This document shows, one piece after another, positions 1 to 64,000 of a DNA stretch of 64,000 bases; the stretch's first letter is position 1, and every line of letters starts with the position of its first letter. The translations under genes were made by a program, and so were the position numbers. Source of the stretch: Bryum argenteum. Taxonomy: Eukaryota; Streptophyta; Bryopsida; Bryales; Bryaceae. The stretch spans positions 33,687,364-33,751,363 of the forward strand of contig CM073322.1 of the NCBI GenBank assembly GCA_037043015.1, written 5' to 3'. The notes below the pieces were generated by a model. It was not told the origin of the DNA and searched no databases. It saw nothing but the letters and a program-made list of their open reading frames with translations.

Positions 1-1
1 C

Positions 2-949
2 ACGGACAAGAAGGAGTACAACCGACCCAGCTGCCAGTTCCGCAATCGTCCCCTTTCTCCTCCGAAGCAAGGCCAATTCCACCTCTACGTCGCAATGGCA
101 TGCCCCTGGGCCCATCGCGCTGCCATCGTGCACAGCCTCAAAGGCTTGCACGAAGCGGTCCCCATCTCCATCGCGGCTCCCGGCGCTACCGGCCTATGGG
201 AATTTTCGCCCACGTCACAACAGCAAAGCGGCGCGCGTCTCACTCCGACTCTGGATAGAGCGAATGGGCTGAAGCGCTTGATGGACGTATACAAGTCACA
301 GTCCGGGGGCTACAACGGCCGGTCCACGGTACCCATGATGTGGGATGCTACTCAGAAGCGAGTATTGAACAATGAGAGCGCGGACATCATCGAGATTCTG
401 AATTCGGATTTCAACCATTTGGCTGCGAACCCTAACCTCGACCTCTCGCCGGCAAACCTCAAGGAGGAGATGGCGCAATGGAATGATCGGATATACCGGG
501 ACATCAACAACGGCGTGTATCGATGTGGCTTCGCGCAATCGCAGGAAGCGTATGAGCTTGCAGTAGAGAGTTTGTTCGCAGCGCTTGACGAGGTAGATGC
601 ACATTTGGCGACGTCGCGGTACCTTTGCGGGGAGATCTTCACTCTGGCGGACGTGCGCCTCTTCACCACGCTGTTTCGGTTCGACCCCGTGTACAACATT
701 CTGTTCAAGTGCTCCAAGCAGAAGATCGCAGAGTACGCACATCTGGGAGAGTACATGCGCGATGTGTATCAGATTCCTGGTGTTGCATCCACTTGTGACT
801 TGGACGCCATCATGTTCGGATACTACAAAGTGTTGTTTCCTTTGAACCCGGGCGGCATCTCCCCCGCCGTGCCACGAGTGGCCGACTCCCTGGCGCTTCT
901 GGAGCCGCATCATCGCCACGAGTTATCTGCGAGTGTGGTGGCGCAGTAA
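2..949 (+). CDS. Glutathionyl-hydroquinone reductase (xi-class GST), 5' partial
   Basis: The reading frame is open from the first bases of the window to a TAA at 947-949, giving about 315 codons, so the gene starts upstream. Near the start the frame reads FHLYVAMACPWAHRA. The CPWA motif carries the catalytic cysteine of S-glutathionyl-(chloro)hydroquinone reductases (ECM4/YqjG type, xi-class GST). Downstream come TVPMMWD and NNESADIIEILN (the thioredoxin-fold glutathione-binding part) and an all-helical C-terminal domain with YLCGEIFTLADVRLFTTLFRFD. The family reduces glutathionyl-hydroquinones with GSH, releasing GSSG and the hydroquinone. No intron is seen in the visible part. The last ~25 residues after LNPGGISPAVP are a family-atypical tail. 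The ATG at 95 lies inside the active-site segment and is not the true start. Family assignment is firm; the substrate is inferred. Confidence 0.93.
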   Translation, partial: TDKKEYNRPSCQFRNRPLSPPKQGQFHLYVAMACPWAHRAAIVHSLKGLHEAVPISIAAPGATGLWEFSPTSQQQSGARLTPTLDRANGLKRLMDVYKSQSGGYNGRSTVPMMWDATQKRVLNNESADIIEILNSDFNHLAANPNLDLSPANLKEEMAQWNDRIYRDINNGVYRCGFAQSQEAYELAVESLFAALDEVDAHLATSRYLCGEIFTLADVRLFTTLFRFDPVYNILFKCSKQKIAEYAHLGEYMRDVYQIPGVASTCDLDAIMFGYYKVLFPLNPGGISPAVPRVADSLALLEPHHRHELSASVVAQ

Positions 950-2579
950 TGCGAGCCAGCTGCAACATGCACATCCACCTCCTTCAATTATCCTTTGCCT
1001 TCTGCTACACTTGGTGAGTGTCCCATCTCTTGCGGCTCTCAATCAGATTTGCATTGGCAGAATGCTCGCATTGTAACTTACCTTTGTGATTGTTGCATCA
1101 GCTTTGTTGCTCGTAGATTGATGCATGAGGAGGTGCAAAATTCAAAATGATTCTGGAACTCAAAATTGAGACTCAGAACTGTGCAGGGTTTGAAATGGGA
1201 GAAGAAAAAGTGCACGCTCTGATACAGAGTTTCAGAGGCAGCAAAATGTTGAGGGCTTGCAAGGGCAGAAGTGGCGGATTGCTTGTAACTCACGATGCGA
1301 TTACGAAGATGAGGAGTCAACCATGATGCCGAAGCTGAGGGTTCAAACTGCTTCAATCAAATGATAACCTGCAATTGCGTGTGCAAGCTCTTTGCAAAGA
1401 CGGGAAATCAGGGTTGTGCGGACCACCATTACTGAGCTCAATCATGATTCAAAATTCCTTGTGCTCTGCTTTTATGAGATTATCACCTCAATTAACATGG
1501 TATCATGTTTCGACAACCCTTGTTATCAGAAAGAAACTTTGTAAAATTTCAAAAGTAAATTCTTAATAGTTCCAATAAAAATGTCATTTTGGCACTTATC
1601 ATAACTTGAGTTTTAGTGAATCTTCTCTGCTTAGCTCTAGCGGATCAAGAATAAAAGTAGGATGTTATCATCCTGGAGCGCCCACATACCACCATTCTTA
1701 CAGCCCAACCCAATTCCCAGAATGTGTCTTCAATTTTCCAGCTTGACATAGTGGTTATAGAATGTCATATGAGACATATGAGTAGAATGGTTGGAGGTAT
1801 TAAAGAGTTGATTTGAGGTCATTGGAGTAGTAGTTACTGTTTCTTTTTAAAGTGGGAGAACATGACGGAAGTATCTCACAATGTACATGACAGCGGTGGA
1901 GAATCCAATTGGATCAGTCTCAATAACAAGTTTTCGGTATCTTCTACTATTTGTGGTGAAAAAAATTCCCCAATGTAGAAATCCCTACAATATGCCACAA
2001 TTGGTGGTCTCTCGTTCTTGACGGTTCGATTCCCATGCATACATGCTCTTGTCGTGAATTGCAGTGCCAGAAGTACGTTACCTTCAAGAATAAAACTGAG
2101 GAGAGGGCTCAACAATCCTAAACAAAAGGAACATGCTCACCCAAGCGAAGCCCAAAACAAAAGGAACATGCTCACCCAAGCGAAGCCCAAACAATATGTC
2201 AACGACCGATGATTTCACATGACGAAAGATACACACAGGATCTAGCCAAAAATTTGTGAACGTTTCTAATATCATACATAGAATCTTAATGTACAGGTCA
2301 TGAAAGCCCAAAAAGCACATCATGTATCGCATCTCCCAATGTTTCCACTGGTTTTGAATCACAGGTACATGCGGAACGAGTAAGATCTCATTTCACCAAT
2401 ATAAACAATGCCAATGCCAGAAGAACTCTTGAAAGAAGCTACGATGACTTGTGAATACGCTGCTAGCATATACATAGGAGCAGCTTCAATGAGACATCGC
2501 TTCACCCACATCGACTTCCAGGATACTTCACAAACTGGTGTACAAATCAACAGTGAAAACCACCCTGTTTGGTGATCCC
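950..2579. other. Intergenic region between convergent genes
   Basis: This holds the 3' flanks of the reductase (+) and the F-box gene (-), which converge here. Short open frames show no family resemblance. The only structure seen is a near-perfect two-copy direct repeat of 35 bp at about 2121-2190. Confidence 0.6.
2121..2190. repeat. 35-bp direct repeat, two copies
   Basis: The motif beginning AACAAAAGGAACATGCTCAC recurs exactly 35 bp later (copies begin at 2121 and 2156). The two units are virtually identical, so this is a recent short tandem duplication in non-coding DNA. Confidence 0.85.
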
Positions 2580-4823
2580 TCAGCCTGGAACATAGTAATC
2601 CATCTTGTCCACCGGAAGGTTGAGAACTGATGTATCAACCTGCACATAAACACAAGAGTTCAATTCCAGGAGCATTGAAGACTTTAATCAGCAGACTTCG
2701 TTTGAATTTGCTTCATCCCGAAACTCAAACCAGCAAATAATAGTGTTACCTCTTCGAAAGGGACGAACACAAATGGTTGCATGCCGCGCCGATGCGAAAC
2801 TGCTGGTATATCCGGATCATGTGTCTCATTTTCTTGCCACCCTTCGAAAATGATGTCTTCGGTCCCCTTTGAGATATCATTATCATCCACCCCACAGGTC
2901 ACCAATGATAGTACATCTAGACGGTTGAATGCCCCCGCAATTGTTCCACGAAGCCTGTAAACACAAGAATTCGACTTCATGAGTCATATGATTATAGAAC
3001 TTCTCGATAAAGGATCAGCATCTCGCAACAATGAAGTTCTTGATTGCCATAACGTATCAGCAGCTAGTGATACGAAGTATAGGTAACCATCATGGGAGTA
3101 CTTGACTGAACACAATGTGTGATATGGCTTGAATAAGATACCTGAGGCGAATCCTCAAAACTGTAGGTCGTGAGCCAGGGTATAGAACTGCTCCCTCAAC
3201 CTGCACCAGCCATGGAACATCAAGTTATCGCTGTCCACTTGTAATACTGAGTGCCAGTAAGCCTTATTTCAGTTGAAAGAGTAGCTGACCTGTGTGCCTT
3301 CGAGCGTGCACCGGCCACTGAACAATCCATCTGCTTTCACAGGTCGTCCTTGCATGGACTTTGCTACCTCCTTAATGCGCAATGGTGAAGTCTGCGTCCA
3401 AGTAAAGCACTCCGGGTTCATGATTCTGATTACATGCATAAAGATCTGCCCCTAAAAATATAGAGGTACAATCATCCAAGAACAGGCTCAAATACTTCAA
3501 TTGCATGCTTGTTACTGTCAAACACAGTTGCAAATGTATCTGAGGTTGTACCTTGTACAGAAATTTTCCGTTCGGATAGAATCGAAGATACCGGTAGTAA
3601 CAGACCTGTGCTCCGAACAAGATGTCAGTCACGACAGGGATCAATGATTCAACAATTTGGTCCGAATGAGGAGGCATTCTGGAGACGATCTGCATACCAG
3701 ATGAACAGGATTGGTTATCTTCCACTCAGCAATCCCCGTGCGAATATATGTATTCCGACTCACATACAATCCTGCGGTACAGACGAACGACTGCTTCATC
3801 AGAATCAAGTTCACATGAACGACCGAATCAAGGCTGCTGAAAAAACTGAATAATCACAGTACCATCAAAGCGTAAACGAGGGCGATCGTGCCACATAGCA
3901 CGCCATGAACCTCCATATTTCTCAGCGCACAAGCGCTCATTCTCTTGGCGCCCCGTCGTCTTCACATGCACACGACTTTATCAATACTCGAACCACACTA
4001 ATGTAAACCCACTATATTCTCTAATGACAACGCCTCAAAGGGGAACAATGTCTTTCACTCACAACTCGACCATCTAATCGGATGTGCGCATAGTCTCTAG
4101 ACGATTACAGAGGGTTGTGTCAACGTTTGAAAGAAAAGTACTTGCTTGTCTGAGAGAGCGAAGAAACATTTGCAAGCAAGAAGATTCAGAACATACATAA
4201 CAGTCTGATGTGTGCTCTGGTCAATGATAGTGTGGGCAGTTTGCAGGAAGCCATGAGAAAGTGTCGTAATTTGCAGAAGTATTGGAGATAGAATGCGTAC
4301 CTGCCATGTTTTCAAGCAGGCATTGCGCCACAGGCTTGGCATCCGTGTAGCGTATCTCCACTTTCGACACACACAAGCTGCCCGTCCCAGCCAGTATGGC
4401 GTCAAGCGCATGAATACCTGTTCCACCCAATCAAGCCAACATTTGTCACAAGTTCAAGCTCAGAACGCGTATGAAAGATCCTATTCTAGAAACAACAGTT
4501 CCAGGATAATGGAGCTAGTACCTCTTGAAGAAGCTCGTCGGGGAGAGTGCGATGCAGCAGAGAACTATCAAACACAGGCTTGCTGCTGACGCTGCCGACT
4601 GGGGCCACCGGCCGCACCCTAATTCCATACAAACCTGTCAAACAGAGTTATTATAGACAAGAGAGCTCGATCGCCATGGACACAGAACAAAATTCGAATT
4701 GAAATTCACCAGTTTCAGCGAATGAGAAGAATCAAACTTACTGAGCCACGGCCGCTTGGTTTCTAGGAACTGAAAATTGTCATAACGTAACGAACTGCGT
4801 TGAGCAGGTAACAGCGTCGCCAT
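2580..4823 (-). CDS. F-box protein, FBXO9/Arabidopsis FBP7 type
   Basis: Ten exons can be joined in phase on the minus strand: 4742-4823, 4522-4634, 4301-4417, 3863-3959, 3698-3771, 3552-3605, 3290-3391, 3142-3200, 2750-2954 and 2580-2639. Together they give 320 residues, close to the plant FBP7 length as recalled. The F-box spans exons 2-3 ([20 protein letters not shown], then CVCRKWR). It is followed by the family's C-terminal beta-rich domain: [52 protein letters not shown] and [16 protein letters not shown]. The stop follows MDYYVPG. F-box proteins act as substrate receptors in SCF (SKP1-CUL1) ubiquitin ligases; the Arabidopsis relative has been linked to translation under temperature stress. 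The start is the first ATG ([17 protein letters not shown]), and donor and acceptor phases agree throughout. Its 5' end faces ELF5 about 780 bp away. Confidence 0.93.
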
Positions 4824-5605
4824 GGAGAAACCACTCTCGTTCAGCTGACAATTGGAACCACAGGGTAAGTAGACAACCCCAGATGCACAAAGCGAAAGCA
4901 ATACAACGCGAAGAGGGAGTGAATCGGCTCACCAGTGGTTGCCAAGAGTAACAGCCCCGATTATGAGTGGTTCGAATTCGGGGAATTCGAACTGAAACCT
5001 AGATTGTGGATTACGATTCCTTCCAACAAGAAAGAGACAAACGCTTATGATTCTGATAACGAGATTGAAGCACAAGGGCGACTGGTAATCTTAGACAATT
5101 GCGGTTACGAAAGACACCGCAATTGCTGAGACAACCAGAAAAACCCAAAATCAAGACACAATTCGCGAAACTTGAAGTGGTGACTACAAGACGGTCATGG
5201 ATGTTTCGGAGAAAGACCCTCATTCCCACAAAGTGACAACGAAGGCACCTTGAAAAGCTAGGGGGCCTGACGCCGAGGAAAGCATACCCTATCACCGCGT
5301 CCTTAGGGCATACGGTAATGTCTCGGTTGATTACACAATCTTCGTCTCAATAGCTCTTGCACAAATTAGCTGTGTTTCGGTAATGTAGCTTCAATCTTGC
5401 CGTGGTAGTATCAATTGATCGTCGAGTTCGTCACGGTCGACCGCGCTCCGCTGCATTGAAGATTATAAGATCGCGGCTCCTTCGATATTTTTTTTTCGTT
5501 CATTTTCGCATCCGCAATTGAGCGTCTTCCATTCTTTTGAGGCTTTTGGGATACACTCTTTTGCTCCATGCTCTAATTCATTAGGACGTCCGCACTGCTG
5601 CCATC
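4824..5605. promoter_or_regulatory. Shared divergent promoter region of the F-box gene and ELF5
   Basis: This 782-bp interval separates two divergent start codons and contains no convincing coding sequence. It must hold both promoters and 5' UTRs. A T-rich run lies around 5488-5496, just upstream of the ELF5 transcript region. No confident TATA box was identified. A telo-box-like TTAGGGTTT at 5709-5717 lies inside ELF5 intron 1. Confidence 0.55.
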
Positions 5606-8600
5606 ATGAAGACCACGAAGGGTGGGAAGGTCATGAACCCCACCGATGCTTATCGCAAGGAGCTCCGAAAGAAGGAGCTCAAGCGGGTACCGCACCTCAC
5701 TCTCTGGATTAGGGTTTCACACAATTTTGTAAATTATGGTCGAATTAACGTTTTTTTCTTGCGACCTAGGGTTCACTCTTCCGGTGCATGATTGGGTGCA
5801 GAATAAAAAGGAGCGCAAGAAGGTGCGGGAAGTGGGAATTCTGAAGAAGGACCCCGATGCCATCAAGGAGCAAATTCAGAAACTGGAGATTATGAGTGTG
5901 TGGTTTTTCCTCTCCTTCACCAGTGTTGCTCATTTATTGAGGAGATTATCGCTGATTTGCACGATTGATTTGATCTGAGTCTTCTGTCCTTTGAAATTTG
6001 CAGTATGTGCGATTGAGCACAATCGTTCTGATGCATTTTATAGCTGCTAGCAGTCGGAGAATGCTGGCGTTCCTTCTTTCACTGTTACAAGACAGTCAAG
6101 AATCAGAGCTGCTCGCATTCATTAATGTAGAGCCCGTGACGCACTCGGTTTGCTTGTTAGAGTCCGTCCACTAACTGTCTGCTGTTTGTAGGGATTCTTT
6201 TGCTTGCAGTTTTGAAATCTGGTTGTCGGTGAACCTCCATGTTGGCAGATCATGGTGGATATGGTTGAGTTTATGACCATTTGAGCAACATTCAAGGGGT
6301 GGTAGCCTGGTCTGATTAGGTGGGACTTGACAGGCAATTTCTGCTTGAGTGCAAACAGATGTGCTTTCAATGACTTGTAGGTTAGATCGTTGTTGCAGGT
6401 ATCACTAATATCAATTTGTGCTCAACAGCTAGTGGACGAACTCTAAGAGGCAAACCGTTGTGTCCACCCGTCACGGAGAATCCGTCTCCCAATTGACAGC
6501 ATACCTCGATCAATTAGCGGCGTAGTATACAGTGGCTCTATTCTTCTTATGAGCATATGGTTAATAGGCTTATCCTGCATGTCGCAGAGGCTGATGGAGC
6601 GTTGGACAAAACAAGGCGGCATAAGAAGAGGCAGCTTGAAGATACACTGCACTTGGTCATGAAGAAACGTAAGGTATCGTGTTGCCGTCTGCCTGAGATT
6701 GTTTAGCCCGTCCTGCCTATGCTTGGATTTTTCATTTGAAAATACAGGGACGAAACTGGTTAGTTTGCCGTAAGTACATTCATTGTTATTGTTTATCGCT
6801 CTTGTGCTTTGTTGGTTGTCACGTGTGCAATTGTCGTTGACTTCATTTCAGTGTCAGCTGCTAATTCTTTGTCTGCTGTATTTTTATCTGCACACCAGGA
6901 ATATGAGGAGAAGATGCGTGAAAAAGGAGAAGAGCCTGTCATGTTCAGGTATAGTGCATTGTACTCATTGTGTCAAATATTGCAGCTAGTGTAGCTTTGT
7001 GGTACATGTACTGTCTGTTCGCGGTGCATTCACGGAGAGACTTATTGAATGGTTTGTGAATCCATGCAGTCATTTACCCACTCCTAGGAGACGGGCAACA
7101 GCAGAAGAAGAAGAACGTGCCAAACATCCGAAGCCTGAGGTTTGAGACTCATGCTTCTACTTTTCCCTTCACCCGTGTAGCAATGGACATCGTTAGCGAA
7201 GTGATTTCGTGTTTGAGTGTATTTGTATCAGTTATCATTCTTATGCAAAGTTTTCTTGTGGGTTTTTATACTTGCCCAGGATTCCGTGTACTTCCATCCT
7301 GCGCTGAACCCCAGTGGAGCTCCACCTATTGGCAAGCCGCCCATGTACAAATCATCTATCGGTATGCTTCTTTTGTATTCTGCGTGTGTCTGACTTTAGT
7401 TGTGCCTTTGTTCTCTTTATCTCATCGACTATCAAGCCCGTTGAACTGATAGTTTTTCAATCATACAGGGCCTCGAATTCCGTTGTCGGGTACCGCCGGC
7501 CCAAGTGGTGAGATGGAGATCGATCACGATTCAGCAGGCCTACCCTTGCCTCCTCCTCCACCACCTCCGCCACTTCCTTCAAGCGGGGAGTTCGCAGAAG
7601 GGGAGAATGTGATGCCATTGCCATTACCCGTGCCTGTACCTCCCCCACCACCCGCTCCCCGTTCGGGACAAGAGACACTACCACCCCCTCCACCTCCTTT
7701 TCTAGCTGGATCCTCCATGCTTCCCCCTCCGCCTCCTCCTCGACCAGGCCAACAGCCTCCTCCCCCAGGTATATCCAGGGACGATGCACCTCCAGGAACA
7801 GATGAGGAAGTGCCTTTTTCTAAATCTGAGAATGCTGAAAGTGGTGGAGCTTCACAGCAGGGTCCAATGTATTTTCTTGTAAGTTACTCGACTCCTCCCC
7901 TCTTGCAGTTGCACTCGGGCTCACTTTATTAGGCTGGTTGCTTTGGGCGTCCTGCTTATCAAGCTAGATGTGAATATTGAATCGTGTTACGTGGTGTCCT
8001 ATTTGTAGCCTCCAGGACAGTTGCCACCTCCCCCACCTCCTCCGAGGCGGCCACCGGTGGTGCGTTCAGAAGACGTTCAGGTGGAGAAAGAAGCGGCAGC
8101 TGATTCCAGAGACAGTGATGCTCTTCGGCAGAACCTGCCGCTGCCGCCACCACCACCACCTCCTATGCGCCCACCTGCGGGTCCTCCACCGGCGTTGCTG
8201 ATGCGACCACCGGTTGGACCTCCACCAAATTCTTCGCTTCCGGAGGTGCCCCCTCCAGGCGTGGGTCCGGCAGCGCGAGCTACGCCGCCCGGGCCTCCTC
8301 CCCCTCCGGACAGATCGTCATTGCCTCTTCCACCACCCCCTCCACCCAGAATGCTGCAAGGCGGGATGTTGCCTCCTCCTGGACCGCCTCCGGGGCCTCC
8401 TCCAGTGAGGCTCGGCGCCCCTCCTTTGGGTCCTCCCCCTGGCATGCGCCCGCCTCCAGGACCCCCTCCTCCCCACGCCAAGGGTCTCCCACCTCCCCCA
8501 CCTCCACGGGGACCTCACGATGGATCTCACGAGGATGGAGGAAGTAAATCAGCTCCAAAGCCTTCCTTTGTGAAATCGGCTGCTGCCACTGTTGTGAAAA

Positions 8601-9202
8601 GACCTCTGGCTCAACACACACCGGAGCTCACTTCCATGGTAAGTCCCCCCATCACCCTCTGAAGATTCTGAGTTTCTGAATGGTCCAATTCCAGCATCTC
8701 AGAAGGCGTATGTCGGAAGTCCTCGATGCCAGTCTAATTGAGCATTAGACAAATTAGAGTATCAAATTCACTTCAGCATATTCATTGTCAGAGTAAATGG
8801 AGTGAGTGTTATTTCATGAATTTCCTACGATCATCAAGTTTAGTCTACACTTTCATCGACTTACAGTGGGTGAACAGCAATCCTCCTTTATGAAAAGCTT
8901 CGAGGGGAATGGAGTTGGTTCTTTGAGATAATTGGTCACGCTCTTACCATGGTTCTTAGTTTGTACTAATCGGTGTGTTTTCTGTGAGACAGGTACCGGC
9001 ATCAGTTCGTGTTAGAAGAGAAAATGCTCCCAAGCTGAAGCCTAAGCATGCGCCAGTGTCAGCTACTCAGGTGTCGACCTCTGTGCCTCGGCCGCCTGGT
9101 GTGGTGAAGCCAGTTGGAACCATAGACGACACTTACTCTGCATTTTTAGAAGACATGAAGCTGTTAGGTGCATTTGGGGAAGGGCAAGAAGCAGATACGT
9201 AG
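5606..9202 (+). CDS. ELF5: ELF5 / WBP11-domain proline-rich nuclear protein
   Basis: Nine exons join in phase to 570 residues: 5606-5686, 5802-5895, 6588-6673, 6899-6948, 7070-7139, 7280-7361, 7469-7878, 8009-8638 and 8993-9202. The N terminus ([20 protein letters not shown], then [18 protein letters not shown]) is the Wbp11 domain and, as recalled, almost identical to Arabidopsis EARLY FLOWERING 5. Next come basic [11 protein letters not shown], the block SHLPTPRRR, and [16 protein letters not shown]. Two large exons encode poly-Pro/Gly-Pro runs suited to binding WW or SH3 domains. The C terminus has [11 protein letters not shown] and [17 protein letters not shown], the conserved WBP11 tail. 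Human WBP11 is a spliceosome-associated factor, and ELF5 affects flowering time and FLC expression in Arabidopsis. A splicing-linked nuclear role is inferred. Intron 2 (692 bp) is the longest. Confidence 0.95.
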
Positions 9203-10738
9203 AATATAGGCAATGTCATGGGGATTCTTATTCAACATTCCCTGTCGCGTAGTGAACTACTCATATTCTACTCCTATTCTGTCCCACAGTTTTACTCTCG
9301 GATCCTGTAAATTGGAAATTCAACATCTGCTCACTGGCTGATAGCCTGCAGGATACACTTCTGTACGTTCATGAACATTGTACTGATCAATTGTAGGCTT
9401 CTATTTCACGTCAGTGCAGAGATTTCAACCTAAAGCTTCTGCACACTGTCAGTCAGTGGTCACATAATTGCGATGTCCCGATCTGCTCACCTCATTAATG
9501 TAGATGATCGTATGTTCTTTTTCCTGGTTATTTAAAGGTTGCGAAACCGTCCGCCGACAAAAATCATCACCTACCACACTGTAGGGTGAAACCTGCAATA
9601 TTCTATATACCAATCTTAATAGAGCATTCCCACCCATCCTGAATAATGGATGACCTGAACTTGTATTGTGAGTGGCGGCCCTCAAAAGTGCCCCACCATC
9701 CTGCAAAGTGGATGAACTTGACTTGTTTTGGGGTTAGAAGTTGAGGTCGACCTGCAAATTGGGGTCATTTTGAGGGGCGGAGCTCCAACCCCAAAACAAA
9801 AAATGAGCCACTAAAGGACAAAGGACAAACAAAGGACAAACTCCATATTCTTCTCCAATTTCCAAGGTGCCAATGAGATTCATCTTGCTTTTGTTTTTTC
9901 CTTGTTTTATCACCATGTTTGCAAGTCATGGGTGGGGCACCTGGCTTGCAAACCAACTCAACTCAAGTTACTGTGAGGATGATCCACCCTCCCTTTCCAG
10001 GGATGGGTGGTGATGCCCTAAGACTTGAGTGGGGACAGCTTTGGAAATGCTTACTATTTCAGCTTCAAATATTCTTACTCCCCCTGTCCCATGGAGGCTG
10101 TTCTCTAGGTCCGGACGGGACGTGCTCCTAAATGTCAAACGAAAGAACAATTCTTGACCCTGTCACGAGGACAAACTCAATGGGACGAAGGCCGGGAGTA
10201 GGAATCCAAGATACATATTCCCACTTGAACTGGTTTTGACCTGAAACAATATTTGATCGGTTTTTGCAAGAAATTCACAAAATGATCGGTCGGTCTTTCG
10301 CTTCTTGCAACCTTATCTTACAGGCCAATGCATGTATTCGACTCCCCATAATTTTTCCAGCTCTTTGGGGAACTGTGAGCAGCTTCTAGGCATTGCGTAC
10401 TTTCTCAATCTAAGAAAATAAAGCTTAGGAAGGTCAGGGGAAGGGAAGTGACTTTTTGTAAATGTGAAGATAAATTCAGCACTTGACTGGGTTCACAGTC
10501 AATTCTATTTGTACAAAATGTCGAGTTGAACCTGTGGTTCAGTATCTGAACAACATAATCTCGAAGACATGTGCCTTCAAGTTAGGACTTCGTGGAACAT
10601 TAAGGTTCACGAGTGAGTCAAATTTCTAGACCTTATTTTGCTAGTCTTCTAATGAATACTAACTTCGAAGTCATGTGACTTCAGAAGCCAGATAGAGCCA
10701 CCTAATCAATGCAGAGTGCGAAAAGATGTGTATGAGCA
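9203..10738. other. Intergenic region with an inverted-repeat element
   Basis: This is the ELF5 3' flank and the decarboxylase 3' flank. It contains the imperfect terminal-inverted-repeat element at 9621-10019, listed separately. No coding sequence is recognised elsewhere in the interval. Confidence 0.5.
9621..10019. mobile_element. MITE-like element with imperfect terminal inverted repeats
   Basis: The left end reads AGAGCATTCCCACCCATCC. The right end, read on the other strand, is AGGGCATCACCACCCATCC, which differs at 4 of 19 positions. The body is about 400 bp with no transposase reading frame. The GAGCAT/GGGCAT-(N)-CCA end is typical of short plant DNA-transposon relics. No clear target-site duplication was seen, so the superfamily is left open. 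Confidence 0.5.
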
Positions 10739-13174
10739 TCAGGCATCGGCAGATAGTTTCATAATCTTCACATACGCCCTTGAATTGCATAGCTTGAGAG
10801 TTGCTAACTCATCAGGATAACCATGGCAGAGCAGGTCGTTGCAAAATCTGATAATGAGATCGAAGCTCACATGGTCCATGGCATAAGCGTGAGCATAAGC
10901 TTTCAAAGACCCTGATTCGCGTGTTGTCTCAGTGGAGAGAGTATATTTTTGTACAATCTGGTCGGTGGGGCGTTTGAAAATGACACTGAGGGAGAGAGCG
11001 GCACGGAAGACATACAAGTCGGCATTCAACCGTTGCTGCACATGCTTGAGCCGCTTCTCCAGGAATTTGGCCATCTGCTCGGAACGAATGGCCCGGTGCA
11101 CAAGCTGCGGCGTCGAGTTTCGGGACAGATACTCCCACAGAAACATGGGTGCCAATCCGGACCGGGAACAAGCCAGCGTCGTGTCCGGAGTGCCAATGTA
11201 CGCCGGGTAATCGGGAGGCGAGAGCTGGTACTTCGTCTTGCTCATGTAGATCCCGCACGGCACCGGCGTTCCTATCCACTTATGACCACTCATCGAGATG
11301 GAGTGCACAAACGGCAGTCGGAAGTCGAAGTTCGGGCCTCGTTTCGGCATGAGCAGAGCACCAGTGTGTTCATCGACCAGCTTGCTTGCATGAGCCGCCT
11401 CGACGAACGGCATGTATGCTGCCCCCAGTGCCCCGTCCACATGAAACCAAAAGCCATTTCGTGTGATTGTCGTCCCCTCACCTTTGTGCTTAAAACGTAT
11501 ATTCCGCTCGTACATTCCGTGTTTCTGCAAGATGGGGACCAACCGCTCGCCCGCCGCTTCCACATCGTCGTATGCGCCCTTGAACGTGGTGCCGTAGTTG
11601 AAGTTCACCAGGATGGGGTAGCCGAGCTTGGCGAAAAACTCCACCAAGATTGCCAGAGAGTCGATGTTTATGGAGCCGTCCGGGTTCGAGGGCACCGAGT
11701 GCGGCCAGCTCTCTTTAGTCCGGTTCGGCAGCTTCGGACAGGAATTCGGATACAGCAAGCTGCCTTCTTCGTGGAACGTCCGGATGTTGAGCACGGCCAT
11801 GCTTTTCTTAAGCGAGTAGTGCGTGTCTTTAGAGTAGAAGCAAATGGGCGTGAAGCTTCGGAAGTTCGAGTCGTGGCTTGACGATTGTAAAGTGGCTCTC
11901 ACGTACCGTTCCGCTTTGATGTTGTCCGCGAGCATCACCCTGCCTGCCAAGTAGTCCCGCCCGTTCCACATTCCGTAAAGGTTCCCTTCTGACGCTCCCA
12001 TTGATAGCACGTAGCCCCAATACGAGTTTCTGTCGGCGTCATGCGGCCACCTCGCTCTCCACAACGATGCAAAGTAGTCCAGCACTGCCCGCTCCATAAA
12101 CTTACTGTGAGGTTGATATGTTCCTTCACTGAACGCGTCTCCCACGTTGTTGATCTGCAATCAAGTCGGCAATTTGTTACAAAAAATTGAAGGTTAGATG
12201 GTGGATTCTAGAGTAGAAGGTGAGTGGAGGAAGCGAAGACTCTTATAAATTGTATAGCTTATGGTGGTGGCTGAGATTTGACAAACGGAAGCACAAAACT
12301 ACTTTCACTCCACGACTCAAAATGGCCAATCTGGCAAAAAATCAGTTAGTCCTACGATGAGCTGACCATGCAGATTCCATTTGGATTTCTGACTGATTAT
12401 TCTCCACTGTACTAAAGCAAAATCTACATTGCGTATTTTGAAGTAATGCAATGGACACCCGAGCAGTTTCACGATGTTGCATGTGTTCTACACGCATACA
12501 GAAGAGCTTCCAGGGATCACATCAAAGCCTGAAGGAGGAACCTTATGATTTCTAGCTCTAAACTCTATTTGCACACACGATACAGCCATACATCGAGCGG
12601 GAAGCAGTGAAAGCACGAGTACTAGCAAAGGGTTTTTTCTCTTGTCTACGAGCTCTAATGTGATATATATGATCGAGCTCATACTCATGAAGACAGCAAT
12701 GCATGCATTGTTGATTGAGATTATATTGGCATTGATAATTCAAGGATGGAGTAAGCTTACATGCGTGTTGAGATACTGAGAGAAGCTTGCTGCAAAATCC
12801 TGCTCCATATTGACTTGGTAGCCGATGTAATTCTCCTTGGTTTTGGTGAAGTAAGCGTGAGCTAAATCGAGAGCCCTCTGACGTCGCTTCGGTGTGATCG
12901 GTACACCGTCCGACTGCAGCAGACGGAAGGTATCGTACACGTTGACGCCGGAGTCGAAGCCAGGAGTCTGCGGGTAAAGCTGCGCAGGATCGGAAACAGA
13001 CGGGGTGGGCGGCTCTTCCCATCTCTTGCTACAATACTCCTCAAGTTCCCGCACCTGCATCTTGCTCAGAACGCTCCGAGAATTCGACTCGTCCCTTTTG
13101 CACCCACGCACCCCAGCTCCATTACTGTTGCTATGCAGCTGCCCGTCGCCGTTGCAGCTCACAAGCTCCGACAT
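10739..13174 (-). CDS. Group II PLP-dependent decarboxylase (histidine/serine decarboxylase-like)
   Basis: There are two exons, 12761-13174 and 10739-12154, with a 606-bp GT-AG intron that joins YLNTH to INNVGDAF in phase. The product is about 609 residues. The PLP lysine lies in MSGHKWIGTPVPCGIYMSK (Lys near residue 430) and the pyridine-nitrogen aspartate in FHVDGALGAAYMPF. Substrate-domain signatures include YWGYVLSMGASEGNLYG and NFNYGTTFKGAYDD. These place it in the histidine decarboxylase/plant serine decarboxylase branch of fold-type I enzymes, which release CO2 from an amino acid to form an amine. It is about 130 residues longer than angiosperm serine decarboxylases because of an extended N terminus rich in Ser, Asn and Gly. 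Upstream in-frame ATGs at 13264 and 13252 would add up to 30 residues; the ATG at 13174 (MSELVSCNGDG) is chosen conservatively. Substrate is unassigned. Confidence 0.88.
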
Positions 13175-13977
13175 TACTAGCTGTGTCCAGACAGAAGATC
13201 GTACTGTCGTACTAGCCAGCTGCTCATCAAAAGTACGAATCTCAGTACCCATCAAGATCAACATGAACGGACTCGATCAAAGACGGTGTACGTGTATACA
13301 TACAATCATGTACAGAAACAGAGCCACGTGAGTGCACGAATGATTCACGTTTGAACAATGCATGCATGTTCGATCGGCATAGTCATAGACTGACGCGCTT
13401 CACGTTTGCATCAACTGATCGATGTAGAAACCCTTCCGAAGAAGATACACACTATGTCAACTTCCAACATACATGCTAAAGTCAGGCTCTTTGCAGGATG
13501 GAGCAACACGTACCGGCAGCGATGATGACCTTTACAATGGGCAGAGAAAGACTAGGGATATTTGCGCTGTGCAGAGGAGTATGGATGCTTTTATACATGA
13601 GGTGCTCTAGATACTCTGCCTAAGATATCTGATGATTAATAATGGTGTTTCAAGTTCAGAGCCTGCCAGAGTACGTGGTAATACTCACGCACGTTGAACG
13701 TCAGACCTATTCCTTCGCGGTATGCTTTCCACACATGCTCTAGAAGAGTCAACAGCATTCTATATTGAACGCATCATTTTCTTGATTCTCTGAAAGTGCA
13801 ATTATGCGTAGTTGCGGGTTGGACCCTTTGCTTCGAAACCTCCTCCCACTTGTGGGTACCCCTCCTATGGGATCACTGTAAATTAGGGCCGTTTTATACA
13901 AGGGGCCAAGCCATTGATGGGGCCAATTCATGGCCAAATCCTCTCTTGTGATTGGTCTTATTCTTAAAATTGGCCCG

Positions 13978-14389
13978 AGGGGCTTTACATGGGGAGTCAA
14001 GGCCAATTTTCTGAAATTATATTATAATGCGTGGGGGACAAGTTATGACACAACCCACGCTCCAAAAGTTGGGAGATACAATAATGGAAGGCCAATTCAT
14101 GGCCTATAGGCCGTTGCTTGATTTCAATACAAAATCGTTATTTTACTAAAATATTTTAATGTGAACAAATCAAAAGCAGGAATGTAGCTAATAATACGAA
14201 TTGGCCCCATGGGCTTGTTTCTCCTTCTACAAATCGGCCCAAAGGGCTTTACACATGAGAGAATTGGCCCTGACTTTAGTAATTGTTTAATGTGTTCTCC
14301 AAGTGGCCCATGGAGCCAATTGAGTTCAAAATGTGAGTGAATTGGCTTGGAGATTTGTTGGCCTTGACTCCCCATGTAAAGCGTCCCTT
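13978..14389. repeat. Inverted repeat in a GGCCAATT-rich tract
   Basis: The left arm (about 13978-14003) and the reverse complement of the right arm (about 14359-14389) share GCTTTACATGGGGAGTCAAG followed by GCCAA, with about 355 bp between them. Many GGCCAATT/AATTGGCC words occur within and around the arms (13915-14350). This looks like a MITE relic or hairpin-forming repeat; the outer ends were not resolved. Confidence 0.5.
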
Positions 14390-15037
14390 AGTGTTATGAG
14401 CATTTCTCGGGGGCAAGGGAGGGGGAGGGGTAAAGAGCCCCTAACATATTTAGTGTTTGAGCTTAAAATGCCAAGGAGTGGGCTTCTGAAGTAATCTGGG
14501 GCCGTAGGGTCCATTTCTGAATTCAAATTTATCAAATAAGATTGTTTGGGGGTCAAAATGAAAAATTCCAGGGATTGTGAAGGGGCTGATGGGGCTCGGA
14601 GGAACGCTGGTAGCACTCACTTAAGGGTGCCCCCTCCCATGCGCTACACACGAAGCACCCTTTGCTTTAAGGTGAAATGGGACTGCCACTAGATTAGGGA
14701 CGAATTGTTACTAGAGCTAGAAAGCAGGAGGATTGTTTCAGTTAATGAGCAAAAGGAATGCAAGAAACCAATCTACGCAAGAAATCGTAAGCCATAGGAG
14801 AGGCTCATTTGGGCCAATTTGGCTTTTATTAGTCTCTGATTTACTATTTTTAGCTCGCATGAAGTTCAAATCTTTTGTAGTTTGTAGAGTATTTCCATAT
14901 CTTTCCGAAAAGTCATCTCATGCTCCATAATTTCTCATATCTAGGAGATAGTTGCAGTCAAATTTTAAAAACACTAATTGAAATATGTCCAAAACTACCT
15001 AAACTTTCACCAACAATAGAGATTTTACTTTCATTGA

Positions 15038-15086
<49 letters not shown>

Positions 15087-15328
15087 GATACATCTAAACA
15101 AGGTCTTAAGAGACTAGTTACCCATCCTAAAACAAGAGCAAAAACTTCTTCTCCAACTTTGATCATTATAATCTCACAATTGGTAAAAAAAATTGAATTT
15201 GAGATTCAATATAAATATACACATACAAGTTAGGTACTAGATCCTATGGTTACATACCTAAATGTACGCCAAAATTTGAAAGTTTTCACCTTGCATCTTT
15301 CCGGCAATTTTGAGACTTTCTGACAATC

Positions 15329-15570
15329 TTAACCCTTAAACGTCATATGATTTCCTGATACCACACCCAAAATCTCTTTTAAACTCCATTTTTAGCATTA
15401 TTCTATTTTTAATTTTCTTGAGCTCTATTCTAAGAAAGTATAGATCTCTTTAAGGTGCTCAATTTGGAATTCTAAAAATTCCATTTGGTATAATGGAGTG
15501 TAAGTTATGAGCAAGATTCTCTCAAAAAAAAACCCAACCCCTCGGGCTGGGTCTGACGTTTAAGGGTTAA
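15329..15570. mobile_element. TTAA-flanked MITE, copy 1
   Basis: The element is bounded by TTAA at both ends (15329-15332 and 15567-15570). Immediately inside are perfect 13-bp terminal inverted repeats, CCCTTAAACGTCA. The body is 234 bp, AT-rich and without an open frame. The subterminal CCCCTCGGGCT near the right end also occurs in copy 2. A palindromic TTAA target with ends starting CCC is the piggyBac arrangement. A TA duplication (Tc1/mariner) with TIR ACCCTTAAACGTCA fits equally well. Confidence 0.75.
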
Positions 15571-15953
15571 GGTTGGGCCACTTCAGGGATTAATTTCTAA
15601 AGATAATACCGCCCATCATTGTTCCTACTTGTACAATACTTCTCTTTACTATTTTATGCACAATAAATGAATGACTTCCGACACTTTTAAACAACATAAT
15701 TGGTTCAATCTTTTCAATCTACAGTTCTCAAGTTGATGAAGAATATGTTGCAGAATCATCGATCTAAAGCATGTGCCGTACTAATGTGGTGGCCACATTG
15801 CTTCCTGTAGCAGCGTTTGGACTGCCCGCGAGTCAAAATCACAGCCTCTCATACTGTATTTAGCCTTTGCAATTGCAGTTTCGAGCTGGCATTTTCCATC
15901 TCCTTTCGCAAATTGTGCTTGACTATGTATTTATATTTTCAAATAATCAACTA

Positions 15954-16055
15954 CTTCCTCTGTCCCAGTGTAACTGTCTAGTAGGTTCTCTCAACTTTTT
16001 CTCTCGATGTAGATTTGAGAGAATCTACTGAACAATTCTAATGGGACAGAGGGAG
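15954..16055. mobile_element. Stowaway-like MITE
   Basis: This 102-bp element is flanked by TA on both sides (15952-15953 and 16056-16057). The left terminal repeat is CTTCCTCTGTCCCA and the right, on the other strand, CTCCCTCTGTCCCA. Both match the Stowaway consensus CTCCCTCCGTCCC of plant Tc1/mariner-derived MITEs. The interior is palindromic (an AGATTTGAGAGAATCTACT-type core) and would fold into a long hairpin. Confidence 0.85.
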
Positions 16056-16375
16056 TACAAAAGTGTACTTGAATTTTGTTGTCACTTAGCACTAGATATG
16101 AAATGATAATGGTTGGAGGCATACATAATTAGCGCAGAGCAGCGTGTTTGGCCCCAGCATCAATGCCCAGGGGACGTTCTAAACTTCCCCGATCCTCACC
16201 ATATTTGTCACCAAAATCTTCCAAAGGCAGTGTCGAGTCGGAAATAAAAGGCATTGGGCCAAGAATCTAAGATCAACAATATTTCACACATGAATAATAT
16301 GACAGAGCCCTTCTAAAATGATATTATTCTTGTTAATAAACTCAATGAGAAAAAAGTTATGGTTTTGAATGCATC

Positions 16376-16744
16376 TTAACCCTTAAACGCCCATGGGGTC
16401 TAAAACGGGCAGCCCAAAATTGGATCACAACATCTTTTGGACTTGGGCATCATGAATAGTGCACTTTTTGAACTTGGGCATCATGAATGGACCAATCAAT
16501 GATGAGCTTGCAACCTCCTACAAGGTTATGTACAACCCCAACCTACCTACCACAATCCTTTCAATGCACAAAATCATTCATACAAATTGTGATTTGAATT
16601 GTAATATTTCACTTTTGAATGCATCATAAGAAGGTGACCATTTTGACATTAAAATATAAGTGAAAAGTTGAGTACACTGAGAGCTAAAGGGAAGATTTTG
16701 TTGGAATCAAGCCCCTCGGGCTTGCTTGGGCGTTTAAGGGTTAA
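16376..16744. mobile_element. TTAA-flanked MITE, copy 2
   Basis: TTAA lies at 16376-16379 and 16741-16744, with 14-bp perfect terminal inverted repeats CCCTTAAACGCCCA inside. The body is 361 bp and non-coding. It shares the outermost TIR bases and the subterminal CCCCTCGGGCT with the copy 1 kb upstream, so the two belong to one family. Confidence 0.75.
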
Positions 16745-17804
16745 TGAGGAGATTCTAGAAAGCAATTTTTGATTTCTGAACCCTTCAATTAAAGAAATGG
16801 CATATTTTCCTATGCGAACCCGCGGTTCTCATGGTGAACAAGTCATACACTTGCGGCCAACCCAATTTGAATGTTCTTCGGAGGGTTTTTTACCGACTTG
16901 GAGTTGAAACCCTTAACTGCTCAAATCAAGGATCGATCTCCTGTCGAATGCACCTCTTAAGATACATTGGACCTGTTTTTAGTCATGTCATCTGGACATT
17001 CTTTTTGGAGGATTTTAATGTCGGCAAATTAGTTGAATATGAAATTCTCGAGTGCTCATATTGAGGATCGACCTCGTCCTATTGAATGCACCTCTTAGAT
17101 ACATTGAAGCTACAATAAATGGATTTTTATTTATTTCATTGAATATTCTATGGCGGTATTTTGAATTAGCTTTGACTTAGAAACTGAAATTCTTAAGTGC
17201 TCAAATTAAGGATCCGCCACCTCGTGAATGCATCTCTTCCAAATTCCGTCGAACCCACTTTGATTCCTGTCACTTGAATATTCTTTGGAGGTTTTTTGAA
17301 CTGTGGAATTGAAATTCTGAAGTGCTTCATATGAAGATCAATCACCTCCTCAATGCATCTCTTGGACATGCAATGAGATGCACTGAGGCTAAATTGATTC
17401 ATGTCATTTGGATGTCCTTCATAGCTGTGATCTTGGAAGGGCATTGAGGCTAAATTGATTCATGTCATTTGAATGTTCTTTATAGCTGTGATTTTGGAAT
17501 TGAAATTCAGATTAACCCCTAAACCCAATGTGGGCTTTTGCAATTTCAGGCAGCGTGAATAAAGGGGTTTAACATCATATTCTGGAGGGTATTTCCTATA
17601 CTACACCCTAAACAGGGTATAGGAATTTCTGAAGGGTGTTCCCCTATGCTACAAGGTATATGGCCAAAAGCGCATGTTCCATATTTCTGCCTTTACTGTG
17701 ATATGAATGTCAAGTCAAAACATGGCACGATTTACAAATCTTGAACTTCTCGAGTGATTGAATAGAGAACGTGACCTGTAATTACAAGGAAAGATACGGT
17801 ACAA

Positions 17805-20800
17805 CTACTCTTCCAATGCCATTTTGTGGACACGGACACAAGTAGTACTACAATACCGGTAAGAATATCTAGTGAAAGGCACCTTTCCTGCCAAAGATGC
17901 TTCACAGCATGAGCAGACGTCACGGGAAGCTGAAGAAGTGGAGCCAGAGCTCGCACTCGTTGAATCAGCAGGCTTCTGGTTCGCGCCAGCGAGGGCTCGT
18001 AATCTGAACTCGGCGGCTGCCGCTCTTGTTTCTCTCTCCTGTGCTTGCGCCTTAACCATTGCCTGAAACCAGATAACGTTAATACTAAGATATTTTGCTT
18101 ACAAAAAGTACATGGCTCGAGCACAGGACATACCTCTTGATACTCTTTTGACTTCGGATCTAATAATCCTTTCGAGTTTTTGAACATATCATTCACGCGG
18201 TTCTTGTCATAGCGAACACTGGCGGCTACTGCTTTAGCTGCCTCCTCTGCTGCCTTCGCCTCCGCTTGTTGCTGTACACAAGAGCAAAACTCATTAAACA
18301 CCACAATGCGGAGAGCGACAAAAAGTAAGACCCACTACTGATGTTTCCAGTGAGACTCAAAGGTAATTACACCACACACTATTCACCTCGCCAGATATAT
18401 AAAAGTTGACAATCTCTATCAATGGTCTCTTCAAACGATTCAGAGTTGTATGCAGGATCTCGCCGTAAAAAAGGATTCGACAGGTGGAAGTAAATAACCG
18501 ACATAATATCAAACGATGGGTGGACAAAGTTAAACCTGCTTGGCTTTTTCTTCTGCCTTTCTGAGCTTCTTACGCTCTTTATCTTTCGCTTTTCTCTTCG
18601 CATCTTTCTCTGCCTGGAACAATTTTAAAAGACAAGCCTACAGTCAGTAGAATGCCAAAATGTATGATCTTGGAACGGTTTGCACTAACATAAGCATTGA
18701 GGTTCGGGGCAGCTTTGGATAGAAGTGCACGGTTGCAGAAATATAGTGTAATCACCTACCTGCTTTGCAAGTTGTGCTGCTTCTAGTTCATCTGTTAAAG
18801 GACTTGGAACACTAGCTGCCTGCCAATCCCACTTGCTAGGATGTTGAGACATGAACCGACGGAAGATATTGCGAGTCTCCTTGTCCTTAGCAAGTGTATA
18901 TGGAGTTCTGCCAGCTTTATCTTTCGAGCACGGATCAGCGTCCTCCTCTAAGAGTTTACGAACGCTGTCAGTATCTCCTGCCTTGGCTGCTATATGAAGA
19001 GGAGAAAATCCCAAGTCTTCTTCCAAACTTGCTGGTTTGTCTGCTGCTAAGGATTCCTCCACTTGAAGCGACTTCGCCTTCTTCTTGTCAACAGACTTTC
19101 CTGCTTGCGGTGGATCCTCCCCTCGAAGCGCAGGAGTTCCTGTAGTCACAGAAAGAGTGTTCGAGTCTAGTTTCTGGAACAAACTGAGAATGTAACTAAC
19201 TCGCTTAGCTTCTTTCATAGTAGGTCTACGTGTGGTGAACGGTATCTTTCGTATTCTCCGATCGTTTCGGTCTAGTACCGCATTCTCTCCTCCAAACACG
19301 GTTTGTGCATTGCTCGAAGGAGCGTACACGAAAACATGGGATGCTGCTTGCAAGTGCTCACTCCACGAAGTGAGAAGCCCTCTAATATCCTGGCAGATTG
19401 TTTCAGTGCGAGTATGTTAATAAAACCGTCGTAGCCACAACGGGCAGCCACAACACCTGCATCGACTCCAAGAAGTGACTGGAATAAGAGGTGATGAACA
19501 GACCTTCTGAAGCGCTTGCTCATTGTATCGACGAAGAGAAGCTCCGGCTGACTGAGGAGCTCTCCCACTAGCATCTTTCGCGGACTGTCGACCACCTGCT
19601 TTGGCCCTCACCACATACCTGCATTAGCCCCGCTGGTTCAAACCCCTAGCCTCAAACATTTTGCAGCAACAAAACTGGGCGTTGCACCTATTTAAGTTCA
19701 CCCCTACTAGTCGGAGTACGAGATGCATACCTGTGGTAGGTTTGATGAGCACATACAGAACCGTCTTGAGCATTGACCACTAAACCAGCAAAATGACCAC
19801 CAGCTGCCAAGAGTATAACCCACGTAGACTTCTTGTCTCGAGCGGTCAAAGCTCTCAGGCGTCGCAGAACCTCTTCTTCGGTTAAATACATACTACCTGC
19901 AGCGGAATCGTCGAGTACATGACCTTTCTCTCCGGGTAAGACTTCCTTGTCTGCAGCAAGTAAGCAGCGCCAAATGCTCATGATATCATCAGACTCATTT
20001 ATCTTGATATACAACTGATTGCTTCGATGTCCAAATGCTTTACTATCCTCTGCCTCTGTCTCAGTGTCCGAGCCCGAAATGCTCGAGACATCGTCATCAT
20101 CACCCTGCGCTACCTGCTCAAACTCGTCCTCGTTCAACGTTTCTTTGCCAGCAAGCTTCCGCTTCACCTGCATGACATGTCCATCGTTCGCTCATGAATA
20201 ATGACCCCCGCTTACTTCCGATTGACCAATTACCATCACCGAAAGTTCAAGAGATTCTAGAATTATCTGGCTTCACCTAATCGTAATGGATTCACCAATC
20301 ATTACGATAATCTGTAAGGTACTTCAATTGGTAACCTCTAAATACGACATTCAACAGCCTGACATTCATGGAAATGCAGATGAACCCTTGACTTAACGAG
20401 TTAGCTGTGGAATTCCCATTCGTTGACGCGCAAGGAGCAGAATCCGAGGAGCGCATTATAAATCTTTCAAACTCCAAGTTGAGTTCGGCCAGCAAGAAGC
20501 CGAAGTATCATGTTCAGATTCAACCCTAATCTGGACGTTGCTTCAGAAATGCCAAATTGGGGTAACGAGGTGCTGTTCACAATCTCCGCAGCAAGAGCGA
20601 ATTGAAGGAAACAGATGCGGGAAGAGCAATAGCTTACATTGAACTTGTGAAAGTCTGATTTGAAGTGGGACCGCTGTTCCTCAAGAGATTGGAATACAGC
20701 ATGACAACCATGACAATTCCAGCTCTGCAACAAAGGCTCGTCGGTCGAAGCTGGAGCAACCCCTGCCTCGTTCACGATCGGCAGCGATGGCTGGGCGGTA

Positions 20801-20955
20801 TCCTGAAGCTGCAAGCCCTGAAGCCCTAACCCTACATTGGAAGAAGAAGGGGGAGGGAGCCTGGCCACAGCTTGGTTTCGATGCGTGAAGAGAAGAGCAT
20901 CGTCGAAAAACCCCGGGGGCGCCGAGAAGAGAGTAGGCACTTCGGATGGCGCCAT
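17805..20955 (-). CDS. Vms1/ANKZF1-type peptidyl-tRNA hydrolase of ribosome quality control
   Basis: Seven exons join in phase to 657 residues: 20638-20955, 19731-20167, 19504-19618, 18760-19389, 18536-18613, 18134-18271 and 17805-18062. The order matches the family: an N-terminal C2H2 finger (CHGCHAVFQSLEEQRSHFKS); the VLRF1 catalytic domain (VILLAAGGHFAGLV, HQTYHRYVVRAKAGGRQS, GASLRRYNEQAL) with the Gln expected for release activity; ankyrin repeats (GFSPLHIAAKAGDTDSVRKL); a charged coiled coil (exon 5, Lys/Glu/Arg-rich); a perfect VCP-interacting motif RETRAAAAEFR (consensus R-x5-AA-x2-R); and a C-terminal treble-clef-like zinc site (CSCCEASLAGKVPF, YRYCSTTC). Vms1/ANKZF1 cuts peptidyl-tRNA on stalled 60S subunits and recruits Cdc48/p97. 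All modules are intact, so the protein is predicted functional. Confidence 0.95.
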
Positions 20956-21074
20956 AGCTGTGAGGTGACGAAGGTCACACTACTACAACAGAGGAATCAC
21001 CATGGGCAGCTCCAATTCTCAAACAAAAGCGCCAGAGCCGGGATCACTCACAGTCGAAGGTGATTGTGAGGTGG

Positions 21075-21076
<2 letters not shown>

Positions 21077-21138
<62 letters not shown>
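21077..21138. repeat. (TA)n microsatellite
   Basis: An uninterrupted run of about 31 TA dinucleotides lies roughly 120 bp upstream of the Vms1-type gene's start codon, in its promoter or 5' UTR. It is likely length-polymorphic. Confidence 0.95.
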
Positions 21139-21141
<3 letters not shown>

Positions 21142-24100
21142 TTTATTTATTGTTCTTGCAAGTTTATGCTTGATTCATAAAACTTGGGTATATCATATAT
21201 TATAAAATGTATGGCATGAATCCATTTGATATTCAATGCATTAATTTGAAAATGTCTCTATGAAAAGTACACTTGTTTTGCGTCCTAATTCAAGAAATGT
21301 TGTAAAATACGAACTTTAAATAAAAATGTTATGGCTTTTCAAAATATAAGCCCTCAATCTGGAGTGTCCAATTCCAACATTGGGGACTTCATGTGTAAAC
21401 TTCATCAACTTTCTAGTCTGTTAAAATAATTATAGTATTAGATTACAATGTTGCATCAAAATAATTGAAAAATAAACACATGGTCCTTGAAGAAGCTATC
21501 TCCTTCATCCACCATGTGGATCTAGGTTTTAAAGTAGATATTTAACCCATTCCAATATGGTTTAAAAACACGGCATGTATTTTAGTAAAAATGGTCTAGT
21601 CCATATTCATTTTCCTTCTTAATATGTATGGTAGTTTTAAATATTGTTAAGCCATTAATTGAGCAAAGAAAATCCATTAACATGGTACAAGAGTGTCTTT
21701 CATGATGAAGGTGATCAACTCTGAATATGGAGATTTTATTATCCTAGTAGGTTTATCATTAGAAGGAATATAGGAAAATAAATTGTAAAATTGTTTTTGT
21801 ACTTACACATTATGATCTCACAATCTATAAGGCCTCAGGAATTCTCATTTGCATGTTTGACAAATTTGTGAAGAAGCTAATGGATAGAATCATGTTTTAG
21901 ATACACGAATTTGTCTTAAATCTCTTAATGAGTGAAAGAAGACTCAAGGGGGGGAGATCGTTGATTCTGAATCGGATAAGGGTGTTGACTTTGTACAAAT
22001 GCAATGAAGTGGAGAGTGACAACATGAGAGGCTTGCCGAAGTTGCGGTCATTGATTCTATGGAGATGTTCAATGCTTAAAGAGATAACCGGCTTGAAATA
22101 ACTCAGAGAGCTTGAATGGCTTGAGATTTTTCTAATCAATCAAATGAACTCATTTCAAATCTTAAGAAGTTATGTGAACAGTATAAAAATTTATTTGGAA
22201 TTATCTCTGAAAATAGATATTTTGTTCATATATTGAAATCAATAAGATTGAGACATTCGTTATCAAGTCTCGTTTACCAATCACATTATAAATTGCCAAT
22301 CATATTGCTACTAGTGAAAACTTCAAATTTTGTCTCAGGTCACGAACATCCAATCGCAAAATGTTATTTTTGGAAAAAGAAACTATTAGCATTGGGCATT
22401 TTAGAGTTAATGTTACAATCAATAAAGCAAAATAATTATTTAGATTATTGGCGTAAGTCTATTAAACTAACTTGGGGTTCTGCCAAGTAAAGTAAGAAAG
22501 GTGAAAGAAGGACCAATAAGTAAATGCAAATGATGGCAGGCAATGGGGAGAAAAGGCATCTGAATGCTAGGTAGTCATTACTACTATGTTGTTATGAATA
22601 AAACTAGTAAGTATAATAGGCCTAAATTACATCAACATTTAAATATTGACATAGGGCAATTGGTGAGGTGAAAATTTAATAGGAATAAAAACAATTCGAG
22701 TGTGTATATAACGTGGTTGTGAAAAGCCCAGGACACTCCACTAATCATAGACCAATATGAAATTGCTTAAATATTAGAAACGTTCGCTCTAATTATACAC
22801 ACCTAAACGTTCACTATAATTCAACATCCCAAGATAACCTTTAATCTACAAGGAGTTTCAACTAATTTGCTTGCATTGTATTCTCTATTGCACTATTAGG
22901 ATAAAAAAGACCATAACACATAGTCAAACCATGTACCAAGCAACTTCAAGATAACACCCACCAACATCACGTTCTCAATTTTTCAACTTCAACGTCAAGT
23001 TTAGACTTTTCGCAAAAGCAACTACCCCTTTGGCAAAGTTTCTCAAACCCTTCATAACCACAAATACAATATTACAATAGAGGTGTACGGTAAACATATA
23101 AAATAATGTCTTTGCTTTTAAATCTTGTTGCAGTATTAAAATCCCTTCAAAAAATTTATGTACGATACGAGAAAACGTCATGCTCATGTTTTATCTATAT
23201 TCTTTAGCGTAAATAATATCTTGGAAGAAGAAGTCGACATCTACCTCCGACTCATCAACTTCAATCTCAACGTTGTTGAAGGTTATCCAACAACTTAATA
23301 TCTTCCAAGAAAAATTTCATAAAGTAGATTGACATTCAACCTTTGTAGCAATAACTAGAGACTTTATCGATGTCCTATGTAATGGTTTTATTGTACACTA
23401 GTCCGAAATGAAAAATCTAATTCAGAAATATTCAAATTTTAACCCAAACTCAAATTATTTGAACATATTAGCTATTAATATAATCAGGTTATTCCTAAAA
23501 TAAAATAGATCATCATTCTTAGTAGATTATGTGGCCTAAAACTTAGAGTCTTGAGGCAACATAGACCGCAAATTTGTAATGTAAATATACTCAAAATAGA
23601 TTTTCAAATGCATCTTCTTTAATTTCAATGAATGCTACTAACAAATTCTTTGCAATTGGGAATTTTCCGACTTACAAGTTGCCCATCTTTGTCTCTAAAA
23701 CACCATTGTATCATAAGATATTTAAACTAATAATAGCTTCATAAATGGTAAAAATTGCCCCGAAATTTACACAAAATGGGTTCTAAACCTCACACCTTGT
23801 ACCATGATAAATGTCATATTTTCATCACATCTTTGATTGAGCTAAGATCTCTACAAATGGAATTCAAAGCGACCCAACAACCTTAGTTGAATTTCAACAA
23901 TAAATGACAGACAAATCCTTAAGAACCATGTTTAATTTTACAATTTTCTCATACGGGAACCAAATTACAAATCCTATTCCAAAAAGAGTTTGATGAAGAA
24001 TCTTCCAACTAGAAAATTGTTTAATTTCAAGTAAATCCCTGAAGGTGAGGAGCCTCAAAGGAACCAAAAACCCGTATAACTGCCCCCTTTTTATGCAAAA

Positions 24101-24601
24101 TGTAAATTTTTGAATTTTGACAAGTTTTGAAGTTTGTAACCATGGGATCTTATACCTAACTTGTACATATATACGTATACAAAATTTCATATTCAGATTC
24201 CTCACCATTTGTGAGACCATAATATTCAAAGTTCAAAAAAAGAGAGGATATTTTCCTTGCTCTAGTTTGAAAAAAGTAAATGAACAGAGGATTTTTGAGG
24301 AGCTATAGCTTTTTCATCCATTGTTGTATTTTGACTTTGTTTTTTGGGGGTGAGTTCCAATTATGCCCCATGTTTCATACCCCTAAAACAAAAAGCTACC
24401 TTAACTAAAGTGCACAATGTACATTCATACCATACTAGATGTATGTGCTAATTTCACACCACACAAACTTGATGTTGAATCCAATTCAACAAATTTCATC
24501 AAAAATCACGTTTAGATGAAGAATATATGACTCTTCAAAGTGGTTGTTTTTTTTCATACAACAAGTAATATGTTGATTAATTGAAATCAAGACATCACAA
24601 A

Positions 24602-25187
24602 CTAGCCCCTAAATTTCCTTAAAAACCGAAACGGTCTTTTGATGTTTTGGGCAGCCTCAGTTTCTTAGTAAAAATGAATATTTTTGAGAGATTTTTTGGA
24701 ATTGTGTGAGTTACATTGCAAAGTAGGTGCCCAAAAAATTGCAAAGTCAAATTCCAATTTTTGAGTCTTCTAGGACGATCCTTGGGTTGCGAGCCGAGAT
24801 GGGGCAGCTCAAATAAGAAACTTTTTTGAAATTTTTTTTTTGAAACATTTTCATTACTAAATCTCTACTCAAATTTCAAAGTGACTCAAGTCAAAAAGTT
24901 TACCAATTTTACAAGGGCAACCTCCAAAAATTTCAAAACCAATCTTCGCAATGCTCAAAAAAACTTGGGAGACAAACTTTGAATGTTATAATCTCTCAAA
25001 TGGTAAACATCCAACGGTCAATTTTTTGAACAATAATCAAGCATATTCTTAGGTACAAGATCTTACGGTTGGAAGTCCTAAAAAAGGAGAAGAAATTGGT
25101 CCACACCCCCACAAGTGCTTAGAGGTGGAGAATCGCAGTTTTGAGTTTTCAAGCTCCCAAAAGACACCAAGGAAATTTAGGGGCTAG
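24602..25187. mobile_element. CTAG-bounded MITE related to the TTAA family
   Basis: CTAG occurs at 24602-24605 and 25184-25187, directly outside perfect 15-bp terminal inverted repeats CCCCTAAATTTCCTT. The 578-bp body lacks a reading frame. It shares internal phrases, for example an ATAATCTCTCAAATGGTAAA-like segment and a 'fill' around AATTTTACAAGGGCAACCTCC, with the repeats at 41.0-43.8 kb. Confidence 0.75.
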
Positions 25188-26639
25188 AGTCACTATTTTT
25201 AGGCTTTTAAAAATCCAAATCATCAAAAAGGGATAACTTGTGGCTCTTCAAAGTTTTAGCTTACCATTGAGATTGTCAAATTTTAGGGATTATCATATTA
25301 TCCAATAATAACTTAGTAATTCATTTTGATTGATATTGAGACCAAGACAAGTACAAAAACTATGCAAGTATGAACGGGTCATTGAACCTCAAGCATGCAT
25401 TTGATGGGGACAGTTGAGATAGAGACAAATTAAAAAAGGGTTCTAGAAAAGAAGATGACATGCTTTGGGAATAGTACTTACCGTAGTCGGCTTCATTCTT
25501 GTACAGTACTTACCTTATGTGTAGGGTTCATTTGCTGTTCATCAGGGAATACATTGCAGCTAGCAAATCAGCGATTGCCAACATATGAAATCCTCCTGTT
25601 GACCCCAGCTTTTCAAAAAGAAATATACCTTGAATCTTCCGCTTCTCCTTGCCGGCGTGACTGAATCCTTATCACCATTGCCACCTCAATACTTGCCGAC
25701 CTCTTCTTCCGAGAATGTGCACACACCGGCACTAACTCCCCAACTAACCCCGAAGCTTCGAGCTGCAAAGCAGCAACTGCAATATTGTATAATACTGTAT
25801 GCTTTCACACATGAGAAGCAAGGTATGGTGGTTTTTGAGAAAGGTAACATCGTGTCTGGATGCTACAGTACATGGGAAGAGAGCATGATGACTGAATCCA
25901 TTCGTATAGACCAAGTCCAAGTCACTTTTTACGTTGGTACAGTATTACGGCATCCCGTGCATCTCGCAATGACATTCCGTTGCAATGGCTGCTACGTCAC
26001 TCCTTGGATTCTGTAACCCCATTAGTTTTATCATTTATGGATTCTCCTCCATAGCCATTGACCACCACGTGTCCTCCCTAATTGAAGGGGCAGCCCTTTT
26101 CAGAACGCTTGTTTGATTGCCTTTCAGTGAAGATTCAAAAATGTCTAGTTGTCTTTGGCGAAGCAGGCGTCGATTATCGACACCTGTGTGCTCCGATCAG
26201 CTCAAGCCCGAGGTCGGTGCCGCGACTCTCTCTCTATCGCGTTCAATGACAGTCTTAAGCTCTGATCTAATCAGTGCATTTTGGGTACCCACACTCACTT
26301 TCAGTTTCAGTGATTGTCAGTGCAGCAGGATCGAAGTACAGAGCTCTTGCTTTTCGATCACTGAACTGGATCATTGATAGCTCGAATGATGAGTAGTGCA
26401 CTTTTTGAAGTGTGCATGACTCCTAGTGAGGAAGAGTGACAGAGGAGGTTCGAAGGATCGAAGTTTTTGGTTACGAAGGGGAGCTTGCTGGCATGGAGCC
26501 GTTATTGGAAGTGTTAGGGCTTGAATGATGCACTGAGGATAGTGGGAGGAAGTAGCAGGTGATGATGAGGTAGTGGTGATTCGGCTATGAAGGTGACTCG
26601 AGGAAGCAGAAAGAGGAGGAAGAAACAGCAATAGCTAAC

Positions 26640-29600
26640 ATGGTGCAGACTTCGTCATTCATTGTATCGTTGGTGTTCTCGTCGTGCGTGTTCGTGCTTC
26701 TGTATGGAGTGTACATCGTGACTTCGCGCCGGCCAGGAAATGCCGTCATCTACCATCCGCTGCGGCTGTTGCGTGACGAGGACGTGGGCGCCATTCTCCG
26801 AGCGCGAGGCCCGTTCTCATGGGCTTGGGAGGCCTGGAAAGCCTCGGAGGATGACATCGTGGACGCCGCCGGCTTGGACGCCGCCATCTACCTCCATCTC
26901 TTCACCGCAGGTACCCAATGCCACCTTATAACGAAACTAGATTTTGAACTTTGCGGTAGTCTCAGTGCAGGATGATGGTGGGAATTATTAACCTATTTTG
27001 ATGGCTGCATTGAAGGTGTTGACATGTCCAGTGGCTATGCTGTGCAGCATTGGAGATCATCGTGTTGTCCGCCTTGTATTGCATCCCCGTGTTGGTGGCT
27101 TTGTCGGCGACCAGCGGGTACAACACGAAACAGGAGAGATTGGATGGATCTGTAGCGTTCAGTGGCTTCGATAGCTTGAGCATGGGCAACGTGGAGCCAG
27201 GAAGTCACAAGATATGGGGCTACCTGTTGGGCATGTTCTGGGTGTCGTTCGTGACCTACTATGTGCTGTTGCGATCGTACAGACGCATCATCAAGTTGCG
27301 CATCCGACGACAAGCGTCCGCCAGGGCTCGTCCCGAGGACTTCACAGTTCTCGTGCAGGACATCCCCACGCCACCCGCGCAGCAGACGCAAGCCGAACAC
27401 GTCGACTCCTTTTTCCGAGCCCTGCACCCCGAATCTTATAACCGGTGCATCATCATCAAAGACCTCCGAAAGCTGGAGAAGCTGTACAAAGAGCGTGAGA
27501 AGGTGTTGCGAGATTTGGAGCATGCGGAAGAAGTTTTCGAGCAATCGAAGAGGAAAGAGGGCGATGAAAACGCGGTTCGTCCCATGCACAAGACGGGGTT
27601 CTTGGGCTGTGTGGGTCCGAAGGTTGACACTATAGACTTCTTGGAGAATCAAAGTCAGGCTTTGACGAACGAGTTCGAGGAGGAGCGGAAGCGTGTGATG
27701 CAATCGGACAAATCCTGCACAGCTTTCGTCATATTCAATGATCAGCGCTCGGCTGCTCAAGCTGGCCAGGTGAATACTTCGAACTCTCCTAATCAATCAA
27801 ACAGTGCTCTAAGGTGACGGTCTAGGGTTTGGCCTTTGACTCACCCGCGCCGTTGATTGCTGTAGGTTGTGTATTCGCCTCAATTTCCGTATTGGACTGT
27901 GACGCCAGCGCCAGAGCCCAACGCGGTTGTGTGGCGCAACCTGCACATGCTGGAGTGGGAGCATTGGCTTCGGAAGCTTTTGGTCCATATCCCCACCTTC
28001 ATGATCATTGTGGCCTACGGCATTCCCATTCTCTTAGTGGCAAGTCTCTTGTCACTTCGCAATCTGGAGATCATCTTGCCATTCATCAAGTCCCTCACCG
28101 ACGACAAAACCATCCATGATATCTTGCAGGTACTTATTCGCTTGTCTTAACGTACACAGAAGCGTCTTTTCGCTGTGAGTCATTTCTGAGTTACTGCCGA
28201 CCTGATTTGCTCCTCTTTGTTCTTATTCTATATCGGTCATAATCCAAACGCTTGGTGCCTGCGCATCCCTCAGGAATTTCAGTATGTTTCTGTGGTGTGA
28301 CTTCGAGATACTGACACACGTATTGTTCTTTTTTGTAGTCGGATGAAGCAGATGCACCTAGCGCCCTTGCAGGACCTAAGTCGGGCACTTCCACGGGACG
28401 ACAAGGTAATGACTTTTGCATGAAGATCAATTAGTTGTACGAGGTGCCCTTGATATTGGAAAGTCTCATCGTTATTTGACTTTCGCATTTCTATGTTAGC
28501 TGTGTAGATGGGATTAGCTTTGAGGGTCGAAATTTGAAACTCAAGTTTCTCAATGCTTGAAATCGTTTGACAACAAAGTGGAACCCATGTTAAGAAAGGA
28601 GGCCATACTATACAGACTGGACGCTCTACAAACAGCCTATAAATCAGAAAGAGAACTGATAGGATTGGATCTCAAAACTAATATGGCCTATGCTCATTGC
28701 AGGCTTGGTGCCTCAGATCATTCTTCTGATCTTCCTCGCATTGCCACCACCCATCATGTTCATGTTATCAAAGGCAGAGGGATTCGCTTCTAGGGCTCGC
28801 ATCGTCCGGTCTGCTTCAGCCAAGTACTTCTACATCATCATTTTCAACGTTTACTTCGGAGTGACCATCTTCGGAACTATATTTGCAAATCTGAGCAGCA
28901 TCAAGAAAATGGTGGATGAAGACGAGTTTTTAGTAGCTCGTATGATACGCCTGCTTGGCTCGCAGTTGCCCCCTGTCGCCACTTATTACATCACCTACAT
29001 CGTACTCAAGTAAGGACTCTGACTAGTCCAGTTGGCTCTAAATAGTTACGAGAAAAGAATCCTGGCTGACATTGACTTGCTTCTGGCAGGTCTTGCATCG
29101 GTTACGGTGTGGAGTTGTCGCGCTTTATCTCCTTCATCAGTTTTCACTGGAAACGAAAGTTTACGGTTCAGACGGAGTGGGAGAAACGAGAGTCATGGGC
29201 TCCGGAAGCTTTCACTTATCACCAGAGCATCCCCAACGACCTTCTCATCTTGACACTGGCCCTGTGCTATGCCGTTATTGCCCCCATGATTCTCGTCTTT
29301 GCCTTCTTATACTTCATACTGGGATGGACGGTGCAGCGCAATCAGGTGCGCACTTCTCCTACTCTCCTTTGCCTTCCATCAATCACACTACACACATCAG
29401 TAGTAAAATAATAGGAAAACTAGCCTTTCAATCTACTAAACTGAATGATTAAACCCACAGCAATTGCAGCCAATTCTGTGGCCATAATGTAGGAGGGCGT
29501 TGTGTTAATTGGATTTCTGTTTTGCAGGCTTTGAATGTGCATGTGCCTGACTGGGAGAGCAACGGGAGCCTGTGGCCGCACATCCACCACCGCATATTGG

Positions 29601-29926
29601 CAGGACTGCTAGCATCACAGATCACAGCAATCGTCTACTTCGCAGTGAAAGAGTTCAAGTTCACGCCCATCTTGTTGATACTCCCATTCCTGACACTCAC
29701 TTTCCACATCGCCTGCAAGAGGACGTATCGGCCATTGATAGATCGAGTGTCACTTTTCATGGCCACTTCAGAAACAAGGGTGCAGCCATCCGTGAGCGAC
29801 ATTGTACAGGCGTATACTCCCATTTACTTGCGAGAGGGAGCACCGGGGATCGACCGACGAGATTCCAGCGAACGAATCACAAAACCTCTTCACCCTTCAT
29901 TACTTACTCCTGCACCATCTGTGTAG
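26640..29926 (+). CDS. OSCA/CSC1 (TMEM63-type) mechanosensitive cation channel
   Basis: Seven exons join in phase to 761 residues: 26640-26910, 27048-27769, 27866-28129, 28339-28405, 28703-29009, 29090-29345 and 29528-29926. An N-terminal helix (residues ~5-27, FIVSLVFSSCVFVLLYGVYI) precedes the late-exocytosis-like region. Next comes the RSD1/PHM7 cytosolic domain (DFTVLVQDIPTPP, TAFVIFNDQRSAAQAGQ). The DUF221 pore region follows: QFPYWTVTPAPEP, GLVPQIILLIFLALPPPIMF, SKAEGF, SASAKYFYIIIFNVYFGV, RNQALNVHVPDWESNG. OSCA proteins are dimeric hyperosmolality- and tension-gated, calcium-permeable channels of the plasma membrane and endomembranes. The odd feature is exon 4 (67 nt), which inserts 22 residues (SDEADAPSALAG...) just before the conserved GLVPQ helix; see findings. 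The loop after RSD1 is longer and more charged than in HYP1-like members. Confidence 0.93.
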
Positions 29927-31030
29927 ATGTACCATTACTTGTTAGCAGTAGCAATTATTACTGGAGCTTCTATTTTTTTTATCATTTCATAGCCAACACA
30001 ATGATGCATCCTGGAGTTTTATTTGGCTTCGGTACTACTAGACAGGGTACAAGAGTGTCAGAAGAGCAACTGCAACTTCAATTAGCTGTGAATATTATTG
30101 AGGCGTTGCCGAGTGTGAGGATGCAGAGTGTAAGTGTAGTGCTTTCTTAGCGTACTCCAATAATTAGTCACATGCAATGAATAGGGAGCATAGCATCTTG
30201 TTCCCTTTTACTTAGAAAATTTCACTCTGCAGATTGAGAGTCTGAATTATGTGCCAGTGTATGAAAATCAAACACTTTCAAAAGTTCGATCACGTTTTCA
30301 GCCATCTCGGTATATGTAGTCAATATACTCAACAATATTTTTTCAGGCTATTTAAGGTGGTTGATAACTCAAGGTCCGTAAAATATCCAGTACTTTTTGA
30401 AATATGCAACTGTAGAAGAGAAAAATGTATGAAGGAAGGAATTGTTCTAGAAAAGCTTTACTGTACAGTACAGTACATTGTGTATTAGTTCATGGGAATA
30501 GTGTGTGCTGCCGAAGAGTATGAACGCATCAGATTGAGAAGTCAAGCCATGAAAGCTTGCCATGAGTGTAAGGACCTTCTCTTGGCATGCTGCGTGGCCC
30601 TGTCGAACATACATTGTCCTTGGACTAGATAGCCGTTCAGAATTGTAGGTCCTTGAACGTTGTAGGGACAAAACAGCAATGATCACTAAAGGCTGACACT
30701 TGCTTAATAATGTGTCAACGAGGCTGTGTCGTTTCTATTGTTCTCATGTACCAAGGTGGCACGTACAATTCAAGTGGATTTTACGTTGGACATGGCAGCT
30801 ACATAGAGCCCAAAATGCACTGGCAATCAATCACGGTAGATCAAAATTGGTGAAAAAGACTTTAATACATCTTCCGAAAATTGACTGTATGTTTTCCGTA
30901 TTGATTGGAGTTTGAGATATTTGAAATTGCAAGGTTTTATCAGGTAAGGAGGGTTATGGGGATCTCATCCATCCATACTACTTGTCATTCTTTGTTTTGT
31001 TCATCATCATCCCCTTCTGGTACTTTATGC

Positions 31031-31253
31031 TACACTAAATAGGTAGATTGGTGTTAGATACACTAATTTATACAAACATGTTATAAGTTTTTATTGTTGG
31101 TCAATATTTCTACCCTCAACATCCGTCAAGATGTGGATCCTTCGAGAGTATTGGAGTCAATACTCTTGGTAATATTTTTTTTACCAAGAAGTAAAAACCT
31201 GTAGCATTTTCGAATCTTATAAAAATCTAACACTAATCTACCTATTCAGTGTA
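31031..31253. mobile_element. 223-bp element with 28-bp terminal inverted repeats
   Basis: The left end is TACACTAAATAGGTAGATT... and the right end, reverse complemented, is TACACTGAATAGGTAGATT.... About 26 of 28 positions match. TA occurs at each border, so the likely structure is TA target duplication plus TIR beginning CACTRAATAGG. The body contains a second small palindrome around 31166-31190 (CTCTTGGTAATA/TTACCAAGAA). No transposase is encoded. Confidence 0.7.
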
Positions 31254-31935
31254 GTTAATTCAAGCTTAGCTGTGCATTATTGCAAAATTGGACCTTCGCT
31301 CCCACCTTCCTTGTCATATTTGTTTTTGTTGTAATCTCCTACTCAAAGGAGATTGCTTTATACATTCAAATGTTCTCAACTGCTTGACAATTTTTATGAA
31401 ATTGAATAATAGTGGGGTGGTCTATGTATTGTTCACAACATGTTGACTACATACATTAGGCTTAAGGATGTAACATTCTTTCCCTCTTTGAACCTCCACT
31501 TTATAGTGGGGTGGTCTATTGTGACATCATGCATACAATCTTCTCATTGCATTTACGAAGTCTTGACTCCAATAAGCCTTCACATAAGCCAAACACAACA
31601 AACCATGTGTCATTGGGTCCTCGCTTTCAAAAGGGGTTACCAGCCCACAAAAACTTCTAGTGCCTAGGCTAGCTTGTAGGGTAAGAGAACCTACACCCGG
31701 AGGAGCCCCATAATTAGACATCTCATAATGAAGATTTCCTTGGGATGGAATAAAGATCTCCTCGGATAGTATGTTCCTCATATGTACATAGGGTGAACGA
31801 CTACATGTGTACCTATACTAATCACTTTTTATTTTATTTTATTAAATATATAAATGCTTAGAAAGACCGCAAAAATAGGGAAACACTATCTATCCTATTT
31901 GCTAATCACTCAAAAATAGTAAATCACATGGGTAG

Positions 31936-32508
31936 TTAGGGGCGCTTCACACTATGGCCGTCCAAGTCAAGAGGCCGTGGAATTGAGAGTCCAAACTTTG
32001 TTGAGAGTCCAAAGGAATTTACTGAAAATAACCGATAAAATATCGTAATTGGAGCCTTTGGCCGGGCATAGTGTGAAGCCTCCAAAGGCCAAGCCCAAAG
32101 TCCAAAGCTTTGGCCATGAACTCCCATGGCCTCTCAACTTGGACGGCCGTAATATGAAGCCTCCAAAGGCCAAGCCCAAAGTCCAAACCCATATCACTTT
32201 ATTCCTTGTCCAAGGCATCCTTTTGATCTAACGGCCAAGATCTTGTCAGTTTTTGAATTTTTTATGAAAAAATGTGACGGCCTCTCGACCATAGTTTGGG
32301 TCTTGCAAAATGTAGGACCCAAACAAGCGTCGAGAGGCCGTCGCCTTGGTCAAAAAGTGCAGCCATGTAGGCCATTTGGAGAGTGACGGCCCGTGGACTT
32401 TGGCTTCTAGTGTGAAGGCTCGAGAGGCCGAAACTAGGGTTTCCTGCAATTTCATTGGCTGAAATCGACGGCCTCTCGACCTTCGGCCATAGTGTGAAGT
32501 GCCCCTTA
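31936..32508. mobile_element. PIF/Harbinger (Tourist)-like MITE
   Basis: Direct TTA target duplications (31936-31938 and 32506-32508) flank a 567-bp element. Its terminal inverted repeats read GGGGCRCTTCACACTATGG followed by CCG, 22 bp with one mismatch. A 3-bp TTA/TAA duplication with GGG-starting ends is the PIF/Harbinger signature. Inside are repeats of AGGCCAAGCCCAAAGTCCAA (copies near 32084 and 32166) and many GGCC(G)TC words in both orientations, giving strong self-complementarity. It is non-coding. Confidence 0.75.
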
Positions 32509-33718
32509 CTCCCAAGTATGGTGAATGACTTAAATGTCCGAAAATAGGTGCACTTACCCTAGTGTGGCCTGCCCCGGGCACGCAGTGTTGTAGCCTAGCA
32601 CGTTTGGCCCCCATCCCAGAATACAAAAAGCGTGTGTCCTGCACTTTCAGTCGGGCTGCTCGAGATCATGAGTGAATGCACATATGAGTAGCACCTTAGT
32701 TGGGTCCCTCCCTCACTGCCAATAATACAACAACAAGATAACCATTGAATCATCATGTCATCATCCATCTCTCAAACTCACCACTAGCTCAGTCAACGTG
32801 CGCCACATTCATCCTCTTTGGAACACTCATCCATCCAAACGAAGACTTTCTACATTCGCCGACTAGTCCAAGTCTGGGTCTTGGTCGGGGGTCTTGGACT
32901 TGGATCCGTCGAGCTGGTCCTCGTGTTGCTGCACTTTCCTCGCTTCATTGCAGCGCATCTCTTCTATCGGAGATGAGGATCCGTGTCCACTTGTAGTTCC
33001 CAGTAACAGTATCAGCCACCATTTAAATCGATCGTCTCAACTCTTAATATTTGTTATCGGATCGTACTTGCTCTTCAACTCTGTCTTTCTTTCCTCCATG
33101 TTGTTAGGTTGCCTTGTTGCGAGACTCCGTGGTGCGCTGGCAATGATTCGGTATCTGTAGTAGGTGCACGCCTATGCGGAAGCTAATTATTCCTCTCACG
33201 GTCGGTGGTATCAATCAGGCCCTTCCTCCGATCCCGCTCTCTACTCCAGGTACAAGTTTCGTTTCTCCATAGCCGTGGTGGATTTGGTTCAAATTCTGGA
33301 GTTAGGACCCCGAGTATCGTCGATTAGTGTCGTTGGCGAAGGATGATTTAACTGTGACGAGAGGTACACCGGGTGATTGAGTGTAGTAGCTTGTTCATGG
33401 AATCTTATTGAGTGAGCTGTCTCGGCAAATGCTTTATTTGCATCGGTGATAACAGTATAATTTTATCAGCCTTCAATTCGAGAATAGTTTCAGATTCAAC
33501 ATATTTCAGATTCAGTATATTTGTGTCGAGGTAGGTTGAGAGCTTTTTGAACTTTTGTCCTCATTCAACTGGCAACTGTTGATACAAGTGGTTTCTCCGA
33601 GAGGTCTAGATTCAAGACATGAGCGGCTGCTCAATTCTTTGCCACTTGAACGGAGATTCGCCAATTATTGACGTGGTATCGTCCGTTTGCTTGTATCAGA
33701 GAGGCATTAGCAAACATT

Positions 33719-34499
33719 ATGTCACAGATGCGGCGATCGATGGTCTTGCCAGGTCCCCGAGGAGGTTGTCAATCTTATATGCGAAGCATGGCGCAGCAGA
33801 AACATCAAGTTCTTCTAGAGCACATTCGCCTTCCTGTCCGTCTTTTTCGACGTCACTTTCAGGTATACTCTGTCCCTGTATCACTAGAATCTGTACACAT
33901 TCGATTGGAAAGCTTCCACACGTGAGCTCGTATTTCGGATTTCGATTGTATCCTTGAGTAGGGAGGGTCAAGTAAAACTTATGTTGGTGTCTATCAGCTC
34001 CAAAATTTAGCACCTCTTCTCTCTCTGAAGTGGAGAGAGGTATGCCTAGTCTTTTGTTCGATCTCAGTTAGTAGACTTCCCTGGAAGGGTTTTGAGTAAA
34101 TTCTGTAGCTGATTGGTGGTGCGTGTGCGTGGCCAGGCGGCACTCTCATACTTGGACGTGGTTTCAAGCCAGCCAGTGTTTCTATATACGTTATGCTGGA
34201 CGCTGTTGCTAGCGGCTATTGTAACAATTACAGCATTGAGCTTAGAGGTGGGATTCAGCGCCAGCCTATCGCCATCAATGAAGGTTGTACAGCAGTGCTC
34301 AGAAGACATCTACAAAGATACACTAGCGTGTCAGCAATGCTCCCGGCTACCTTTGGATGGCCCCGGTGATTTCCTCTGCGTACCTGCAAGCCTCTTCCAG
34401 AAAACAAGGATGGACCTTGCGGTGCCTCCGATCTTTGCTGGCCTTGTGGTCGCAGCTTCAGCTTTGTTTGTGCAGGGAATGAGTTTGTGGAGTTACTAG
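33719..34499 (+). CDS. Small plant membrane protein of unknown function
   Basis: Two exons (33719-33862 and 34137-34499) join in phase 0 across a 274-bp GT-AG intron to 168 residues. The N terminus is basic (MSQMRRSMVLPGPRGG..., then RLPVRLFRRHFQ). Two hydrophobic segments follow: VFLYTLCWTLLLAAIVTITA (~residues 62-81) and a C-terminal one in LAVPPIFAGLVVAASALFVQ. Between them lie CQQC and a PLDGPGDFLCVPASLF motif. The last part resembles a short uncharacterised transmembrane protein known in many land plants, with a VPGEVLCLPAHLF-like signature as recalled; no function is known. The start at 33719 is the first ATG of the exon's frame, but an upstream exon cannot be excluded. Confidence 0.6.
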
Positions 34500-36245
34500 A
34501 ACCTAGTCCTGAATCTTAATGTATATTTTGTAGGTTGTGAATGCTATATAATCAATGGGGAAACGCAGGTACGATACGCAGGTACGATACGCAAGTATCT
34601 TGTACTTGACTTAGGCTTTGTATTTCACTTTCGAAGATGACAAGGGCACTGAGTTTCGAGGGGTCCTCCGCAAGCAAGATTTTCTCCTCCAGCCAGTTCA
34701 AATTGGATGTAGAGACGATTGTACACTAGAGAAGTCACGCTCATTTGAGTATTTCTGTGAATGTTAATAACACAGAGCCAACCGACTTTCAGCTTCACTT
34801 GTTTCATTGTTATACTAGTGGCGTTATCACATCAACTGCCTGGAGTGACGAATTGACAGGCTGTCTGCGACGGTACGAAGTTCGAACCTATAAACAACTC
34901 AACTTTCGTTAGAAGTATATGCATTGCCACCCAATTTCGCCTGTATATTTACCATTCGATTCGACATCATGTTGCTCCATTCATTGACGTCATCAGCTGT
35001 CTTAGTAACACCTGGAACCCTCACCCTCTCCCACCAATGTAACAATTTGTGATTCAACCCCTGGAATCCCTTGTGTCCTGAAATTGGGAATCATTTGTCA
35101 CTTCTCGATTAGTGGTGTAAACTTATACCTGACGAATGATTGGTTAAATGCTACTCCCTCCATCTCACTAAGTTACCATGATTTCAATATTACATGGAAT
35201 AAGATTCAACCTTTAGAGCCTCGATATACAACTTGTGTTGCAGGTTTATACAACATGAAAGGCAGACATACAAAGGTTACTAGATGCTCAATATTGTTGG
35301 ACCGAAGAGGCTCATAACCCATGAAGTGTTTTGACAAAATTTTCAAGCATATCACATTATTTTAGTGAGACAAGGAACTATTAACTTAGTAATACCAAAA
35401 GCTATCAACTTCTGAATGCAAAAATAAAGGTCTGTTTATCGGTCAAGGGGTCTCCCTTCATTTGATATGTGAACAATCATGGGAAATCGCTTAGTAGAAA
35501 TTGACATCACAGCTCTCCACGAAATTCTCCGTATCGTTCCTCACGTCTGTGTGAAGTCTGAAGATCATTGTTACGAAATTTCTTCGATAATAAGCTATAT
35601 TTAGCTCTAGGAAACCATGCAGGGCAACGCTCGGAGTACATTTCAGCGTCTGTTGCACTTAAGAAATGAGTGCATGAGTGGTGCTGCTTTGATCCAAGTC
35701 ATTCGCTGTTCCACCTCAGTTCTTTTCGCAAGTTTGTCGCAAGTCAACTTCTACCATACAAAGTCGTGGCTATAGTGCGAAACAAGTAGCTCAAAAGAAG
35801 GAACAACATGTAGGTGATCACGAGCAGTCCCCGCTGTCTGCCGATAATGACGCTGTCTATGAATAGCAACTGTAGACGACGAGATGGCAAAGATACAAGC
35901 AGCGTGTATTTGTTAAAATACAATCCAAATTGTTCACATTATGCAAGAAACTGATAATATGAACATATTTCGAGGCGGGCGAGCCAAACACCACAGCCCC
36001 AAGTTATGAGTAATAATCATGCCATTGACATCTTCAGCTCCTAAAACAGATGATGAGGACCAACCCTAGAATACTGCGAGCATCCGTCCTAATCCTGTAG
36101 TTCCTCTCTACGGACGAACCCCTCATTCCAAGAGCAGATCAGTTCCAAGCAAATCAAATAAAAAAATTATTGTATCTAAGGCAATCCTAGACCTTCGATT
36201 GAGTAAATATACTCAAACCTCAGCACATCAAACGAGCTGTTGAGC
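34500..36245. other. Intergenic region, no gene recognised
   Basis: This holds the 3' flanks of the membrane-protein and expansin genes, which converge. A 13-bp tandem repeat (AGGTACGATACGC, two copies near 34567-34592) is present. A Stowaway-like left end (TACTCCCTCCATCTCACTAA near 35151) was seen without a matching right end. Confidence 0.5.
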
Positions 36246-39014
36246 TCATTTGACTTGCTGGCCAACGTAGGTCTTACCGAAGGCCCAGTCTGGACCTGCA
36301 AGTCTACTAATCGACACCTTCTTGTCACTGGTGACAATCTTGATAGTAATGCCCTTCTTGCAGTAGTTGCGACTGCATTGCCAGTTCGCACCCCAGTTTC
36401 GGGACATGGGTGCCCATTGCATGCCGTCACCCTTCATGTACGCTTCAATCACCACACCCGATCCCCCAACGTTCGTGATCGTCACCAGGTTGAAGTTGCA
36501 ATTCCCGTTCAAGGTATATCTAATTCCTCCTTGCTTATTGCACGGGACTCTGCATCACGACAAGTGTGCGTGTAAAGATGCAGCTCTGTGAGGAAAGAAT
36601 GAGAGGATATATGAAAGGCAATGACGATCATACCTTCGGAATGACAAGGGCGCTACTCCAGCTCTGGGATCAGCAATCTTGGCGAAGGCAGGATAAGAAA
36701 GGTCGAAGTGTTCGTTGGGCGGGTTGCACCATCCGCCATTGTTGGGACTCCGTCCGGGATTAGGAGGACAGAAATTGGTGGCGGTCACAACGATGGATCC
36801 AGGCTTGCAAGGTGCGGCTTTGCCAGAGCAGGTAATTTCGTAGCAAGCGCCGCAAGCCATTCCGTTGTTGAAAAGCTTGGCAGACAATGCAGCAGTGTAC
36901 ACACCGTAGCCAGAGGCGTAGAGGTTGCCGTAACCACAAGCTCCCGCTGCATCGCAGAAAAGAAAACAAAACGCGTCACACAACCAGCCTCTCCTGACAA
37001 GAGAATCACTGCTCCTGTGGTGATGATGTAGAAATAAACACTACAATTACAAAACAGCAACTCTGTACTTACACATGGTTCCAGCCGCGTCCATTCCACC
37101 GTAGTATGTGCATCTCCCTTTCCTCCAAGCTTGGGCAGGCGCAGTTTTTGGTGGCATGGGTCGGTAAGTGCGGGTTGAAGACAACACCAACTTTGTGGCT
37201 GGATCTGCGACCTCCGAGTCATCAGCATCTGCGGAGGTGGCATCGTATGTCTGAACGCCCATTCCTTGCCCCTGAGAGTTGTCCTGGGTGGTGCCAATAG
37301 TTGGGAAACCATTAACCAAGTGTCCTCCCTCTTGCGTTGCAGCCAACGAAGTGTCGTCTTGGCTCGCAAATGAAGATTCGTCGTCCTGGTACGCGGCGAG
37401 AGAATCAGCTGCTGGGGGTGTGCCAGTGTATGTCTGAACGCCGTAGCCTGCTCCTTGAGAGTTGTCCTGGGTGGTGCCAATAGTTGGGAAACCCGGAACC
37501 AAGTGTCCTCCCTCCTGCGTTGCAGCCAACGAAGTGTCGTCTTGGCTCGCAAATGAAGATTCGTCGTCCTGGTAAGCGGCGAGAGAATCAGCTGCTGGGG
37601 GTGTGCCAGTGTATGTCTGAACACCATAGCCTGCTCCTTGAGAGTTGTCCTGGGTGGTGCCAATAGTCGGGAAACCCGGAACCAAATGTCCTCCCTCCTG
37701 CGTTGCAGCCAACGAAGTGTCGTCTTGGCTCGCAAATGAAGATTCGTCGTCCTGGTACGCGGCGAGAGAATCAGCTGCTGGGGGTGTGCCAGTGTATGTC
37801 TGAACGCCATAGCCTGCTCCTTGAGAGTTGTCCTGGGTGGTGCCAATAGTCGGGAAACCCGGAACCAAATGTCCTCCCTCCTGCGTTGCAGCCAACGAAG
37901 TATCGTCTTGGTTCGCAAATGAAGATTCGTCGTCCTGGTAAGCGGCGAGAGAATCAGCTGCTGGGGGTGTGCCAGTGTATGTCTGAACACCATAGCCTGC
38001 TCCTTGAGAGTTGTCCTGGGTGGTGCCAATAGTTGGGAAACCCGGAACCAAGTGTCCTCCCTCCTGCGTTGCAGCCAACGAAGTATCATCTTCCGATGCA
38101 ACCAACGGAGTATCCTCTTCAGTTGCAGCCAACGAAGTATCATCTTCCGATGCAACCAACGGAGTATCCTCTTCAGTTGCAGCCAACGAAGTATCATCTT
38201 CATTGACGACGGGTGGGGCACCTCCCGCGGAAGAGGCATCATATGTCGTGACACCATAACCTGGTCCTTGAGAGTTGTCCTGTGAGGTTCCAATGGTTGG
38301 GAAACCGGGCACCAAGGTCCCCTCTTCCTGCGTTGCAGCTAACGACTGCGAGTCGCCGTCAAACTCGTTCATGTCATATCCATCGGGTACGGTGGCAGTA
38401 TCGGTTTTGGTTTCGTTTACAGTTGCAGCCAACGAAGTATCATCTTCATTGACGACGGGTGGGGCACCTCCCGCGGAAGAGGCATCATATGTCGTGACAC
38501 CATAACCTGGTCCTTGAGAGTTGTCCTGAGAGGTTCCAATGGTTGGGAAACCGGGCACCAAGGTCCCCTCTTCCTGCGTTGCAGCTAACGACTGCGAGTC
38601 GCCGTCAAATTCGTTCATGTCATATCCATCGGGTACGGTGGCAGTATCGGTTTTGGTTTCGTTTACAGGAGGGCTACTCACTTGCACTCCCACGGCTGTG
38701 TCTTGGAGAGTGATGCTTTCGGTGTCTGGATCCACTGGAGGTGAAGTGCTGGTCATGTTGGACATCTCCGTGTTATCAGCTCGTGCAAGATCGACCAGCA
38801 CAAGAGAGCCATCTTCTGCCGTCAATGCCTGATTTGCTAGGACAGCGCTGTGGGTATCGCTAGATCCCTCTGTGGTATTCGTAATGACTGGTGTCGAGTC
38901 GGTCACAGGAGACGGTAGCTCTGATACCTTCACTTGGGTTATGGTCCCTTGCACATCTTCAGAACGGACACCGCTGCAGAGAAGCAGCACCGCCACTGCG
39001 AACACTGCAGCCAT
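36246..39014 (-). CDS. Alpha-expansin with a long secreted tandem-repeat N-terminal extension
   Basis: Three exons (37073-39014, 36634-36946 and 36246-36549) join in phase to 852 residues. Residues 1 to ~18 are a signal peptide ([18 protein letters not shown]). Residues ~20-625 are an acidic, Cys-free, Ser/Thr/Pro/Gly/Asp-rich region with NTT, NMT and NET glycosylation sites and three nested repeat types, including about five 61-residue units. The C-terminal ~225 residues are a complete alpha-expansin: the GH45-like domain ([56 protein letters not shown] with the HFD motif) and the CBM63-like domain ([21 protein letters not shown]). Expansins loosen cellulose-xyloglucan contacts in the wall at acid pH. 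Typical members have ~250 residues and no extension. The phase-correct intron inside GT-M-SGACGYG ties the extension to the domain. A 5'-UTR intron probably ends just before the ATG (TTGCAG at about 39030). Confidence 0.9.
37255..38090 (-). repeat. 183-bp coding tandem repeat inside the expansin gene
   Basis: The same block recurs with exact 183-bp spacing (equivalent positions near 37318, 37501, 37684, 37867 and 38050), i.e. 61 codons. Each unit contains [33 protein letters not shown] and DDESSF(A)SQDDTSLA. Four units are nearly identical; the one next to the expansin domain is degenerate ([20 protein letters not shown]). All units keep frame. Confidence 0.92.
38091..38690 (-). repeat. Additional in-frame repeats in the expansin extension (54 bp and 246 bp)
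   Basis: Next to the 183-bp array is an 18-codon unit ([18 protein letters not shown]) present twice in a row. Farther from the expansin domain is an 82-codon unit present twice (equivalent positions near 38206 and 38452, 246 bp apart) carrying [20 protein letters not shown] and [20 protein letters not shown]. These share the [10 protein letters not shown] core with the 183-bp units, so all three arose from one ancestral motif. Confidence 0.88.
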
Positions 39015-40199
39015 CCTCAGCGAAACCCTGCAATAACAACGATCTTAGAATTCGACTGTGGAGCCCTAAATCCCAGGACCACAAAAAAAAGCATAAATTC
39101 AAACAGGGAGAATGCACGACAACGAAATGCCAGACTCTTCAACAAAACATTGCTCAGCTAACAGAACACTGGACAAATGTGGACACTAAAACATAACCAC
39201 CGCCACACCCTGCTCGTAAGAGATTCGTAAAACCAGGATGCAGATCCAGATGTGAAACGCTTAAAGTCGGACAAATTCATAAGGCGGAATGCCAAGCCCG
39301 AATTGCACTCACAATGCAGATTCAAGATGCGTGACTTCAGCTACAGTGTAACGAAATGTGTACAAAGAATCGGGTTAATGGAGGAAGAGGAGAGGGCAGC
39401 GAACTTACATCGGTGCGTGTGGAGATGGCAGCTGGAGCGGGCATGGAGAGGAGCCGCGACTGGGAAGTCCTTGGCTGTGCAGGCTACGGGAGGAGAGATG
39501 ATGGTGCCAATGGGAGAGAAAAGGAGGATCGGCGGGGCTTGGCAGCGAGTGGGAAGGAGCGGATGCAGGCGAGAATTGAGGGACGCGGGGTGGCGACGGA
39601 GGGAAACCAGGAACCGAATGTGACGCTCGCTGCAAATCCTGCAACGGCGTCCGCCCCTCTGCCGCCATTCGCTGTCACCGGAAGTTTTGAATCCTCCAGT
39701 CAAGCCTGCCCGTTGCCACGACCTGCCCGAACCCCACATTTGCCTGCTTCCTTCCTCTTCGCTTCGCTTGCACTCGATGTTTCTCTTGCTTGCAAAATCG
39801 CTGGAAGGACGAAGCAAGATCTCGAAGTGACACTCCTCGAGATGGCAGGTACAAGTCTTGTCTTACAAGTTGGGATAGTAAAGTAGAAAGAAAGAGTAGA
39901 AGAACTCCATTATGGTATCAGTAAAGTACTAGGGGCCAGGTGAGAATTAGTATAGTGTCTGCTCCAAGAGGAGGTAGTAATCCCACCATTAGTGTTATGA
40001 CCTCCGTGCATAAATAGATAGATAGATAGAAACTCCGGTCCCTTTCCAAGGGGCCGGCGTGAATGAAGTGTCCGTTCATAATGCTAATATCCCGATAGCC
40101 ACCGGACAAGGGGAAATTGGAACAATACTACTTCCCCTCTCGAGGATGCACACTATAATTACGCTAGTTTCTAGCCTAATTACTAATGCCTTGAAGATA

Positions 40200-40380
40200 C
40201 TTGACATAGTATCCCCCCAAAGGGCTTTGAGGTACCCATACAACACGGTCCAAGGACCTCCCACAATAGTTGGGTGGCCTATAGTGGTGAGCACCACGCC
40301 AGCATGGGGAATAGAACCCACGACCTCCTCATTGGGGGCCTAAGCCCTAACCACCAAGCCAAGGCTTGTGGTGCCTTCCT
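40200..40380 (-). mobile_element. tRNA-derived SINE-like copy
   Basis: Read on the minus strand, GGCTTGGTGGTTAGGGCTTA (about 40361-40342) matches an RNA polymerase III A box (TGGTGGTTAGG). GTGGGTTCTATTCCCC (about 40321-40306) matches a B box (GGTTCGANTCC) with one or two changes. The boxes are about 35 bp apart, as in tRNA genes and plant SINEs. The downstream body runs into GTGGTGCTCACCACTATAGG and beyond. The 3' end and target duplication were not resolved. Confidence 0.6.
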
Positions 40381-41015
40381 CCAGGCATACATCTAAGGGT
40401 AGGTCGAACAGACACTCCATTCACGCCAGTCTCAAATATGGTTGGAGTTCTTCTTCTTAAAAGATCCCCAAATTCTTTTGGAGGTTGGCTTGTAAAATGT
40501 ACTTATTTTTCTTATTTTTGTGTGAGGAGCGCTTTGCACTATGGACCAAGAGCCATGACCATGGAATCTAAAATCTGTGATTGGAGAATAAAGTGCTCTT
40601 TGTCCCTTTTGCCTTCACACTACTTTAAAAAATGAATAATGACCACTAACTTTGAGGTCCCAATAATGCCAAATTTTCCCAAGTAAATAATGTTTTCATA
40701 GTCTCCTTGATTACAGTTAAGCTAAAGGAAATGCCTTGACTCAACTACAATCTAGGAGACCATGAGGCTCAAAAATCATTGATTGGCTAGTGTTCAATTA
40801 TTTTGATGGAAAAAAGAAAAAGGGGAGGGTAGAAGCAAAAATGATGAGAGTCTACTTTAAAAAGTTCTAAATTAAAATTATCATGGTCTAAATCTCTCTC
40901 TCTTTTTTAATTTTTTAATTTTATCTTTAGAAGGGGGTTGATAAAACACACTACAAGAATCCATATGGTGATAGGCTAATTTTATGTAGGATAAACTACA
41001 TGTTGCCAACGCTTT

Positions 41016-42319
41016 TTAATCCCTAAAAATCCAAGCGTTTCCTTGACCTCCAAAACCAAAAACTGCCAATTTGGGAAGTGGAGAAATGGGGAAACTTTTT
41101 TTTCCGGTTATAGACTTTGAATCCTATGATCTTGTACCTCACCTGTATCCTAAGGACTAGTCAAAATTTCAACCGTTGGATGTTTGTCATTTGTGAGATC
41201 GTAACAATCAAAGTTTGTGCAACACCTTTTTTTGCCACTACCTGAGAGGCATTGTCTAAATGATGCCAAAGGCAACTTGATGATTGTTATTCCAAATATT
41301 GTTTCTTCATTTTTTCCATGTAGGTACCGTAACACCATAGCAGGTTCGCCACGTGCCGCACAAATTTTTTTTTTTTTTTTTGAGAAAATAAGGTTCGCCT
41401 CCCAAAAAGTGATTTTTTTGAGATTCGTTTTCTTAATTATTTGATAAAAAATTATTCGTGTGCAAGAGATAGATGTACTTAAATTTTCATCTTAACTTCC
41501 TATTTCATCAATTTTTGGCGGTCATACTTAGTTAACCTAACTACGGTACATATTAACTGATTTCCTGTACTTTCGTTTTTATTTTGGTACAAATTTAATG
41601 TTATTCGTTTCTTTTTCCTTGTAATTTCTGTTTTTTTACGTTTTCTTTTTTGAGAATTATTTATGAACGAACCTGCTATGGTGTTACGGTAATCAAGTTG
41701 GGTACGCTCATGCAAAATTTTAGAGAATTATTCCACGTTTTTGACATTCATGTAAATTATTTTATGAAAGAAGGTCTAAAAACAACAATATAGTCAAACA
41801 AGCACTACATATGATATATTTAGTTTAAGAAAAATTTGGACGGTGAGTAGGTGTCTTTATGAGTATGTGAATTTTGGTAATAAAATTTCAAAAATAAAAA
41901 AAATTAAAAAAAAAAAATCTTGGAAAAAATCCAGAATCTCAAATTTTGGCAATTTTTGAAAGAAGAAATTGTGAAGATTTTTTGAAAGTTTTGGAGGCTG
42001 TCCTTGTAAAATTGGTAAATGTCTTGACTTCAATAACTTTAAAATATATGTATATTAATTTGGTAATGAACATATTTCCAAAAAAGAATACTTTAAAAAA
42101 GCTAAATTTAACTGCCCATTCTGGCCTTGAAACCTAAAATTTTCTAGATGAAGGTTTTAAAATTGAAATTTGGCTTTGCAAATTTTACCACATACACATT
42201 ATAGTATTGGGAGCACCCAGTAAAAATCTTATGCAAAAAATATCAAACTTAACTCCTCAGAGTGAGCGGCTTGAAATCTCGAAATACCAGATCGGTTTTC
42301 CTCGATTCTTAGGGGTTAA
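41016..42319. mobile_element. Larger member of the TTAA-flanked family (probable)
   Basis: TTAA at 41016-41019 is followed by TCCCTAAAAATCCAAG. TTAA at 42316-42319 is preceded by the complement of CCCCTAAGAATCGAGG, so about 12 of 16 terminal bases match. The ~1.3-kb body shares internal phrases with the 24.6-kb and 43.3-kb copies (a CATTTGTGAGATCGTAACAA-type segment and TTGTAAAATTGGTAAATG). No intact transposase frame is present. Confidence 0.5.
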
Positions 42320-42736
42320 ACCCTCATTTGCATGACTAACTCCACTTCACTCTACAAAAAGTGACCAAACCACTTCAAAGGACTCACTGGGCTTGGACCA
42401 TGGTCCGGAGCCATGAGCTCGTAACATGTTTTCAGATGCAGTAAAGGTGACCCTTTATTTGTGTAGAAAACAGAATGAAATAAAATCACTTGGAGATACC
42501 GGGGTGTGGGGAACGCAAAATTGGGGGAGTGAGCAGCTGGAGCTAACTATAGCGGGCGTAAAAGGAGGGAATGGAAGGTGAAAGGCTAAAATTGTGGAGG
42601 AGATGTACTTTCCACCATGTTCATGTCAGGTTGATGTGAACCTGCGCAAATCCCTGCCCTATTCTTGCCACCAATTAACTGATTCAATTTCAATCGACCC
42701 TAAAACCGCCTACGCACTAAACTCAATAAGTGTCTG

Positions 42737-42956
42737 TGGGCCCAAGTGCTTTCTTTCTGTGGGCCCAACTTCTTTCTTTTCTTTTTGTGGGCCCAAGTTC
42801 TTTCTTTCTATGGGCCCAAGTTCTTTCTTTCTATGGGCCCAAGTTCTTTCTTTCTATGGGCCCAAGTTCTTTCTTTCTATGGGCCCAAGTTCTTTCTTTC
42901 TATGGGCCCAAGTTCTTTCTTTCTATGGGCCCAAGTTCTTACACTCTGTGGGCCCA
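42737..42956. repeat. 23-bp minisatellite (GGGCCCAAGTTCTTTCTTTC unit)
   Basis: GGGCCCAA recurs about ten times. Most copies are exactly 23 bp apart, with near-identical central units and diverged flanking ones. Because 23 is not a multiple of 3, all forward frames stay open through the array and translate as rotating GPKFFLSM-like peptides. This is not evidence of coding. Confidence 0.9.
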
Positions 42957-43293
42957 AGTTAAATAAGTACTAGAGAAGGGTCTGGATGCGGAAGATTGCG
43001 TAGCACAAGCGGGTCTTTGGTCGAGCTCGGAGGATGAGAGCTATGACTGTGAACGGTGTGGAATCTTTCACAACCAAATTGTTCGGAAGCGTTGAAATTG
43101 CCGGTAAAATATTTGTGCATGGTTAACCCTAAAGGACCAAGTGTGTTCTTGAGCCTTCAAAACCAGAAAATGCAATTTTTTGATCACCTTGGGCAAGTTG
43201 AAGTATAATTCATGCAATTTAAATGCAATCAAAATATTTTTTGGTGTTTCCAACCGTGAGATCTTAAAAATAACTACCTCTATTGACACCATG

Positions 43294-43561
43294 TTAACCC
43301 CTAAAGATCCAAGAAAGCCGAAATGGCTTTTTGGGGTTTCCGCAGGAAAAAAAGTCAGCCAACTTTGACCATTATAATCTCAAAATCAGAAAAAAATTAA
43401 CGGTTCAAATTTGACATATGAGTATAGGGTCAAGTTCACTTCAAGATCCTACGGTTGGATCTTCTAATTAATGCTTAGATTGAGTTTTTTCAGGCCTGAA
43501 GTAGATGAGGGTCCTTTGTGATAATTTAGACAATTTTGTATCAAGGATCTTTAGGGGTTAA
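43294..43561. mobile_element. TTAA-flanked MITE, copy 3
   Basis: TTAA occurs at 43294-43297 and 43558-43561, with 13-bp perfect terminal inverted repeats CCCCTAAAGATCC inside. The body is 260 bp and non-coding. Another possible left end (TTAACCCTAAAGGACC) lies at 43123, suggesting nested or adjacent insertions. Confidence 0.72.
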
Positions 43562-43979
43562 ATTTCAGCCATTGGTACTTTACCATTTGTGAGATTATAA
43601 CATTCAAAATTGGTGCGAAAGTTTTTTACGCAACATTTTGAAGCTTGCTCTTGTAAATTTTGGAGGGTGCCCTTATGAAATTGGTAAGGTTTTTGACTTG
43701 CTGAAACTTTGGAACTAAAGGAGTGATCTGGTGTTGGTTTTTTTCCAAAAAAGATTAACAAATACTAAATATAAACCTGCCCCAACTGCCTTTTTAGGGC
43801 TTAAAAACTAAAATCCGCCTTAAGATATTCTTAATTTGGAATGACTTTGGAAAATTCTGACATTCACCTTGTAGTATAAGAACACCTAGTAAAAAACTCA
43901 AGCAGAAAGAGTTCATTTTAACCCCTTTATTTAGGTTGCCCTAGATCACAACAACCACTTTTTACATCCTTCGTCCTTT

Positions 43980-44110
43980 AGAGCATTTCCAATAGCCTCG
44001 CTAAAGGACTCGCTAAATGTAGCACTACTTTGAATCCACACCCTTTTCAAATGGACTGGCTAAAGGACCTCTCGAAAAAACCATGCTATATTCTCAACAC
44101 GTTAATTAGC
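43980..44110. mobile_element. Fragment of a GAGCATTTCC-type plant transposon end
   Basis: The sequence GAGCATTTCCAATAGCCTCG, followed by CTAAAGGACTCGCTAAATGT, closely resembles the end of abundant plant non-autonomous DNA transposons that begin GAGCATCTCCAA. A matching right terminal repeat was not found within 1 kb, so this is called a fragment. Confidence 0.45.
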
Positions 44111-44293
44111 TTCTCCAACAAAATTGCAATATCCAAATGAAATGTGTCAAAATTGCAATGTTGGCACCATATAGCCCATAATAAAGCTGAGAAACTGCGA
44201 ACTGCATTGTTGATGTCGCCATACAACATTGAGTCTCACGTACGCAGTGAAGGCGTGAAGGGATTAGCGTAGTTAACTTTTGTATATGCCAAA

Positions 44294-44391
44294 GGCCCTA
44301 TCACGTAAGAGCTACCGGTGGACATGTACATAGGGCATGTTAGGCCATATCACGTAAGAGCTACCAATGGACATGTAAATAGGGCATGTTT
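44294..44391. repeat. 49-bp direct repeat, two copies
   Basis: CCTATCACGTAAGAGCTACC, followed by a GTGGACATGTACATAGGGCA-like segment, is repeated 49 bp later with a few substitutions (copies begin near 44297 and 44346). Non-coding. Confidence 0.75.
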
Positions 44392-46120
44392 AGTTGTTTG
44401 CAATGACCGATCACTCGAGTAAAGCATTCAAAAGTATTATTTTCAATGGCTTTCTCGAAACATTACGTATCATGACCTCTTATAAGTATTGGTTTTGGCC
44501 TTAAAAATAGAGGAGTAATATTACCTCCAACAAAATCCTATTATGGAAACAAAGGCATGTATAGAATGACAACCATGTAATCAAAATTATTTTACTTTCA
44601 TAGAAATCTATGCACTTGTAGTGAAATTTCATTTCACAATGGTCAATGTCAATCTCTTAGTATTTTGATTCAACTCAAAATATTTGCCACAAACATGTTG
44701 GCTAGCTTGATCTACAAATTTAAAAAGATTTAATTTTCAATCTTGTGAAGAAAAACAAAAAACTCAAGAAAAAGCCTAGAGGAGTAATATACATTGATAA
44801 GTGCCTCCACTATTTAAGGTATTTGATGCGCACAATTTAGTTAATGTGCTTTAATTTCCACCACCTTATTCTACCATGGCTAACACGATTGCATTGTAAG
44901 AATTGTCAAATGTCCTTTCATGCAACTACTAGATCAACATGTAAGGAATGCTTGTCACTCTCATATTTCCCTTTGCGTTGGAGAATTATATCATCACAAG
45001 TTGCGACAAATACTATATAGTTCTTCTCTGCCCAAAAGTTTTTACGTGCACTCTTAAAAATTTCATGTGTATAATCTATTGCATGATCGTTGCAACTAGC
45101 AACACCTTAATCGCAATCAAGTTAATAAGGGACAACAATTTAAGGGGTAACAAACAATAAATTCAAGATGAATAAAAACGAATAGATGAAGAATGATATA
45201 AGGTTGACTACAAAATTGACATATATTTGTGACACTTTTGAGCACTTCTTTGGACAACTACAAGTTTTAAAAGTAACAAATATACAACGTTTGCAAAGGT
45301 TTTGACACAATCCAATTATTGTCCCTTTTTTTACAAAAATATCTGATGATATCCATGTGATGCCTATATGATACTTGGGTGATATTCATGTAATACTTAA
45401 GCCATCTTTAGATTTTGATTTGGAACACATCTTGACTTTCCCAAACCAAAGTAGTTAATTGACAAATTCATGGGACTCTTATACGATTGTTGTATTGCTT
45501 GATTTCACCACAGTATTGCAAAGGATTGTGATTTTGGATGAAAACACAGTTGCAGTCGAATCGGCAGCATTCATTCAAAAGCCCATCCACATAGGGTCCT
45601 ATGCGCTCATGACCATCCATTCATGGCCCATCCACACATGACCCATCCATGCATGATTCACGCATGACCCATCGTGCCCACTTGACCCATCGGCAGATGA
45701 CTCAGCCATGCCCGACCCATTCAGCATGACCCCATACATCCATACATAACCATACATTCATGACCCATAGATGTATGTAGCCATGTATGCATTCAGATTC
45801 CGCATCTCGGGGTTGCGGACCAGGCCGCAGATTCTCGTCCGCCGCGGAGGACGCCGCTTCGCCGCAGCTCTGTGCTGCGCATCAATCCACTAAACTCCAA
45901 CTCCCCCACGGCTAGCATCACGAATATGCTGTTGCCGATCCTTGAAAAGCCCCATTGCACTCGTCGATCGATCAAGATTTGTAGCACACTGAATCCGTAG
46001 CGAATCTCAGACCTCGCCCACTCTCGATCGATCATACCGACCCTTCTCTTGCCACTGCTTTTGGGTGTCTCTAGGGTCCCAGTTTCGGATTATCAGTAGC
46101 TGGTTTCAGTCGATCACGTT

Positions 46121-47013
46121 ATGGCGGAGGGCAAGCTGACTTTGCACGGAGTTGCCTCCTCTACGTGCACGGGGAGAGTTCTCGTGACTCTGTTTGAGAA
46201 AGGTGTGGAAGATTTTGAGCTCAAGGTTGTCAATGTACGCAAGGGTGAAGGCAAGACCCCCGAACACAAGAGCCTGCAGGTACGCTAGTATCCTTGTCAA
46301 TCATGTACTACATTCGGAGGCTTGAAACTTGTAGCTGATTTAGAGTTTCTGTGTTCGTTGCAGCCATTTGGATTGATCCCAGTTCTACAAGATGGTGACT
46401 TGACTCTGTTCGGTATGTCACTCTGCAACATTCTTATTTTGATGACAGTATGCGTACTTCTTGTTGTCTCAATCTATGAGCTTGATATGAAAAGTGGTGT
46501 AAGTTCAAAGTCACTTTCTTGATAAAATGGTGAGGATTTGAAATGTTGCAGTAGTTGATCGTGTGAAATGTTTGTGAGACAGAGTCGAGGGCTATTATGA
46601 GGTACATCGCCGACAAGTGGGAAGGGCAAGGGACGGACCTATATGGGAAGAAGGGGGTGGAGAGAGCGCTGGTGGAGCAATGGTTGGAAGTGGAAGCACA
46701 GAATTTCAACGCGGTATGCAAAGACAGCTTGAAGTATGCGGCCGCGTCGCCAGTGGACCAAGAGAAGTTGGCAGAGAGCCTTGTGAAGCTGGGCAAAGTG
46801 CTGGACATCTATGAAGCCCGTCTCGCCAACACGCAGTTTCTGGCTGGCGATTTCATCAGCCTGGCCGACCTCTCGCATCTCACCACCGGCTGGAAGCTTT
46901 TTGACAAGTACAAGCAGGGGAGCGTCTGCTTTGACGGCCGACCCCACGTGAAGGCCTGGTGGGAAGCCATCTCCTCCCGCCCCGCTTGGAAGCGAGTCCT
47001 GGACATGATCTAA
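46121..47013 (+). CDS. Phi-class glutathione S-transferase
   Basis: Three exons (46121-46279, 46364-46412 and 46583-47013) join to 212 residues, with the exon pattern usual for plant GSTF genes. The N-terminal thioredoxin-like domain has HGVASSTCTGRVLVTLFEKG, where the catalytic serine of phi GSTs is expected near residues 13-14. The G-site follows with PFGLIPVLQDGDLTLFESRA and IMRYIADKW. The helical domain contains VLDIYEARLANTQFLAGDFI and SLADLSHLTTGWKLF, and the end RPHVKAWWEAISSRPAWKRV. Phi GSTs conjugate glutathione to electrophiles, reduce hydroperoxides and carry ligands such as flavonoids in the cytosol. The 5' flank is short and unremarkable. It converges on NRPB3. Confidence 0.95.
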
Positions 47014-48013
47014 GCCATCACCCTGCTTTTAAAGCACCCGGTTTTTTCAATAGGGATACCACATGATTTGCTGAAGTACACGAACCTGAGGTTCAAACAG
47101 GATATGTTGCCTTTCTTACAGAGTAACTTGAATGGATGAATAGGTAACATTTCAGCTTTCTGGAATAGGATGGAGCGTTTGTTTTTGTCTATTTCATACT
47201 GGTTTTTACGAGGTCATTTCGGCAGAATGTATGTTTTTGATGGCCTCTTGACGTTCACGCTATGGAATAAAGTGACTGTTGCGGTGTAGATTTGTGCTTC
47301 CTGTGTATCCATTGCGTTTGAGTGCACACCATTCCCATGCGTGCTAAAGCTGAGGACAGAGTCAAAAAACAGCGTCGCTGCTCATCTTCGATTATAGATT
47401 GGTACAGCATTTTGCATGTTCATTAGCCGACAATGTGCCATATCCGGTTAGAAGGGACGAAATGAGAAAGTGAGAACATCAATATTATAGTAGAAAATAT
47501 TACAGAAAACTGGTTCATTCATGAGCTCCATGTTTGATCTGAACCTTCTCTGTAGAGAGTACATTCGAAGATCGAAGAGCGTCAAGAAGCAGCTCAGTCC
47601 AGGTTGATTCGGAATTCAAAAAAATTCTAGTCTCTCGAATTCACCCGCTTTGCGAAGATTTCTGGTGTAAGTACTAGGAAGTTCAGATTTCTATTGTGCA
47701 TTTCTATTGAAGACACTGTATTTCCGAACTAAGGAACTGATATTCGTATTATCAACGACGGGTTGCTGGTAGTGCAGTACCCTTCAAAAGCACATACAAA
47801 ACCAAACATTTGTGTAAGATGTGTATGATGAGCAGTGTAGGGCAATTTTTGAGTCTTGAAAAATTTCTAACATTGGTTCAGGGACATTTTAAACAAATGT
47901 TGATGAGAGTCCAGTGAAGCCATCAATTGGTCTGTGTCTAGCTTTATCGACATAACTTAGTCTACGTTTCTCTTCCAAGATCCTTGTACAGATTAATTCG
48001 AAGAATGGGAGCT
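47014..48013. other. Convergent 3' flanks of GSTF and NRPB3
   Basis: This 1-kb tail-to-tail spacer contains the two 3' UTRs. No reading frame, RNA gene or repeat of note is seen. Confidence 0.6.
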
Positions 48014-49569
48014 CTAGATACCACCTCCGCGCATGTGAGCTCCGAGCTCTCCGAACTGATCGTCAGCTTCCTCTGTATCGAAAGACAACCGAACTGCGTC
48101 CAGCTTTGACTTCAGAATTTCTATAGCATTCAGAAACATTTGTGAAGCTTTGATAGCTCCCGTGGACTCCACAGTAAAGATGAAGCTATCCTCCCTGCTG
48201 TAGATTTCTACTAATCCTGGTTTACCCATTGCTTCTGCCTTCTTCAACACTTCTTCATCATACGTGTAAGCTTCGGGGTCCACGACAACAACCTGCGGAC
48301 ACATAACAATGTCAGGAAGGGAAGATCGAAAGTAGACTCAAGTATCATGGTGTATAGTAACGAGAAGACTGCACCTGTTGAGAAGCGGGATCCAGTTCGA
48401 AAACTTTAGTAGGGCTGCTGTCCACCCACTCTTGCTTTTCCTCCAAGCTCAATGTTTCCATCAGAGCCTCGTTGATATGAATCTCTGGCTCATATTGAAA
48501 TGTCACAGTTGCAGCCGGTGACCACTTCGCATGGTCCTTGCCGATTCCTTTTCGAGCAATCGCTCGCAGCTTTAACTCCTGCCCCTTTCGCAGCTTCACA
48601 ATCAATATACCCCTGCGCAGAACTCATGATTAGCTGTCAAGGGAGGACTTCAGGAGGCTACCAACAGACGTATCCACCAACTATACATGAAAGAAAACTC
48701 ACCGCTGCTCTGAGGACTCATAGCTACCCATTTCCCCTGCACGGCCAGCACAATCTGCTGGAACAATTGAAGAATCCGAACTCTGCAAGTCAAAGCTGGT
48801 GACATCCAGAGTCTGGTCCCCTGTACATTTCACACTTAGGTGGAACTCGATGGAGCAGTACTCGCATCTGCAGCCAAAATTTCCACGTCTTAGGAATCTG
48901 TAACCTACGAAGAGCAATATCTAACAACCGACAATGGAACCTCGAACACTGTCAACGCCATCGCCTGAAAAGCACCTTAGGGTTTGTTAATGGAAAAGCT
49001 CTCTAACTAAGAGAGTCCAAAAGCAACAAGAAACGGCTCTCTTGAAATTTTCATACCCGATCAAGAACAGGAATTAACATAGCTCGTGATGAGTGAAAAT
49101 ATATACATTTTCCATGAGCAGCACGGAGACAGCAAGTACAACACCATCAACAAAGAGTACAAGGATTCAGAAATTCATGGCCGGAATAATCTGAGTAGCC
49201 TGACCATAAGGCTATGTCTCTAAGAATTAGGGTAAAGAACGATCAGAGCACTTTGGAGGTAAAAGAAAAGAAATGGCACCTGCCATCACCATCACAGGCG
49301 TCGCAATCACGGGAGAGTCGCATCTCCATAGCCCGATCGCTGACGATGGGAATCAACCCCAGACGATGCGCAAGAAACTCGTCGTTGAGTACAGACGAAT
49401 TGGTCTCGATTTCCACCAAGTCGATCGCGAGCGTGGGAACTTCCGCAATCATGATGCGCCGCAGCGCATTGGCAATGCTTGCATCGGTATCCCGCAGCTC
49501 GAATTTCAGAACATCGTCTTTTATGTCTCGTATGCGCACGGTCGGAAACCGCTGGTAAGAATTGTCCAT
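48014..49569 (-). CDS. NRPB3: DNA-directed RNA polymerase II subunit 3
   Basis: Four exons (49280-49569, 48703-48867, 48375-48612 and 48014-48292) join in phase to 323 residues, close to the plant NRPB3 length. The alpha-like dimerisation motif is intact: [20 protein letters not shown], then [20 protein letters not shown] and [18 protein letters not shown]. The zinc site follows ([13 protein letters not shown]). The insert and second dimerisation part include [43 protein letters not shown] and [11 protein letters not shown]. The tail is [16 protein letters not shown]3 pairs with RPB11 to nucleate assembly of RNA polymerase II, like the bacterial alpha dimer. A paralogue serving Pol IV/V cannot be excluded from sequence alone. 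A telo-box lies about 150 bp upstream of the ATG. Confidence 0.96.
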
Positions 49570-49721
49570 CTTTTCTTGCTCTCTCCTGAAATTTTCAACC
49601 AGAGCTCACAAATCCGCGACGTTGCCCTACTTCTCCTAATTTGCAAGCTCGTCAAGACCAGATGCCCAAGCAACAAGAAAAGACTCCCGTCCAATCGGCG
49701 AACGAGAGAAAATCAGTCTTT

Positions 49722-49730
49722 AAACCCTAA
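49722..49730 (+). promoter_or_regulatory. Telo-box (AAACCCTAA) upstream of NRPB3
   Basis: AAACCCTAA lies about 150 bp upstream of the NRPB3 start codon. Telo-boxes are common in the 5' regions of plant translation and transcription machinery genes. Position and motif are seen; function is inferred. Confidence 0.5.
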
Positions 49731-50762
49731 ACCTCATCTCCGACCCTCGAGGCTGTCCTACTGGACTCGAAATCGAATCGCAAGCCTACTCGCAGAACCC
49801 CCATTTCCTTCTGCATAGCAATTCATGCAAGAGTTGCGTTCATGGGATTGTAGGAGCGGGTAAATGGGACTCATGATAAGATTATCAATTTCTCAAATTG
49901 GATTTGGGAAATTATCTAATTTACCACATAGAATGTTTGTATTGGAAGAATGATCCACGCTTTTGACAGTGGTATTTGCTAAATTCAAACATTTGTTAAT
50001 CAAATCATTGCAACATGAGGTTTTTTAATAGAGTATAAAAATTAATCCTTGTGGTAAATATATGATTTTTATTCAATCAATAATTCAATTATAATTGGTT
50101 CTTACATAATAACTGCTCAATATATGTTAAGTGTACACAATTTCCTAGATGAAAACACTTATGGTTTCTTTTGTTGTTGGCTTTGAAGTGACCTTTTTCT
50201 ATTTTGTCATATGATATGACTTATTAGCAAGCATATGATAATTTAATTAGGAGGAATGTAACCATTATATTCTCATTGATTTTCAAAGATTGTTAAGAAC
50301 AATCTTTTTGTTGTCTCGATAGGAACCAACAATTGTTAATTAAAGAGATACAATTGCCATGATAGTTTTCAAGCCCTAAGATATTCATTATGTTTTGAGA
50401 ACAAAGTTTCATGATAGTTACGAGATGTGTATAATATAACACATGTGAGTATATCTATAAACTCTTTGATCCTTGAGAGATTATTGTTTAGTATGCAACA
50501 TAGTATATTGTAGCTTTTTCAAAAAAATTACGAGTATGCCCTCACTTATTATATACTTTGACCATGCCCCTTTGTCTTTTTGCTAAATCTAAAATTAGGT
50601 CATTTTTGTAATTTTTGGTGATTTGGGGGCTATAATTACTTGAAAATTCAATATCTTGGGATCCGTTGACTCGTTTCACAAGTCAATCGATTTTCACAAT
50701 TCTACAGAAAACCCGCTTTCAATTTCACCTCATGCAGCCCAATCAGACTTGCGATGCCTGAG

Positions 50763-50826
<64 letters not shown>

Positions 50827-53319
50827 TTTCATAAACTATTATGGCATGCGGCCTTGCCACAAATATATTGTTTATAATTTGGTCATCTTTGTAATTTTTG
50901 GTGATTTGGGGGCCATATTCGATTGAAAATTAAGTATCTTGGGATTCCTCGACTCGTTTCGTGATTAGATCGTTTTCTACATTTCTAAAAAAAAATCAGC
51001 TTTCAACGACACCTCATGTGCCTTGGTCAAATCGACAATTCCTAAGATTATAGTAGCATTTGCAAATCAAAACAAATCAAACTACTTGCTTTAAGTATTA
51101 GAGTATGTAGCTCCAAACAATGTATTCCTTACCTCTTTAGGTTTACCTGCTTTTATGCTAGATCTAAAATTTAGTCAATTTTGAGATTTATGGTGATTTA
51201 GAGGCCATAGTTACTTCATAATTCAATATCTCGAGATCCCGTCAACGTGTTTCATGTAGTTTTTTCTACATTCCTACAAAAAAAGTCCGCTTCTAACAAC
51301 CCCTCATGCGCCCCAATTCAACAAATACTTGGAATTTCAACATCTTGAGATTAGTTGTCAGGAATCGCGTTCTAATTATTGCCCCCACCTCTACAGCAAA
51401 CCCGCTTCCAACGATACCTTATGCACTCCGATTTGACGAGTGGTGCCTAAGATCAAAATGTTACTTACCCACTCATACACACACAAAATAAACTACCTCC
51501 GTTAAATAATAGATTCCAGAAACAAAAATCGACTAGAATTCTCTAGATTTGTTAAAAATGACATACATGTAGATTTTGTTCAAATTGCTCAAAATGAATA
51601 AGAATTCTATCACTTAAGATTGTATATTGTTATAATTGGGTAATAATTCAATTTTAAGAAGAATGTCCCAAGATAGTTTAAAAATGAATTGTATTCTATA
51701 AAAACTCTAAGAAGTCAAATGCAAGATATAATAGGAAGATTGAAATAATTTTACGCTCATAATTATAGTTAGATATCTTTCATTCATCTTAGTACATGTT
51801 TATTCATTCAAAATTAATGCATTCGTTTAAAATCAATCCACTTCACATGTATGATAAACAACATCTAAGCAATATGTTTTATCATTTCTTATATACTTTC
51901 ACTATATTATATTTGACTACTCACACGAGTATCACTTGTAAGCAACATACTATTCACTTAATAACAAATATATGTTTGATTCCCTATATAATCTAACGCA
52001 TCTTCTATTTGTAATGATAATGTCTTCCATCTTGTATGCATGTCACATGATTTTCATATTTTTTATTTTAACATCACAAAGTACCAATTGTCATACACAA
52101 AACCAAGGTATGTATTGAAAGCAATTTCATTGATTCAAGTGTCGCGTGTTCTTTATATACAAAAGACTAACATAATTATCACATGTGATCGAGAACCAAG
52201 GATATGGAATGTACAAACCTTATATATGTGCCGACCCATTCAACAACTGGAGTTTGATTTAATTTTCTTCATAACATCTAGCATTGCCTACAATTTACAT
52301 GGAAACTAGATTTTTATTTCTAATACAAGGTACTGAGGTAAGTATTGCTCTTCATGCCAATTCCTTGAACTTGTCAATGTATTACACAAGAGCTCTTTTA
52401 CAAGGTATCAAACCTGGACCAACTTAATTCAACCTAATTTTAGAAACTAACGTAAATGATTTCTTTTTAACAATTTGTCATGTGCCAAGCTCATGGTATC
52501 AAACATGGTATCAAGTCTATGGTTCCAATGTAAAGAAGTAACTGTTTGTTTGGTTAGACAATCAATACAACATGAAGAAGTAACAAAAACATCAAAATCA
52601 ATATGCTGAAGAATCAAAGCTCAAGAGCCTTGTGCCCAAAGATAGCTCAATGCTATGAAGATCCCTATTCGAGTAGTATTAAAACAAGAGAAACCAATAC
52701 AAAGCAAGATAGCTCAATGCTTGATTTAACAACCGCAATTCCCCTGGTCCTTAACAACTGTAAGAAAAAGAATTCCGGACGGTGTAAAGAACATAATCAC
52801 AGGCTGTAGTGTGGAATATTGACTTAGCATTTCATAGCTAGCTAATTTCATAAACAGTTGTAAGCCCTTTCAGACAGACTAGAAACTGATAAGCAGTGAG
52901 ACCAGGGCGTGCCAGCCAGAGTGGCACCCTCCTGAACAAGTCGTCCATGCTCCAGAATCTTCTATCAATCAAGCGTAAGTATCCCATTCACACCGGTTGA
53001 ACCGGTCGTGTGAACAAGGTATCAACCACGCGTCTCCTGCTCAGCTTGCACCGCAAACCTGGTCTGCCAGTCACCCGTATACTATACATCACATACTCAG
53101 TATCCGTATAATATACGGTATCTCAATCGTCGTCTTCTTCCTGGTGAGGATGCTATGGTGTTTGCACTGAAAGCTCCCTCGCAGAGCTTGCGTTTCGTTT
53201 TGTAGGTAGAGAGCGAGCGAGCTTGGATGCTCTCTTCCCTTTGCTCTTCCAATTTCTTGTTTCATACATAGCTTTTGTGAGAAGGGCAGTGGCCGCGGAT
53301 ATCCCCCCATCGCGTCGCC
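49731..53319. other. AT-rich interval between divergent NRPB3 and clathrin genes
   Basis: No gene is recognised. It contains degenerate ~290-bp repeats (50570-51460) interrupted by a ~56-bp A tract (about 50767-50822), followed by low-complexity AT-rich DNA to about 52.8 kb. The last ~300 bp is GC-richer clathrin 5' UTR/promoter. Confidence 0.6.
50570..51460. repeat. Three to four degenerate ~290-bp tandem repeats
   Basis: A core of the form TTTTTGGTGATTTGGGGGCC occurs near 50612 and 50899, and in diverged form (TTTATGGTGATTTAGAGGCC) near 51187. Each is followed by AATTCAATATCTTGGGATCC-like text, then CGACTCGTTTC-like and AAACCCGCTTTCAA-like segments and CACCTCATGC(G/A)CC. A truncated fourth copy follows (51340-51460). 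Spacing is about 287 bp. A poly(A) tract sits at the end of the first copy. Confidence 0.7.
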
Positions 53320-56300
53320 ATGGCGGCCGCCAACGCCCCCATCACCATGAAGGAGGCACTTACGGTACTTCTCTCGCACTTTGAAAAATCTTCTGTAGCT
53401 TCCGGGTGATCGTTGGCATGATTTTTTTTTTGCGGAGGCAATTAGGATTGTTTTCGTCGGTTCTTGGGAGTTTGGGAGTGATCGCAGGTTTCAGGTTGGG
53501 AATCAGGGGTTTAGAGGATTGTGAGGCGTGTATTTGGTGAGAGAGGGCTGGGGATCGGGGAATTGTGAGATGGTTAAATTTGGTATAGTGAGGGTGGGGG
53601 GTTTATTGAGCTGGTTTTTGTGTGGAAATGCAGCTGACGAGCTTGGGCATCAACCAACAATTTGTGACATTCACTCACGTGACGATGGAATCCGACAAGT
53701 ACATCTGCGTGCGGGAGACGTCTCCGCAGAACAGCGTGGTGATTATTGATATGTCGATGCCTAACCAACCTCTTCGGCGGCCCATCACGGCGGACTCCGC
53801 TCTCATGAATCCCACTAGCAAAGTCCTTGCCCTAAAAGGTTCCTACTGTTCTCCCTCTTCTGTACTGAGACTCGGAGGTCCATCGCCAATTGGAATCGGC
53901 ATACGCTAGACGTGTCTCATTGAATCGAACCCTGAGTTATTTACACCTCGAGTCGAAGGCTGTTCGTTAAATACATCGCTCTTCTACTCTTAATTGAGCA
54001 CTTATTAGTGAGGGTACTCTTCCCTCGAACATGTACTTTTGGGCCAGAAGGCAGCACCAAAATCTGGACTGATTAGGAGAGATGGGTTCATTGTGAGTAG
54101 AGCTCTAAAGAGGAACCATGCAAGTAAACTGCATGTTTTTAATAACTCAGTTCTAAGTCTGTACTAGAGCCTTCGGTTTGTATACTCTGCATGGTCGGTA
54201 GGGATCATGCTAGGGACGAAGTTTCAGAGCAGTAGCTGAATTGATAAGAACGAGCGGCATTTGCCGATTGCCATCGTTTGAGTTGAGAATTTTCGCTCGT
54301 AAGAGTTGGAGGGGCTGACATAAGTGCCAGCCATAGATTATGGTAAATGGTAATGAAAGATTGGACAGAAGGGATAGTGTTTAGACGTCCATCGCTTAGT
54401 ACGCATATGGTACACTCATTACTGGAAACTAGACGCTGTCTGTACAGTAGCCGGTGGTCCATTCTACAGTTGGCACGATCTGAATGAAGTAGCTATTAAT
54501 TTGAGGTTGTATGGATACCTCATGTTACTTCTCGATTCTATAGTACGCAGAGTCTGCTTTTTCATTCACGAACCAACGAGGGTTGACGCTTTGTTTTTTT
54601 TTCCAGCTCAAATTCCTGGGACAGCTCAAGATCATTTGCAAATATTCAACATTGAGCTGAAGGCAAAAATGAAATCGTATCAGATGCCAGAGCAGGTAAA
54701 CATCAGCTCAATCATTGATGGTTTGTTTAGTGTAACGAGTTCCGTGCCAATTGTTCCTTGCTGGATCTGTCTCATATCTTTCCTCTGCTGACTACCACCC
54801 TGGGACTACTGCTTGCAGGTCGTGTTCTGGAAGTGGATCAGTCCAAAGATGCTGGGGCTTGTCACGCAGTCATCAGTATATCACTGGTCCATAGAAGGTA
54901 CAACAATAAATCAAAATTTTCATCTTTCTTCGATGTTTGTTTTCTGATCTTTTTTCGTAACCGTATTCTGATGCTTGATTGCCATTGTTGTAGGTGAAAG
55001 TGAACCAGTGAAAATGTTCGAGAGAACTGCCAACCTAACTGGAAACCAGATCATCAATTATCGGTGTGATCCCTCTGAGAAGTGGCTAGTGTTGATTGGC
55101 ATCGCCCCTGGTGCACCTGAGGTATGTTGAAACGGTGAATCTGGTTTCTTGGTTAGAAATTAGTGTTCCGTTTCTCTGCAAATGCCACCTATTCGTACGC
55201 ACCTATAGAGGCTTTTAGTTTCTTCTGCTCGTCCACTTTGTGCTTTGTGTTTTGGGTTTATTTGCGACATAGCTCAAATACGCTCTAGAGATAGCATTGA
55301 CAATGTTTGTTGTGATTTGCAGCGTCCACAGCTTGTGAAGGGGAACATGCAGTTGTTTTCCGTGGATCAGCAGCGAAGTCAAGCGTTAGAAGCACATGCA
55401 GCATCATTCGCATCTTTTAAGGTAACCCGTTCATTTGTTGACTTTGATTTTATGGCAGATTATATGATGTAGAGGTGCTCGTAAGCTGGCACTTCATGGT
55501 TTATTTGCTGCAGTTGTGATTATTTGAGGTGCTTCTTGAGTGATCCAGGTTTCAGGCAATGAAAAACCCTCTCTTCTTATTGCATTCGCAACAAAGACTA
55601 TTGCTGCCGGTCAACTTGTTTCAAAAATGCATGTCATTGAGCTGGGGGCTCAGCCAGGTCTGTGACCACTAATCTTGATCTTATGTAACAATAGTGGAAC
55701 TATCATGATGGGATGGAATCAGGTGCCAGGAAATGACTCACCGAGTCTACTAATTGCATTCTCAACAAAAACCATCAATGCTGGACAGCTTACTTCGAAG
55801 CTGCACATCATTGAGCTTGGTGCTCAACCAGGTTGGTTAGACCTGGAATGATCCACCTCTATCCAATCCTTTACCCAATTTAGTTCATACTTATCTGCAC
55901 TCAATTCAGTTCAGAATCCCTTCGACATCTACGTTTCTGCCTTCCATATTTTCGGAGGTTTTCATCATGGATTCATGGAACGGACTACTACGACCACTGG
56001 TCCCGCTGCAAGCGATTGCAGGGGCTGCTGATGCCACAATAAGTTGAATATCACTTAGATCTGTTACTGGTTTGCTCACTGGTTTTTTGCGTTTGATTAA
56101 CAGGTCGGCCCGGATTTGCGAAGAAGGCCGCAGATTTGTTCTTTCCCCCAGACTTCGCGGACGATTTTCCAGTCGCAATGCAGGTAGTTGCATCTCTTTT
56201 TCAAGATTTCTCTTTGTCGTGTTGACTATTACATGTAGTAGGTTCCGTATATGTGGAATTTAGAACATTTTAGCTCCACCTTCTTTCTACAGACTTTGTT

Positions 56301-59300
56301 GAACATTATCAGATGTCGTTTCGCCTGGGCTGAACTTCATTCCTTGTTTTCGCAGATTTCATCGAAGTACAATCTCATTTATGTAATTACAAAGCTGGGT
56401 CTTCTGTTTGTTTACGATCTGGAAACTGCTACAGCTGTGTATAGAAACCGTATCAGTCCAGACCCAATATTTTTGACAGCTGATGCTCCGTCAGTTGGTG
56501 GATTCTATGCGGTTAACCGTCGCGGACAAGTTCTGCTCGCAACCGTCAACGAGTCAACGATTGTTCCGTTTGTTAGCAATCAGGTGAACATCCAATTCAA
56601 CAGATTAGTATCACTCTACCTGACATAGTACATTTTATTACCCCTTGTACACTGAGTTTCTTTTTGGATTCGGTGCTGTGGCATCTTCTGACGTGATCGA
56701 ATGTGCCAGCTGAACAACTTGGAGCTTGCGGTGAACCTTGCAAGGCGAGGAAATTTGCCTGGGGCAGAAGGCCTGGTATGTTTGTACTTTCTTGCGGATA
56801 TTGGCAGTGGAGTAGGTTGTTTGTATCTGATTTTATTAGATATACGCCAGACCTAGTTTCTCTGATATCATGTAGTCACAGCTTTCTTGCGTGGTACACA
56901 TCATGTTACGTCCTCTTTTGAATGCCAAGGCATTCGTACATGAGTTTCTAACCAGAAAGCTGTGTTGTTGTATTCAGGTTGTTCAACGTTTCCAGGAGTT
57001 GTTCTCTCAAATGAAATACAAGGAAGCAGCTGACCTTGCAGCTGAATCACCACAAGGAATCCTTCGAACACCAGATACTGTGGCTAAATTTCAGGTTTGT
57101 CACGCATATGCATTTCAGTATCCCTATTTATCGCTTACAAATTTAGATGATTCTAAAATGGTGTCACTTCTACAGGCAGTAACTTTTTATTTTCATTACT
57201 GCAGAGTGTCCCGATGCAGCCCGGGCAGACATCACCTCTCTTGCAGTACTTCGGAACACTGTTGACTAAGGGTAAATTGAACTTGTTTGAATCACTGGAA
57301 CTATCTCGATTGGTTGTGAATCAAAATAAGAAGAATTTGCTCGAAAACTGGTTGGCGGAGGACAAGCTTGAGTGCAGTGAAGAACTGGGAGATCTTGTAA
57401 AGGTAACTCTTCGCCTTTTGATCAGTCTATGAGCTAGTACCTATGATCATCTAGAGGTCATTTTTCTGGGATTCCATTACTGAGCTTGTGTGCGACAGGC
57501 AAGACTAGTATGCTAGTAAGGTCTAGAACCTATTAAGTTCTGATGTACTAAAACGTAAGTTCTTTGTGAAGAATAGCTTCTGTACACTCGATCTTTACCT
57601 GGTTTCAGACGTCAAGAATGTGGCTATCTTCTGCTTTATTTCGTATCGATGTGCCGATTGATCCACATGTATTCATGTTTATTGTCTTTGCAGACTGTGG
57701 ACAATGACATGGCTCTGAAAATTTATATTAAGGCCAGGGCTACTCCCAAGGTGGTTGCAGCTTTTGCTGAGCGAGGTGAATTTGACAAGATCCTGATTTA
57801 CTCCAAGCAGGTGAATCTTTGCCGCATGTCGACTTTTTGCGGACTTTGTCTATGAGACCATGATGTTAGTGGATATTCTTGCCCTTATTCTGAACTGGTT
57901 ATGTATTGTACGAACAAGCAGACAGACATGCCTGACACTATTACCATATTTGTCTTGATTGCAGGTTGGCTATACTCCAGATTATCTGTTCCTACTCCAG
58001 ACCATCTTGCGATCGGATCCTCAGGTGCGTTCATATGACATTCTATAATTATTGTAAGACTTGGGGAAGTCTATTGTTCTTCGCAGCATTCAACTCGACA
58101 GTTTGTAGTGCTGATGGAGTCTGTTTATCTGCGGATGCAGGGTGCTGTGAACTTCGCTCTCATGATGTCTCAGCTGGAAGGGGGATGTCCAGTGGACTAC
58201 AATGTTATCACTGATTTGTTCCTTCAGGTACGGTCGACGCTGGTTGATGCTTGGCATTGTGCACAGTTTAACTAGACTGCTAGAGCGTATTCTTGCTTGT
58301 ATTGTATTTTTCTAATGAGATGTTTTTTGTGGACGTGCAGCGTAACATGATCAGGGAGGCAACCGCGTTTCTTCTGGATGTTTTGAAGCCTAATCTGCCA
58401 GAACATGCGCTGCTTCAAACCAAGGTTCGTTCTTGTTTGCTGCATGTCGTGCTTTTACACAAATATTTAGACATTGTACGTGGCCTGTTGACCATCTTGG
58501 CAAGTTTCAATCGTTTGAGTTGAAGATCATATGTTTGCTTATTTTATCTGTTTTCTTTTTATCGAGGCCAGTTATTGTGAACTGACATATTCTGGTCTCT
58601 TACCAGGTGCTGGAGATTAATCTGGTCACATTTCCCAATGTGGCTGATGCAATTTTGGCAAATGGCATGTTCAGCCACTACGACCGGCCTCGCATTGCCC
58701 AGCTCTGTGAGAAAGCTGGCTTGTACATGCGCGCTCTCCAGCACTACACGGAGTTGAATGATATCAAGCGTGTTGTGATCAATACTCATGCAATCGAACC
58801 TCAGGTATTATACTTTAACATCGTTGGGGTTTTAAAATCTTTGCATAATAGTTTGTTTCTTCCTTTGGAACTGGAGCCCATATCGAAGTAATTTTATAAC
58901 CTTGAAAGATGGAGATTTGAACCATGACATTTTTCTCTGTGTGCCTCTGCAGGCTCTAGTAGAATTCTTTGGAACCTTATCAAAGGAGTGGGCTTTAGAC
59001 TGCATGAAGGAGCTGCTCCAAGTCAATATGCGAGGCAATCTACAAATCATTGTGCAGGTGCGTAGAGTGGGGCAGCAGGGTTGCTTCTAGTTTAAGAATG
59101 ATGTCCGTTGTTTTGGCGGTTTTTGGTAGTCTTTCTTGAAGTGAGTAAGCGAAGAAGTTATCGACATCTGCTCAATAGTACTAAAAACTGTTATGTAAAT
59201 TGTACAGGCAAATGACTGACAAGTGCATTTGTATACAGGTTGCGAAGGAGTACGGGGAACAGCTGGGTGTCGATTCATGTGTTAAGTTGTTTGAGAGCTT

Positions 59301-62300
59301 CAAGTCATTTGAAGGGCTCTACTTCTTCCTAGGTGCATACCTAAGTACAAGGTCAGTATGCTTGTGGTGGCTTTTATTGTAAGGTTTTCAGGGGACTAGC
59401 CGTCATCTAAGTTTAGGAAGGTAATCTTGGAAATATTTGCAATCATGCGATCTCGCTTACGCATCTTTACTTCGCATCTTGTACGAGCCCACTTTTTCTG
59501 AAAGTGTTGGGATATTTTGTGTTCAGTGAGGACCCTGAGATCCACTACAAGTACATCGAGGCTGCAGCAAAGACTGGCCAAATTAAAGAAGTGGAGCGCG
59601 TCACTAGAGAGTCGAACTTCTATCCTCCCGAGAGGACTAAGAACTTCTTGATGGAATCCAAATTGCCAGATGCAAGGCCTCTGATCAATGTTTGCGATCG
59701 ACATGGCTTTGTGCCAGATCTTACTCATTATCTTTATGTGAACAACATGCTGCGATACATTGAGGGATACGTGCAAAAGGTAAATGTCCTTCAGTGATTT
59801 ATTTTGACTCACTCATGTACTGCGTACATGAGTGCCAGTTGAGTAATTTCCAGTTCCGTTTCCGATGTTTTTTGACATCTTCGTGTGTTACAGGTTAACC
59901 CGCAAAATGCACCCTTGGTGGTTGGTCAATTGCTTGATGATGACTGCCCCGAGGACTTTATTAAGGGATTAATCTTATCTGTCCGCTCACTTCTTCCGGT
60001 GGAGCCTCTGGTGGATGAGTGTGAGAAGAGGTAGCTTAGCTACCTAGTTGCTTCTGTCCTTTATAACGTTTATTGTATTCTTCTTACCAGGGCCTTAGTA
60101 TTTGTATCGAGGGCTTGTATCAATTTTGAGTCCGACACTGTTATCGAGATTCAATGTTCTGGTGGTTACTCTCCGCGGCTTGAGAACTAATGCTTTGTGG
60201 AATTTGACAGGAACCGATTGCGGCTGTTGACACAATTCTTAGAGCATCTGGTGAGTGAAGGAAGTCAAGATCCGCATGTGCACAATGCTCTCGGGAAAAT
60301 TATCATCGATACAAATAACAACCCGGAGCATTTTCTCACTACAAATCCTTACTACGACTCTAGAGTCGTTGGTAAGTACTGTGAGAAGCGCGATCCCACC
60401 CTTGCAGTTGTTGCGTACAAACGGGGTCTGTGTGATGATGAGCTTGTCAACGTTACCAACAAAAATTCTCTATTCAAGCTTCAGGCCAGGTGATGCTCTT
60501 TCCTGATTTTTGTTCATCTTAAAACATCTGGCGAATATCTAGCAGACTCGTTCTCATTATTTCTCTAGTCAGACTTCTCTAGATGAACTATATCTCAGTT
60601 AGTTAGTCCTGTACTCCTGAACTTTACCTCGATACTGTGTAACTGGGAGTGAACTAAAGGTGTCTTTGTGGTGTTGATCAGGTATGTGGTTGAGCGAATG
60701 GAGCCTGACTTGTGGTTGAAGGTCCTCGACCCAGAAAATCCTTGCAGAAGGCAGCTTATTGATCAAGTTGTGTCTACTGCTCTGCCTGAGAGTAAAAACC
60801 CAGAGCAGGTGTCAGCCACCGTTAAGGCGTTTATGACTGCAGACTTGCCCCATGAGTTGATTGAGCTTTTGGAGAAAATCGTTTTACAGAACTCTGCCTT
60901 CAGTGGCAACCCGAATCTTCAGAACTTGCTCATTCTCACAGCAATTAAGGCCGACACAACAAGGGTTATGGACTACATTCACCGGTTGGATAACTTCGAC
61001 GGTCCAGCAGTGGGAGAAATTGCCGTCGGTGCTGAGCTGTATGAGGAGGCATTTGCCATATTCAAGAAGTTTGACCTGAATGTGCAAGCAGTCAATGTTC
61101 TCTTGGATAATCTCAGGAGTATTGATCGTGCTGTAGAGTTTGCAGCCCGAGTGGAAGAGGATGAGGTCTGGAGCCAGGTGGGTAAGGCGCAGCTCAGAGA
61201 AGGACTGGTCAGCGATGCCATTGAGTCGTTCATCAAGGCAAATGATGCCACTCAATACAACGAAGTTATCGACGTGGCATCAGGTGTCAGAGCATACGAG
61301 GATCTCGTGAAGTACTTGAACATGGTACGCAAGAAGGTTAAGGAGGCGAAGGTGGATTCCGAGTTGATCTTTGCTTATGCAAAGCTCAACCGTTTGGACG
61401 ACATCGAGGAGTTCATTCTCACTCCCAATCTTGCCAATCTGCAAACTGTTGGAGACCGTCTATTTGATGAAGAATTATACGAAGCTGCCAAAATCATCTT
61501 CACGCACATTTCCAACTGGGCCAGACTTGCTAGCACTCTTGTCAAGCTTCACCAGTATCAAGCAGCCGTGGACGCGGCTAGGAAGGCTAATAGTGCACGG
61601 ACGTGGAAGGAAGTCTGCTTCGCTTGTGTCGATGCTGAGGAATTTCGCCTGGCCCAAATTTGTGGGCTCAATGTCATTGTCCAGGTATGCATTATCATCC
61701 TGTACTGTATTATGCAGTATGATGCTTCCATTCTCCAGTATTGTATTTGTGCTCTGGCCAATGTTGCTCTACCCACGTACTATTGCAAGAATTTTCTATT
61801 TATTTCCTTTCTCGTTCAAAGAAGGAAATGAGATAGCAAGTCCTGACTACAGTTGTAATCTTTTTCCGCAGGTTGATGATTTGGAAGAGGTTAGTGAATA
61901 TTACCAGAATAGGGGTCGTTTCGATGAGCTCATCTCACTTATGGAGAGTGGGCTGGGTTTGGAGCGTGCTCATATGGGCATCTTCACAGAACTTGGCACT
62001 TTGTACGCCAGATACCGTCCAGAGAAGCTTATGGAGCACCTGAAGCTTTTTGCTACGCGTATCAACATTCCAAGGCTAATCCGTGTTTGCGACGAGCAAC
62101 AGCACTGGAAGGAACTTACCTACTTGTATATTCAGTACGATGAGTTCGATAATGCTGCTGCTACTATGATGAGCCATTCTCCAGAAGCTTGGGACCATAT
62201 GCAGTTCAAGGATGTGGCTGTCAAGGTTGCCAACGTGGAACTTTACTACAAGGCTGCACATTTCTATCTGCAAGAGCATCCTGAGCTCATCAATGATCTG

Positions 62301-63767
62301 CTCAATGTCCTAGCTGCTCGCGTGGATCATACAAGGGTCGTGGATATCATGCGGAAGGTAATTACTCTACTAGAGCTTTTGTCAATTAAGTGTTGTTTAT
62401 ATTACGCGTGGACATTTCCTTGTTGCTCTAGCTTCCTGAGTAATCAGTACGCTTTCAGATACTTTGCCAGATATTGAGGTTTGCTATACAGTCGTGTCTT
62501 ACTTGAGCTTCACATCGTTTACAGGCTGGGCAACTACCACTGGTGAAGCCATACATGGTAGCTGTACAGAGCGCCAATAATGCTGCAGTGAATGAGGCTC
62601 TGAATGCGCTTTACATAGAGGATGAAGATTATGACAGGCTCAGGGAGTCCATTGATATGTATGATAACTTCGACCAGATTTCAATGGCACAACGGGTAAT
62701 GTTATTACCCTATCTTTAGGCTTGCTTTACCATATATTAAGCTGCTGATCAATATGAAGAATTAGCAGAGAATCCTATGTCGTTGGTTCATCGAGAATGC
62801 TGTCAATATTTGAAGCATATGCTGAATGGACTTTTGTGACCATCTTATCAGATTGAGAAGCACGAGCTTCTGGAAATGCGACGCGTTGCTGCTTACATCT
62901 ACAAAAGGGCTGGTAGATGGAAACAATCTGTGGCGCTTTCGAAGAAGGACAATTTGTACAAGGATGCGATGGAGACTTGTTCACAGTCAGGCGATCGTGA
63001 TCTTGCTGAGGAGTTGCTTACCTTCTTCGTGGACAAGGTGACTTATTATCACCCTTCTTATCATCATTTTCCAGGTCCCTGGCTGTTACCGATCTTTTAT
63101 TAAATGTGGGTCTTTTTACTTGTGCTGATGTATTGTATCTCCACGTTTGATACAGGGCAAGAAAGAATGCTTTGCTGCATGCTTGTACACATGCTATGAT
63201 CTCATTCGTGCCGACGTTGCTGTGGAGCTGGCCTGGATGCATGGCATGATGGACTTTGCCGTCCCTTACATGTTGCAGGTCCGTAACTCTTCATGCTCAT
63301 GTCACTTGACATACGATTGCTCTCCTTATTTTTAATGTGAAAGTGCCAATTTGGAAGCTAAAGGCTAATGGTGTCATCTGCTGCAGTTCATGCGTGAGTA
63401 CACAACAAAGGTTGATGAGCTTATCAAGGACAAAATTGAAGCAACTGAAGAGAAGAGGTCCAAGGAGTCCGAGGAGAAGGAGGTCGTCGCGCAACAGGTA
63501 TGACCCTTACTCAGCAGAGCACGGACTCGGATTATGTTCAGAATGGTGGATTTTTTAGCGAAGTAAACATCGACTGATGCTTACATTCACCTTCTTTTGC
63601 AGAATATGTATGCCCAGCTTCTGCCGTTAGCTCTACCTGCGCCACCTGTTGCCGGTATGAGTGGCGGTATGCCTGGGATGCCCGGAATGTCAGGCATGGG
63701 CGCAGGTATGCCAGGTATGCCTTATGGAGGAGGAGGTTATGGCATGCCTGCTATGAGTTCGTTCTAA
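53320..63767 (+). CDS. CHC: Clathrin heavy chain, with an alternative exon pair
   Basis: Twenty-nine exons per transcript join in phase to 1,706 residues, matching plant clathrin heavy chains (about 1,705): 53320-53364, 53634-53838, 54607-54695, 54819-54897, 54994-55121, 55323-55421, one of 55549-55657 or 55723-55831, 56104-56183, 56356-56583, 56710-56775, 56978-57094, 57205-57402, 57694-57810, 57965-58024, 58141-58227, 58341-58424, 58607-58804, 58953-59057, 59239-59351, 59527-59779, 59894-60030, 60211-60489, 60682-61684, 61872-62357, 62525-62695, 62852-63037, 63156-63278, 63387-63497, 63603-63767. The N-terminal beta-propeller (~1-330) binds adaptors; clathrin repeats form the leg (e.g. [20 protein letters not shown]); the C terminus is Gly/Met-rich. 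Three heavy chains form the triskelion that coats endocytic and trans-Golgi vesicles. The start [14 protein letters not shown] is conserved. The duplicated exon 7 is the unusual feature. Confidence 0.97.
55549..55657 (+). other. Clathrin exon 7a (alternative copy)
   Basis: This 109-nt exon encodes residues 216-252 of the beta-propeller and begins [18 protein letters not shown]. It enters in phase 0 and leaves in phase 1 (last codon G split). It has AG before it and GT after it. It differs from exon 7b at 8 of 37 residues. Confidence 0.85.
55723..55831 (+). other. Clathrin exon 7b (alternative copy)
   Basis: This 109-nt exon has the same length and phases as 7a and begins [28 protein letters not shown] in its second half is closer to the flowering-plant clathrin sequence as recalled. 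It is separated from 7a by a 65-nt intron with a purine-rich, poor acceptor region (GGATGGAATCAG). Many synonymous differences from 7a show long-term selection on the protein. Confidence 0.85.
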
Positions 63768-64000
63768 ACTCTTCTCAGATGAGCTTCGGAATCGTGTTGA
63801 AATGAGAGACCACATGCTGGAGAACGGATCTTTGTTCCATCGTGGCATCGAAATGGATCAGGAATTGTATGAGAGGAGTAAAGCGGCAGCGCTTTAGGAG
63901 GTAGGAAGGGGTGGTGATGGTAGTGTTAGTGCTGCACAATGTAAATGAGGGTAGTGCTGAGGGCTTGAGTTGCTACAGTAGGTTCGTAGGGTAGAAAGAG
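63768..64000 (+). other. Clathrin heavy chain 3' UTR
   Basis: Sequence after the TAA at 63765-63767 to the window end is non-coding and presumably holds the 3' UTR. No polyadenylation signal is confidently called. Confidence 0.6.

Follow-up and report, generated by a model that had tools for sequence, protein, structure and literature searches.

Two consecutive versions of exon 7 in a clathrin heavy chain gene

The window, a 64,000-nucleotide stretch of the Bryum argenteum genome (GenBank assembly GCA_037043015.1, contig CM073322.1), lies on the contig referred to here as C2 and carries the C2 copy of a clathrin heavy chain gene. We assembled the model of this gene exon by exon and found that every internal border is GT-AG (Table 1). 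The gene is an intact clathrin heavy chain. The N-terminal 470 amino acids of its product matched the bovine clathrin terminal domain (1bpo) with an E value of 5e-159 over residues 6-470. A full-length protein search with 7a returned 84 matches among 100 candidates, none of which was named as a moss, perhaps as a consequence of the 90% clustering, which may hide isoforms. Among these 84 proteins, the highest identity to the C2 protein was found in the liverwort Calypogeia (P0039; 88.6% over 1696 residues), and other close full-length relatives came from the liverwort Riccia (88.5%) and the lycophyte Diphasiastrum (88.2%). A Sesamum fragment of 1070 amino acids was 88.3% identical, and the remaining named flowering-plant entries in the best 25 of the 84 matches were 86-87% identical. 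The C2 protein is thus at a similar distance from liverworts and from vascular plants, which, together with the duplication of the gene, points to a probable moss.

Table 1. Positions in the window of the clathrin heavy chain gene and of the features surrounding its exon 7 pair.
Feature	Position	Strand	Description	Basis
Clathrin heavy chain gene	53320..63767	+	30 exons, counting both 7a and 7b	Gene model, translation
Exon 6 (upstream exon)	55323..55421	+	Phase 0 exit	Gene model
Exon 7a	55549..55657	+	109 nt; phase 0 entry, phase 1 exit; residues 216-252	Gene model; database 7a-type relatives
7a-7b intron	55658..55722	+	65 nt, GT-AG; two YTRAY branch-point matches 15 and 21 nt from the donor	
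Exon 7b	55723..55831	+	109 nt; phase 0 entry, phase 1 exit; residues 216-252	Gene model
Intron 7b-8	55832..56103	+	12 of the first 13 nt match the C11 paralog; read-through GW(L/F)DL found again in P0101	
Exon 8 (downstream exon)	56104..56183	+	Phase 1 entry	Gene model

The initial annotation had described 7a and 7b as two exons of equal length and phase with GT-AG borders and a very short intron between them, and our gene model places both exons and the intron exactly there. The frame logic that it had put forward was reproduced as well: the C2 protein has 1706 amino acids with either 7a or 7b alone, while a transcript model containing both exons runs into a stop at codon 256 and a model lacking both at codon 252. 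We also recovered the 8 of 37 residues that it had listed as differing between the two exons (positions 217, 220, 221, 229, 234, 239, 242, and 244). At the nucleotide level, 7a and 7b lie in a tandem repeat of 114 nt with 74% identity, which extends 3 nt before and 2 nt past the exon borders and which was judged to be far above chance by inspection alone. The two exons are separated by 17 synonymous and 13 non-synonymous differences (dN 0.183, dS 1.24, ratio 0.15). A Pfam search with the 36-residue exon alone gave no match. An open reading frame around 7b (window positions 55675-55851) is open into both flanking introns and spans 58 amino acids from a TTG.

Recurrence and age of the exon pair

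A search of the genome (258.8 Mb in 25 contigs) gave at least three matches, corresponding to the window gene and to paralogs on C11 and C4. The C11 gene has both exons, each of 109 nt and with the same phases as in C2, separated by a GT-AG intron of 53 nt, and its frame is open over 1704 amino acids with either exon. The C4 paralog has a single exon 7, and the introns flanking it contained no convincing remnant of a second exon, only matches of 8-21 nt with a best E value of 0.02. This third copy (G000:C4 about 20812000-20822570; L005, L007) is more diverged, with dN of 0.10-0.13 from C2 and C11 over exons 2-6 and 8-10, and has a GTAAGT donor at exon 7. The C11 gene (G000:C11 about 1843296-1851591; L004, L006) has precisely lost introns 11 to 21 and 24 and has kept introns 1-10, as would be expected if part of the introns had been removed by cDNA-mediated loss.

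The pair also recurs in database sequences. A search with the 7a exon-sized frame gave 22 matches among 22 candidates, and an alignment of 7b, C11 7a, and C11 7b gave 20 matches among 21. Together, the two exon-sized searches comprised 34 distinct proteins. Two of them, P0087 and P0109, correspond to 7a and 7b of the window itself; for each, the longest contig in the protein database has 2905 bases, and the two possibly come from one contig. Besides these, we classed seven proteins as 7a-type (P0088, P0089, P0090, P0091, P0092, P0093, and P0110), and because P0089 and P0090 carry an identical exon, they represent six distinct further 7a-type exons. One further protein, P0101, was classed as 7b-type, P0108 and P0111 were assigned to neither type, and the other 22 of the 34 were classified by eye as ordinary single plant or algal exons. 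The combination of K221 and V239 was confined to 8 of the 34 short proteins (all seven 7a-type proteins and P0087); the other 26 lack it, as do all 84 full-length plant and algal proteins. These counts represent a consistency check rather than a blind test because the 7a-type exons had been picked partly by the same residues. S229, a mark of 7b, was found in P0101 and P0109 among the 34 and in 3 of the 84 full-length proteins. T239, which is present in 7b, is the common plant state (64 of 84).

Frames running past the 7a donor were compared with the window's own shifted frame, with 2000 shuffles for each, and the intron length was set by where the alignment begins. Read-through of P0088 reached 7b after an intron of 57 nt (12 of 18 residues identical; none of the 2000 shuffles as good), that of P0093 after 39 nt (10 of 18; again none), and that of P0090 after 55 nt (7 of 10; 23 shuffles as good). 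The P0090 result is weak on its own, as in a freer test shuffles reached 10 matches compared to its 9. 7b was found in all three of the 7a-type tails that were long enough, and those of P0089, P0091, P0092, and P0110 end too early for a judgment, within 7-15 residues. For the remaining 13 of the 16 tails tested, 170 or more of the 2000 shuffles were as good. The last 15 residues are common to P0088 and P0093, which might be close kin. We infer that the database carriers of the pair are mosses. DNA pattern scans gave no matches in viral contigs (scanned twice) or in prokaryote genome contigs (scanned once).

The relative age of the pair was evaluated with codon-model likelihoods for each of the 15 topologies that can relate the five exon copies (C2 7a and 7b, C11 7a and 7b, and C4). 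The three best topologies, which lie within 0.03 log units, all group 7b with C11 7b. The best topology without this group was only 9.1 log units worse, and a separate exon duplication in each gene was 16.7 log units worse. Thus, the likelihoods favor an exon duplication that predates the duplication giving rise to the C2 and C11 genes. They do not separate the order of 7a, C11 7a, and C4, and a 37-residue tree with other plants added gave no resolved grouping. The two genes have diverged by 4.4 neutral changes per codon with an omega of 0.017 (673 codons; exons 1-6, 8-10, and 23), that is, by about 1.5 neutral changes per site or about 0.7 per branch, with silent sites near saturation.

Exclusion mechanism and alternative readings

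Steric hindrance holds apart the mutually exclusive exons of α-tropomyosin and α-actinin in animals. The moss exons resemble such pairs, being homologous tandem exons of equal length and phase, separated by a very short intron, whose double inclusion breaks the frame. They differ in that they belong to a plant gene and in that the mechanism in clathrin is deduced from lengths alone. Introns in plants typically have a minimum length of about 70 nt. The 7a-7b intron measures 65 nt in C2, 53 nt in C11, and 57, 55, and 39 nt in the three database relatives, in line with the earlier proposal that its shortness could prevent joining of the two exons. By comparison, 46 further introns were measured in the three paralogs, with those of C11 and C4 covered in part, and every one of them is longer (minimum 77, median 155). 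A survey of human exon pairs describes a distance of less than 50 bp between donor and branch point as its criterion for steric interference (PMC5740500). On the assumption that branch points lie at least 18 nt from the acceptor, the donor is separated from the branch point by at most 47 nt in C2, 35 nt in C11, 39 nt in P0088, 37 nt in P0090, and 21 nt in P0093, all five figures falling below the approximately 50-nt criterion derived from human pairs. The C11 7a-7b intron contains no YTRAY motif. In introns as short as these, donor and branch point are crowded together, so that steric exclusion, with the frameshift as a backup, is the likely mechanism.

Thus, 7a and 7b are very probably true mutually exclusive exons. 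According to the scenario that we propose, exon 7 of the clathrin heavy chain would have been tandemly duplicated in an ancestor of mosses, and the gene duplication would have come later. Either 7a or 7b would be spliced between exons 6 and 8, as within an intron of 39-65 nt the 7a donor and the 7b branch point could not be used together, so that 7a would not be joined to 7b, and any product of double inclusion or skipping would be frameshifted and reach an early stop. The outcome would be two heavy chains whose sole difference is one hairpin of the terminal-domain propeller, adjoining the arrestin-box pocket at blades 4/5. We hold this scenario as a whole, including the moss ancestor, the order of the duplications, and the steric exclusion, with considerable confidence.

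Exclusion might instead depend on competing RNA pairing or on U2/U12 incompatibility rather than on distance. This alternative concerns the mechanism only and its odds overlap those of the scenario above; we consider it unlikely. RNA segments that compete for pairing have been put forward as a general explanation for tandem exon pairs (PMC6071210), but the 682-nt region folded no better than its shuffles (z -0.79, 20 shuffles), and the arms of the single inverted repeat reported lie in exons 6 and 8, with none having an intronic arm. Folding and repeat detection in this one region thus gave no signal of a competing RNA structure. None of the three donors concerned (exons 6, 7a, and 7b) resembles the U12 consensus.

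Weak splice sites were rejected as the basis of exon choice. Ranked from the weakest of 50, the C2 donors of 7a and 7b are 28 and 15 and the acceptors 30 and 19; in C11 the 7b acceptor is the sole weak one (rank 7 of 50) and the other scores are ordinary. Read-through after the donors gives (L/S)(C/S)LL(F/S)L after 7a in the relatives and GW(L/F)DL after 7b, and the first bases past the donors look conserved enough to be a starting point for the 7a/7b choice. Silent-site constraint is weak (P = 0.043 for 7b, 0.45 for 7a, and 0.06 for both jointly), as is extra conservation of the flanking introns (z of 2.2, 2.6, and 1.5).

A further possibility, which we regard as quite improbable, is regulated unproductive splicing. 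Here, 7b would be the working exon, and 7a would mainly yield frame-shifted transcripts containing both exons, whose destruction would set the level of clathrin. The early stop upon double inclusion is compatible with this idea, and so are the changes in C11 7a (L004 2859-2967), which has kept an open frame and intact borders and carries H243Y, E246G, and Q250S at positions that are constant in the other exon copies and in 84 of 84 (H243 and E246) or 83 of 84 (Q250) full-length proteins. This exon may be specializing or fading. However, each of the six other 7a-type exons has kept the five residues of the arrestin-box pocket described below, a conservation at the protein level for which a poison exon has no need, and the short introns would make products joining 7a to 7b unlikely.

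The pair could also be an old duplicate on its way out, with one copy being spliced and the other lingering. The C4 gene with its single exon fits such a decay, as does C11 7a. The latter shares 22 of 36 residues with C2 7a and differs from it by 20.5 non-synonymous changes, while none of 568 overlapping 36-codon windows from exons 1-6, 8-10, and 23 reached 10. Its omega was 0.35 with branch times free (2dlnL of 4.0 versus 1) and 0.49 with times fixed (2dlnL 7.9), and it is clearly relaxed and fast-evolving. The initial annotation had claimed selection on both copies and named a dN/dS near 1 for one copy as a sign of decay. The low ratio between C2 7a and 7b supports the claim, which holds more weakly for the relaxed C11 7a. 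With branch times free, an omega of 1 was not rejected for either C2_7a or C2_7b (2dlnL 0.4 each); rejection required that the times be fixed according to the remainder of the gene (2dlnL of 95 and 86), and the split of the fixed time between the branches is unstable.

Against decay, all four exon copies in C2 and C11 have kept their open frame, length, and splice sites despite near-saturated silent divergence, and the pair recurs in other sequences. In a substitution-only simulation of neutral exons, 2.3% kept an open frame and splice sites at 0.73 changes per site (2-3% at 0.6-0.73), and over the same range of divergence a neutral exon retained about 9-11 of its 36 starting residues. At 0.73, none of 4000 kept 23 of 36 residues, a level close to what C11 7a and C2 7a share over two branches. 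The simulation depends on time, as at 0.3 changes per site 16% kept 23 of 36 residues and the test loses its force. Taken with the recurrence of the pair, we find a dying duplicate very unlikely. We found no point in favor of an assembly artefact, the chance of which is practically negligible, since the two copies are 26% different and the arrangement is seen again both in the C11 gene and in sequences found separately in the database.

The arrestin box and two putative clathrin coats

The arrestin box lies between blades 4 and 5, and the residues lining it include bovine F216, F218, H229, I231, and V233 (PMC5182127); the yeast counterparts of arrestin-box residues have also been described (PMC11543927). 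By alignment to bovine clathrin, the counterparts of these five residues are I226, F228, H243, I245, and L247, and exon 7 encodes half of the pocket. C2 7a, C2 7b, C11 7b, and C4, as well as the six other 7a-type exons, agree at all five positions; C11 7a alone has Y243. Placed by alignment to the bovine terminal domain, the eight residues that distinguish 7a from 7b lie around the pocket, and none of them is among the five. Positions 217, 220, and 221 precede the first strand and are followed by 229, by 234 and 239 in or beside a hairpin that in the alignment is four residues longer than in cattle, and by 242 and 244. The suggestion that the segment lies where adaptors dock was therefore borne out in part: exon 7 does supply half of the arrestin box, but the five box residues that it contributes are the same in both versions.

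With these five residues shared by the two versions, any effect on adaptors would have to come from neighboring loops. It is possible that the pair forms an adaptor switch that acts around the pocket rather than in it; altered stability or altered contacts within the coat are equally plausible. More specifically, we tentatively suggest, as something that would more probably be wrong than right, that a long-standing either-or exon of mosses provides two coats from one gene, in which the hairpin beside the arrestin box shifts the preference for adaptors or accessory proteins.

Exon 31 of the animal clathrin heavy chain lies far from the terminal domain and is included or skipped. In vertebrates, this exon is alternatively spliced (PMC10225744), and the moss pair resembles it as a case of alternative splicing in the clathrin heavy chain. 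The moss exons differ in forming an either-or pair and in belonging to a plant gene. In Arabidopsis, MAF1/FLM has mutually exclusive exons, the second of which has been read as a recent cryptic exon found in MAF1-3 only (PMC3266260). Like 7a and 7b, these belong to a plant gene and alter a region of protein interaction; in contrast to those of this transcription factor, 7a and 7b of clathrin share a common origin and have both persisted through an old gene duplication.

The initial annotation had called such an arrangement unfamiliar in plant clathrin, and our search of the open-licence literature likewise gave nothing on point: it contained no match for a plant or moss clathrin heavy chain with mutually exclusive exons or for splicing of Physcomitrella clathrin, and the matches listed for mutually exclusive or tandem exons in bryophytes or Physcomitrella included nothing relevant. 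Large clusters of mutually exclusive exons have been called frequent in plants (PMC6071210). Because mutually exclusive exons have already been reported in plants (PMC3266260, PMC6071210), the surprise lies in the gene and the age of the pair, not in its kind.

The 39-65 nt introns offer natural test cases for the intron length below which two plant splice sites become mutually exclusive. Since mosses are readily edited, plants restricted to one isoform could be made. Few trafficking proteins are as conserved as the clathrin heavy chain. An old pair of exons that has been kept in related genes suggests that clathrin coats of two slightly different kinds are made in these plants. If true, this would be an old, conserved switch in the adaptor-binding domain, and splicing, in addition to the adaptors, could set the identity of the coat.
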